A DNA stretch of 64,000 bases from Ascidia mentula (Eukaryota > Chordata > Ascidiacea > Phlebobranchia > Ascidiidae). Made by a program: the position numbers and the translations under genes. The notes beneath the pieces are model-generated. The model searched no databases, had not been told where the DNA came from, and was given only the letters and a program-made list of their open reading frames with translations. The stretch spans positions 4,663,001 through 4,727,000 of the forward strand of contig OX387202.1 in assembly GCA_947561715.1 (NCBI GenBank), written 5' to 3'. Of the stretch, positions 1 through 64,000 are shown piece after piece; the stretch's first letter is position 1, and every line of letters begins with the position of its first letter.

Positions 1-420
1 AACATTTTCCCAAACAATCTTGTCCCTTTCTTCCATGTTGTTTCGAAAAACCTGCAAGATACACTGATTATTATAGGTTTACTGATACAGTGAATGCTAC
101 TAACAATACTAACACTCTCTGGACTAAACAACACAAAATGTTGGGCTTCTGAAGCTTAACTTAATGGAAATTCACCTGTAGAAAAAAGGCCAAGGAACAA
201 TAACAGGATCATAAGTCGGTAAAAAACTTCCACAAATAAACTAATGTTCTGCCAGAATGTAGAACGAATGTCTGAAGTTTCTCTTTTACCTCCAGGCAAA
301 AAACACTTCCCCATTATTTCTCACGGATGGGTGCGCATAGGGGAATACCCCCAATCGAAACAACTATCTTCTCATTGTGAGGTGATGACGCGTTTGTTTG
401 CGAAAAAATGCTGACTCATT
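1..420. repeat. Direct repeat, copy 1 (partner 1535-1955)
   Basis: This stretch matches 1535-1955 in the same orientation. The matching blocks include CTTTCTTCC followed by TTGTTTCGA, the phrase AACAATAACAGGATCATA, and a 170-bp block (about 250-420 against 1780-1940) containing AGAATGTAGAACGAATGTCT and TGTGAGGTGATGACGCG. Identity is about 85 percent by eye with small indels. No coding frame is conserved between the copies. I do not recognise a family; the copy starts at or before the window edge. Confidence 0.75.
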
Positions 421-1048
421 ATGGTGACTTTTAAACTTGTTACGATCCGAGTCTCAAACAATGGGGGATTGGGCGCATGGGTTAATAATAAAAAGTCGCA
501 AAACGGATTTGAAGGCTTTCTTGCTGCAAATTTATGGGCAAGTCTAGCTTTGTCCATTTCCTGATTACGTTTACCCTTTTACAGTATTTCGGTAGTTTTT
601 TGTCCATGCAAATCCCCTAAAACTCGCGATACAGCGTTTTGATACCTGGCAAGTTCAGTCCAACTCACATATTTTGTCATGTTGAGATTGACAAGTTCCG
701 TTGTAAGGAAGCATTTCAAACTTATCTTTTTGTTCAAAAACAAGAACACATAACGTGGAGATCAAAAATTTGAACAGACGAAACACAAACAACGAATGTA
801 TTTATCACCTTACTTTGCTTTCTTTAACTCATTTTGAAACAAACATTGTGTGTACCACTGTTGTTTTAAGCAAATGCAAACACGTCACATGAGACAAAAA
901 GCACGTATGATTTATTTTTAAAATGTTTTATAGACAGGTTATACTTTGTTCCACTAAAGTAGCAGGCGAGACATTCGATAATTGCAGGTAAATGTACATG
1001 TACGTCCATAAATAAAAAGTACTGATGGTTAAATTCTGGAGGTTTCGT

Positions 1049-1184
1049 TTATTCTTCTTCCGAATAATAGTAGTCGTAAGCTAAACTTCCAATTTTCCAC
1101 AATCCACCAAGAACTGCTGCATATTTGTTGTATGTCTTCCCAGCACACGTTCCACAGTGTATAGCGCAAGATGACACGTCTGAC
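1049..1184 (-). CDS. Possible terminal exon of an unrecognised gene
   Basis: Reading the minus strand, an acceptor (TTTTTTGAAG) at 1185 opens a 45-codon frame that starts with one base of a split codon and ends at TAA (1049-1051). The frame includes CAIHCGTCAGKTYNKYAAV and finishes DYYYSEEE. The stop overlaps an AATAAA hexamer, as in many compact genes. The C-x2-C-x-G-K spacing and the acidic, tyrosine-rich tail look protein-like, but I cannot place the family. I found no upstream exon between 1185 and about 1800, so this could be a fossil exon or chance. Treat as tentative. Confidence 0.3.
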
Positions 1185-1534
1185 CTTCAAAAAATTATAT
1201 TTAAATGTAACACATATAATGTAATACTTTTGGCACAAAGTTTCTTGGTCGTAAATGTTTGAGAACAAGTAAAACATACGTTTAACCACGCATATTTGTA
1301 ACCAGTTTTTGTACATGAGTCATGTGTATACGTAAGTGGTTATATTCCACATCAGTACATTTGTGCTATAAGCAAAACATTTTTAGAAAAGAGCAATTGT
1401 GGAATTTGTCTTGGGCTTGTAGCAGCAGCAAGTTGTATTTTGCAAGCTAATAACTACATTTATATGAGTGTGCAGATAACATTTACTATATATATGTTTT
1501 GGTCCACTTACTTCTTAAGACAAGACGAACATTT

Positions 1535-1955
1535 TTCTACGCAGTCTTGTCTCTTTCTTCCTTGTTGTTTCGACAAACCTACAACAGACAGAGGTTTCGT
1601 TAATCGACATCAAACTAAAAAATTAACAAAACTAACATCAAATTTTTAGTATGTAAAAATGTAATTTCACCGGTGGTTAAATGCCCCAGAAACAGCAACA
1701 ATAACAGGATCATAGGCACGCTTGGCATATTCTAAGTTGTCAGAAAAAGTTAAAGCTACCTACTACACTAAACTAATGGCCTGACAGAATGTAGAACGAA
1801 TGTCTGAAGTTCCTCTTTTACCTCCAGACTAAAGAACACTTCCCATTATTTCCCACAGGTTGGTGCGCAAAGGGGAATACCCCGGATCGAAACAACTATC
1901 TCCTCATTGTGAGGTGATGACGCGTTTGCTTGTGAAAGAATGCTGGCTCATTGTC
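1535..1955. repeat. Direct repeat, copy 2 (partner 1-420)
   Basis: Second copy of the 400-bp direct repeat described at the window start, in the same orientation and separated from it by about 1.1 kb that contains the tentative terminal exon. Likely a local segmental duplication, since both copies share several blocks in the same order. Confidence 0.75.
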
Positions 1956-2105
1956 CCATTGAAAAAGTGTTCTGTACACGCCTTGTTATTGTACGTAGAT
2001 GTCCTTACGGTCGGGCGATAGGGGATTTTCCTGTTTCATGCGTGGAAACTTTAACCTATGTTTCCACGAAGATTTTGCAATATTATAACACTAATATTTA
2101 GTTTA

Positions 2106-2458
2106 TGTGCAAAAAAAGCCATAATATTGCAAAGCTGCAGACAGGGTGTGTACACGCACTGTTTCGACCTGTAAGGTCTCATCAGTGCAGCTGTTGAGTG
2201 GCACTGTGCTAGCTTTCACACTAGCAGCGAACTAGTCTCTTTGTGGTACCTTTCGGTCAACGTCGATCTGCAGGGTACCCTATACTAGGTACCGAACAAC
2301 AGAGACGACGAACCACTGTGGAGCGCACTATGGCCAAACGGAACTGCTTGGTAACCGATAGTGCAAAAGGCATAAAACACCAATGTAATATATGTGCAAA
2401 AAAAGCCATAATATTGCAAAGCTGCAGACAGGGTGTGTACACGCACTGTTTCGACCTG
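2106..2458 (-). mobile_element. Retrozyme-like hammerhead element, copy 1
   Basis: The element is 353 bp, bounded by two perfect 66-bp direct repeats (2106-2171 and 2393-2458), and flanked by a 13-bp direct duplication AATATTTAGTTTA (2093-2105 and 2460-2472). The two repeats are 287 bp apart, so the insert equals about 1.2 turns of a 287-bp unit. On the minus strand it carries a complete hammerhead ribozyme motif at 2133-2192; the second repeat holds only the 3' half of that motif. It has no coding potential. Small non-coding elements of this kind, with hammerheads and more than one turn of a unit, are called retrozymes in plants and animals. The family assignment is inference; the repeats and core are seen directly. 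Confidence 0.7.
2133..2192 (-). ncRNA. Type I hammerhead ribozyme motif
   Basis: Minus strand 5' to 3': stem I strand AGCTGCA, core CTGATGA, stem II GACC, loop TTACA, GGTC, core GAAA, stem III CAG, a 14-nt loop, CTG, then T-C at 2141-2140, then stem I partner TGCAGCT. Every conserved hammerhead core position is present. Stem I is 7 of 7 paired, stem II 4 of 4, and stem III 3 pairs plus the A15.1-U16.1 pair. Predicted cleavage follows C at 2140 (triplet GTC). The motif lies inside the 2106-2458 element. Confidence 0.8.
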
Positions 2459-3564
2459 CAATATTTAGTTTATTTTTAGCAAAAACGTTGTTGCACACTA
2501 AGAGCATCTTGTTTTTTGCTGGATATGTTTAAAAGCCGTGAATTTCGACACTGTAGAACGTGTGTAGCATTGTCGAACCACGTGGTGAACGAAACAAACG
2601 TTTCGTTTTAAAGATGATTTTCTTATTTTTGAAAAAGCTCTGTGTAATGCCTTGCTAACTATTTTAGTTCGGAAAGAATGATATTTCCAACAAACAGGTC
2701 CGAAACGATAGTTTCTATGTCACGCATGAATCGGGGAAATCTTCATCAACCGTCCGTGAGGTGGGTAATATTATCTACCGTAATTATAGGCACATCTGCT
2801 TTGTGGCCGTTTATTGCGAGTCCAAAAGTCGTAATGACGCTTGCGCGCAATAAAGCAACATAAGGAAAGACGCGTGTGGCAAAGACGCCACATTATCATT
2901 TATTTAAAATACTTACCGTGACCCACTGTAGTTGGTTAAACCACCTGTCAACTTTATGGCCAACAAAAGCTTAGAAGATTTTTTCAACAACTTGTTTATA
3001 AAACACTTTCGCGAAATTCGAGTTAAAGAAGTATTTGCGTACAAGTATTGGAAAAACCTTTTGCAACTACGTTTCAGTTTTCTGTTACTGATGCTGCCAG
3101 ACATATCATAATATAACATAAAAAGCTATTCCGTCAATAAACCTTTTCGTTGAAACAAAATACGACAATACGAAAAAGGTAGCTGACGTGGTCACGCCTC
3201 ATTGCATTTGCATGCCACAGTCGCTTGATTCGTGAAATGTGCCGCGATCCATTCTGCGTAATTGTTACTTGTGTATGTGGTATATTCATGCAATTAATGC
3301 ATGAGAGTTAAGGTGATCGGCAGCATCTAGCGCCCCACCCATGTACCAAGAAGAAAACCTAATCGGGATTCTGTTGGAAACACTTTGCCACAGTTCATCA
3401 ATAAACGTCTGAATCAAACCACCTACTACAGGAAATGAGTAATTTCTATTCTTGGTCTAAAGAGGAACCATGGAATTGTCATCATGAGGTGTTTTCCGCT
3501 TTGGTGTTTGGTGCATGTTTGTTGTTTCATTCATGTTTCTAAAGGTTTCTTTGTTTTGTATTTT

Positions 3565-3880
3565 CTCTCATTTATTATGGCTTTTTTGCACATATATTTT
3601 ATTGGGTTTGATCCGTTAGCACTATCGGTTACCAAGCAGCTCCGTTTGGCCATAGTGCGCTCCACAGTGGTTGGTCTCTGTTGTTTGGTACCCTATAGGT
3701 ACCCAACGGATCGACGTTGACCGAAAGGTACCACAAAGTGGAAATCAGTGTGCCCGCTAGTGTAAAAGCTAGAACAATGCCACAGTCAACAGATGCACTG
3801 ATGAGACCTTATAAGTCGAAGCAGTTTGCACACCCTGTCTGCAGCTCTCAATTAATACGGTTTTTTGCACATATATTTTC
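3565..3880 (+). mobile_element. Retrozyme-like hammerhead element, copy 2
   Basis: Inverted relative of the 2106-2458 element; the shared middle includes the reverse complements of GTGGAGCGCACTATGGCC and TTTCGGTCAACGTCGAT. Both ends carry the same 35-bp stretch (CTCTCA, then TTTTTTGCACATATATTTT), at 3565 and 3845, giving a 280-bp period and about 1.1 turns. The hammerhead on the plus strand (about 3792-3850) keeps CTGATGA and GAAG, but has one mismatch in stem I, one in stem II, and GAAA changed to GAAG. It looks older than copy 1. It interrupts tandem unit A, which units B and C lack, so it inserted after or during the triplication. Confidence 0.65.
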
Positions 3881-4048
3881 ATTCTTATTGAAATATATTT
3901 TCATGAGATAAATTTTCTTGATTTTCCAAGTTTTTTTAATGTGGAATTCATAAAATAAACGTCATAACATTTTCACCGATAGTTAAACATGTTCATACAC
4001 AATTTTGATTTATTCTATCAACCAAATATCTCCGTTATTTTAATAAGG

Positions 4049-4255
4049 ATCCTTTCAAACCAGTTGCAGTAAAAGTATTTAAGGTGATTGGTGGAGAATG
4101 AAGCAAGGACGCCGTATACTTAAAACGTAAGTCAGCAGATAAAGTTTATTTTATTGTTTGTCAATTTCGAAATCGACTATACAGTATTAAACAGGAAGCG
4201 AAGCACCTGCTAAATGAATGGCACGATAACATAGTTCATGTACAACGGTGGGTAA
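4049..4255 (+). pseudogene. Fragment of the adjacent RIP-like kinase gene (exon 2 end, intron, exon 3 start)
   Basis: This 207-bp stretch matches 6474-6680 of the intact kinase gene at about 75-80 percent. It keeps the exon 2 end (coding for a match to SKPVAIKVF), the donor GTAAG, a short intron, and the exon 3 start (match to ARKEAEHL-type and WHDNIV residues). An in-frame TGA sits in the exon 2 part and there is no flanking kinase sequence. Because the intron is retained, the copy arose through DNA rather than from spliced mRNA. It lies inside tandem unit A and cannot encode a kinase. Confidence 0.8.
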
Positions 4256-4550
4256 TTATCAAATATTAACGCTGTAAAACTTATCACACATCTATCAACC
4301 AATTCTGTTGCTGTAAGTCAAGGTGTGCGTTTTTAAACGCCCACTTAGTAATCGACGACAAGCTGTACCTATGAAAGTTCTGCTTGGTATCAACTTGCAG
4401 TAACTTGCAAATCTATTAACTATTAATATTACGCTAATGAGAATACACATAAATACAGGCTTTATTGAATAATGTTTGAATTGTGTGAAAAAGCTGTTAT
4501 GGCAAATTGTCAGCCGTAAGTTATTGATACGCTTTATATTCACGCACTAT

Positions 4551-5407
4551 TGCGTGAGTGCGCTTTGTTGTCATATTCTCCGTTAATTCTGTTGGAAACA
4601 CTTTGCCACAGTTCATCAATAAACGTCTGAATCAAACCACCTACTACAGGAAATGAGTAATTTCTATTCTTGGTCTAAAGAGCAAACATGGAATTGTCAT
4701 CATGAGGTGTTTTCCGCTTTAGTGTTTGGTGCATGTTTGTTGTTTCATTCACTTTTTTCAACTTTCCGTTGTTTTGTTTTTCAGTTAACTTTACATACAT
4801 ATTATTATTGACATATATTTCACTGTGTTTAAGCTTTCTTGAAGTTCGAATTAAGTTTATTTAATAAATATTTGATCAGACAAACGTCATAACATATTCA
4901 CCGAAAGTTATCGACAGATTCCCATATATTTTTGCTTCGTTGAATAAATCAAATGTCATCACTATTAAATTGATCATCACAGATCTATCAACCAATTCTA
5001 TCGCTGCTAGTTAAAATGGCGTTTTTAAACGCCCACTCAGTAAGTGATGACAAGCTATACCTATGTAAGTGCTGCTTGGTATCACATTGCAGGAAATTTG
5101 AAATCGTTATATATTAACATTATGCTCTAATGAAGATACATGGTAATATACGCTTAATTGAGTATCGTATGCTTTAATCAGAAAATCCCTCAAACTGCAT
5201 AAAAGTTATTTTTCCGCAAAATGTATGAACCGAAAAAAAATTTTGTTAGTCACCTTCCTTTTAAGGAAAGCATAAGCCATAAAGTTATGCACAAATTGTT
5301 GCAGCAAAATTCTGAGAGCCGACAAGATTGAACTACTTTTCAAAAACTTATCTCGTCAAAATGTTAGCTTGTTGTCATCCCTAATGTTATTAATAGACCC
5401 TATAATC
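4551..5407. repeat. Tandem duplication unit B
   Basis: Second tandem unit, about 0.87 kb, with the same ordered blocks as units A and C but without the hammerhead element and kinase fragment. It is preceded by the phrase CACTATTGCGTGAGTGCGC (4541), repeated at 5408 in front of unit C, which marks the unit junctions. Confidence 0.8.
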
Positions 5408-6210
5408 TTGCACTATTGCGTGAGTGCGCTTTGTTGTCATATTCTCCGTTAACTCTGTTGGAAACACTTTGCCACAGTTCATCAATAAACGTCTGAATCA
5501 AACCACCTACTACAGGAAATGAGTAATTTCTATTCTTGGTCTAAAGAGGAACCATGGAATTGTCATCATGAGGTGTTTTCCGCTTTAGTGTTTGGTGCAT
5601 GTTTGTTGTTTCATTCATGTTTCTAAAGTGTTTTTGTTTCAAATTTTATTTAACTTAACTTGTATATTATTATTGATATATATTTCACCGTGGTTAAGTT
5701 TTCTTGAAGTTCCATTTTGTGGAATTGTTCAAATAAACGTCATAACATTCTTAGCGAATGTTGACAACATAAATTGTGTGTAAGCTGCAGACAGATGGCC
5801 ACTGTTTTGACCTAAAAGGTCTCATCAGTGCAACAGCTTACACACAATTCATATTATTGGCTCCACATTGGTTAACAACATATTCTCACATATTTTTGCT
5901 TTGTTGAATAGATCAAATGTTATCGCTATAAAACTTATCACAGATCTATCAAACTATTCCGTCACTGCTAGGTAAATGTTTAATTTTAACACAAACAAAC
6001 ACGCCCACTCAGTAAGCGATGACTAGCTGGGCCCAAATGGCGCAACATAAAATCCGAACAGAAAAAGGCAGTTTTCATTGGGCTGGTTATAAATATCTGA
6101 CAAGCCTTTCAGTCAAAGTCGTGTGCTTGGGCCTATTAATGGTTTTGGAAAACATTTCAAGTGGGCCTATCCTTTTTCATATGCTTAGGTTGTGAGAAAG
6201 TAGCAATACG
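5408..6210. repeat. Tandem duplication unit C, abutting the kinase gene
   Basis: Third tandem unit. It ends directly at the 5' end of the kinase gene (start codon 6219), so the repeated blocks are the upstream region of that gene; copies A and B may be duplicated promoter DNA. The unit is interrupted by a short hammerhead repeat at 5772-5849. Its promoter role is inference from position only. Confidence 0.75.
5772..5849 (-). ncRNA. Short hammerhead-derived repeat with long stem I
   Basis: A 78-bp insert in unit C with perfect 16-bp inverted ends (AATTGTGTGTAAGCTG and CAGCTTACACACAATT). On the minus strand the interior reads CTGATGA, GACC, TTTTA, GGTC, then AAAA instead of GAAA, then CAG, a 7-nt loop, CTG, T-C, and TGCAGCTTACAC. 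The inverted ends therefore form an extended hammerhead stem I of about 15 pairs with a small bulge. The G12 to A change would be expected to inactivate cleavage. It could also be viewed as a tiny MITE, but the shared core with the other copies favours a hammerhead origin. Confidence 0.65.
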
Positions 6211-6218
6211 AAGCAAAA

Positions 6219-8150
6219 ATGCCTGAAGTATCGATGGAAAGCGTGAGTAAATCAAGCAACAACTTGATGATTACTAATTTCTAGCACAACTAATATATTC
6301 TTCTCAACATGAAAGATACATAATGTTATTCAATTTAAAGCAAACGTGTTGAAGCTTACTTGTTCAAACTCAGTTACCAAAGTTTGAGGTTTCACAAATA
6401 CTTCTGGACCGTGAGCACTTTCTTGCTGGATGTGGTGGATTTGCTTCAGTTCTCATTGGATATCTGAATGGAGATCCTTCTAAACCAGTTGCAATAAAAG
6501 TATTTGCAGTGGTTGGAGGTATAAAAACCAAGGATGACGTACTTAAAGCGTAAGTTGACAGATAAAGTTTGCATAAATTGTTTCGAATTTCGAAATCTTA
6601 TGTTCACAGTGTCAAAGAGGAAGCGGAACACCTTCAAAAAGTATGGCACGATAACATAGTTCGTGTACATGGGTGGGTGGAATGGGGTTTCAGTATAGGT
6701 ATTGTCATGGAGTTCTGCAAGGGAGGAAATTTAAAAGAGCTTCTCCTTGACAAATCCATTACCCTGGGGCTACCATTGCTTGTCCGCATTCTGCGTAATA
6801 TTGCAGATGCCCTCACAGCATGTCATGGTTTGCTTTCAAGACGTCTCATTCACGTTGATTTGAAACCAGAAAATATTCTTCTCACTGAAAATATTGTTGC
6901 TAAACTAACTGACTTCGGTGCTGCTGAACTTGCCACCATAACAGCAAGTAGATTGAGTGATCATTTGACAAAAAAGAAAAAAGATCAACCCCAATTCACA
7001 CTTTTCTACTGTGCCCCTGAAAAACTAAAGAAATTGTCCATGAAACCGACAGTAGGTCTCGACGTTTATTCGTTTGCTCTAATAATCCACATGGTTCTTA
7101 CAAGAGAACTGCCTTATCCAGCCTGTGATATGAATACATTCATTAACGCGGTTCAACAAGGAAAGAGACCTGCATGTGAGGTCATAAACGAGCTAAAATC
7201 AACCCTATCTGATCCCAACATTGTGGAGGTTCTTGAAAAATTAATGAAAAAATGCTGGGCTCATGACCCATCAGAACGCCCCAAGATGGCCGACATTCGT
7301 GATAAGTTGAAGAAACTCCTTGACCAACAACAATCAGCTCAAATTCAGCAACAAGAGAATCAGGCGGTGGCAAATATGAGCATGCTTTCAACAAATCCCA
7401 ACCCCCAAGTTCGGATCGACAGGTTTTCTGTTCGTACTGGCACGTTGATAGGTATATCCATAATAGTCATATTTGTGTCTATCGGTAAACATGATGAAAT
7501 GTTTAAAGATGGCGAACCTACCACGCCCGGTGATTTCCCGAGAGGAGTTCAGCAATCTTCGAATTTGGGAGGGCGAGGTAAAATTTGGATTTTTTGGCAT
7601 TATGTGGTTTGTTGTAACACGCGAAATACATTTATCAGTATTGCAAGCATCTTCAATGCCCCCAATGGTTGGTCGAGTTGTACATGATCACAGTCCTGAA
7701 ATAAAAATGTCGCCGTCTTCAAGCTCGCAGTTTTCCGGCAAAGTCGATGAGCAAGGAGAAGAAAGTATGCTTGGCGCCGGACCGAGCACATCCACAACAG
7801 GTGAGCTGAACGCTGTGTTTGGTATTAAACAGATCTAAAAGCTTCTGGTCGATATTTAGCTGTTTAGAGTTCCTTATATGCTGTAAGCAAACTCTACAAC
7901 AGAGAAGAACTCTAACAAATATGTTGTTGTTCAAGACACAACCATAAATCAACTACTTGAGAAATACGTTGGTTTCTTGGAGAGAAAACAACACAATCGT
8001 TCAAAATCTGAAAAAGAAGAACTTGTTGCACTATTCAGGGATCTTGGAGCAACTTCCACAATCCCCAAACATATGGCGGATCGGTTTGCAAGCGAGGGGA
8101 AGTTTTTAAGAGCTGTTGCGTTGTATCAAGTTGCCGATGCTTTCGAATAA
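6219..8150 (+). CDS. RIP-like serine/threonine protein kinase
   Basis: Six exons: 6219-6242, 6374-6549, 6610-7451, 7509-7577, 7639-7800, 7888-8150. All junctions are GT-AG, phases agree, and the total is 511 residues. The kinase domain fills about residues 12-290: glycine loop GCGGFASV (27-34), VAIK lysine 50, IHVDLKPENILL with catalytic D150 and N155, DFG at 168-170, and CAPEKL activation-segment end. The HRD arginine is valine, a non-RD kinase like RIPK1 (HKD). A glutamine-rich linker and low-complexity serine/threonine stretch follow; the C-terminal 80 residues (KYVGFLERKQHNRSKSEKEE onward) are soluble, charged and not recognised. Family placement as RIP/TKL-like rests on motifs alone. Nearby: a pseudogene fragment of it lies 2 kb upstream. 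A poly(A) hexamer lies at 8336-8341. Confidence 0.85.
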
Positions 8151-8335
8151 ACTTGCTCATTTCCTTGAGTTAGTTTTATGGCATTGTTAAAGATTCTGGT
8201 GTAAATATTACGAAATCAAAAATACTAAACATATTTTCCTGATATTGTGTGATGTGTGATGTAAAGTTATTAGTAGTAAAAATGTGTGATATGTATTTAA
8301 TGCTTGTAGTAGTGTATCGCCATTTATTTTATGTA

Positions 8336-8341
8336 AATAAA
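8336..8341 (+). terminator. Poly(A) signal AATAAA of the kinase gene
   Basis: AATAAA lies 186 bp after the kinase stop codon and is the first strong hexamer downstream. The kinase and MINDY3 genes converge here, with about 700 bp between this signal and the MINDY3 stop. Confidence 0.5.
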
Positions 8342-9037
8342 CACTCAATTAAAAAACTTCCTTCATTGCACCTGCATCGCCAAAATACGAAGTGGTTATA
8401 CACACTATAACAGGAAATAATATAAATTTGCGTCCTGAAGTAACTCATTGGAATTTTACCTGTTCAAACCCATGATTAGGCGTTAATATTTTATTTTTCG
8501 TTTCGAAAATTGGCGAATTACCTTCGAGATATTGCATGGAAGAGATTTTACCACATTCACACTTGATTCATATTTATAAGTAAATATTCAACCCTATGTT
8601 TGGTTCCGTCGTTGTTTACAGTGTAAAATGCAGCACATTATAGGATACTCTTAACCAGTTTATAACAAGTTCCAGTAGGAATAATAAACTTCACTCCAAG
8701 ATTAATAATTCTACTCTGCTGAATAGAAAGGCACAGCGCAAGTTGTTGGGTAATTGTCTGACTCACAAACGTTACTTTTCAATGACCCCAACTTTGGTAA
8801 ACACGCACTTGATGAAAGCGAACAAAGCATAGTTTGAACCGTAATTGTGCAATAATCCCTTTCCTCTCTTCCACTTTGTGTCGTTATTTTGTCACGTGAT
8901 CTGACGTTTAAATCGTTGTTCATTTGAACTTCAACCAAGACACAAATGCATGTTATATTTCCGAACTTAGATAAATAGTGCACTCATGTGTATCAGCGCA
9001 AATGCAGATAAACAAAACACAGTGGTTTGTGACGTCA
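8342..9037. other. Convergent intergenic region, no gene seen
   Basis: About 700 bp between the 3' ends of the kinase gene (+) and MINDY3 (-). It should contain the MINDY3 3' UTR. A minus-strand frame at 8711-8983 has no recognisable domain or splice context and is not called. Confidence 0.6.
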
Positions 9038-12000
9038 TCAGTTGAGTGAAGGGGCGGACTCGTCATGCCACGTCATCCATATCCCAGGCCACCGCATTTG
9101 AAGACAACTCTCTATTGCTGAGTCAGCAGTTTTTCCACTGCATTCTTGCCAATCGATATGACGAGCAGTTCCTCTACGAAAACGAACCTAGAATTTAATA
9201 AACAAGGGGACATGAAAATAAATCATTCAATAAATAAGATCAAAACGCAATCGACAATTAATTTAATGTCATCAAATTCCAGGTTCGCAAAATTAATGTC
9301 AGTTAACTTTCAGATTACTTTGTGGTTTGCAAAACGGATATGTAGGTACACAAATACACAATTATAAATTGGTAATTTTCGGGAATGGATTTTGTTTTTG
9401 GTTTAACCTGCGCTTTAAATTGTTGTGAAACAGTTTTTGTCAATAAATGTTCCCAGTCACAATCATATATTGTTTGATATTTGGTATTTCTAGTCCAACC
9501 TTTCCATCCTGATGAGATTGAGAGAGACCATTATAGTGAAACATATCGAAACTATCGGGCAGTGTCTTCTTGTTCTGCAAAAGAAATCAACAAAACTTTG
9601 GCAGACAGAATGGTAACAAGCTCTATAGTGTTGGATATATACAGAGCCCTTGAGAGAAGAAACGTGACGATGCGAGGACATTTTCTAATGGAGATCACAT
9701 AAATTTATACGGGGAACACAACATTTACAACAGAAATCTCTTTTGAGGAAAACTATGTTCGAAGTTTTGCATGGGTCCAGGTGCTCTTGGGGGCCTGAAT
9801 ATGACGTCACGCATGTGATAAGCTTGATGAGCTTACCTCGTTGGAAAAAAACTCTTCGAAAAATTTGGATCTGATGATGACACCGAGTCCTTCCGGGTCC
9901 AAGTTCTCACACATAATTTGAACACTGAGGATAGACGACAAAGTGAGAATAGATGGAACGGTTTCATACAACTATAGCAAACATCACTAACTTAATAACA
10001 TGCTTTACAAGTTTACTTATCTAAATATCAACATTTACTTTCAATAACCTCGCTATTGTGCAAGATTTTTGATAATTTAGTTAGAAAATGTGAGTGCTGG
10101 TATTTTGATAAATGGAACAAAAAAATATTTGTGGCAAAAAAATATATTTGCTGTCAAACCTTACATTGGCGAAATATTACATTACAACATAGTTTTTATG
10201 CCCAAAAATGCAGCATTTTCCCAAATTTCAAAGAAACAACAAAACACACTCACTATTCTGGTTCGTTGACCAAATCTAGTTCTCGCAGCAAATCTTCGAG
10301 GGCTGAAGTCGGAACGAAGCCGTTATCTGAAAAACTGACCACGTTCAAATTATATTATAAAGGTATTAAGGTGCACTGGCATGGTAGCCAAGACATTGCA
10401 ATCGGTCGAGCGTTGGGCCTGGTAAGCTCAGGGTCTCGAGTTCAAACCTCACCGAGAGCTTAATTTTTCAGATGACCCTCGGACTTGCAATGCCTTGCCT
10501 GGTTAGTCATTAAACCTGTGAGCGCCTGGTATAAAGGACCTGAGCAGTGGGGCGATTCTTCCACTTCGGCGTCATAATGGTAACGTAAGAAAATACAAAA
10601 TATATTTAATTTCTCAGGGTTTGATATTCGAAAGGTAAATTGTTTGGAAGATAAACAAAATTATTGATCCCAAAAGCAAAAGCCACACGGTTCAAAAGCT
10701 ATAATGACTAAACTTCAAGCGTGAGAGATGGTCTTTTAATGGTGACGTGTTTAATAATAACGTTACACTGACAAATGGCAGTTAAACGTCCACAAAAGAA
10801 AAATCCCACCAACCTTCCGGATCAAACTTGTCGAAGATTTTATGAGCTCGGTCCATTGCAGAGTCGGGCGCCACCAAGGAACACTCGTATGAGAAGAGCA
10901 AGGAAAGATGAGTCTCACTTCCCAACAACCAGATCGGGTACCTCGGACGCTTTAGGTGATTCCCCACCGTACAGTAACGTAATTTCTCGAGGAGGGTCAA
11001 AAAGCCGATGTTGCAAGTGGAGGGGATTCCCCGCAGGCCTGGAAAATTGAGCATGGTTTTAAAGACTGGGGGTGCGCAAATAAGGGGGTGCCCCCATTTT
11101 GAGTGGCGAAAAGTGTAAATATATCGACGCTTTTTGACGATATACACAGGCCACTTAGCTACGATCAAGAGTCGGTTTATGTTTCTTAGTATCACCGCTT
11201 GCATAATGTCGTCACACAGTAGCGTGCAAAAAAGTTCGATTGTTACGTCACACTTATACTTTAGCCGCAATAAGAACTTATGGCAGTGAAACCATTTGTA
11301 AACCCTGCTGAAGCATTGATACACGTCACTCACATAAACCTCCTACGTCACGATTCCCATCGAACACGTTTGAGACGGCCTGGCCACAGATGAGTAAATT
11401 GATTAAATTTTGGCTGAAACATAAAACAAAATATTGTCAATAGTTTTTAATAGTTTTTAATCTAGTGTCTGTTAGTAGAAATTGCCTGAATTAACTATTT
11501 ACACAAAATTAAACTTTTTTGCTTGAGAAATTTTCAGCGCCATACAATAGTGAAAGTCCTGGAAACAATTTTATACATTTACCATCTGGTAAATAATAAT
11601 TCAGTCAAGTTGTTTACAAGATAATTAGTGAAACTACCTCCCATGTCCATGTATGGAATCTATCAGAGGGACATCAGGGTTGTCCATTTCATTAATTACA
11701 TTATCCACCCCCTGCAGCAAACATAGGGAAAATATTTCAGATACATAAACATTATTCTGATCAACATCAACAAAACACTTGAATATCCAAAAGCATGCAA
11801 AAATTTGAGCCTTTTGTTTTAAAACACATTGCAGTTTTGCACAAAACCACAACCTTTGATAAGATGACTGAATAAAGGAACTTCAGAACTCCGAAGGGTG
11901 ACATGAAGGAACTGAGGTCGTTAAATAAAAGTGAGTGCAGTTCAGTTTCACTGGAACATTTACGCAACCTAAAAATGGGTACAAAAGTTGGATATAAGCC

Positions 12001-13546
12001 ATATTAGCTCTTACTTCAAGGCATAAGTAAAACCAAACAAAAAAACAAACTTTATTGTCATGCAATTTTTTATTCTTAAATCCAACAGTTTAAAAAACAT
12101 TTATTATATCAACTCAATTATTACCTTAAACTTGAATGAAAGTCTTGCAACTTGGGTGAATCCATCTGATTAACTTGAAGTCTGGAGTTTCCACTATTAG
12201 TGTTTGAAGATTTATGGTTATCTGATAACAACAATTCGAACGTGAAGAAATAAATGAGTCAATAAGGTTCAGTTGTGAGCTACATGAAATTGTCCATAAT
12301 GTTTTGACCTACAGTGTATTTTTGGTGGAGGTGTTTACAGTGTTCTTTGTGTTATCTTTCAACTATTTCTCATGTGATGAAAAAATATAGCGAGAATAAT
12401 TTTGCATTCAAAGACAAATTTTCAGTATCATACGAGGGAACGTTGACTATATATGACAACAAACCTCCACATGTGAAGGTGTTGTGTAGAAAGTACACAA
12501 AACAAAAAATAAATTAAATTTTAGCATAAATAAAATATTTTGCTTAACATATTCTGGTAAAGAAACAAAAAAAAAGTAAAAGGTACCTGCAACAGGTGAC
12601 ACACACAACATCCATGTACTTTTGTTCATCATCATCAGAATAGACACTAAGGCAGTGGCAAAAGATTTTTCGCGTTCTGCATCTGTGAATAATATTACTA
12701 ATTTTGTAAACCATTTAATGTGTTCTCCAATTAAAAAAAAATACTATGTATAAAACTGATTGGAAAGAATAACATGCACAGAAGATTTTTGAGGATTTTT
12801 CTGTAATTTTTTGCAATTTTATCAGTGATCTGTGCAAAACCAATTAGGTATATATCAATAATACACAAAAGCTTTCAGTTGCAAATTATGAACTTTCCAA
12901 TGTGGTACCTGATATATTTTCTATATCGACATCAGGGTTAATTTGAGGCATGCGGTCTTCCCCACTGCTATCATCAAACAACAGTTTTTGCAAAAAATAT
13001 CCCTGCACTGGTGCTATGACTGCACATGGACCACCAAATTGCTGAGCCAGAGCACATCTTTCATCTGAACTCCATTCAAAACCTGAAAATGACACAATTT
13101 GATACATAGGCGAAGTACTATTAGCTGTACTTTCATTTTCATAAATTTCTTAGTACTTTTTAGGAATTTATTCATAAGGCAGAAATCAAATAGAGATAAA
13201 GACTTGAAAAACCATCATTCATAATTTTTCTCTTCATCTTGGCGTAAGCTCACATATAGGCTATGTACAATTAAGTGTAATACAACATTAATACTGCATG
13301 AGTTGGGCTGCTAGTTCAATGCCTACAATAGTTTTATAGAGCAACAATGCCTACATATAGCCTACACGGCCCACTATAGGTTTTTAGAGGCACAGTGCCC
13401 ATAACAATTCACAAATGTTGTTTTACATGAAAGAAAGTCGATTTAAACTTACCTTGAGCCCATCTTTTAAAAATTGATTCGGAAACAGTTCCGCCCCACA
13501 CAAGAGCAGTAATTTTGCGATCGACTTCGGGAAAGAAGGCTTGCAT
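9038..13546 (-). CDS. MINDY3: MINDY3 lysine-48 deubiquitinase
   Basis: Twelve coding exons on the minus strand, 5' to 3': 13453-13546, 12909-13082, 12587-12682, 12125-12221, 11854-11968, 11638-11711, 11334-11413, 10814-11038, 10254-10326, 9837-9924, 9500-9574, 9038-9187. Junctions are GT-AG and phases join perfectly to 446 residues, against 445 in human MINDY3 (FAM188A). The catalytic cysteine lies in QFGGPCAVIAPVQ (Cys51) and the catalytic histidine in GSETHLSLLF. The C-terminus CLQMRWPGIWMTWHDESAP and final SLN match the vertebrate end closely. The family trims K48-linked polyubiquitin from the distal end. The start is the ATG at 13546; its first exon aligns with the vertebrate N-terminus. 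A tRNA-derived SINE sits in the intron between exons 8 and 9. Confidence 0.95.
10375..10590 (+). mobile_element. tRNA-derived SINE, diverged copy
   Basis: Lies in a MINDY3 intron on the opposite strand. It shares with the 28211-28450 element the box-B region GAGTTCAAA then CTCACCG, the phrase GAGCGTTGGGCCTGGT, the junction GAGCTT then ATTTTTCA, and the tail GGACCTG then GCAGTGGGGCGAT. The 5' tRNA-like part is more degenerate here. The two copies are about 20 percent diverged in shared blocks. Confidence 0.75.
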
Positions 13547-14052
13547 CACATTTGTAAAATCCTTAAACCGACTTAACGCAAAATAACTAAAATCAAAATC
13601 TTGCTAACACTCAAAATGCTGAGTAAGAAAAACAATGCTGATTCACAAAAGAAATGGTTCCAAAATACGTCGCGTTGTTGTGACAAATTTATTCTCTTTT
13701 TCCAACAAAACATTTTCTTTGACATTTATCTTAAAATGTTGTGTTACGTTTTTTTTTAAAAAAATTATGTATCAGTAATGTCTTGTAGTGCCGGCTTTAT
13801 TGTGTTTTTATATTTTGTTTTGATGTCGCTGTCGCGTTTCGAGTATTTTCTTTGCTTAACGACAAAACAAGAGAAGCACGGTGAAAATTTTGGAGATACT
13901 TAATTGGATTGAACATTAGCGTTTTGAATAATTTAAATATGTTAGTATTTGTTTTGCAGTGGCCGGATTAACGAGTTTATTTCACTGTTAAATTCGTAGC
14001 TGTAAATTACTGTTATTGCGTCAGGCCAATACAAAGTATAAATTTGGCGAAA
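13547..14052. promoter_or_regulatory. Divergent promoter region between MINDY3 and SPAG1
   Basis: The 506 bp between the two start codons must hold both promoters and 5' UTRs unless further non-coding exons lie beyond. I see no clear TATA box in a convincing place and no long open frame. Head-to-head spacing this small suggests a shared bidirectional promoter. Confidence 0.6.
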
Positions 14053-17000
14053 ATGTCGGTTTCTCAAACCGCAGAGATGTTGAATGGGAGCGGGGACTCA
14101 ACCCCAGGTGTAACAATTGATATGATGGATTACGGTTTTATTGAAAAATGTACCAACGTTAAGGTATGCAATGTTTGTCGTTTTATTAATGATAATATGT
14201 AAATTGTTGACAAAGAATTTGTGTCTTGCATATGTTAATCATTTCTTAATTAAATAAATATGCACACTCTGTTTATACATGTTATTAAATATCTTCTTTA
14301 CAGCAACTTGAAAAAGTTCTTCGTGATCTTCGTTCAGGAAAACATGGTTATTACCCCCATCTGATAGAGCACTGTGAGAAAAAAATTATACTACTCAACC
14401 CCAAGAGTAAAGCTCTTAGGAAAGAAAATCCAATAAAGAAAACAAGGTAAATACTTATTTACTTACAGATCTGGACATTTCATAATTCCATGTGGTTTAG
14501 GTTTAGTAGCAAAGTTTTTGTCCTTAAACTTCTTGTAGTGGTTGTTTGGTTATTTAACTCTTGAGCTAAAATATGGTTCTTTTGTCTCTTGAGAAGAATG
14601 TTGTGTAAGGTGTTGTTTAAGAGTGTTTTGTAAGGTAGTTGCATAAAGTGCATAAATTATGCAGAGATTTGCCTGAGAACGACCGTAAAGATTTGGCAAA
14701 TGGTCTTGAGGATTGGATGAGTAAAATGAAGGAGGTTGAAAAGGACTTTGTCCCAAATGCTAAAGGAACAGAAAAAAACATCCCACCTGTCAGAACTTCT
14801 AAGCTGTTAAAAGGTTTCAGTTTTGTTTGTTCTGTGATGAAAGCTGTGATAAATGAAAGCATTTATAATCACTATAAACAGGGTTGCCATGCAATACACA
14901 TACCATGTTTACATCTTTAATGTGCTTAATTACATCAAATGTGGTGTGTTAGTTATATGGCGCAGTGCTTTTTAAATAAATGCTTAAAAACGATATTGTT
15001 GTGACAAAACAAATTATCACTTTGTGCCTCTTAAAAATGGTCATCAATCTGATGTATTATATTGATATAGCCTCCACAATCATGAAAATTAAGTATATTT
15101 CAATATTTCAGAAAAATTTTATTTTATTGAAATAATTGTAAAGTTATTCAATTTCAGCAATCAAAATCAGCATGTGCTTATTTGGTCCCGGTGAATCGTA
15201 ACCCTGCCCACAAATTTCTTTGTTTGTTTGTTATACTGCTTTTATTATATTTATATAATTTATGTGTTGTTTTAGGCACAGCAAAACCAGTAGAAGTCAA
15301 TGGAATCTCAAAGTCCTCAAAGGATTCTCGCATTAAAAGTTGGGATTATAAAGCATGGGACAAGTTTGATGCCGACGTAGAATGTGGGAAAGTTGAAGAG
15401 AAAGCTGAGAAAACTCCTGTTCCCTCCAACAAAAAGGTTCCAGTTCAAATATATACTTTATGTAGTTTATTGTACATAGATTTACTACAGTCGACACACA
15501 GGTTTCTCCACTTCTTGGTTTATGACCACTTAGAATTTTCCATGCACTCTGTAATCTCCTTGTTGGACCAGTTTCTGAACGTATCATTAATTAAAATATT
15601 AATGTATCAATGTTAAGGTAGACTCTGCCGCTGTGTGTCTAACTTGCCAGTTTGTGGTTGACCGTTTAACAAAACAATCTAATCATTACATAAATCAGCC
15701 TGTGGTCTCTCAATATAGACATCATATGCATAGCTGTTGTACAGTTTGATTCAGTCCTTTCTCTCCCATTGCTTTCTATATGACTACATCCACTATAACC
15801 ACTCTACAACTTAACTGCATATGGAGTGAAACCAACCTTTTTTTGTTTTACAACAATGTTAAGCATCATTATTTATGAAAGTAATAGAGCCAAGAACTGA
15901 ATCTTTCCTGTTGGCAATTTAATGAATATCTTTTTGACCCATTCAACCAAACCTTTGCAACTTTAAGTTGAGAAATGTTGGTCCATATTTTATTGGGAAT
16001 GGATGGAAAGAAACAACGTTAATAAAGTGTAAATTAATACTAATTTTCAGGTAAATATCCCACATAAGATAGATTCAAGTGAAATGTCAAAAGAAGAGAA
16101 ATGTCTTCGATCAGCACAAGAGAAAGAGAAGGGGAACGAAGCTTTTAAATCGGGTAAGTTTTACAAAGTGTTCCAAAGGTTTTTACAGGGTAGATGGTTT
16201 AAACCTGATGTTTATAAATCAGTAGTATTATATTTACATATATAACTATGGTTTTTGTTAAAACTTCAAGTCAATGTGTCAGTCTCTGGTAAAGTAATTT
16301 GAAGATCAACTTAATTTGGAGGTTAAAAGAATGGTTGTGTGATGGTCAAACAATGTTGTTGTTTTGTGACATCACGCCATGTACAGATGTGCAGCATAAA
16401 TACTAGAGAATTTTCGTTAAATGATAAACATGCATTTTCCATTTTCAGGTGATTTTGAAGAAGCAATAGCATATTACTCACGCAGCATCAACTTGGTGCC
16501 CGTGGCGGCTTCAATTAACAACCGTGCACTCGCATATCTTCGTGTTGAAGATTGGAAAAATGCTGAGAAGGATTGTAACCAAGTTTTGGATATGGAGCCT
16601 GACAACCTGAAGGCGAAACTTCGACGTGCAACTGCTTTAAAACAGTTGAACCAGCTAGAAGAAGCCAAATCTGATCTGAATTACGTCCTTTCAAAGGTAA
16701 GAAAACAGTTTCCACAAATTATACAGACTTTTAGGGCTTTGCTGTATATTGCCTAAAAATTAGCTTTGGGCAAATACACAAGCCACAAGTATGTGACTAC
16801 TTGGTCTTTTCAAACAAATCTAAGAGCTAAGATGTCTGCACCCTTGCTACACATTGCACATAAACTCCCAGAAGTGCCAATTGACATAATGGGAACTGTA
16901 TGACCTGAAACTGTCACAGCAACATTTCATACTCTTAACCTCATTAATCAATGACAGATGGCATTTGTGGGCATTTCTTGTCAGTTGCAGAATTGTTGCA

Positions 17001-19818
17001 GATCTTACAGTGAGATATAGTTTTGTTTGCTGGCATTTGTCAGTCAGTTGTGTGCAGTGGTTTAATTATTATCTGTAAAAGGACTTAGTTTCTATATGAA
17101 GGATAAAATATTTTAGCTAAAGGAGCAGTTTGTCATACTACATAATTGTTATTAGTGTGGCAACACAACAAGTCTAGATTTTCAGTGCTTTAGCAGTGTT
17201 TGCATTTTATAAAGTGAATATTATGATAAACACAAACTTTTTTATTGTGGATTTGTCCTTTAACAAATATATATAATTTTGTAGATTTAATTTTATTTTG
17301 GATTCGTCACAAAATTATTCAGCATAATGTTACAACTGTATGATTGGATTATTAGCCTGGTGTGAACTTAACAATGTTATTAGAGTCTAAAATATATTCT
17401 TACTTTTCGTAGGAATCCAACAATGCACGGGCAAAAAAACTTTTAGAAGAAGTTGAGACAAAATTGAGTGATATAGCGAAGATGAAGCCGGGAAGAAAGA
17501 TGATGATTGATGAAGTTGAGTCTTCCGACAGTGAGGATTCAACTCCTCCGACCGATCCTACTCAACAAACTCCTGATAACAACGACGTAGGATCGCCCAG
17601 TGGCGAAGAGAAGAAAACGGAAAAAAATCATGAACCAACAGATGATATTTCATCAGAAATCCCTGAATGTAATGTTGTTAATAATGACGTCAGATCCAAA
17701 ACGTCAGTAGCTGCTGAAAGTGGGGAAGCACCCAAACATGTAAATGGTGTCAATGGAGGGGAAGTACCTGGTGACAAAGCTGAGAGTAAAGATGAACCAA
17801 CAGTTACACGAGACCAAAAATCGGCCCCCAAAACGATTGAGAAGTCGGAGTCACCTCCTGCCTCAGAGAAAGCAACAAAAGAGGTGGAAACCGTACAGAA
17901 AACTGAACCTGAACAAAAAAGTTTACCATCTCCTGCCGAGAAAATAAAGCACGGTGCAAACCGACTTTTCCGCAACGGACAGTATGGCACAGCTGCCGAT
18001 AAATACACGCAGGCAATAGAAAAAGTCCCAAATACACCGGACTTCAGCCACGCCCGAGCACTTCTCTATAGCAACCGCGCTGCATGTAAACTTAAAATAG
18101 GAGAAGACAGGGCTTGCATAGAGGATTGTACGAAAGTGCTGGAACTAAAACCCTTTGATGTGAAGGCCTTAATCCGTCGTGCTAGCGCTTACGAACATAA
18201 GGAACGTTACACCCACGCGTATGTTGACTTTAAGACTGCGCAAATGGTCGATTACAATGCAAACCAGGCACAGGATGGCGCCAATAGAACGGCGAAGCAT
18301 TTGCGCGACATACATGGGCCGAAGTGGATTGAAAAATTGCCAGAAATACCAAAAGTTCCTGGAAATTTTTTGTCTGCGTCACAACCAGTTGCTAGGCAAA
18401 ATTTTACGTCACCTCCAGCACCGAAAGCAGAAGTGAAACCTGAAGCTGGAGTCAAGTCGACTGTTCCTGAGGCCAAGAAACCTCCACCTGCAGATAAACC
18501 GAAGAAACCTGATCATAAAAAGGGGGGGAAGCGGGAAAACCAGCATGGAAAACCGAGCAAAGCAAACAGAGGGAAATCAGCTCAGGGCAAAAAGAATTCC
18601 GGAGCCACAAAATCAGCTTCTCAGAAAGCCGATGAAGACGCGAAGAAGAAGAAAATCCGACAGGAGCTTTTTGAGAAGTTGAAAGAAGAAGGGAATAGTT
18701 TGGTGCGAAAAGGCAACTACTCGGCAGCCATTGAATCTTACACCAAATGCATACAGATCGCTCCCGACCAGGTTGCAAGTTTCACAAACCGCGCACTTTG
18801 CTTCCTCAAGCTGAACAAACACATTTCGGCTGATCACGATTGCACCGCGGCATTGAAACTCGACCCGAAGAACGTGAAAGCACTTTTCAGGCGAGCGCAG
18901 TCGAGGAGGAGCTTGAAACTTTATAAGGAAGCGGAGGCGGATCTGAAACATCTTCTGGTTGTTGATCCCGGGAATAAATCTGCCCAAGGAGAGATGAAAC
19001 TTCTTCAGAAGGAGCTCAAAGACTTGGAAGATCCGGATGAGTTTCTTAAAAAGGTGGAAGAAGTGAAAATAGATGAATCTCCCAAACGGAAGATGGTGAT
19101 TGAAGAGTTGAGTGATGATGATGAGGAAGATGAAGAAAAAGTTTCAGAAGATGATAAAAATGAAAAACCGCTTCCTAAAGCACCCGAGGAGAACCGAGAA
19201 GGGAGAAAATATTCAAAAGATGTGGATGTGGAGAAGCAAGTTACGGAAGAAGAAAATTTAAACAAGAAATCTGAGCAAGTGGCAGTGGAGGATGCGGAAC
19301 CTCGAAAAGTAAACGTTGAAGATGAGGAAAAGATTGAAAGATCAACGGTTCCCGCAGCGAAATCGTCGACTGACCAAGAAAAAGAAGTTTCCCAACATAC
19401 AGAGGGACCACAAGTAACCACACCCGTTACAACCCCCTACGAATTCGGACATCTGTGGAACGCAATTCAACCAAAAACAAACATTAGGGCTTACAAAAAT
19501 CTCATCGATCGAGTGGATTTGAAACTCCTTCCCACCCTCGTGAGCAACAAGACAGACGCTCATATGATCACCACACTCACGCGCATATCACGAGATCACA
19601 TGAGCGCCAAAAGTGCCGACGGCATTGCTCGTTCATTCGAGATCATGAAACAAATGACGAAAGCTCGTAGATTTAACATGGCGGTCATGTTCCTTAATGC
19701 GGATGAGAAGAAGGATTTGCTCGAGCTGTTTGCCCAATTTGCTTCTCACGTCGGGGAAAACACCGTTGGATATTCGAAAAGGGATGTGGAGATGTTACGT
19801 AAAGGGTACATGGTTTAA
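14053..19818 (+). CDS. SPAG1: SPAG1, TPR co-chaperone for dynein arm assembly
   Basis: Seven exons: 14053-14163, 14304-14446, 14665-14813, 15276-15436, 16051-16153, 16449-16696, 17413-19818. Phases agree and give 1,106 residues. The N-terminus (DYGFIEKCTNVKQLEKVLRD, and later LPENDRKD and AWDKFDADVEC) matches vertebrate SPAG1, followed by a first TPR cluster (EKGNEAFKSGDFEEAIAYYS), a second (ANRLFRNGQYGTAADKYTQA) and a third (EGNSLVRKGNYSAAIESYTK), separated by long lysine/glutamate-rich linkers, and a C-terminal RPAP3_C domain (about 980-1080). In other animals SPAG1 acts in the cytoplasm with HSP90/HSP70 and the R2TP-like complexes to pre-assemble axonemal dynein arms. The last exon alone encodes 802 residues, including two TPR clusters and the RPAP3_C domain. 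Confidence 0.95.
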
Positions 19819-22445
19819 GTGGAATGTTCAAAAAACTACCTTCTGTACGATCAACATAGTTACTATGCGTTTACACGCAAATCAGCCGGTGTTGAATTAT
19901 TTTTTCTTGCGTAGTAATATGCAACATCCGCAAGTTGGCGCACCGGCGCTAACATCATATTTGCTTTAAGTCTGTATCAAAAACTTGTCGATCAAATGTA
20001 CGTCAATTCCACAACTTTTAGCATGGTAATTTCAAGTGTATTGACACTCCATTGCTGCTAGGACAGATAATGTATGCTGGTTTGTCAATTAGTATGTTGC
20101 TAGGAAACGTTCGGATAAACTAGTTGTATTGTAACTTAATGTTGAGCATTTTATTCCCTGTAAACTTTTTCGAATTGTACTTTTCAATTGAAGTTTCAAT
20201 AAATTTGACTGTGAGTGTGACGACATCGTGACGTCATGATCTTTGCTCAAGCTAACCTGCAACTATACAACCTCATTACTTCTGAAATATGACCGAAACC
20301 GTTTACAATCTTATTGCGAAATTAGTTTGGGAATTTATAAAAACTCTACAAGATAACCAACATGTATTTTACTGGGTATTCAAACTCAAGCTTTTTGGGG
20401 AGAATTTGACCGACATCGCACAAAGTTTTAAGTGCAATATTTGCATAAAAGACATTGTTGTCATTGTTGAAGAATAATTTCCAAAGTAATAAAAATAAAC
20501 CTAATGGTCTCATGCGGATTACAAACTTCAAATTAATGTTCGAAGCGTTGGATATATGTGGGGTTAAAACCACGCAACTGACAAAAAAAGTCCGTTGTTA
20601 TCAATGTATGCGGTTGTTATATAACTTGTCATGGGACGCTTACGGGGCAATGGTTTTGCTAGGCAGTATAGGCCTACATCTCCTAATTTAGTCATATGTC
20701 AATAATCCTCCAAAACCAACACTAAGAAGTGTTTGCTGCCAAAGGTTCACCATGTTGACTTGGCCGAGATTCCAAAACTGACGAGTAGTAACCCCGGTCA
20801 TTGCCCCACACCCAACACCGGTCGTCGCTGATTGGTGGAAATGTTGGTTTGACCTGGGGTTGCGAAGTAAGGTAACCCAGTTACTAACTGGCCTGTTACA
20901 TAACTTTTAAGTGTGCTAGTACAGTATGAATTGTCACGTACGCATATAAATTTTTGAGTGCATTTTTTGCAAATCTACTGACGATTAAAAATGCGTTATG
21001 CCAACTACATATTTAGTCGTCAAACGGAGTTTTCTAATTCTGAAAATTTACCGCAATTAATTAGAATTCTTTTAAATGAGGAAATGGAATCATGCGACAG
21101 TTGTTGGACAAAGCAAACACATTCCCGAAAATATAATATCTTAAACAAATAATAAATCATATTTATTTCAATTTAATCGCAGGAAATGAAAATGTCCGAC
21201 GAATTTAGTTTAGATTTTAGCACAACTGGAAACAGATTATACTGAAATGATATAACAGATTTTAACCTAACGGAAACATAACTTTTTATGAATGTGGTAA
21301 CGAACTAAGGGTGGAAATCGTTGCAACCATAGGGCGACTTTGCAGCACCTAATAAAAAGATCTACTTGACATTACATAACACCGAAGCCAGTCGACCTAC
21401 ATTCCGTAAGGAGATGACAAACACAAAGAACCGCATACTAAAAAGGCGGGGCAACAAGACGCCAGCCAATCAGAGCGCTCCAATGAGAGGTAGATATGGG
21501 GCGTATGTTTGTTAAGTTCACAACTGGGAACGAAGTCCATCATGATTACGAGAAGTTGTTGACGCGATATGTTGGGACATTAATGCCTGGTCACTGTGTA
21601 TCTAAACCATACATAGGATTATTCAGGGTTGGGGATTGTTACGATAAAAACTTTTGGGGCAAAACATAGAGTTTATTTTTTTACTACTGATCTCATAGAT
21701 GGCGTCAAGATTTTGCAAAATTAAAACATTTTGTTTGTTTTACACATATTTAAAGACTGGCAATTACTGTGCTCTGAGATCAGCCGACTATTGACCTGTT
21801 TCAATGTAGCTTGCTTAATAATTGGTTTTACCTAAAAGCAATACCTCTGAGAGTAATACTCGTGTCCGTGCACTTTCAGGTAATTTATTATTTCATTTCC
21901 TACGCCTGAGGTTTCATGGAAAGGAATCCACCACGCTCCAATGAACACGTATGTATAGCACATGAGAGTAAAGCGAGAAGTAAATACACAACGTAACACT
22001 GTAAGTTTGAAGAAAACGGAGCAGCAAAAATTGAATGTGAATTCGTCTTTTGAGCTGTTGCGTTCAGGTGGGAATTAAAGAGATTTTTTTGACGTTGAAT
22101 GACGAAGTAACTGCAGATTCCAACTGCAGTCAGGACAAATATCGACTGGTAAATTACATCAACAACAGACGAGGTTGGAAACGCGAAGCACCACGAATCA
22201 AAACAAAGCGTTACGTATGTTGGCACAAAAAAGGTATTTTCGTCAAATCACGGATAGAAAAAGGGGATGATTTCCACGGAGGATTAAATCAAAATTGGAT
22301 AATTTTAATGACCTTGGGGAAAAAGTTGATATTGCTTAGAGAAAAACAATGATTTAGATTTTTAAAAAGCAAATTTTGGTAACTTTGCTGAATAATAAAC
22401 AAAACAAAATTGTTTTTTAAAGTAAGGCTATTGCTGCTGGAGTAT
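19819..22445. other. Intergenic region, no gene recognised
   Basis: SPAG1 3' UTR with AATAAA at 20198-20203, then about 2.2 kb without a recognisable coding exon. Short frames at 20289-20691 and 21900-22352 (both strands) lack domains and credible starts. The stretch 21450-21500 has CCAATCAG and CCAATGAG close together with GGCGGGGC, promoter-like, but no gene can be tied to it. Confidence 0.5.
20198..20203 (+). terminator. Poly(A) signal AATAAA of SPAG1
   Basis: First AATAAA after the SPAG1 stop, 380 bp downstream, followed within 30 bp by a GTGAGTGTGA GT-rich stretch typical of cleavage downstream elements. Confidence 0.5.
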
Positions 22446-22451
22446 TTTATT
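22446..22451 (-). terminator. Poly(A) signal AATAAA of the patatin-like lipase
   Basis: Minus-strand AATAAA located 20 bp after the lipase TAG stop (22472-22474). The 3' UTR would be very short. Confidence 0.5.
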
Positions 22452-22471
22452 CCAAGGAGTTTGAAATTAAT

Positions 22472-24172
22472 CTAACACATTTGTAGGACGACCTTTGAGT
22501 TTTGTCGAGTAACAAAGGGAATCTTCTTGGCTAAAGAAACACTGCTTAAAACCGGTTTTAACCAATCACCGACATTGAGTCCTCTTTCCATCATTGCTTC
22601 GGCGAGAAGTTGGACGCTTACATTGATCTGTTCACATATGGTTTGAATATCTTCACGTGCTTTCTCGCCAACCGATTGGAGCTTTCTCACGAGGGTTTCA
22701 CCAGAACAACGAAAATAAGCCTGCAGTTTGTCCACGTGGTGGCGCAGGTGGTCAGCGAGCCACTGCAGGTCAGCGGGGATCATATAAGACCGCGTGAGTA
22801 TAAAGTAAGCCAGGCGATAGGCTTTATCGATGGGGACTCGAACCACCAGGGAATCGCGGAACGACCAGAGGAATTTTGCAAACGGAATTTTTGACACGAA
22901 ACTATTTCGCTCGAACGCGTTCTCTAGCGCCTCCAACACGGGTGGCGGAAGGTGGAATTCAACTTTTAGGACATTGTTGGCGTCGACCGGGTAAGCATGA
23001 ATCACTGTGAACGCTTTCTGTCCTTCAATTTCCTGGGTCGCGGGCGGGAATTCAGGAACAGGAATTGTGACGTCACCGCAGGTGTTTTCGTTCTCGTCAA
23101 AACACTCGTTAAACTCGACATTGGTAATATCTCCACCGAGCATGATTTCTATGGAACTCTCTTCCGAAGACTCACTGTAGCGTGACGAGGTGCGTCCGTC
23201 ACGTGACTCGCACTCAACCGTGAGCTCGCTGACGTCAGCAAGTTTTTTAGCGGTTTGCGACAGTCGCCGTGTGATTCTCTTGCGCTCATTGAGTTTATTT
23301 AACTCGGATGAGAAGGTGAGGTTCCTACGACGAGGGTGGATCGTTTCGAAGAGTCCGTGATCGCATAAATATTGCACAGTCTCTCTGTAACCTTGGGAAC
23401 AGAACTCCTTTAGCTCCTCCGGGTCTTTCGGGAAGAACATCGATGTGCAGCGATACAAGTTTGATGCGTTGAGTTGGATACTCGTGTTGACAAAACTCAG
23501 ATCGAGTAGAGAAGTCGAGTTGTCGTTACGCGGACAGATGTCGCTGTTTCCAGACCACGGCGAAACGGTGATTGTGTCGTCATCAGCTGGGAGGTTATTC
23601 GAAAGCCCCCCATCCACGTATCTTACTCCTCTGTACTTTGGTGGGAAAAGCCCGGAGTAAATTGGAACAAAGCAGCTGCAGATGAGGACTTGTATGAGCT
23701 CCTCTCTGGACTTGTAGTCACTCACAATAACATTCTTTCCATCACATAAGCGGGTCAAGGAAATATGTAGCTTTCCTGTGGCAAGTTCGTGGGCGTTTTC
23801 CGGCAATCCAGCTCTCAGATCACGGATCAAGGACTCGTTGAGGCGAAATCCGGGACTCAAGGGCCCCAAATATCTGGACCTGGCGTCAGACACGATCTTC
23901 ATAGTGCGGTGACAAACTTCACCGAAACAAACATCGGTCAACAGCATCGTCCCAATGATCGACCCGGCCGAGCAACCGTAAATACGATCCAGGTTCCTCA
24001 CCAACTTCGGCGCGTGTTGTTTAAGACAACTCGCCACTCCAATGTGATAAATTCCGAGGAATCCGCATCCAGAAAACGAGATGCTTTTTGGTTTTCCGCC
24101 CACGTGAATTGTGTTAGCCGGGGGGTTCCCCTCTTCGTTGACGGGGTCAAATTTAGATGGGGGAATCACCAT
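22472..24172 (-). CDS. PNPLA2: Patatin-like phospholipase, ATGL family
   Basis: A single open frame of 566 residues. The patatin domain runs from about residue 30 to 205: oxyanion-hole motif SGCGFLGIYHIGVASCL, nucleophile elbow GCSAG (Ser68), HISLTRLCDGKNVIVS, and the catalytic aspartate in RYVDGGLSNNLP (Asp187). The following region (TVSPWSGNSDICPR, NLYRCTSMFFP, CSQGYRETVQYL) matches vertebrate ATGL/PNPLA2 and PNPLA3. Members hydrolyse triacylglycerol at lipid droplets; the C-terminal half is diverged but has an amphipathic LPPPVLEALENAFERNSF region comparable to the droplet-binding part. PNPLA2 versus its paralogues cannot be settled here. There are no introns, whereas vertebrate PNPLA2 has about ten exons. 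The start ATG at 24172 gives 21 residues more than the human N-terminus. Confidence 0.9.
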   Translation of the reverse strand: MVIPPSKFDPVNEEGNPPANTIHVGGKPKSISFSGCGFLGIYHIGVASCLKQHAPKLVRNLDRIYGCSAGSIIGTMLLTDVCFGEVCHRTMKIVSDARSRYLGPLSPGFRLNESLIRDLRAGLPENAHELATGKLHISLTRLCDGKNVIVSDYKSREELIQVLICSCFVPIYSGLFPPKYRGVRYVDGGLSNNLPADDDTITVSPWSGNSDICPRNDNSTSLLDLSFVNTSIQLNASNLYRCTSMFFPKDPEELKEFCSQGYRETVQYLCDHGLFETIHPRRRNLTFSSELNKLNERKRITRRLSQTAKKLADVSELTVECESRDGRTSSRYSESSEESSIEIMLGGDITNVEFNECFDENENTCGDVTIPVPEFPPATQEIEGQKAFTVIHAYPVDANNVLKVEFHLPPPVLEALENAFERNSFVSKIPFAKFLWSFRDSLVVRVPIDKAYRLAYFILTRSYMIPADLQWLADHLRHHVDKLQAYFRCSGETLVRKLQSVGEKAREDIQTICEQINVSVQLLAEAMMERGLNVGDWLKPVLSSVSLAKKIPFVTRQNSKVVLQMC

Positions 24173-27100
24173 TTCTGCTGCAATTATTTTACACTATTGA
24201 AAGCCGAATCTGTTGTTTGGAGAAAGCAGTAACGTTATTATTTCATTATATTTGTAAATATATTATTACATAACGGAAAGAGCAACGACTGTTTAGGTTT
24301 AGAATGTAAAAATGCGTGTCTAACAATTGAACGTATATACTTTCTACACAAGATGTCCAACTAAAATGTTATCAGGGTCGGGGAAAATCATTCGTGTACG
24401 ACACACACTGAAACCGCAATATGCCATATGTTGCGCCATCACTATTGCAACCAATGTCAGCATAAGAAACTCACACGGTGGCACCCTAAAGTCTATTATT
24501 TCTCAGCCTTTCCCAGACAAATTACAATTCAGGCATATCGTTTTTTTTTTAAAGTTATTGAATCTCAAAAGAATAAAAATCAAAATTGCGCAACACACAT
24601 TTAGCACCAGAAAACACCAGATCATAAAAAATCCCATTCTCCCACAGTGTTTTATGTAAATTAAACCGTTATACAAAGCAGAGGGAAGGTAACGTACGTA
24701 CAAAGTCCGTAGTCTGTATGTTGTAACTCCACCACGAATAACCCGACATCAGATGAGATTGCGCCATATGTACAGAATGCACATTATAGTTGCAATCACT
24801 AAAGGTGCAACTTGGTACAACCTACAACAACTTGGTGAACATAAGCACGAACCAGTGGTTCACAGCCTTTACATCCCGCGGCACACTTACGTTGGCGTTA
24901 TCTTTAACGGACTTTTTTATGAGGTTATTTTTACACTATAGGATATGATATATGGATTGGCTCTTACAGTGAGCGCCTTTGCTTAACCCTAGGATTTATA
25001 ACATTAACAGTTACACTCTAAGAGGGTCAATACGAACCTTACAACTGACTTTATTCTTAACACCTAACGTGCTTAGAGGCCCCGCCAGAAGGAAAAATAC
25101 CAACCTTGCAAAAATCCCACATCTTTATTAATTCGTCATTTTCAATACTTTAGACCTCAAACGTTTTTAAACCGTGCGCTCACGGAAGTAAATGTAACAG
25201 ACTTCGGGTTCAAGAAAACTCCACAACAACTGTGCTGGTCTAGCGACCGTGAATCCAATAGAGACATATCATATAGTGGGATTTTCATCACTGCGCAAGC
25301 CAAATAGCTTTGGCATTTCTATTTCGATCACTTAAAAGTTTTTCGAACCTCAAATAAAGATTGTTTTTTAGTTTAGTTTTCCTTTTTCATCGAGTCAAAC
25401 CATAACAAAACGTAAACATTGCTACAGCATTTTTACATCAGCCACGGTTACCAATAATTTGTTGCCATTTGATCACAGCCATCCACGTGAAACCGAAAAC
25501 TATATCTATGGAATCCGTGTTGTACGGTATTAGCCGGCGACCAAAACGTTGAATTTAATAATAGTCCCAATCCAGAAGAGCCCCTCTTACGTCACATTTT
25601 ACCAGCATTAAATTGATCGCGCGCTGACATTACAATGAAAATTAGAACGTTTCCGATATACCACGGCAGTGGAAGTAACACTTCGAAACACAATTCGGAA
25701 AAAGTAACACCGGACACTTTCCTTCAAAAGACCACAGTTAAAATGTTTAAACATCACTTTGCTTCGCGATAACATAATATAACAAAAATCCAATTTACAA
25801 ACTTAACGCAAACGTTGGGCAGAAAGTTTTCCAAACTTTTTTCAACACGCTATGTTTCAATCTCCAAACAATGACAAATAAAACAACCCGTTTGAACCAA
25901 ACCAAAAAAATGTTGCGATCAATACTGGCACTAAATTACTGAATAATTAACGGCAAATATACTAACCTTCATACAAAATCGCTTCTGAAGGACTGCAGGG
26001 CAAAACCTGTTTATACCAAACAAAAACAACACATTGTTTCCACTATGCCCAATGGCGGAAGTCGGTAGTAGCTCCGTGCCTTCTCAGAACAAGCATAAAA
26101 ACATAAACAGCTGTAACGCCAGCCTTGCATACAACCCAATGTGGTTGACAAACAGGCTAACTTACTTCAAGTACACGCTTGTGAAATTACCGAAACATTT
26201 CGTATGAGGTTAAAACCAAAACATTCTATGGTTAATAATTGTTGTAATTTCAAAACATTTTGTTATTTTTATCATTTGCTCAATCATCACAATACACTTG
26301 TAGGGCTATATCTTTCACACCAGCTTATACATCTTTCAATCGACAAATAAAAACGCCATCCTACATAACATCCTCTCGTTGAACTCAGCTATAAACAAAA
26401 AAAGGTCACTAGTCTGCGACAAACCATAACAAAACCACAGACAAATATATTCTGGCGCCCACTGGGTCCGAGGCAACACTCAAATACAAGAACTACGCGA
26501 ACGTTCACTTCCCTGGCTGCACGTTCATTGGCTAATGCTGGAAGGCGTATTCGTGATGGAGCATTTAGCGAGACCTGCAAGGGAAAAAAGTCGCTTGTGA
26601 TGTCACAAAGCGAATGGCGCGTCAGACGGATTGACCCGCGTCACGCCATTTCACGCTGGGGTTACTCTAGGTTACTTTTCGTTGTCAATTGCAGTTGTAA
26701 ATTATTCAATGTTTTTGAAAATGTTTTTCGCTATAACTTTTGTAATAATTCATCATGAAAACTACGCTGTCCATTGAGTTGATTAAAATTGGTGCAGAGC
26801 CTTGATTCAACATTATGTGAGGTTTAACCCAAAGTAACCCCGCAACGTGACCCGAAGTAACATATTTACAGTAAAGTTGTTTCCCCATTGCAATGACTTA
26901 TAAAATAAACACCAAAGAAGGTCAGCTGATAATTATTAAAAGGAGACACTCAGAGGTCACCGGACTCGAGCCAGTTTATGTGACGTCACGTTTTAGGAAT
27001 GCGTCAACGGAGAATTCGGGTCGTTCAAATTAAAGCGACCGCAATCAATATACGGATGCGATTCGACCCTTGCAATATAAATTATTTTGGATGATTACAT

Positions 27101-28009
27101 TAAAATGCACCTACGTCATAGCTTTAACAGGGTCAAAAACAATAGTGGTGAAAAAGTTTAATATTTCTGCAAGATATTAAACCAGATGCTAGAAGGCTGT
27201 TAGAGTTCTGCAGGAAAGCTTAACTCCGTCTAAATCCTTCGTTCCATCTGCGTTTAAGGAAACTATCAGGTTAAGAAACATGCGTGCATAACTTGATCTG
27301 CTTCAGGTTCAAGTTAACGTGTCTGTAAGTCCGGATTATAATTTTGTGCTTATATATGCACAAATTCATCGTTGGTTAATTAATTTTAAGCCGCTCCTTG
27401 AAATACGGTAGGTTGAATAAACCTCATACAAAAATGATGTTTGTGGTGACGTAAGAATTCGGTGCTTGACTGTCAGGGGTGCTCGATATCTTATTGGCTC
27501 TGTGTACACCTGTCTTGTTTGTATACAGTTGCGCTTGCTTAAAATAGGAAAAGTCTGTTCAAAACAGTGCACCAAGAGATTACTAAAAGTTAACATAGGG
27601 AAAATATTTCAAAAAGGTTTGGAGAATTTATCTAAAATGGTTTGGTCAATTTGGCATTGTCCTGTCGGGAAAGCAGCAAACGTTTATTTCGTAATTCGAT
27701 GTTTATACAACAATACCGCATAAGGTCTTACAAGCTCACCCAGCAACTTGCCACATATTCACAACAGCCAAAGAACATACTTCTAGTGCACGCCCTGCCT
27801 TTGCATTGCTTCGTTTGTTCACAATTTTTTATTCGAAACACTATTCCAGTACATCCGTTTTCTTCGTATGAAAAAACACATCGGGCTCGTCGACCGCTTT
27901 ATCGACATCCGTGGTTGCATTTAAAAATTCGAATCAGAAAACCAAACAGATACCTGATTAAAATTACTTTTAATACAACTTAGGTGGTACGCGGCGACCT
28001 TGTGTAACC
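24173..28009. other. Intergenic region, no gene recognised
   Basis: About 3.8 kb upstream of the lipase. Scattered short frames on both strands (for example 24327-24659, 26389-26580, 27466-27983) show no domain, no codon bias I can defend and no consistent splice sites. It probably holds the lipase promoter near 24173-24400. Confidence 0.5.
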
Positions 28010-28183
28010 TTTAGGTGGTACGGTGCGCAAGCGCACAACTTGCCAGGCAACCTTCACATATACGCAGGGGATCTCTACCACCGTATCAGATAACGCAGTA
28101 ATATTTCATGCAATGGCATGATTGACAGGAAAAATCATCCCCTACGTGGCAAGTTGTGCGCTTGCGCACCAGTGTACCTTGGC
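28010..28183. mobile_element. Inverted-repeat element, MITE-like
   Basis: Perfect 24-bp inverted repeats at 28022-28045 and 28147-28170 (GGTGCGCAAGCGCACAACTT then GCCA, and its complement) enclose about 100 bp. Similarity continues outward as AGGT and GTAC phrases on both sides, suggesting imperfect termini near 28010 and 28183. A target duplication is not clear. No coding potential. Confidence 0.55.
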
Positions 28184-28210
28184 CACAATATACCCCGTGA
28201 AACCACTGAG

Positions 28211-28450
28211 CTCCTGTAGCTCAGTTGGTAGAGCGTTGGGCCTGGTTAGCCCAGGGTCGTGAGTTCAAATCTCACCGGGAGCTTGATTTTTCAAATCTAG
28301 CTCCGACTTGTCAGGAAAAAGTGGCTGATCCAGCGGGGCTGCAATGCCTGGGCTGCCAAGCCTGCAAACCTAATGATCGCGATACGATAGCTGTGATCGC
28401 CAAGCAAGGACCTGCGCAGTGGGGCGATCCTGCCAATCATCCCATTGCAT
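28211..28450 (+). mobile_element. tRNA-derived SINE, well-preserved copy
   Basis: The 5' 73 bp (28211-28283) fold as a tRNA: acceptor GCTCCTG/CGGGAGC, D arm GCTC/GAGC, anticodon arm TGGGC/GCCCA around loop CTGGTTA, T arm GTGAG/CTCAC around TTCAAAT, with A box TAGCTCAGTTGG. One extra base lies between the D and anticodon arms, which argues against a working tRNA gene. The 3' body and the tail GGACCTGCGCAGTGGGGCGA are shared with the copy at 10375-10590, so this is a SINE. An anticodon GGT would be read as threonine-like; source tRNA is uncertain. Confidence 0.8.
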
Positions 28451-30062
28451 GAAATACTATGTTATGTATAGTTTACCATTTAGATCATATTTCAAGGATT
28501 CGAACTGCTTGGAGACTTTCCGAACTTTTTTCACTATGAAGCGAGCCACAAAAGTCACTTGCTTAGTTAACAACATTCACTGGTGTATGTGATTTGCAAT
28601 CGCAAATTAATTGGTGGTAACTTTTGTGGATCGATGCGATTTACCGCATGTAAAGCACAAGAGTTGGTTAAAGCTTAGCAACTTGAGAAACTTAATCGAC
28701 TTTTCCTGATACAATGTTAAATCACAGTGTTAAATTACACAAAACATAATGTTACATCATAGAACAATCTGATTCGACCTAGCGTTGCAATGCAATCGTT
28801 CAAATCATTCTGCTGCCGCCTTACTCAATAGTAACCAACATACTTCTGACCTGTTCGCACTGTTACATGCAAATCGATAAAAACTGGCAAAAATAATAGG
28901 CAATAACTGTGGTCTTTCCGTGTGTCTTTAAAACATGAGACCACAGCACCACATGCTTGCACAAACCCGAGTACTTAGTGCCGATGTTTCCGTCTTAGTA
29001 TTCCTGTTATTGTTATTGCCCTGGTTTGAACTCTTGTTTGGTTTCAGCTCCACTTGATGAGCGACAGACAGAAGAGGTCACTTCGGTTCGAAAGGATTGA
29101 TCACTGGTCGTAGTTTCTTAAGTTTGTAAGCAGGTCAGTAGTAACCTCCATTGGGAGCAGTTACATATAAAAAACATGTTTGCTATTGCATTAATTAGAA
29201 TTAGATAATCTAAATACACTAGTGTAAGGTGCCTGATATTTCTCTGGTGTAAATACGTAATTGACATGCTGAATCGTCATAATCTGTGTTTTGTAGACAT
29301 ATCAACAGTAGAGGATCTTATCTACAAACTTTAGAAAAACAAATAGTAGCTCTGCGACTTGGTTCACAAACACACGAGCGACACCTGGCGTAGGCAAAAA
29401 TAAGCAACCTTTGTCACAGTGGCGCTATTTCACAGACGGCGAGTGACAAGTCTGCCCTGAGGCCACGTGGTCCTAGGAACCCAACCCATTATACCACGTA
29501 GACCCACAATAACTTGGCTTCGAACCCCAGTGTTGTAATTTGTTTTTGCATAGCGTTCCAATCTCGTTGACGTCAAAAAAAAGGAGGCAGGTTCTTCTGG
29601 ATTCGAGCTGCAGAAAATACACACAAACCATTGTAATAATTTTGCGTGTATTGACCACTTATACGCGGTCACGTATAAAGAAGTCAGAAAATCCTCTATC
29701 GAAACAAATACCCGCCTTCACTGGGTTTCGAACCCACACTCCTCCGCACCATGATACTGGTTTTCTAACCTAACGCATAACCGCCAACCACTAAACTGAG
29801 TTGCTTATTGTTTGTCACAATAAGAAGTCAGTTTTCTTTAGGTATTTTCTTTTAAATATTTTTGATAATCAAGAACACACATGATTCACAACGAACGGAA
29901 CTTCAGCGAAAGGAACATGGGTTTGGGAGAACGAAAGGAAACACAGAAATAACTTTCATCAAACAATCGACATTAAAACAGCAAAAAAAAACAATAAATA
30001 TACTGAAACCGAAAGTTCACAATACCAATCTGCACAACTTTGTCATTGTTATCAGATGAATT
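28451..30062. other. Intergenic region downstream of TDRD5
   Basis: No gene recognised. It should contain the TDRD5 3' UTR (below 30063) and includes tRNA-like sequences on the minus strand near 29450-29800, listed separately. The remainder (28451-29430) shows no structure I can support. Confidence 0.5.
29690..29810 (-). mobile_element. tRNA-like SINE head
   Basis: On the minus strand a strong T-arm/B box (GTGGGTTCGAAACCCAG) is preceded about 60 bp upstream by an A-box-like TTTAGTGGTTGGCGG and an anticodon-like hairpin GGTTAGAAAACC. The spacing is too long for a class I tRNA, so a tRNA-derived repeat is more likely than a gene. A second B-box-like GGGGTTCGAAGCC lies on the same strand at about 29518-29530. 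Confidence 0.45.
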
Positions 30063-33000
30063 TCAAACATTATTTGACGTGAAATGACTTTGCATCCAAA
30101 CAGGGTTATATTGTTGAATGGGGGTCCCAGGGGGTGCTGAAAGGGTCTGGCTTTGGGATAATAGAACTGGAAATGGGGTCTGTTGTGTCATATTTTGCAA
30201 ATGGGGTTCGGGGGCATACCCAGAGTTAGGAGGGCAGTAGTAAAATGGGTTGGATTGGATTTGTGGAGTAAATGTTGACATTCTGGGGGCCACAGTTACT
30301 GTTGGGGGTGCCAAGGGGTCGTGTAGGGTCTGTAAACGTTGTTGGGGCTTAAATGGAGGTGATGAGATCTTGAGTCCACTAAAAAATACATGGTTACGAT
30401 CAAGTTTCAAACAACAATATGTTTATGTACAGCAGGGGTTGACAACCTTTCCTTGGCCACTGATCAAATCCAAACTTTGTGAGGTCTTGGCGGACCGCAC
30501 AAATTATTACCAACAATTCCTTTCATTTAAGCAATGTTATTAAAATACCTCCTTGTCGACCACAACATAACAACACCTGTCGGGACATTCGGTTACCACA
30601 GTCAAGCCTTTGTAAAAAGTTAACTGAAATTTGTAGAGACTGTGAGCCAAATGATTTTGCTCAGTGGCCAAGGTATGTGCGGACTGCAGGTTGCTGACCC
30701 GTAATGTACAAAGTATGTAACACTGAAAGCATATAAAAAGCATTTACTATTAAAAAATAATGGACTGGTTCAAATGGGTCTTTTGTCACAGAAATCCCGC
30801 AACAGGTTTAAATAAAAAAGTGCATTCCTAAATAAAAAAGTTGAAAGTATTACCTTCTTCCGGTGTTGGAAAGAGACATGGCAGCAAATATATTTGTAAC
30901 TGGGTTTACTTGTGAGGGTGGAATCACACCTAAACATTCATCAAACGATGAGCTCGGTATTTGACCTTTAACATAAAAATATACAGAAAATGTTTGCGAA
31001 TTTCTGCAACCATTCTAGCCAACAAAAATACCCCCAAATTTAAACAACATATTTTTTGTTTGATTTGACCTATTTCCAACGCCTCTTGTTGTGCACGACA
31101 CAGGTGGAAACTTACTTTAAAAATAACAATATACCTCATGTCTAAACACAGTTCTACATAAAATAAACTGCGTTTTAACACGAGGTCAATTTATATTGTA
31201 ATTTAAAAAAAGCATTTGTGCGCTTTTGTGCAACCATGTATGGCCTCCAGACTTTGACTTGACAATTACAAAAATTTATAAGAATAAGAGGAGCTGTTTG
31301 CAACAATTTGTGAAGAAATATACAGAAAACTCCACTTAATAATATAGAACCAGAAATAATTACCAATGCTGGTTTTTGATGAGCCCACAATAGGTTTAGA
31401 TATAACACATGTTGTGGAAATTGGTTCTTGCAGGTCGCTTGTCACAACTTTATTCACAGTATGTTTGGAACTTGTTTTTTTCCCCTCAAGGACATTTTCT
31501 ACAAGTTTTATCCTCAGGAAAATGTCTTCCAATTTTTTGATGAGTTCTGTTGATGGATTTGTCACCAGCTCATTGAGGAAAGCTTCTCTACAAAAATAAA
31601 CAACATAACATGTAACATTTTTTCAAATAGTTTTAAAAAATGGTAAAATGCTCTTAAAATAGGTCCTGAATTTTCAATTTTTGTGTTACTTTCATGAGAA
31701 GAGTCCAAGAATAAAATCAATATTTGAGGATTTCTGTATATTTATTGTAAACACTAAAAACAGTTATTTTTTATACCGTATTGTTGAACACTTTAATCTT
31801 AACATTCCAGACAACTAAATGTAAGTGGAAAATGTCAACAACAATATTGTATTGTTACTTGTTTCAGTTTTTCTGTTTAATGGCAGTGAATGATTCTGCC
31901 TGGTCATATGATCTATGAACATTTCTGCATTCCTTAACCAACAAATAATATGAATATATTTTACCTTTTTTCAGTCATGTTGTGTTTTAAAGCCTCCAGA
32001 ATGTCGACACCCGTCTTTTTAATAAATGATTTAAAATCTGTCAATTCATCGACTTCACTCTTTTCATCACACGAACTTGATTTTCGTGGACTTTCACTCT
32101 GCAAGGTTTGTTTTGTTTTTGCCAGGGAAGATGACTCACTTTCTCCAAACCTAGAATGAGATGTTGTCATATATCCAGGTTTCTGGGATTTGATTGGCTG
32201 AGAGGATGTTAAGCTTGAATGACTGGGACCGGCAACTTCAGTGTCGCTAACACAAGGGGGAGCTGTTTTCTTTGTATCTGCATAAAATTTGTTGATAATT
32301 TAAATTTTTTTACACATGAAAAATTAAATAATCAAATATAAAAAAAAAATCATAAACAAACATACAAATAAACCAGAACATCAACATTATTTGTTACATG
32401 CCAACCTGATTCAAACATTTTTCTTTTGTCTTGTTTTAATATTTTCATGAAGAAATTGAGTATGTCAGTTTTTTCAGGATAACCGATGTCAACAATCATG
32501 CTGGGAACATCGCAAACTCTGTACAATGTGACAAATTGCTTCAAAACACCTTTCACCACAGCTCCCTTCACCTTTAAACAAAGACCAGAAAATTAAGTTC
32601 CAACTTTTGCAACCAATATAAATTATGTACATGATTCTATCTTCTATACCAGTGTTTCTCAAACTTTTTCCAATCACGTACCGCTCATTGGTTTTTTGAT
32701 ACACTGCGTACCACCGTATTACTATACCATAACTGTTATGACATACCACCAATGAATAACAATTTAGCCAATATCACAAGTTGCTTGGATTTCTTTATTG
32801 TGCATTTGTGACGCAGTAGTATCGACGTGAAACTGTTGCACAGTTGAATACACGATGTCAGAATTACTTCAACAGTGCAACAATTTCACGTTGATACTAT
32901 TGCGTCACAAATACACAATAAAGAAAACCGACATCATGTATTTGCAGCGGTTTTGGCTTCTGCAAAGTGCGGCAAATTGTATAGAGTAAACTAAATCGCG

Positions 33001-36000
33001 TACCACTTGAAAAGCTCTCGTGTACCACTAGTGGTACGCGTACCACAGTTTGAGAACCACTGTTCTATACACATTTACAAAAACATTTTTTCCAACTGTT
33101 GCTTAATAGATCCTTATTGCGTGCATATGCAAGACAAAAAGTTATTTTTACAACAAGTAATGAGCATGTTTCATGGAGGTAGTAATCAGGAAAACCTTTT
33201 TATGAACAAAAGTATGTATCACAATTCACAACAACTTGTGAATGTATTGTAAAGAGCCATTATTCACACATACACAAATTCCTCAGACAAAATTTTAAAT
33301 TTTGAAACAAGTTTAAATACTTTGTGTCTTTCGAGCTCTGTAAAAAGTCTTGCATGCTTCACATCATTGGCCAAAACCAACTCTTCAAAGTGGAGTTCTT
33401 TCATAATCAGCATGGGAAGAAGAATATCTTCACAATCAGGACGAAATATTGATGAAATCTCAGCACTTGTCAGGAACATATTTCCCTCATAGTAAATCAC
33501 ATGAAAAACAAGTGTGTCTGAAAAAAAGCTCAAAATTATTGTTAAGAATCAGAAAATTTGCCCGGATTACAAACCAGAAAACTTGTGGATTTCTACCGTG
33601 TCGCAATTGACGCCTTCCTTGCTGGGAAATGGTTCTAAAAGTATTTATGTATTAGACTCTGGCATAAAACTAGCTAATAACACAGACAATATCTTCAAAC
33701 ACAATCTATATATATACATATTTACACACATATGCAAGAGATCCAAAATAGTGTTTACATTTTTGTTAACTTACTCAAAAACCATTGTTTTTATTGGTAT
33801 CCCTGCCATTTTATTTCGCATATATAGTTTTCATGCACATTCAGTTTTTATGTGGAAAATTGAGTTTCAATGAAAACAACATTTCAACAGAAACAAATTA
33901 GAGATTTGGTTTCAACATTTCTGTAACTCAAGAACTTTTGCCTTAATCTAAAATGACATTCAAATCCATGCCACTTTTAATGAAACATATCTATTCACGA
34001 CAACCTTGCAAGTTTCTTGTGTTGCAGTTGCACTGTTGAGAACCTGGTTGTTGTGTCACATATCGTGACATGATGCACTCAGCTTCATTAAAAACCTTTC
34101 CACTGCATTTGCCAACAAATGGTCCCATACTTTCTTCTGCCTTTGGGTAACTGCCTGTAATTAAATTTCACTTTTTCTCGCAACCATGTAAAAAATATTT
34201 TTTATGAAGTTTCATAAATAAGGATTTAAAACATGTTTCAAGATTCTTTCCTTCGAAAAAACCTTTTCATAAGAAAGTATGTAAAAATGAAGTATAAAGT
34301 AGTAAGTAGTTACATTAAACCTTTAACATACTTTGCCATGAAATTAGCAAAATAAGTCTTTCCTTCACAAAACTAACAGTCACTGACATAAGTAAAAACC
34401 AGTGGAAACATAAAGTGGTTGTAAGTTCGCAACATACACAACCTGAATCAAATTCAAGCCTTTTTCAAATAACACCACATAGTTCCTAAATTTCCAACTA
34501 AGAATACTTCTAAAAATCTAATCTAGAAGTACAAAAAATAACAACACATTCCGACCAGTTCATGGAATTTAGTGATCTTGCAATAACTTTTATTTAATTT
34601 TTTGAAAGATCCAACTGACCTGGGGGATTAAATATATCCACAGGAGGAGCATGCAACTCATAAGGAGGTGGGTCATCATTGGATGGTAACATATTTGTTG
34701 AAGTTGCAGTTCTGCTTTCCGTACAGGGTACAGCTGGTTCTACAGGCTGATACAAAAATGAACACTTTTATTTAAACAGTCATAATTTATCAAGTAATAA
34801 AAATCACCGTGCTTTAAGTAAAATTATTGAAATAAAATAAAAATTCCAAACAGATGATTCATAAATTATAGTTCTTGTCCATAAAACAAAGACAAAATCT
34901 TCATACAGGCTTGTAAATGCTAAATAAAAAACAGACAATATTTTTTTTCACTTTGTATGCAGTTGAAACCTCCACAGTGTTTTGGAAACTGTTCAAGGCA
35001 TCTTTGATTGCTTGTCTTTCAACCGCAGTTGAATTGTCATCAACATAAATTGCAATTCCCTTCTCAATCAAAACATCGTTCAGGTAAATATCAACCGTGT
35101 CAGATTGCTTCGTGTCACAAACCAACAGGGAAAGCACCCCATGTGCATCCACATCTTGTTTGCAAACATGGAAAAAACAAATAAAAAACAATTTTTAAAC
35201 AAAGCAGAACACAAACACATACATATAAATATTTATACAAATAGTGTCGCCATGCCATTTTTTAACTGATGATGGCATTTGTTTTTGCCGAAAAATAAAT
35301 AAAACATTTCTGCAGTCTCTTCATTTTGAGTAATATTAGTAAGTCTGTTACCAGCATTCCTAAATATTGTCTGATTGGCAAGAAAACGCAGATGTTATGT
35401 ATATTTTACATATGTTTACTGTATATATATATGCATATATATATATAATAATAATGAAATGACAGCGAATAATAGAAATGCATAACCACTTGCTTTACCA
35501 AATTTACATATATTAAAAAATACTAAATAACGTTCAATAAAAGCAATTAGACAGAAATTAATTAATCCTCGCGAAATACCTTTTTTTGCAAATGTAAAAT
35601 ACAAAGCACAGCAACATACCTGTTACAAGTGCCACAAGACTTTTGTCGCGACACATCTCCAACATCACTCTCCTTGTGTCCGGATGCCACTTATCCATGT
35701 CGGTGGGTTGGAGATGAGAGAGTCGGGCTGGGATCATCTGAGCAGGAAGAACTTGGAAGACAGTTTTCAGCAAGAAGAGAGAATGAACAGATACTGATGC
35801 CACATCCCCATAATCCACATACAAGACTTCCACAAATCCACACTAAACATAAGTTAAATAATCTGATTTTGTACTTAACCAAAATAATTGAAAAAAAAGA
35901 AGAAAAAACATAAACACAGAATTTTTGTTTTGAAAACAGTTTAAATCTGTGGATTCCTGCCCTACGGAATTAAAAATAAAACAGTTAAACAAATATAAGA

Positions 36001-39000
36001 AAGCATGATTTATTTGATGCTTACACAAATTATTTTACAATAAAATATGATATTTTGCCTTAGTATAGTTGCAAAACATGTTTTGAAAACACTTAATACC
36101 AGATAGGTTAAACTTTCTAACTATGTCTATCCAACCTCTGGCTCCTTGACAACAATCGCCCGATTCCAGTTTTTGTCACCATGGTAAATGGTCACACAGA
36201 TCTGACCAACATGTATCAAATGCACCGGCATTCTACAATAAACCAAAATTATTGTTTTTAACTTGTTTACTATCAAGTTAGACTTTTAGAAACTAAACGA
36301 AAAGGCAACAAGAAATAACATGTCGACTGGACGTGATACAGAGATCTTCAACCTTTTTGGCACTATGAAACCCTTGAAGAAGTTCAGCAAATTTTACAGA
36401 ACCCCAATATTAAGAAAACTATAAAAACTTGTCAAATGAAAGATAATCACATATTTTCCATTACTTAATGTTGTTATGTCATGATTTAATGACTTGGTTG
36501 GAACCCTTAAGAAATGACGAAACCCCTAGGAGTGATTCCCAGGTTGAAGGGTTCTGATGTAATACAACCTGATCACAACAGAAAGCTACAACTTTACTAT
36601 AACAGTACCTACACTGTATCATAGTATGAACAACAATTTATATCATCAATGTTTGTATGATACTTCGCTCACCTGTAAAACTGTCCTTCTTGTTGGGAGT
36701 AACATTTTTCCAGTTGATCCATAAGTTCATCCAAAGCGACAGTGGTTTCCGTGCCGATAACTTGAATCATGAATGAAGATGGAGAATTCACATGGGATAT
36801 GAAAATGTCAAAATAATCCCATTCTTTGGTGGGGGTCACAGGTGAATTGTAACAAACGCCACTTCCCACAGCGTCAATAGGAACAGTTGGGGTGTTGTCT
36901 TCTTTTTCAATGAATACCTCGGAGGCAGAATGGAGAACAAGTTTTCCTGGGAAAAAAGTATGTTGATATATTTGTCGACAAGTTATATGAGCAAAAGTAA
37001 TTTGTTGTTATGATCGTATTTTTTCTGTGGATATATTTCGCCTAAAGTTAAGACATCGTCAGTATCTTTCGAAAACAACATCTTTTTAAAACAAAACAAG
37101 TTTAACAATACATGAACTGACATACAGGTCTAGGACTGCATGTTAATACACATGTTGTGAGTTAATGCAGACTATACAAAATGTAAAAAAAAGAACAACA
37201 AAATAGATAAATTATTTCATAAAATAAACATGCAGTCCTAGATTTTATAAAAAAAAGAAATAAAATAAATTCATTCAGACAGAAACTGACGATGTCATTA
37301 CAGGGCAAAATTGTACCACACACATTAACTTTTGCCTAATTGTAATACCCTTACATCATACATTCAACAAACATAATCTTAGTCTTTCATTGTTGCCCCA
37401 TCTTGCACTTACCATCTACACAAGCAAGTCTATCAAGCAGTTTGACGATAAACTGTTCAAGTGACGAAAATCCGAGTTCTTCAAGTGGAAAACTTTTTCC
37501 AAACTGAATTTCGTAAATTTGTGCAAGGCTGGAAAAATTTACTCCCTCTGGAAAGCGTTCGAGCAAAGTTTTCAGATGTTTTTCGACCTTGGTGAAGCTG
37601 CCGGAAATCTTTTTTGATGAGCCTGTGACACAATGTTGTCAATTAAATCAACAATAACAGCTGTTAGTTATTCACTCAAAAAAATATTGTCAACCGAAGG
37701 ATTTAGGCCAAGAATTGGCAACTTTTTAATGCAACAAGTCACTTTACAAATTATGTCAATACTTCAATGACTGGGCCTGCCATGAATAATCAATCACTTT
37801 ATGCAAGGGGTTGCTGACCTCTGGTTTAGAAGATCACCATAATGTGGAAGGCCAAAGACTTCAAGTAACTCTACAGTCTACACAAAATAATAAACATACA
37901 CATATCCTTACCAGCCTTGTTACAGTTCTTGTTGTCATATTTTCGGAGACACAAGATCCAATCACTGGTTTCGGTTGGGCGACAAATACTGACTTGGTCA
38001 GTTAGAGTGGACATGAATTCAATCGTACTAAAATAACCTATCCGACTTAGGTTAAACTCCTTATCAAATTTTTCCTTGTACTTTAAAGGCATTTTTGCAG
38101 CATGCAAACCCATTCTGTTGTCGTTTAGTAGCTCAATGACTTCATTTTGTAATTCCTTGCATTTTGGTGGAGTGGTGTGTGCAAAAATGGCATCAATGCT
38201 ATCAAGCGCCGAGTTGAGATTTGCTGGTGAAGCTTTTTCCAGGAAAGACTCACTGTTTTTCACAAGACCTCCTGTATCACAACTTTTTGCGGAAGTTTGC
38301 TTGGCTTCACTCGATGATGTTGTGAGTGTTGGTTTAACTGAAGAAGTCAATGGACTCACAGTACTAACAGAAACAACAGCTGAACTTTTGCTGGGGGGAA
38401 GTGGGCTTGACACCTCAGATACATCATTTAATAGTTTTGTGATCAAACTTACATGGGTATTCTGGTTTGTTTTTTCTTCACTTTTACCCCCAGTGGGTCC
38501 AAAACATCTGGGCTGTACTTTATGGCTCCTCGGCACCGTCTCTTTGAGTTTCACTTTGCCACTGACAAGCGCCTTATAGTCCAAAGGTGATTTGGGTGGA
38601 AAAATGTACAAATTGTTGCCAGAACTATCACAACGGCCAAATTCTAACCTGGCAACATCAGGCATTCCAAATATCATATCAGGTATCTTGGAAACTGTGT
38701 CGGAAGGCAAGTCAAATCCATTCGTTTCTTTGTACATTTCGGGTAATCTAGATACAGGAAAGCCATCTGGGTGGGCATTGACAAGTTTGTGAACAGCCGT
38801 GCGAAGTGCCGCTGTAGGAAATTGATTTAAAGATCGAAATGAAAATGGTTTAAATCCAGTTTTTCTTTTCGGAGATCCTTCAGGGAACATTCTATTGTAT
38901 CTTTTTGGCTTTTTTTGTTTTTTAACCATTTCTAAAATATGATTTGTTTTTTCATCAGCAATGCCATAGAAAAGGGCCTGATTGTGTTTCACCGTCACAT

Positions 39001-39318
39001 ACAAAATGTCAGTTAAACTTCGAGCAAAATCTCCTGCAGAAAAGAATCCAAACTTTCGGTGTGGAAAAGGTTCGTGTGTAACCGCATAATAATCTTTTTC
39101 CAACATAGATAATGTCAAACCTACAAAATGTGCAAGGACAGTCTGGTTAACTAAAAATACTGGATGAAACGCAGAGAAACACAATAAAATATCAGCAACA
39201 TAGCAAACAACAACAATTGATACAACGGCAAAATGATATTCTTACCATTTGGTGCAGAAATAAGCAAACTTCGAATCACTTTCTTCACTTCTTCTTTTGA
39301 AGCAACCAAGTCAGTCAT
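30063..39318 (-). CDS. TDRD5: TDRD5-like LOTUS and Tudor domain protein
   Basis: Fifteen exons on the minus strand, 5' to 3': 39246-39318, 37912-39120, 37413-37622, 36673-36946, 36136-36232, 35620-35842, 34952-35154, 34620-34746, 34005-34154, 33270-33517, 32406-32571, 31965-32277, 31364-31587, 30854-30965, 30063-30378. Phases join to 1,314 residues; the exon 10 donor is the least certain. Four LOTUS domains can be read (about residues 7-80, 126-198, 345-425, 433-505). Then comes an extended Tudor domain: YFDIFISHVNSPSSFMIQVI, CYSQQEGQFYR, VEVLYVDYGDV, LPAQMIPARL, and the SN-like VLSLLVCDTKQSDTVDIYLN. This order and IRSLLIS at the N-terminus match TDRD5 better than TDRD7. The long C-terminal half is unlike human TDRD5. 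In other animals TDRD5/Tejas acts in germ-cell nuage in piRNA biogenesis. Confidence 0.9.
30432..30703. mobile_element. hAT-like non-autonomous element in TDRD5 intron 14
   Basis: About 270 bp with ends CAGGGGTTGACAACCT and, inverted, GGGTCAGCAACCTG, matching the common hAT terminus. ATGTACA occurs at both sides, consistent with an 8-bp target duplication with one mismatch. The interior also shares CTTGGCCACTGA with its complement TCAGTGGCCAAG, so the inverted repeats extend inward. No coding potential. Confidence 0.65.
32650..33062. mobile_element. hAT MITE with perfect 8-bp target duplication
   Basis: A 413-bp element in TDRD5 intron 10. Ends are CAGTGTTTCTCAAACT and AGTTTGAGAACCACTG (15 of 16 paired). 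It is flanked by TTCTATAC on both sides (32642-32649 and 33063-33070), the 8-bp duplication typical of hAT transposons. Inside is a second, 52-bp inverted repeat (about 32790-32842 and 32875-32927; shared phrase TTTCTTTATTGTG and complement). No transposase is encoded. Confidence 0.9.
35405..35451. repeat. TA-rich microsatellite
   Basis: Alternating TA tract with short interruptions (TATATATATATGCATATATA-type) in TDRD5 intron 7 side sequence, followed by AATAATAAT. Simple repeat; length likely variable. Confidence 0.7.
36339..36556. mobile_element. hAT-like non-autonomous element in TDRD5 intron 4
   Basis: A 218-bp element between CAGAGATCTTCAACCT and, inverted, CAGAACCCTTCAACCT. It is flanked by ACGTGATA (36331-36338) and ATGTAATA (36557-36564), an 8-bp duplication with two differences. 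Diverged and non-coding. Confidence 0.65.
37712..37832. mobile_element. Degenerate hAT-like MITE in TDRD5 intron 2
   Basis: The ends CCAAGAATTGGCAACTTTTT and, inverted, CCAGAGGTCAGCAACCCCTT are similar over about 30 bp, including a TGCA-containing inner part. Target duplication is not clear. Similar in style to the other three elements in this gene's introns. Confidence 0.45.
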
Positions 39319-41624
39319 GTTGGCTACAATTGGCGACAATTTCTGCGATTTTCAAACTTTTGTCTGTGATTGCAGTTGCTAATTTAGTCTACCTAAACAA
39401 CAGAAACTGAAATGATTAGTTATTTTTATTAGAAACAACACAAAAATCTATAAAATAATAAACATGTTACACAACCAAATACAATTACTGTTCATTTATG
39501 TTCATTAAAGTTTTTTTGAACCAAAATAAGAACTACTTAAATTCTGTTTTCGTTCAATGAAAATTCTACTAGGCCTGCTTGTGCAAAATCAATCTCCCGA
39601 AAATGTCAACAACAAAATAGGATTAATTTGTATAATTCGGCAATCAGCATTCTGCAAAATTACAAACACGTGGTTTTCGCGCCGTTTGAAGAAAAGGGGA
39701 CTACCCTAATTTAAACCTTTAAACCATAGCGCCCTCTGGCGCTATGCTTCAAACATTTGATTCTGTCATAGAATAATAAAACTTTTTAGTATTCTGTGAT
39801 TGTTCAAGTATTCTATGATTCCATGGTGCAAAAGAGCAATCAAAAGCCCGATTTAAGTTTTTAGCCTAATATTTTTATAACCTTATACTGGATCTCTTTT
39901 TCGCATACATTGAGCGTTAAAACAACATAAAAAATAATCAAAAAATACGCCAATGTTCAAACAATTAACAAAATTCAACAAATCAAGGTTGTCCGCGACC
40001 CGTAGTTTTAGGATACTAGCGAACAGTAATTACAATGAACCGACTGACAGCTACTTCAAGGGCATACGGTGCATAACCCAGTATTCGTGTCTGCGGAGAT
40101 AGTTGAGCTATATGTTGACTTATTTTGTGTGAGATATTTACGACCCATAAAATTCATGTGTTTCCCCGCAGTCGCGCCTCCCGGTTTGTGATAATGTTTT
40201 TTGTTTCTTTCTTCACGGAACGTGTTTTGTCAGATTTTCTAGTTATAGAACCTACAGAGTGCAATTCGGCACGAGTGCGTTGTGCATAACCAATGCTGTG
40301 GTTAATCGGGTTCCTCCAAATAAGCACAAGTCAGCTGGAAAATGTTGGCGAGTTTCGGCTACAACCTTGAATTCTGTCTCAAAGTAGCTGAACGAAATTC
40401 TAAATCGTGGACAAAATAAAAACCAAGTTCAGGGACCCCTTAAAAAACACATTTTTGTCGCTAAAATAACACCTAACCCATATGAACAGAAGCAGCTATG
40501 CATGAACTTTAAATTCTACTTTATTTTAATTGATGAACAGATATAGCTGAAAATGTCATAAAGGCACAATATGATTCAGCCTGCCAGGGAATTCTATTTG
40601 AGTACAGAACTGATGACGTCGGCAAGGCAAAATTAACATTTGATATTTTACAAAAAAGACCGGCGCTTATCGTCAGTCAGAGTTTCTGAGTAATTTTGGA
40701 TAGATCTAGTGGAATTGTATCATATTTCACAGTTTGTATTGCTGTTTTTTTCAGATAATTTTATTGTGCATAGCCACACACCACATATAGTGCACATTAC
40801 TCTTTAAACTGGTGATATTACTTCCATTACAAATTCGCAGAGCACACAAATCCGACTCCCGTACAACATAAAGTAACGATCAACAGAAAATTAAACTAAG
40901 TTTCAAATACAACTAGTTGTCATGACAACCGAAACAAATTCGATTTAACTTGAAAACAGTTAAACAATGTTTAAAGCAGAATAAGAAATTTTCCCACAAG
41001 TTTCGACAAACATAAAAACATGTTACTTTTCTAAACAAGTTTGCATAATAAGTTACCACAAAAATATTTGATGGAGTTAACAACAAAGTTAGTACATGCA
41101 TATATAGCTGTCTGTGATAAATGTGAAACAATTTTAAACCAACAAACAAACCGATTGCACTCATTTTAATACTTTAAATTGATATTATATTAAGGAAAAA
41201 CCATATGTAAGACTAATTACAAGTAAAAGTGCAAGAACCAAATATATACTTTTTTTTGTAAGGAAATGCACACAATGATTTGATATTTTGAAAATCTTAA
41301 TTCTGATAATCAGTCAGATTAGAGAGCTGAACGTTTCTGTCATAATGAAGAAAAGTACTGCAAAACGTATTATTTTTGTTGGAAGACTGTGTTGCATCAT
41401 GGTAAAGCACACCTCAAGCTATACAACGAAAGTAAATGTAACGAAATCCACTGGGAAGTTGCTATGCCGACAATAAGGTAAGTTAATTAAGTAATAAGAT
41501 TAATATTTTGCATCGTATTGAGAAAATTATCAAAAACATAAAGCACAGGAATTTAGGGAGATAATTTGGCAAAATTTCCTAGAGCAGCCGTGGGTATCTA
41601 TCTAATCGCTGTGGTTACAAATAT
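39319..41624. other. Intergenic region, TDRD5 promoter side and IDH1 3' side
   Basis: About 2.3 kb, no gene recognised. It contains a small perfect hairpin, CATAGCGCC/GGCGCTATG at about 39724-39745, some 400 bp upstream of the TDRD5 start. A frame at 41288-41476 shows nothing recognisable. The IDH1 3' UTR should lie just below 41625. Confidence 0.5.
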
Positions 41625-44600
41625 TCACAGTTGTGATTGATTTTGTTGAAGTTTCGCAGCGAGATTCTCAGCCAACTTGTCCATGAACTCATGTGTATTC
41701 AGGTAATCTGACCTTGTCACACTGAAAGTAAAAATGTTTCAAAAATATGCCTAAACATAAAAAAAACATGCCATTAACAAGCAAACGGGTAATGCTGTTT
41801 TTAGTATGCTGTTGACTTGTTCGATGTTTTTTATTAGGACTCAAGAGACTTAGTGGTAACTATGCAGTCGCAACTGATGGGTAACAAACTAGTTGCGACC
41901 GCACAACCTGCCTAAAGTCAATGGTACCTCCAGGCTCTGCATCAGAAAAAGCATGACAGGTGCACTGAAAAAACTTAAAATACTAAAGCTTACTAAAAAC
42001 ATAACATGTCATTTACTTAGGCATTCCTTTGACGCAAATTGCCAAGTCTTTGGTCATGTGACCTGCTTCAATAGTCTCAGTGCAGACTTCTTCCAGTGCT
42101 TTAGAGAAATCTGCCAAGGGTTTGTTGTTGTCAAGTTTTGCGCGATGGCCCAAACCTCTACTCCAGGCAAATATCGATGCTGGAACAAAGGCAAAAATAG
42201 TTGGATGAAATGTGTAGAACAAGACATATGTACACTGAAGCATCGTAAGCATTATAAAGAAGTTAATTTTTTGCAAAATAGAAACTTAATTTGGTGTTAC
42301 CAGAATAAGTGTCTAATGTATATTAAGTTAAAAATAGGATTAGAAGTTAATAATTTAAAACATTGCTGAGAATTTATTTAGTAACTATAGATACGGCATC
42401 GATCGACAGCCTACCAGGGTGGCTTTGTTCACCGATACGGTGTAGACATGTAGTTTATTGTTTTTTTATCAATAATTTGAAACATCATATAATTAAGGTC
42501 GCTGGTAGAATGACAATGCTCAGTAGAGGGATAGATCCTGGCAAAATTAAGGATACGGTCTTACCAATAGGATTAGTTGATGTTTCTAATCCCTTCTGGT
42601 GTTGCCTGTAGTGTCGAGTGACCGTCCCATGAGCAGCTTCGGCTTCGACAGTTTTTCCATCAGGACAAACCAGAACGCTGGTCATCATGCCCAGTGAACC
42701 ATAACCTGACAATATAGATGTTTTAGTAACGCTGGTGGTTACCCAGAAAATTCTCAACTGACTGATGGAACACATGATGAAAAATAAACAACACTGCAGA
42801 CAGGGTGTGTGCACATGGCTTTTTTTGCACATATAATAAACAATACATTTGGCAAATAATGGTTAGAGAATGGAATATTGAGGTATTCTTCAAGAAAAAT
42901 TGTTTATCATGTCATTAAGACAATAAGAATTTTATTCACTATTAATTACAGTTTCCTTTATTTTATAACTCATTAAACTATGATTTGATTGGTGGAATGG
43001 GAATGTGAATTAACCTATGTGACCAGTTCGTTAAAACACTTATAAAAGTATGTCATGTTCCACCTTGAGCAACTGAATCTGACTGAACATCACCATCATA
43101 GTTCTTGCAAGCCCACACGAAACCTCCTTCTGACTTAAGTGCGTATGCGACCATGTCATCAATCAGTCGATGTTCGTACCATATGCCCGCTGCTTCATAC
43201 TCGCTCTTGTATGTGCTGGAAAAAAAGATAACAATATTAAATAACCAGTACAGAATTTTCAATTTTTTTCTGATGGTATTGGTTATTGCTGGAATGTGCA
43301 TCAAAGGGAAACTGTACATAAAGTACAAGCTAAATTCTCTTGATTGGCACTCTTTTGTAAAAGACTGACTTTTGTAATGTAAAAAGTACATTTGCCTTCG
43401 TGATTTTCCCTCGCTTCGTCAGGTGTAAATGTACATAAAGTGTACAAATAAATCCGCCTATCATTGTGTCAGTAAAAGTCATTGAAATCTCTACTTTATT
43501 AATAATAATATTACTTAAGTTTGTTTAAGGAAAAGAATATTTGCATCTCAAGTATCTCCCAATCCTACATTCATAAAAAATGGTTTCTGTCTAAAATGGA
43601 AATTTCTTTTGAAAAAATTTTGCTGTGTCACCATTTAATGTTGTCAAAGCATAAAGTTGCCAGTCAAGGTTGTTATTCAAAGATGGAAAATTACAACCAG
43701 ACCTTTGGCCTAATGTTGTGGAAAAGGGTACAAAGTCCACAGACACACAGAGGAAGTTGTCCATGGTTTGTTTAACATGACGGAGTGGTTAAACACAGAA
43801 TGAATGGAATTTATACAGGCAGAAGGAAATGGAGAAGGCAGTTTTGCTTTTTACTTCCACACACAACAAAGATGAAATACCTTTCATAAATTTCTTGAAA
43901 TATGTCTTTAAATCGTCCGTCATATTTCTTTAATATGGTGTTTTTGGTGCTGAGGTAAAGAGGCCATTTCTTCTGCAGTGCAAACTTCATGCATGAATGA
44001 GCAAAGTCTCGGATGGAACTGTCAGTGTTGTACATCGCCATGGAAACCCCTCCTCCATCTAAATATTAAAGTTTGGACAAAACAACTTTCAGCTATATTT
44101 AACAAACTGTTTATAATTATGGTTGAAGTATATATTGCACACTTACCTTTAAAAGTGAAAACAGGATATTCCGTTACTTCTCCGCTGGAGGAAGTGTATT
44201 TGATGGTTACTTGCCCAGGACCAGGTACAACAAAGTCTGTCGCCTTATACTGCAAAAAGAACAATTATCTTCATTACCAACTTCTTGACCGAAAATAAGA
44301 AAAATAATTGACCCTGTAGTAGAAACAAAAATAATAATGCAAAAATACAAGATTATTGCAGTGGGAGTATGACAACATATACATCAGTCTTGATACCTGA
44401 TCAGCATGGGCATGTCTTCCTATTACAATAGACTTTTTCCATGTGGTTACCAATCGCGGGATATTTTTACAGATGATGGCTTCCCGGAAAACTGTCCCAC
44501 CCAGAATATTTCTGTGGAAGTAATTATATATTGTTTCTTCTCGTAATTGAGTAGTGTCATATTCCTACATTGCCGAAAAGGAAACCTTTTGCTAAGGAAA

Positions 44601-45287
44601 CAGTTTGTTCACAGAAAAACAGTAAAATGGTAACCTAAGTTAAAATTGGTCTACATACCAGCTAGTTTAAACCTAGAAAATATTAAGGATAAAAACCTTA
44701 TAGTGCCATTTGGAGATTTCCACATCTTCTTCAACTTAAATTCTTCCACGCGCTTCTCATCTGGAGTGATTGTTGCACATTTTATACCAACGCTGTATTT
44801 CTTGACAGCTTCTGCCGCTTCCACAGTCACTTTATCCTCTGTTTCATCTCTGTACTCCACTGAGAGATCGAAACTATCAGAAAACAACACAAATAGAAAG
44901 AAAAGTCCAAATTTGACAGACAAGGTTTTCTTTTTATTTATATTCAATACAGTAACAGCATTACACATAAAAATGTTATTATGTTTTGGACAACAAAAGA
45001 ATTATCAATATTTTTACCCAATTCTGACATAAAGAATCATGGTTAAAAACAATGAAATCCTTTATTTTATAACGTTTAACAGATGAATATTAATAAACAA
45101 CCTTCTTTTCAATATGCAAGCATTTTAGGTTAGTCTTTATTTATGTTTAAAACAAGAAAAACACTTACCATTTAATGTCCAGATCAACATATGGAAAAAT
45201 CAACTTCTCTTTAATCATTTCCCAAATAATTCTGGTCATTTCGTCTCCTTTCATTTCCACAACTGTTCCACCATTGATTTTTCCCAT
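41625..45287 (-). CDS. IDH1: NADP-dependent isocitrate dehydrogenase, cytosolic type
   Basis: Nine exons on the minus strand, 5' to 3': 45169-45287, 44697-44873, 44397-44511, 44147-44249, 43881-44058, 43064-43215, 42565-42705, 42017-42179, 41625-41721. GT-AG junctions and consistent phases give 414 residues, the same length as human IDH1. It starts with the IDH1-type N-terminus [20 protein letters not shown], without a mitochondrial presequence. Substrate and metal motifs are present: [58 protein letters not shown] and [11 protein letters not shown]. The enzyme converts isocitrate and NADP+ to 2-oxoglutarate, CO2 and NADPH in cytosol and peroxisomes. The C-terminus is SQL rather than the AKL of human IDH1. 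A hammerhead-element fragment lies in intron 6 (42790-42836). Confidence 0.97.
42790..42836 (-). repeat. Hammerhead-element fragment in IDH1 intron 6
   Basis: Carries CTGCAGACAGGGTGTG, identical to the stem I/cleavage-site side of the 2106-2458 element, fused to CTTTTTTTGCACATATA, which matches another part of the same element in opposite orientation. The CTGATGA core is absent, so it is a rearranged remnant. Confidence 0.55.
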
Positions 45288-46243
45288 ATTGTCAGTTTTT
45301 TGTTGATCACAAAATATGTTTCTACTGTTTGTCTAAAGTGGAATTGCATCAATCAACAACCAAACACAACTCAAATGTTAACTGGATGCGTTGAGCATGA
45401 AAATGTTACATGTCACTGTGACTTGACAATACAGCACTACAAGACAAATCATTTCAGCTGTCACCAATCTTGGACATTAAACCAACCATAGAAACATCAA
45501 AAGTGCATGTAAGATGATAATTGATTTTGTTTGTCATTACTTTGTCCAATTATGTGGCTTACATTGAGTTTAGACACCTCACAGCACACCAATGCATCTT
45601 TTTCAAGAATTGCTACAGTGAGAAATTAGGTTTATACACAAGTTATTCCAACAAACCAAAAACAATTGCTTACATTAACCAAAGCAGAATTTACTATAAG
45701 ACAGCTTTCTGGCAAAAATAGTTGTAAGTTTCAACATTTTTTGTCGGTCGATCTGTCTCATAGTAATAAACAATGCCTGGCAACAGCAGCAATGAATTAT
45801 TTAAAGCAAAAGTTTTACCCATAAAAGCTAACACATAAATTGTTTCAGGATACTATTAGTATTTCCTCAAATGAAATAATATTACTTGGTCACATCTGGT
45901 CACCAGGTTTTATGTGAAGTTGGCAACTGCTTAAAAAAACATTGTGGGAAAGGAGAGACTTAGGAAAAAGGCTATCACACTGGTTGATGAAAAAGGTTTA
46001 TATACACTATGTAACCTACAATGTGGCTCCCATACTTTGTGCAGACAAAGTTGTGTGACAGAACAATGTTACACTGTGAATTGTGACAAATGTTCAGCCT
46101 AACATTTCAGAGGCACAAAATACATTTAACACACAAATATATTTTGACAAGACTGTTATTCTTTCGACAATAAACTTGAAAGTTTCATACAACACTTTCC
46201 ATGGGAAATATCCTGCCATGCACATACAAAACTCAACACACCA
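45288..46243. other. Intergenic region between zinc-finger gene and IDH1
   Basis: About 960 bp with the IDH1 promoter (same-strand genes) and the 3' UTR of the zinc-finger gene. No coding sequence recognised; frames at 45300-45721 have no supporting features. Confidence 0.5.
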
Positions 46244-47431
46244 TTAAAGGTTGGTTTCTTCATGCTCAATTTTTATAACTTGTTCAGATTTCACAATTTC
46301 TGTTGCCAATGTGTCAGAATTGATTCCAATTTGGTGTTCACCTGACCCCTCATTTTCTTCATCGTTGGTTGCCGAGACAACTTCCGTGGTATTTTCACCA
46401 ACATTTTCTATTTCGTCGGACAATTCTTGGGGGCTGAACTCACCTTGGACAATAACATATTCACTTGAATCATCCTGCACAACTTCACCTTCCAAAACGC
46501 CGGGATGAAACTTCATCATGTGTCGTTTAAGATCACTTGGGCCAATGAAGCCCTTGGAACAAAGCTTGCATCTGTGTTTGTAATCTTTGGTATGCTGAGT
46601 GATAACATGCTGGCGGAGGTTACCAATATGGGTGAAGGCTGAAATGCAAAATTCACATTTAAACGGTTTCTCTCCGGTGTGAAGTCTTTGATGTGTAATG
46701 AGATGTCCCTGCTGTACGAATGACTTTTCACACACTGTACATTTGTACGGTCGTTCACCAGTGTGTGTCCTCATGTGAATTGTTAGATTGCTTGAATGCC
46801 CGAATGAGGCGCTACACACTTTACACTGGAACGGCTTATTCTGGTCATGCTTCATAGAAATGTGACAAGCCAAAGTGCTGGCAGCCTTAAATCGACTGCT
46901 GCATAGATGGCAGGGAAATGGTTTTGCTGTGGAATGCGACCTCATGTGTTGCTTAACCCCAGACTTTTGGTTAAATCTCTTGCCACAGATTCCACACTTA
47001 AAAGGTTTGTCATTGGAATGTATGCGAAGATGTTGTTCCACTGAAAGCCGTGCCTTAGCATTGTACTTGCAGAACGGACATCGAAAACCAGTCTCCGTAA
47101 TTACAAGTGGATGGTGGGTCTGTATATGACCCATAAATTCATCTGTACTATTGCAATAGTGTCTGCATAGAGTACATCTCACTGAATCGTCATCTTCATG
47201 AGATGTAACTGTTGTGTACTGCAGATGCTGGTTGGTCCTTCCATGTCTTCCTGCATTCAAGTAGTTGTCCTCGTCGACGAACACCTCCATGTCACACATC
47301 TCGTCATCGTCCAGTTCGTACAAGTCACTGTCCTCATTGACATCAATTACAATGGTAGTTGATTCCTGGTTAAGAAATAAATCATCCGGAATTTCTGTGT
47401 CAACAGAGTTTGATTCTGTTTGTGAAGTCAT
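46244..47431 (-). CDS. C2H2 zinc-finger protein, eight fingers
   Basis: A 395-residue protein in one coding exon. Residues 1-80 are acidic (DEIPDD-type, LYELDDDEMCDMEVFVDED), followed by eight C2H2 fingers from about residue 86 to 315. Fingers 3-7 have classic linkers (HTGERPYKC, HTGEKPFKC); fingers 1 and 2 are less regular. The C-terminus is acidic and ends with VKSEQVIKIEHEETNL, where VKSE and IKIEHE resemble sumoylation sites (psi-K-x-E). It is presumably a nuclear DNA-binding factor; the orthologue is not identified. I take the ATG at 47431 because the sequence just upstream ends with a good acceptor (TTTTTGTTGTAAG at about 47468), suggesting a spliced 5' leader; a GTAAGT donor at 48816-48821 could be its partner, which is speculative. 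Confidence 0.9.
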   Translation of the reverse strand: MTSQTESNSVDTEIPDDLFLNQESTTIVIDVNEDSDLYELDDDEMCDMEVFVDEDNYLNAGRHGRTNQHLQYTTVTSHEDDDSVRCTLCRHYCNSTDEFMGHIQTHHPLVITETGFRCPFCKYNAKARLSVEQHLRIHSNDKPFKCGICGKRFNQKSGVKQHMRSHSTAKPFPCHLCSSRFKAASTLACHISMKHDQNKPFQCKVCSASFGHSSNLTIHMRTHTGERPYKCTVCEKSFVQQGHLITHQRLHTGEKPFKCEFCISAFTHIGNLRQHVITQHTKDYKHRCKLCSKGFIGPSDLKRHMMKFHPGVLEGEVVQDDSSEYVIVQGEFSPQELSDEIENVGENTTEVVSATNDEENEGSGEHQIGINSDTLATEIVKSEQVIKIEHEETNL

Positions 47432-50400
47432 CTTTCTCTTTTCAGTCACCAGAAGGACTTCTGTTGCTAGTCTTACAACAAAAATATACATTTAGATCAA
47501 GTTAAAGAAATTTAAAATGAAATAGTAAGCTTACTTTAAACAGCATTGCATTTCATAACATAATATGCCAAGTAACGGTAAGCAAAAAATTAGCAGGGAC
47601 TTTTTTGTTGAAAGATGATGCAAAAAAATGGTTTTACAATTTCTTGAACATTTTATTTGTGTTTGCATAAGTTGCGATTGTTCATTGCTTTGCTTGCAGC
47701 ACAATCGGTGATTAAATTGCTTAGCACCATTTTAAACTTCGCAACGAGTTAAATTTTTATGGAAAACCTAGTAGAAATATTATAAAATCCGATCGGAATA
47801 GTCATGTCCATGCAATCCAAAGCATTCTAAACAGGTCTTATTATGACAAACTCTTTTATGTTCAGTTACTACATATTTAAAAAATATGATTCACAAAAAA
47901 AGAAATTATGTAATTTAAGTTACGCAATCCAAGATTTCGTAACCGATGACCTCAAAAAGAGCGGATTTTTACACTTTGTCACGCACCAGTGCGCACGGGA
48001 TTTGAACATTTCGCTAAGTGGCGCTGCAAACAAACATTAATTGTGCAACCATAGAATACTGTTAAAAAGAAAATTTAATTTCACAGAAAAGCTTATGTGC
48101 CATTTTGTTCAATTAATTTTAGTTTTTAAAAAGGTGTTAGACAACCAAATTATTTTTTAAAAGGAAGAAAATATTTGCTGCTCTACTTTCACATTTTGTT
48201 CGAATACATTGATCTGCCTTTGCCATAGTTTTACCAGAGACTACTAAGCACTGAGAAGCCGGTTGATCAGCCGAATCCAAGGACGACAGAACTTTTGTTT
48301 ATGCCATACAAGCAGAACGTGCAAACCCGAGGGCAGCCGACGCCCACTGTCGGACAAAAAGTGGTACTGTGACACAATAACAGTGTTTTGTTGTATAATC
48401 AGCTAATTTGTTCATTTTTTCTCGTTGGTCTTTGCCAGCCTCAAAATTCAATTAACCTACTTCTATCTTTTGCACCGCATTATGTTGTATTTATTAACAG
48501 TTCGACATTTTCCTTCTCAATTTTTGATGTATCATTTATGCCATGTTTCTTTAACGCCACTTTTTCTTCACATCATTATTTCACATGCTTGGTACAATGT
48601 TTTCTTTTATGTCAGTTTTTATTTTACTTTCGAACGCACTAATCTCCGCATTTTGATTTTTTTATATCGCAGCGCCAGCTCCTTTTCCGCCTCTCTCTCA
48701 CGTGACGACAACGGACCAATGACCGGCTCCAAAATACCGTCTTTCTTGGTTTGATTAAAAGCGGAATTGGACATAAACCGGACCGAGACGGAATTGTGGC
48801 GTGGGGGAGAGGGGGACTTACGAGCTGTTTGTAAACCATTGGCACGGCCAATAAGCACTTGTTTGAACGTATGCCAAAATAGTATGTTTCGTTAACGAAT
48901 GGTTTAGCGTGACAATTTTGCGTATATTTCCTCTGCGCACAACAGTTTTGAATTTTGATAATGTGCATGAAGTTGGTAGCGGGAGCGGGACGGCCCCTTT
49001 TCGAACTCCTTCGTAATACTTGTCAAATTGTTATGTCATAAGGTCGGCATGGAAGCAAGAATTTTTTTGTTGCATAAGGTGGTTGAGTTACATGCACCTG
49101 ACTTGGTGAGTTCTATCGTGCGGTTGTGACACTTCTGGTGTAACAGTGAAAATTATAGTTTGACCTATACACCAATCTCTAGGATAAGTTGCGTAATAGG
49201 TGATTTGTGCGATTGCGAAACCAGCTAGCGATGACGTAACCTGGCAAAAATTTTCGATATTCGCGCCTTTTTTGTTATTTATTTGTGGGGTTTTCATTTA
49301 TTTGTGACTGATAGATGTGTTTGCAGGAACGAGTCAAAAACTCATTAATGACATCATTGACCGGCGTAATAAGATACAACGTGTCACCACTTTATTGGCA
49401 GTCAAGGAGCGCCGCGCACGAAGTCATGGTTATTGAAATATTTAGAAGGATATTAGTGTCATGTCGTTGAAGAGGAAGACACTGCCGAAGCTTACACAGC
49501 CTTCCTGAGCTATTGTTTTGCAACAATCACGGTACATAGGAAAGTCCTGTGATTACATTTGTGTGCGGTTGATTTACCGAGTAGTCGAAAGGTAATTTTA
49601 CATCCAGAGGATACCAAGGTACTGTTTGATCTCATATAAAAAAAGGTACAAATACAAGTTTTTCTGACAGAACTTGGCGTAAACACGGGTTAGTTATATC
49701 GCTAAGGCATGTCATTATAATAAATCAGGCAATTCAAATTTTTACTCTGCAGCCATGTTTACGTTATAAAAACCAACGTGGAAGTATCTGTACAATCAGA
49801 CTGATATTTATTTGCGCCACAATGGTTGGCGTTGACATAACGATGTTTTATTTTTTCCAGGATGTTGTTTTGAGAAAGCCACTAGTTTAAGAAATGTCGG
49901 TAATAAATGTAAGATGTTAAACACAAGTCCGCATAGTTTTCACATTATTGTGTAACAATGCTTGTCCATGTTTATTTGCTGGCGATATATTTAGAGCAGT
50001 GCGAAGGGAAACCTACATGCAGTAACAAGGGTGCTTATATATAAAGACTGCTGGGCATCCTAAATAGTAACGGTAACAATGCACATTCATCTGTTAATGT
50101 TTCTGTGCGGAATTAAGAAATACTTACAGAGTTACAATATTTTTCTATTACTTAGATTGTTTGGCTAAAATATTTTTTTTTTCAACTTTAGCGTAGGCTA
50201 ATTTTATGTGGATAAACAAATGTCACAAAGTTGACTTGACAGGTATTTCTTGAAACTGCTACTTGCCAAATTTACATTTGAAAAAATCGTTAGTCGATCA
50301 GAGGGAGGATTTAAGACGAATCAGTGAGAGTTGTGTTGATATCAGACTCAAAATGGGAGCAAGGTTTCCAAACAATTCGGTATCTTTCCATGGTAAATAA

Positions 50401-51400
50401 GAGCAATATTTTTTGTAGGAAAATACATTAGAGAACCAATTGACCCATCGGGTTTTTACCGCTGAACCAAATTTTTAGCGATTTTTATAACAAGCTGATA
50501 CTTTAAATGTTTTCGCAATAATTACCAACACTTCGCCTCGCGAGCACAACGCGACTAACAATGATGTAATATTTCTATTGTCGTACAATGTCGTGTCAGG
50601 TTTGGGGCTAGGGTTTTGATTAGGATTAGTCTACTCTAGAGTTAACAAAACGCCTGCCACTTGGCAGAGTTATACAGACACATATAAAATTGCAAAATAT
50701 AAACTTGTTGTGTTTGTCAAGTATTGGTTGAAGATGGTTGTTGCTGGAATCATGCCCTTCTTTATCACACTCACATCAGCACAGGATTATAGTTTAAAAT
50801 GTATGTATTTTGTTATTACTTGATTTTTTTTTTAGCTACCCGGCAGATTGGCCTTGACGAATAATTCCGATGATCAGCGCTCTTAATGCTGATAAAAGAT
50901 AAAAGATTTAGGTTAAAGGTAATTCACAGCTATTTGCTGCAGTCCGGGTCTCTCCAACAGTCAAACAAATATTTTTGATTGCACATTTACTATAAACGCG
51001 AATAGTAAAATGGACACTGATAAAACCACAAGACTATCGAGTCCGCAGCCCATGTGAAGGTGGTTCTCGCTCTGCCATAGAATTGCAGCCTGTCTCGCTA
51101 TGCGGAGGAGACTTTCCATTTTCCTGTGACTAAAACAGCAAATTTTGGCAGCAATTAACGGGTATTACAAGGGGAACAGGTATAAGAATATTCCACTTAT
51201 GTGAGGGACACAAGCACAATACAAGCATAGCTTGCTGTCTATCTATTGTAAGCGTTGTTCTTTAGTTTTATCTTCATCGTGCTTACGCATCATAAAGACC
51301 ATCGTATAAGATGAAATATGATGAAGTTGGAACATAATGCTGATGGAGACGGATATGAACTTATCGTGTCGCTGGATGATTGTTCACTTGTAAATATGAT
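47432..51400. other. Intergenic region, no gene recognised
   Basis: About 4 kb. It contains the zinc-finger promoter region and no recognisable exon. Short ATG-to-donor stretches occur (for example 50353-50393 and 50733-50798, the latter with a hydrophobic leader-like start and a GTATGT donor), but none could be chained into a gene. Frames at 48425-48968 are unconvincing. Confidence 0.45.
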
Positions 51401-51592
51401 GTTATGATGTTGGAAACATTCCATGCAACCAACTCATGGAATACAAACTATCGGCAGAAGAAAATAAATTATGACACCATCAGAAATTCACCCAAAACAG
51501 GAAAAAAAAAAACCCTCTCACACGCCTGCTACATAAACATTGCCCTGTGTGTGTTTTGTGCGGTATCAGCTACGTCATGGATACGTAAGTTT
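51401..51592 (+). CDS. Possible coding exon with a membrane segment
   Basis: An open frame ends in a hydrophobic stretch (ACYINIALCVFCAVSATSWI) immediately followed by a strong donor (GTAAGT at 51593). A stretch 70-150 bp upstream also reads protein-like (KLEHNADGDGYELIVSLDDC) in another frame and might be a separate exon. I found no downstream partner, so this is only a candidate 5' exon of a membrane or secreted protein. Confidence 0.2.
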
Positions 51593-52380
51593 AATGAAAA
51601 ACAAATGTTGTAACCATACTTGATAAGGTTGTTATATAATGGCTTTAAACCCGCGTACAATTTTTGAACGGTACATCCTGTACACCCTGCACGATATGTC
51701 AAAATGTTTAAGCGAAATAAGAAACAATAATATGTTTTAAATGAATTGTAGACAGGGCTAAGGTTGTGGTTTTACTTCAAAATCGACATGTAAAGTAAGA
51801 GAGTGCTCTATTCAAACTTTCTTATGCGCTGTGCTGATGGCGGCCCATTTTTCAAATACCGAGAACCTGTATTAACTTATGAGGAAATGTCAATCGTATA
51901 ATTCTAGGAAATCAGTTACCGTTACATAAACACACGATCCGGTATGAAAATACAAGAAACAAACGTTCCCGAAAAATTGTTTTGGTAATGTGGATTTTAT
52001 GCCAAACTAATAAAACATATTAAATGGTCTCGTACCATCATTTGACTGAATGAGTTCTGGTAATGGTAAATGTACCAGAGTTTGTGTAGCACTCAAATAG
52101 GGTATCAAGCAAAGGTAACATGAATTGTAACAAAGTACTAAATTGAATCGCTCCTTGGTTATGCGCAACTTGCGAACGCCATGCGTTTACATTTTGGTCA
52201 ACTCAGGGAGTGCTGTTGATGCTTTTTCCTTTTTTCCTCAATTAAGACTGAGCCAAAAGTCTAGGGTTCCTGTGGATACAAAGAATTTGTAATACACCTT
52301 AAAGCAAGCTTTTGATTTGATTTTTCTATATAACTGAGCATTGATCCAATATTATGATTTTTGTGGGCTGCATGTACCGC
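51593..52380. other. Intergenic stretch, nothing recognised
   Basis: Roughly 800 bp of AT-rich DNA between the tentative exon and the hammerhead/SINE-like cluster. No exon, repeat or RNA could be supported. Confidence 0.4.
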
Positions 52381-52455
52381 AACTGTTTTGATCTATACGG
52401 TTTAATCAAGCTGCACTGATAAGACCTTATATTGGTGGAAACAGTTGCCATCTTT
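52381..52455. repeat. Back-to-back degenerate hammerhead repeats
   Basis: On the plus strand AAGCTGCACTGATAAGACC then GGTGGAAACAG resembles the hammerhead core with CTGATAA in place of CTGATGA. Immediately to the left AACTGTTTTGATCTATACGG then TTTAATCAAGCTGC is a decayed copy on the other strand. The two share the central AGCTGC, making an imperfect palindrome. Both cores are altered and probably inactive. Confidence 0.45.
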
Positions 52456-52599
52456 AGGCAGTCCACAAAATTGACTGTATTTCTCATCACCAAGCAAACT
52501 GTTGCAATTTAACACAGTACATTCCGTACAAAAATCTGCCCTTTGGGCGATTCTGTTGGTCATCACGACCACGTGATCACCAGGTTTCCGATACATCTT

Positions 52600-52790
52600 T
52601 TCTTTTATCGCACCGGGATTTGAACCCAGGATATCCTGGCCACGAATCCCAATCAGGTTTTATTCATGGGGTCGGGACTTGACCAATGCTGCCAATCACC
52701 ATCTTGTTGCAACCCATTACCTCTAAATGCAATCGGATGCCATTCTTCGTCAGAGTTTGATTCTCCGCACCGTGGACCCCTGATTCGATA
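52600..52790 (-). mobile_element. Candidate tRNA-derived SINE
   Basis: On the minus strand a good B box/T arm, CTGGGTTCAAATCCCGG (about 52612-52633), lies downstream of GGCATCCGATTGCA and TTGGTCAAGTCCCGACCCC. The GGCATCCG phrase followed by a CCCGACCC end resembles the 3' domain of several invertebrate SINEs, which hints at two adjacent SINE pieces. The A box is not clear. Confidence 0.4.
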
Positions 52791-53378
52791 ATGTGGTTGT
52801 TCGCATGACCTAGGAATTATACTATTGTGTTCATTGTTTATGCGTGGCTTTTTGGGAAGCAAAATATAAATGATATAATTATACGAGAAAGAGAACTCCC
52901 CTTATTATAATATGACTTTCCTTTAATTCAAGTCATGCCGTGTTTTTTTCTCCAACTTGTTTGCTTTCGACGCATTTGCAAATATTAAACTTTTCACAAC
53001 AATCTTAATTCTGCAAGAACGGTTTGTTTAAAAGTTTACATTTTTTAGTCTCCGCAGACTAACCTGTTATTTGCCTACATTTTATTTTTCTTTATAAAAC
53101 TGCATTTTCTATGTTTAATTATTACGCGACTCTCTCAGAAATTCGAATCGACGCACCAGGGCACCGCGATGCACAGTTTGCATGAGAATTTCAGCCACGA
53201 TAGAACAGGTTTTGGAAAGATTCGAAGACGCAACAAGCACGCACTGCAAGAAAATAACGCCGTCCTCACGTGTCAGGCGAAAAGTTGAAAACCCGCTTCA
53301 GGGCATGTACGGTCGTTTTGTATAAAAGACAGTCACAATAAAATGTTTAAGAAAATTATAAATATTTTTGTGACAAAT

Positions 53379-53437
53379 ATAATGTTTCTGTTGCTGCCAG
53401 GCATATTGTAATTTAATAGTCTGTTCTTCTGGCACAA
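53379..53437. repeat. Copy of the Penelope-like inverted-repeat arm
   Basis: Almost identical to 54023-54081 over 58 bp (shared GTTTCTGTTGCTGCCAGGCA and ATAGTCTGTTCTTCTGGCAC). It marks a second, truncated copy of the element at 54023-54330, or a direct repeat generated by it. Confidence 0.7.
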
Positions 53438-53439
53438 GA

Positions 53440-53690
53440 ACTTTAGGTATAGCGTGACTGCCCAAATGTTTAACAAACTTACCTGTCGTGGACAAAGTGC
53501 AAGGTATAGCGTGACTACTCTAACGTTTAACAAACTTACCTATCGTGGACAAAGTGCAAGGTTTAGCGTGACTACCCTATTAATGTTTAACAAAGTTACA
53601 TAGTGCAAGGTTTACCGTGATTACCCTCACAATTTAAGTTAGCTATCGTGGTCACAGTGCAAGGTATGGTGTGCCAGGACGTCGATTTTG
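53440..53690. repeat. Minisatellite, about 57-bp period
   Basis: Four to five imperfect tandem units of the form CAAGGTATAGCGTGACTAC, AACGTTTAACAAACTTACC, TATCGTGGACAAAGTG. Unit starts are near 53446, 53502, 53559, 53607 and 53661; later units are shortened. No coding frame is kept across units. Confidence 0.8.
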
Positions 53691-54022
53691 TATTGCGTGA
53701 GGAACATGTTGAGAAAAATTGTCGTGCGTGTCGAAAAGCAAAAATGTCGTATCTGGTAACTAAAGCATGAGAACGACCAGGCTTATTGTACTTACATAAG
53801 TTCAGAATACACGTTTAAATCACGACAAAACAATTAAAAACCTTGCATGTTGTGGGCTGTTACCGCATGTCTCTTTGAAGGTCCGATTGAACGAAAAATG
53901 GTACTTGTTTCGTAACAATGCAACATGTTTGGAAACAATGGCTAGTTTTAAACATAACGCGCTTATTCGCTGAACGTTAAAGAAAGTGTTGGCTGGTTTT
54001 TGCAAGAACGGACTAATAAATT

Positions 54023-54330
54023 ATAATGTTTCTGTTGCTGCCAGGCATATTGTAATTTAATAGTCTGTTCTTCTGGCACAATAAAAGCGAACCTTAAAAA
54101 CGTAAGGGCGGTGCTTTATAATAACTTCCTGTAACTGTTGTTTTCCCGCCCTTTTGAAAACACGTGATTTCACAAGCGGTGTTGGCGTTATTTTTTCGTG
54201 TTGGTACGTTTTCTTGGTGTTGGTTATGTGCTGTACCATTACCCTGAGGAAGCCTTGTTGGATAACAGGCGAAACGTCGGTTAATAAAGTTTTTTATTGT
54301 GCCATAAGAACAGACTATTAAATAATTTGT
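54023..54330. mobile_element. Penelope-like element remnant with inverted ends
   Basis: Inverted arms of about 35 bp: 54052-54086 (TTTAATAGTCTGTTCTTCTG, then GCACAATAAAA) and 54291-54328 (its complement with few changes). Between them on the plus strand is the phrase CCTGAGGAAG, GGCGAAACGTCGG, a motif I know from Penelope-like retroelement ends, where it forms a minimal hammerhead. No reverse transcriptase is seen. The family assignment rests on that motif only. Confidence 0.5.
54238..54285 (+). ncRNA. Penelope-type minimal hammerhead-like motif
   Basis: Stem I ATTACC/GGTTAAT (one bulge), core CTGAGGA (fits CUGANGA), one extra A, stem II GCC/GGC with a long loop, core GAAA, then C-GTC giving a one-to-two-pair stem III and a GTC cleavage triplet. 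The extra A before stem II departs from consensus. Such minimal stem III hammerheads are known from Penelope-like elements and are thought to work as dimers. Confidence 0.5.
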
Positions 54331-55092
54331 ATTAACCCTTCCTTGTAAATATAAACAATCCCTGATTGCCTCAATAGTCACATGTTTAGGCAACTGATTT
54401 TGTCCAGACCACTGATCTTGGACGCTTACCTATGTTGTCCGTAACGTTACAGCCCTGCATGCCTGTCTTTAGAACGACATGTTTGTAGGGTTTAATTGTT
54501 TGTGCTTTTAAACTTTATCTGTTGAGAGCTAACTAACTTTTATTTGGTTTCTATTTAAATGATTAAGACGTAATAATATATGTGTATTTGGAACTTTGGT
54601 TGAACCACTAGCCGCGGGCTAGTAGGGACCTGGGTCACCCCACAGTTGGTACGTTTAGTTTTTACTTGTGTTGTAAACTTGTGAAGTGCTTTGACCTTAA
54701 TTTGAGTCTTGTATATTTAAAATGTAAATGATTAACACAGATACAATTTGTTAACTGTGGTAGGAGGCAGCATATCTTCGTTCTACATTGTTTCGATACT
54801 TATACTGTGACGTAACAATCTGCTTTAGGCTATATGAATGTTGTGGTTTACAAAAAAACCTCTACGCTCAATATAGCCTATTTGCTACATCCCAACGCGA
54901 GCATTTAAACCAGGAGTGGGTTGTCTTGGTGGATAATTGGGTGGGCGCGTTTTATCTTGTGGGACGAACGGCGCAGGAACAGGCTGCGCACAAGTGGTCG
55001 TAACAGATGGCTTTCACACAAAAAACAAGAATGTGACAAGTGCGACACTTATAAGAAAGGCGGAATTGCATGGAAATTACTTTAGGGCTCTG
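54331..55092. other. Intergenic stretch, nothing recognised
   Basis: About 760 bp without a supported feature. Confidence 0.4.
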
Positions 55093-55726
55093 CACACCAG
55101 ACGTGGTTGACGGTTGCGGCTGGCGATGACGCGATGCGTAGCGGTCGCGGATTTTTCCCGCGCTTTTGGAAGCGGCAAGGTGATTTATTACCTGCAGTGC
55201 AAATCATTTCAATATCTAAAACACCTTCAGCGTCTTTGTGCCGTAGAAACGTTAATGGGAAACTTCATTTGGATTTATTACATGACAAATAACTTAACTT
55301 TATTTTGAATATCTACAGATCGTTTATTGACGACTTATATATTACTTGGTTCGCATTTACTGTTAGGACAGCAAATGACTACGTTAGTGACGCTGATCTA
55401 CAATATTTCGTAAAAAAAACGTTTTCACAAAGTCCAAAAATTAATTACCACAAATCCATTAATTAACTTCTGATATCTTATAACCAAACACTCCATATAC
55501 AAATAAACATAATCAAAACCACCTTAAATTTATCATAACAAGCCGAATATCCTACAAGCTATCGATCATTGCGGCTGACGGAAAAGTTAAATCAGATTAA
55601 CTCCGCCTTCAACCACTTCAAGCTAGAAAATGACGCCGTCACGGCATGATGCCGTCTGGTATGAATGCTTTGACGCTTGCCGCGTTTAGAAAACCGCGAT
55701 GCCAGCCGCTAACCGCGACTGGTGTG
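55093..55726. mobile_element. Non-autonomous DNA element with inverted ends CACACCAG
   Basis: The left end CACACCAGACGTGGTT, with GCGGCTGGCG inside, matches the inverted right end CACACCAGTCGCGGTTAGCG, GCTGGC. An internal terminus-like phrase TCACGGCATGATGCCGTCTG (55639-55658) recurs at 56676-56695 as TCACGGCATGATGCCAGCTG, followed by GTGTGAACGC, so a second, shorter member or remnant lies there. No transposase and no clear target duplication. Confidence 0.55.
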
Positions 55727-57924
55727 AAACCTGCTGCGAATTGTATTCAATAATAGACTGCGTGACATTTTGAAATGATTATAATGATTATCGTACCAAG
55801 CAAGCGAATTCGTACTTAGAAATACTGTCAATGCTATCAATATTTCTTAAAAGATCAACATTTTTCGGGTGCGAATTTGTAGCAGGGTTAAGTTCGTCGC
55901 CGGTTCACAAAAATTTTGAACTACTTTAAGTTCAACGCTATGTGTTTGGGGTTTGTATGCAAATATATCTCGTTTAGAGTTACAGATGAATAAAGAAAAC
56001 TCAAACGAAATGGAAAAACTTTGGTGATGAAACACGGCGCTCAACGACGTCACAGTGTTTTTTATAGAAATATTTTTAAAGGAAAGTAAAGCAACAATTT
56101 TTTCTGCCGAGAAATTGGCAACGAACACAAATTACTTGGGGAAAAGTAAAGCAGCGTACGAACACTTTCCCTTTTACACATTTAGTTTGTTTTTCTGGGC
56201 GATATCCGATTTAATTGTTCTTGTCAACTGTAAAGCTAACACAAATGCGTCATGATGTATATTTGCATATATACATTAATACAAGGTAAAACGGACACAA
56301 GCAGCGCTCAAAATCAATCGTACACCGTCTATGCCCTCCAACAATGACTAGGAGGGCGTGAAGGCCAAAGTTTCGCGCTGAGCTAACTGCAAACGTTTTC
56401 CAATATTCTTTTACTATTAGAAACTTAATAAATGGCATTTATTTAAATCAGGATAACATATTTTCGCGCTTCACTAAAAATAATCATTACTTGATAAGCA
56501 AAGTGGAGCCAATGATATGAAGTGTGTAATTTGCATACAGATGGTCACTGTTTCGACCTGTAAGGTCTCATCAGTGCAGCTGGTGTGACTTTCAAACGAC
56601 TTTGCTGACCCAACGGCCAAGCAAAGACTTCCACTTTATGGTGACTATACAATCACGAGCAAGAAAATCAGGCCATCACGGCATGATGCCAGCTGGTGTG
56701 AACGCCCGCCACTTTAGATTGCTATGTAGAGCTTGACATCATGAATCTCAAGCTTATTATATCTCCGTTGGTCAATTTAATCTCATGATTTCTCCGCTGC
56801 AAAGTAACTCGAAGGCTGTACAAGAAATATCAACAAATACATAATGGTTAAACAGTTAACAACGAATTGTAGCCATATAATTATAACATTATCCTTTTTG
56901 GATTAAAATGTATGTTTACATGCGAAATTAAGCTGAAAAGCAAAAGCATAGCCAATGCACGTTTTTGAAGATCAACTTACAAAGGAACAATAACGGCACA
57001 CACAATGTTCTGTCCTACAGTCTTGTAAATATTTGTAATTATGGGTATCCTTACATGTGAAGAAATGTATCATGTTGACACTGCAGTCAGCACCCTGGTA
57101 TATGCCACCTATACAATATCACAATAATCACACCAGAGACTACTTAGTAGTCTCTGATCACACACACTGCTGCTATCATGCTTCCAAGTATCGGGGATGT
57201 TGTTTTTCTCATAGGGTATAAAATATACAAATTCGTTGCGTGCTCATTCCTAATGCAAGGGGCGTTTTGTTCGCCTACTGTTAGCTAACAATTGCACTGT
57301 ATTGCGTCATAAGTAAAGCTTATTACGAAGACAAACTTAACGAGATGTATGGAAAGACGACAAAGTAACTGTGTGATTACTTTTCTTGTTTTTGCGTTTT
57401 ACTACAACTTCGTCTGAACGTTTTTCTGTCGTCGTCAGCCGTTGCGTGTTGTTGAACTTTGCTTTGTTTTAATTGCTTCCGTCTTGCAAGTAGAGCCAAA
57501 TTGCCTGCAGATGCAGCACGCAGATGTAGTTTTGCTAAACAAAATCAGACAAAATGTTTGTTAAAAGTTTCAGATTTATTTTGCTTATAAATTTTGAGGT
57601 GTGTTGTTAAGTTTGGTTTAAAATAACATGTGCGCTGGGTTTACGGCACTGCTAACAGTAACTTTTATGTTGGAGTCGAAAAATAGGACCTGGTTTTGAA
57701 GGTGCTGAAAGTAAAATAATTGTGGGAATGTCATGAGACGCTTTAACAGAACTTAAACAAATTGTATTTCTTCACTCATGTGGGTCAACTGTCAGTGCAG
57801 AAAATTGTGCAGTTGATTTGCATCAATTTTATGTTTGTCTTTATTCAGTCTCTGTTAGTTCAACGAGTTCCGTTTGTTGGGTGATTGACAGTTTCCTGTG
57901 TATGAGTTGGCGTAAAATTGATGA
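55727..57924. other. Intergenic region upstream of HYKK
   Basis: About 2.2 kb with a hammerhead repeat (56532-56582), a CACACCAG-family end (56676-56705) and a small palindrome AGAGACTAC/GTAGTCTCT near 57134. The HYKK promoter and any 5' UTR exons should be in the last part. No other gene recognised. Confidence 0.5.
56532..56582 (-). ncRNA. Hammerhead ribozyme motif with intact core
   Basis: Minus strand: AGCTGCA, CTGATGA, GACC, TTACA, GGTC, GAAA, CAG, TGACCAT, CTG, T-A, TGCA. Both core strands and stems II and III are perfect; stem III here is a compact hairpin. Stem I keeps only TGCA/TGCA (4 pairs), and the cleavage triplet is GTA instead of GTC. The core is identical to the 2133-2192 motif, so it is the same family. 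Confidence 0.7.
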
Positions 57925-60072
57925 ATGGATTTCAAGCAACTTTCACTTTCCACTCTGCAATCACTTGCCCTGCGTTTCGGGGTTGAAGTCGTCGAATCAA
58001 AATGTTTGTATGGACTTTGCGATGCCAACTATCTTGTAACCGGAAGAATTCGGAACAAAGACGGATTAGGTTCGGGTTTAATGCATTTGTGGACGATATA
58101 TCACATTCAGGCATTTAATCACACATTATTACCTGGAGTGGAGTGTTATTTATGCAAAGGAATCAGTCAGGATAAATTGAATCATGGCATAAACATTCTT
58201 AATTAATTGAAAACAAGATTAACCTTTTTTTATAGTTTAAGATTTATATTTTGCTGTTTGCAGTTGACCGGATGGACTTATGCAAGTACATACTGAAAAT
58301 TCAGATTCAAGATTCTATCTGTTGCGGTGGGTAAAGTTGGTTAAACATTGTCAAATTCGTCGCTGTACAAGCAGAACTGCGTACACATGGGACATAACTT
58401 CACCAAGGGCATTGGCAATAACAGCTAATTGCATTCGTCATGTATCCGGTGTCACGAGTTTCCCTGCAGTCAAATTCCTTGTTGTAGGATTTTAAACCTG
58501 GCTGAGGGCGGAGTTTAATTTTGGGGCACAGCTTTTTGCTAGAAGTATAAAAAATAGAGCCCTATTACTGTGGTACACTCAATTCTCAAATTCGTTCGCC
58601 AAATATTTAAGGTAACCATATTTGTTTTCAGACAAGGAAATTGCGAAAGTTCTGGAACACTTACACAACAAAGGGTTCATTGTGACATTACCTCTGATTG
58701 TTTTGCCAACAGACGAATTGTCAATCAAAGGTGAATTGTAATGAGGAAACATATGAGAAATGTTGAGACACAATTTCGACGATTTTGAACAAAAAGTTCA
58801 AGTGATATTGGTCCAAGTTATATTGATGTTAATATGACATTTAGTATTGTTTCCTATTTGAAACCAAGCTTCCCTGTTTGCACAGCAGTAAACATTTTCG
58901 TCTTCATTATTTGTCAGTTGATGACTGGAGACATCTAGGTTACTATAAGCAACTATATATATATGATATTTTGTTCAGAAATTACCATAGAATACCCGGT
59001 ACATATGTACAAGTACATTGAAGGCAAGACTGTGTTTGATGAGTCGTTTAACTCCGTTGAACTCAAAACCCTTGCTTGGAACTTGGGTTACTTCGGTGGG
59101 ACAGTGACTGAGTGTCTACAGGTTTGTACATGACATCGATATGCAAGTCAGTGTGTGGCGGATCTGTCTTACCGCTTAATTTGTCCCACAGAACTATAGT
59201 GGACAAAATTATGAATTTGTTGTTAATTTTTCAGTGTTTGTGCGCGTCTTACTCACCAGCGTATCACTGTGATGTTTTCAGGAAATTCCTTTCAAGTTGG
59301 ATGAAGTTTACCAAGTTGACCCAACTCATCCAGAGAGCGTGTGGATCATGCAACATGCTGCAGGAATTCGAGAATATCTAGATTGTATCAAAGATGTTGA
59401 GCTTAAAGTCGTTATTGGAGAATTTCTGGACCTCCACGAAGATTTACTCCAAAATAAAATCAGTGAACTGAGAAGAGGTCTCATAATAATTTTCTTGGTT
59501 ACTTTTTATCCATGAATCGTTGTTAGTTTATAAATTATAAATTAAGAAACCAAACAATTTAGCGACTCCATGAATTTATTTAAATATTGATAAAAACATA
59601 CAATAAATGCCCAGGTTTTATACATGGAGACTTCAACGACACAAACATCATACTCAAAGACAGGCGTGCTGTTGTTTCGAGACTAATCACCATCCCAGAT
59701 GACGTCAAAAAGATCTTCGGAATTATCGACTTCGAAACCGTTCATTGCAGTTGGATTATTTTCGAACTGGCAATTATGATGTCATACATGCTTATTAAGT
59801 GCGAAGGTAGCGGAACGGAACCAAACGCAATCGTGCGTGAAGTGATAGCCGGATTCCAGTCCGTGGTGCCGCTGTCGGATCGGGAAAAAGATGCGCTGTA
59901 CTGCAGTGTCGGTGTAAGATTAGCGGCTTCAGTGGTTCATGTCTCCCACATGATTACACTGGAACCTGAACGTTCAAACGAAATATCCATCCACGCGTCG
60001 AAATGTCCTAGGATCCTGAAGGCATTGAGCAAAGCAGGGAAAGACGAAACTATGAAAGTTTGGTTGTCGTGA
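57925..60072 (+). CDS. HYKK: Hydroxylysine kinase (APH-fold)
   Basis: Six exons: 57925-58069, 58264-58326, 58632-58730, 58979-59121, 59282-59477, 59615-60072. Phases agree and give 367 residues (human HYKK 373). The aminoglycoside-phosphotransferase fold is clear from the catalytic loop FIHGDFNDTNIIL, the metal-binding IIDFETVHCSWIIFELAI, KYILKI (ATP lysine region) and YKYIEGKTV, LAWNLGYFGG. HYKK phosphorylates 5-hydroxy-L-lysine with GTP in lysine/collagen breakdown. Exons 1-2 are the least certain because their donors (GTTCGG, GTGGGT) are weak; the frame and homology still support them. A second in-frame upstream start is not available. AATAAA lies at 60478-60483. Confidence 0.88.
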
Positions 60073-60477
60073 TTTAATGTGACGTCTGAAAAATTGACCA
60101 ACATACTTATGTGATTATACAAATGGTATTTGAAACAGTGTTTAACCAAAATGAAGTTTACAAATAACCGATACAGCATGTCAAAAGCTTATGTCTGCAA
60201 TTTTTTCAATCCGTATTTAACAACTACTGCGCAGTAACTTATTAAGCTATTTCACGAAATCACAATTCTCAATGATTCGTAGATGCTACCGTTTTTTTTG
60301 TTCAAAAATGTTGCCATCTGCTGCACATACACTTTGTCCTGCTGCTGTGTTAGTTAAACAGTATTTTGTTATAATATATCTTATGCGGATTTTTGTGATG
60401 CATAATTTTCGGTGGGCAATATTTATGTGATATATAGATGTATACATCTGTTAGAAAATCCATGTTACAACAAATGG

Positions 60478-60483
60478 AATAAA
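60478..60483 (+). terminator. Poly(A) signal AATAAA of HYKK
   Basis: AATAAA 406 bp after the HYKK stop, the first good hexamer on this strand. Confidence 0.45.
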
Positions 60484-61057
60484 ATCTGCAACAAAACATT
60501 TAGTTAAATATAGATTACACATATTCATGTGGAGTTTTCTCATGTAGTGTTTCATATTTTTCGTTTACTTTTAGCGCTGCTCCTGCTTTTGCCAACTTCG
60601 GCCCTGTTGCGTTTTTTGAATACATTAACCTATGCAGAAGAAACGACTTCCACACAGCCTTCATTTGCAACCTGCTTGAAAACGAAACGTGTTACAACTG
60701 GTAATGCATATAGGCCGCACATAAACCTGAAAAATTCACCTTGTGTTTTTCAAAAATGCTTTTACTTACGCTGTAATTCCTGGAGTTTCTAGTTTTATTG
60801 AAACGTATTATAAATAATCCTTAGTCGTCTGTTTAACGTTTTCTTCGACACATATATATATCACGGTTCGGTCTCAGATCTCTGTTGTGGTCTCAGACCG
60901 AACTTCGCTCTAAGAACAGAATATCGGTTTTGTTCGGACAAAACCTGCAGGCAGTATGTTGTCTCACCGGGATTTTCTGGACAAGTTTGATGTTGAGTTC
61001 GCGGTGATGCAATTCCTTCAAAATTTTCCGACAAACCAACTGTAACGCAGGAAACTA

Positions 61058-61133
61058 TAAACTGTCGGCTTTGACTAATCTGAGGAGACACTTGATCGAG
61101 TGTCTCCTCAGATTAGTCAAAGCCGACAGTTTA
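61058..61133. repeat. Near-perfect 76-bp palindrome
   Basis: Two 38-bp arms meet with no spacer; the left starts TAAACTGTCGGCTTTGAC, the right ends GTCAAAGCCGACAGTTTA. Only one central pair (T-G) deviates from complementarity. It is not flanked by recognisable transposon ends. Confidence 0.9.
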
Positions 61134-62857
61134 GTCTCAACTTGCGCAATCGTTACATGTAATGCATTGTCAGTTTGTGAGGTATTTTACATTTATTTTC
61201 TTGTATTAATGTTGGTTTTAACTGCGTTTTTGTGTTGTTTTTAGCGATACTGATTATGCCTGTCAACACAAGCGAAATATATGTATCGAAGAAAAAGTTA
61301 AACAGACGAATAAAGATCATTTGTAGTATTTTCTGCTAAATATGTTACCGGGTGTCCGTTAGCCATAGAAACAACAGGCGATTCGAAAAAAACAAACTTT
61401 CATTTATTGAAACGTGTTTGAGTTGGGCTCTAGTAACTGTGGGCTAGAGATATTTAAATGCCGAGGTCTAATTAAAATTCAGTCAGTTGTCCCGATGCTG
61501 GAGGGCTATTACGTCGAGGTGATTACGTTTTTGTATGCTCAGTCACACCGGAACGTATAAAAACGTACAAATTGCTTTACCGCTAAACGTATTTTTCGCA
61601 GCCAAACCAATTTTCTAACGACCAAATTTCTGATATCCGGCCGTGCAAACAAATGGCAACCCTGTCTTGTGTCTTGTTGCACATGCAAAAAAGTTGTGCA
61701 GAAAAATTTTCTACAAAGTTTTAAGGTACAACACCAACAAACGATTTACCTACATTTTATTCAAAAAATATCTTGCCTAGGTGTTTTCCGTACAAACTTA
61801 TTATTACAAATTAGAGATATGATGATTTTTTCGGAAGATACAACAAAATCTATGCTAGGAAAGTGTATATTTTTGTGACAGCCCAAAATGTAATTATTCA
61901 TATATATTGTATGCTATATTAGTGGGTGTTGTACCTTTTAATTCATCTTAGTTTGGAGAGTAGGCAAGACATGCAAGCGAAGCATGTTTCAGGCCTAGAT
62001 AATCAGGTAATTCTAAATCTGTAGTTTGACGAATTAGAGCAAAATGTGCCCCTATCTAAGTTGGAAAAACTAAGTAAAATATTAGTTCTACTCCAATTTG
62101 CGGTTTTATCAAAACTGTTGATGTGTTCAACGCCTTTTTTATTCGGGACGATTTTTCACCAAAACCGGTGAATTGTATTTTCTAGTTTAAACAGCACGAA
62201 ACTTTAAACTGAATTGTTTTTATGCTGGTAATTCTAATTTAAGAATAACCTTCTAATTTTTCATTTAATTTTAATTCTAATCTAATTTAAAAACGCCTCA
62301 ATAAAACCATTGTTTACCCTTGCTTCTGCTTGTAGCTCGAAAATTACCTTTTAGTGCATGCATAGGCGTAGAGTTTTGCCCATCAACGGGGGTGCGGTGA
62401 AGAAAAATTAATGCCGTTAGAAGGTCGTTTGCACGCTATAATATACAAGTTAAAGCGTCGTCTATGTTAACAATGTGTTTGGCCGACAAAAACTGGACGA
62501 AGCCTGGTTTTCTTCCATCTACACGTTCGTCACCAACGTAATTGTAGGTCGCGAAACTGCGTGTTAAGTACTTTTATGAGTGTAATCAGAAAAGAAATGC
62601 GCCTTCATCAAAGAAACGCGATGCGATTGTGTGCTTAAATTTAAAAAAAGGTTGGGGGTGCGCTGTACAAGCCGTACTCCAGGCCAGTGAGTGCATGTGT
62701 TATTATTTAAATGGTTTTATGCATCACATAGCAATTTTTAGAAACATTATTTATTCTAGCTAACCATTTGCTTCGGAAAGTGTTAAAAAAATTGTTTATT
62801 TTAATTGACTTTAGACTTGCTTATTTAGTACACAAGGAAAGTCTGTACAGCAACAAG

Positions 62858-64000
62858 ATGGCACAACAGATTTCCTATGATGAAAAAGGCTCCACTTTTT
62901 TATACTTTCTGCTTTCATTTTTTGCAATGATTCTTATTCCCCTGACTTACCTGATGTGGCCAAAAACATTAAAGGAAGAAGAAAGACAAGTTTGGAGCCA
63001 GCGTGATATTCATGGCAAAAGCAAATGGTACAAGAAAAAGCAGGAAGAATTACGAAGAAAGAAATCGAAACCTAGCATTAGAAAAATTCTTCTTGTCTTG
63101 GCTTGGATTGGCTTTTTGTGGTTGGTGTATAAAGTTTCAACCATTGAAAATGACCACATAGAATATAATCCTTATGAGGTTTTGGGTGTTAGCGAAGATG
63201 CAGGAAAAAGTGAGCTGAAAAAAGTTTACTATCAACTTTCCAAAGAAAACCATCCTGATAAAGGCGGAGATCCTGAAAAGTTCATGAGAATCCGAAAAGC
63301 TTACGAAGCACTCACCGATGAAGAAACAATGCAGAATTGGCGTGAATACGGCAACCCCGATGGTCCCCAGGCCATGGAGTTTGGAATAGCTTTGCCCAAA
63401 TGGATTGTTGAAACCCAAAACTCTTTTGTTGTTTTAAGCATTTATATGTTTCTATTCATGATAGCATTGCCTTTGGTGGTTGGAATTTGGTGGAATCGGT
63501 CCATCAAGTACACTAAAGAACAGGTTTTGCTTGACACAACCCAGCTGTTTTATCACTACATCAACAAGACCCCCACTATGAACCTGAAACGTGCCTTGAT
63601 GATATTTTCTGGTTCCTTTGAATTTAGCCATGACCATAACACGGAAGTGAGGCCTCCATCGAGAGAGGATAATGAAGATATTCCCGACCTAATCAGTGAA
63701 TTAGAGCACGACTTTAACATTGTGGAAAATGCCAAGGACAGGCCATTTAACTTTCCATATAGCGTCAAGTCTAGGGTTCTTATTTACAGCCACCTTTGCA
63801 GGTTGGACATCAACTCCGCTATTATCCAAAAAGACGTTGACTATGTACTGCGGAAAAGTCCTCTTTTGATTCAGGAAATGGTAAATTGCATCGCACAACT
63901 TACCACCATGGCACACTGGAACAAAGCTAATCTACCAAGATTGGAAACCCTAGAAAATGTTATGAAACTAGCCCCTATGATGGTACAAGGATTAAGAGAC
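62858..64000 (+). CDS. SEC63: SEC63, ER translocon J-protein (5' part)
   Basis: The first 381 residues are seen; the gene runs off the window with no intron so far. N-terminal membrane segment at about residues 14-34, second at 76-93, then a lumenal J domain (about 104-165) with the HPD motif at 132-134 and GNPDGPQAMEFGIALPKW after it, third membrane segment at about 190-212, then the start of the Brl/Sec63 domain (PYSVKSRVLIYSHL, LLIQEMVNCIAQL). Human SEC63 aligns throughout. SEC63 recruits BiP to the SEC61 channel for protein import into the ER. An acceptor-like GTCTGTACAG ends 7 bp before the ATG, suggesting a short or trans-spliced leader; that is inference. Confidence 0.96.
   Translation, partial: MAQQISYDEKGSTFLYFLLSFFAMILIPLTYLMWPKTLKEEERQVWSQRDIHGKSKWYKKKQEELRRKKSKPSIRKILLVLAWIGFLWLVYKVSTIENDHIEYNPYEVLGVSEDAGKSELKKVYYQLSKENHPDKGGDPEKFMRIRKAYEALTDEETMQNWREYGNPDGPQAMEFGIALPKWIVETQNSFVVLSIYMFLFMIALPLVVGIWWNRSIKYTKEQVLLDTTQLFYHYINKTPTMNLKRALMIFSGSFEFSHDHNTEVRPPSREDNEDIPDLISELEHDFNIVENAKDRPFNFPYSVKSRVLIYSHLCRLDINSAIIQKDVDYVLRKSPLLIQEMVNCIAQLTTMAHWNKANLPRLETLENVMKLAPMMVQGLRD

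Follow-up and report, generated by a model that had tools for sequence, protein, structure and literature searches.

Hammerhead retrozymes of the ascidian Ascidia mentula share a two-site, head-to-head insertion anatomy with Penelope-like elements of the same genome

A 64,000-nucleotide stretch of the Ascidia mentula genome (contig OX387202.1, positions 4,663,001 to 4,727,000; hereafter the window) contains a non-coding metazoan retrozyme, an element of a known kind. What is new here is the anatomy of its insertion, which involves two sites and two strands. The ends of the copies, their orientation, the pairing of the two end types within an insert, the length of the target duplication and the variants shared between arms were observed directly, as was the same pattern in the Penelope-like elements (PLEs) of this genome. 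Judging from these sequence features, we consider it probable that the retrozyme is mobilised by PLE enzymes, with self-cleaved RNA circles serving as the template.

The window insert (Table 1) is delimited by a perfect direct repeat of 68 bp (2104-2171 and 2391-2458, spacing 287) and by a flanking duplication of 14 bp, AATATTTAGTTTAT. As a control for such duplications, the longest word common to 400 random pairs of 39-mers from the window was 9 bp. A preliminary description of this sequence had recognised the repeat, its 287-bp spacing and the duplication, giving lengths of 66 and 13 bp and placing the insert at 2106..2458. The features themselves stand, whereas their lengths are corrected as above and the boundaries move to 2107-2459. 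Throughout, unit positions are counted such that nt 1 immediately follows the cleavage site. Just left of the duplication, 2074-2086 reads TTTGCAATATTAT, which equals unit nt 7-19 in inverted orientation and may mark where an older insert ended; close by, at 2041-2068, is a hairpin whose 9-bp arms are perfect. The window also encodes a SPAG1-like protein whose nearest match is from Phallusia mammillata (53% identical across 67% of the query length), and the 8 named matches among the first 12 listed are all ascidian.

Table 1. Features of the retrozyme insert and its flanks, in window coordinates
Feature	Position	Strand	Basis
Retrozyme insert, 353 bp, 1.2 units of 287 bp	2107..2459	minus (= RNA sense)	repeat and duplication boundaries; at least 92 genome matches
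Left target-site duplication copy, AATATTTAGTTTAT	2093..2106	.	exact match to 2460-2473
Right target-site duplication copy, AATATTTAGTTTAT	2460..2473	.	exact match to 2093-2106
Complete type I hammerhead ribozyme, predicted cut between 2140 (C17) and 2139	2133..2192	minus	core and stems read from sequence
Second hammerhead pass, 5'-truncated, from the 3' strand of stem II on; ribozyme incomplete	2420..2458	minus	68-bp repeat 2391-2458
Site B, RNA 3' end of the window insert, unit nt 33-36 from the cleavage site	2104..2107	minus	family end clusters
Candidate remnant (TGCAA) of a very short opposite arm begun at site A	2457..2461	plus	sequence; family D5; weak

On the minus strand, the insert carries stem I (AGCTGCA/TGCAGCT, 7 bp), CTGATGA, stem II (GACC/GGTC) and GAAA, and its stem III consists of CAG/CTG plus an A-U pair before the cleavage triplet GTC. 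We take position 2140 to be C17 of the hammerhead core numbering. All core positions had been reported earlier, with stems of 7, 4 and 4 pairs; the core is indeed complete, with stem III counted here as three pairs plus the A-U pair. The core match is far beyond chance. Across the 195.8-Mb genome, a strict core pattern matched 947 + 961 = 1908 times, compared with no match at all for its reversed control, and a 29-base core word allowing up to 3 mismatches matched three times in the window and never in 100 shuffles. No Rfam hammerhead family reached its gathering score with the window motif (RF03152, the best, had a local score of 28.3 bits against 56.3, and RF00008 24.9 against 48.5), and a genome-wide search with RF00163 found nothing, a result that is no proof of absence according to the search output itself. 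With all scores under the cut-off, the Rfam models were set aside as too insensitive a detector here, so the motif rests on its core and on the genome-wide count. Motif searches were also the means used in PMC7229834, where the Rfam gathering score is not a criterion. The same core was present in 38 distinct sequences of family loci selected for core and stems, and stem I is near invariant across this stem-bearing set.

Searching the genome with the window insert returned at least 92 matches that were 85-100% identical and occurred as single, tandem and inverted copies, these family 1 matches being spread over nine contigs; the genome searches score the best candidates only, so the numbers they give are minima. 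The units fall into at least two families, one of 291 bp (family 1, which includes the window's 287-bp unit) and one of 284 bp (family 2). In the blastn comparisons made, the hammerhead is the sole stretch that the two families share, the family 2 loci having been picked by their hammerhead motif. In an array at C70:2.55 Mb, the four fully printed units are identical at 291 bp each, and arm identity to the unit is 99.8-100%. The GC content of the units is 0.458-0.478, below 50%. No long reading frame was found in the unit, the longest ATG frame on a head-to-tail trimer being 70-92 aa, so the element is not itself a PLE, which would encode a reverse transcriptase and a GIY-YIG endonuclease.

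Metazoan retrozymes have been described as elements with a type I hammerhead, a unit of 150-450 bp, GC under 50%, tandem copies and a duplication of more than 4 bp (PMC7229834). The Ascidia element has all of these features, with duplications longer than 4 bp at 27 of 30 sites. Its earlier identification as a metazoan retrozyme is therefore borne out by unit size, type I core, tandem copies, the lack of a long frame and the duplication. The genome copies also keep a 287-291 bp period, most of them starting at two fixed RNA positions, rather than the period-ignoring ends that had been named as contrary evidence. The main text of PMC7229834 describes tandem copies, and a word search of it returned no inverted ones; the two start sites and the 12-bp duplication present here are likewise not described in the text available. 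Plant LTR retrozymes, which are reported to have circular RNA (PMC4918200), resemble the present element as small non-coding hammerhead elements, but they differ in having type III hammerheads within LTRs and 4-bp duplications (PMC7229834). In the open-licence literature on retrozymes, PLE hammerheads, PLE tails and twin priming, we found neither a description of this insertion anatomy nor a report of retrozymes in this host; the only tunicate report found there is for Didemnum vexillum, with 9 type I hammerhead loci (PMC8704543).

The RNA 3' ends of family 1 fall mostly into two clusters across 35 mapped sites. Thirty of these sites were tabulated, L005, L023, L054, L056 and L057 being left out for their complex or duplicated structure, and the 24 with usable target duplications gave 17 ends at site A (nt 1-13), 23 at site B (nt 31-46) and 1 elsewhere. 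The two sites are about 26 nt apart, and both lie just 3' of the cleavage site. Pairing of the two end types was pronounced among the 20 fold-back inserts available as letters, of which 17 were A/B, one was B/B (L099), one paired another end with B (L093) and one was without clear type (L028); under independent choice at one half, A/B in 17 of 18 has p = 7e-5. Four more family 1 pairs appear to be A/B, judged by coordinates alone (C67:6.335, C71:1.133, C2:17.310 and C1:6.451 Mb, the B end of the last reading nt 51 and taken as over-extension), while the coordinate pairs at C69 (three like copies), C72:9.79 and C73:12.70 Mb had no clear end type. The five fold-backs of family 2 include A/B pairs in L036 (with its near-copy L038), L059 and L031, and L032 (ends 24 and 11) has no clear type. 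Microhomology between primer end and RNA exceeded that of random flanks at A (1.47 vs 0.47 nt) and at B (2.09 vs 0.62), an excess that is only suggestive because duplications called at maximal length inflate it. In the window copy, reverse transcription on the left strand would have begun at B, and the base C (TGC including shared bases) that precedes the duplication at the right edge is a weak candidate for the remnant of an A arm.

The orientation of the arms was equally regular. Opposite-strand family 1 neighbours followed the order minus then plus in 21 of 21 cases among all 92 matches, with RNA 3' ends outward, and the order plus then minus did not occur. The minus-then-plus order also held in 15/15 family 1 pairs (from 73 of the 92 matches) and in 10/10 family 2 pairs; these sets overlap and include duplicated loci, 4 of the 21 family 1 pairs being like copies at C2:12.07-12.28 Mb. 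Across the 30 tabulated sites, 12 bp was the commonest duplication length (exactly 12 bp in 12/30), and 21/30 fell between 10 and 15 bp, although the exact duplication was shorter than 10 bp at 9/30 sites, which counts against insertion by a PLE enzyme. DNA-level duplication of a satellite or fold-back repeat, with the hammerhead as a relic, could also produce tandem and inverted arrays, and some copies do resemble parts of larger duplications (C2:12.07-12.28 Mb and, for the PLE, C1:10.2 Mb). We regard this origin as extremely improbable: target duplications and set ends are found at dispersed sites, on nine contigs for family 1, and tandem duplication would not be expected to give 12-bp duplications.

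Several other copies lie in the window; these, like the two-site, two-strand structure of the family, go unmentioned in the preliminary description. An older family 1 copy at 3573-3877 (+) is 84% identical to the window insert and in the opposite orientation. A 98-bp head-to-head family 2 insert at 5777-5874 has its A end on the left and its B end on the right, with ACAACATA on both sides. A 41-bp micro-insert at 42794-42834, with its arms assigned by eye, combines 22 nt of A arm with 19 nt of B arm and is flanked by an 11-bp duplication carrying one mismatch. Further family 2 copies occur at 52409-52472 (+) and at 56479-56656 (-), the latter with its core intact from CTGATGA to GAAAC. A PLE pLTR remnant at about 43340-43440 (-) carries a minimal hammerhead-like motif and by eye resembles the L076 family.

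The genome contains at least 134 GIY-YIG matches, and one PLE family has a unit of 2870 bp with RVT_1 and GIY-YIG domains. By its likeness to PLE hammerheads, judged by eye, this family carries what we take to be a minimal hammerhead-like motif; an Rfam hammerhead scan of the PLE loci did not find it. PLE ends cluster at nt 60-70 (A') and nt 99-105 (B') after the presumed cleavage site, with a spacing of about 40 nt compared with about 26 nt in the retrozyme. Seventeen PLE pairs, reduced to 13 by merging 4 repeated copies, comprised 11 A'/B', 1 A'/A' and 1 without clear type (C69:7.93 Mb); with the pair at C70:9.25 Mb added, 12 of the 13 fold-back inserts that could be typed had one A' and one B' end (p = 0.0017). 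The A'/A' exception, at C67:6.43 Mb, counts against the rule, as does the B/B retrozyme insert L099, which is an older one. The order minus then plus held in 19/19 endonuclease pairs and 17/17 pLTR pairs, and all five PLE target duplications tested measured exactly 12 bp, equal to the commonest retrozyme length. The retrozyme thus has head-to-head arms, two start sites, a tail on one arm and the PLE duplication length, and differs from PLEs in having no protein and a hammerhead with a stem III. A PLE with the retrozyme's own hammerhead or A/B start region was not found in 30 PLE loci and 11 of 33 further loci or pieces, a result that counts against PLE mobilisation. Candidate PLE-borne retrozyme sequences (L090, L062 and L080) proved to be decayed retrozymes lying in PLE loci. 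A PLE array at G000:C67:6133715-6147185 contains five head-to-head units, 100% identical where read, and a 159-bp filler close to the middle (L075 35-193).

L1 elements undergo twin priming, and head-to-head copies could in principle reflect the same process with a LINE-type (non-LTR) retrotransposon as the mobiliser. In L1 twin priming, however, one strand starts from the 3' tail and the start of the other may lie at any internal position, whereas both outer ends of the retrozyme lie at set sites about 26 nt apart. Moreover, the 12-bp duplication and the two-site structure equal those of the PLEs in this genome, and a LINE mobiliser appears very unlikely.

PLEs with minimal hammerheads coexist with metazoan retrozymes, and this coexistence, the shared hammerheads and the tandem copies led the authors of PMC7229834 to regard PLEs as a strong candidate for the enzyme. 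The purified Anolis PLE of PMC11167929 cut both target strands, extended each of them and initiated at two adjacent internal positions of the RNA. Its start site is reported there without a difference between strands, which contrasts with the A/B pairing described here and counts against our reading. In Adineta vaga, PLEs have head-to-head inverted pLTRs with a 31-bp tail on one, together with partial tandems, and the duplications named for them are 8, 9 and 10 bp or absent, compared with 12 bp here (PMC3846280). The A'-B' interval fits such a tail on one inverted pLTR, and the combination of a tail and head-to-head repeats suggests two primings on one RNA as a simple account.

Several steps of the proposed mechanism are inferred, namely that the RNA cleaves itself and is ligated into circles, that the enzyme is a PLE protein and that the cut leaves 3' overhangs, as is the order in which the two primings occur. 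Tandem retrozyme copies would be transcribed, and the hammerhead would process the RNA to unit-length pieces of about 290 nt, which would then be ligated into circles. A PLE protein, with its reverse transcriptase and GIY-YIG endonuclease, would cut the target with a 12-nt stagger and 3' overhangs. Each target 3' end would then prime on the same RNA, one at A (nt 1-13) and the other at B (nt 31-46), after which the two cDNA strands would be extended around the RNA, in many cases beyond a full turn, and be joined head to head. Gap filling would make the 12-bp duplication, and abortion of one arm would leave a one-directional copy such as the window insert. A more specific proposal, which we hold tentatively and rate at slightly short of an even chance, is that PLE enzymes pair on one RNA circle and thereby oblige the cut strands to prime at different docking sites, A and B, directly 3' of the hammerhead junction, in PLEs and retrozymes alike; the hammerhead-made circle would be the shared template, and the PLE tail would correspond to the A-B distance. 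The PLE dimer predicted in PMC11167929 would account for the use of two sites, one per subunit.

Several observations bear on the nature of the template. With A and B just 3' of the cleavage site, a cleaved linear monomer would give arms of at most about 46 nt, so any longer arm was copied through the cleavage site from an unbroken template; the arm of L098, from nt 35 to nt 4, ends close to that site. At four inherited variant positions, the arms of one insert differ in 2 of 83 comparisons and passes within an arm in 5 of 67, compared with 1669 of 6086 (27%) between inserts; these comparisons are non-independent and leave out the long array, L099, L054, L056, L057 and pieces under 60 nt. When all positions are counted, again excluding the long array, the contrast is small, as arms differ at 89/4441 (2.0%), passes at 68/3583 (1.9%) and inserts at 2.8%, figures that also include post-insertion mutations. 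We read these counts as suggesting that both arms were copied from a single RNA molecule, or from molecules of identical sequence, although the large differences between the arms of L020 (33/345) and L092 (15/153) count against this.

The window insert had been interpreted as 1.2 turns of a circular RNA. A template unbroken through the cleavage site, a length of more than one unit and near-identical passes favour that interpretation, but the same signs fit an uncleaved multimeric transcript of a tandem array, on which the PLE machinery would act while the hammerhead has no role in transposition. Arrays of identical units do exist, and hammerhead mutants of the Anolis PLE inserted as well as the wild type in vitro (PMC11167929). 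Nevertheless, arms are concentrated at lengths slightly beyond a full turn (291-361 nt in 15 of 43 and 221-290 nt in 6, in a search that favoured long copies and with L019, L028, L099 and the long array left out in addition to the five complex or duplicated sites), and the hammerhead is the stretch common to both retrozyme families by blastn, with the family 2 loci being motif-picked. A multimeric template seems to us less likely than not, though far more likely than a LINE or satellite origin.

If circles are the template, their folding may matter. The minimum-energy fold of the hammerhead motif differs from the hammerhead, and stem I has a pair probability of at most 0.05 in predicted circles, which counts against self-cleaved circles under an energy model that leaves out hammerhead tertiary contacts. 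In the predicted circle ensembles of both families, a CACUG:CAGUG hairpin rivals the hammerhead (pair probability 0.74-0.97); it is part of the minimum-energy fold in family 2 only. CAGUG is kept in the main forms of both retrozyme families, whereas the rest of loop III differs. By hiding the core, this hairpin might keep the circles closed.

The enzyme that moves animal retrozymes has been an open question, and the same architecture and 12-bp duplication in retrozymes and PLEs constitute structural evidence at many sites. With this anatomy in hand, the role of the RNA circle becomes directly testable, in a relative of vertebrates.
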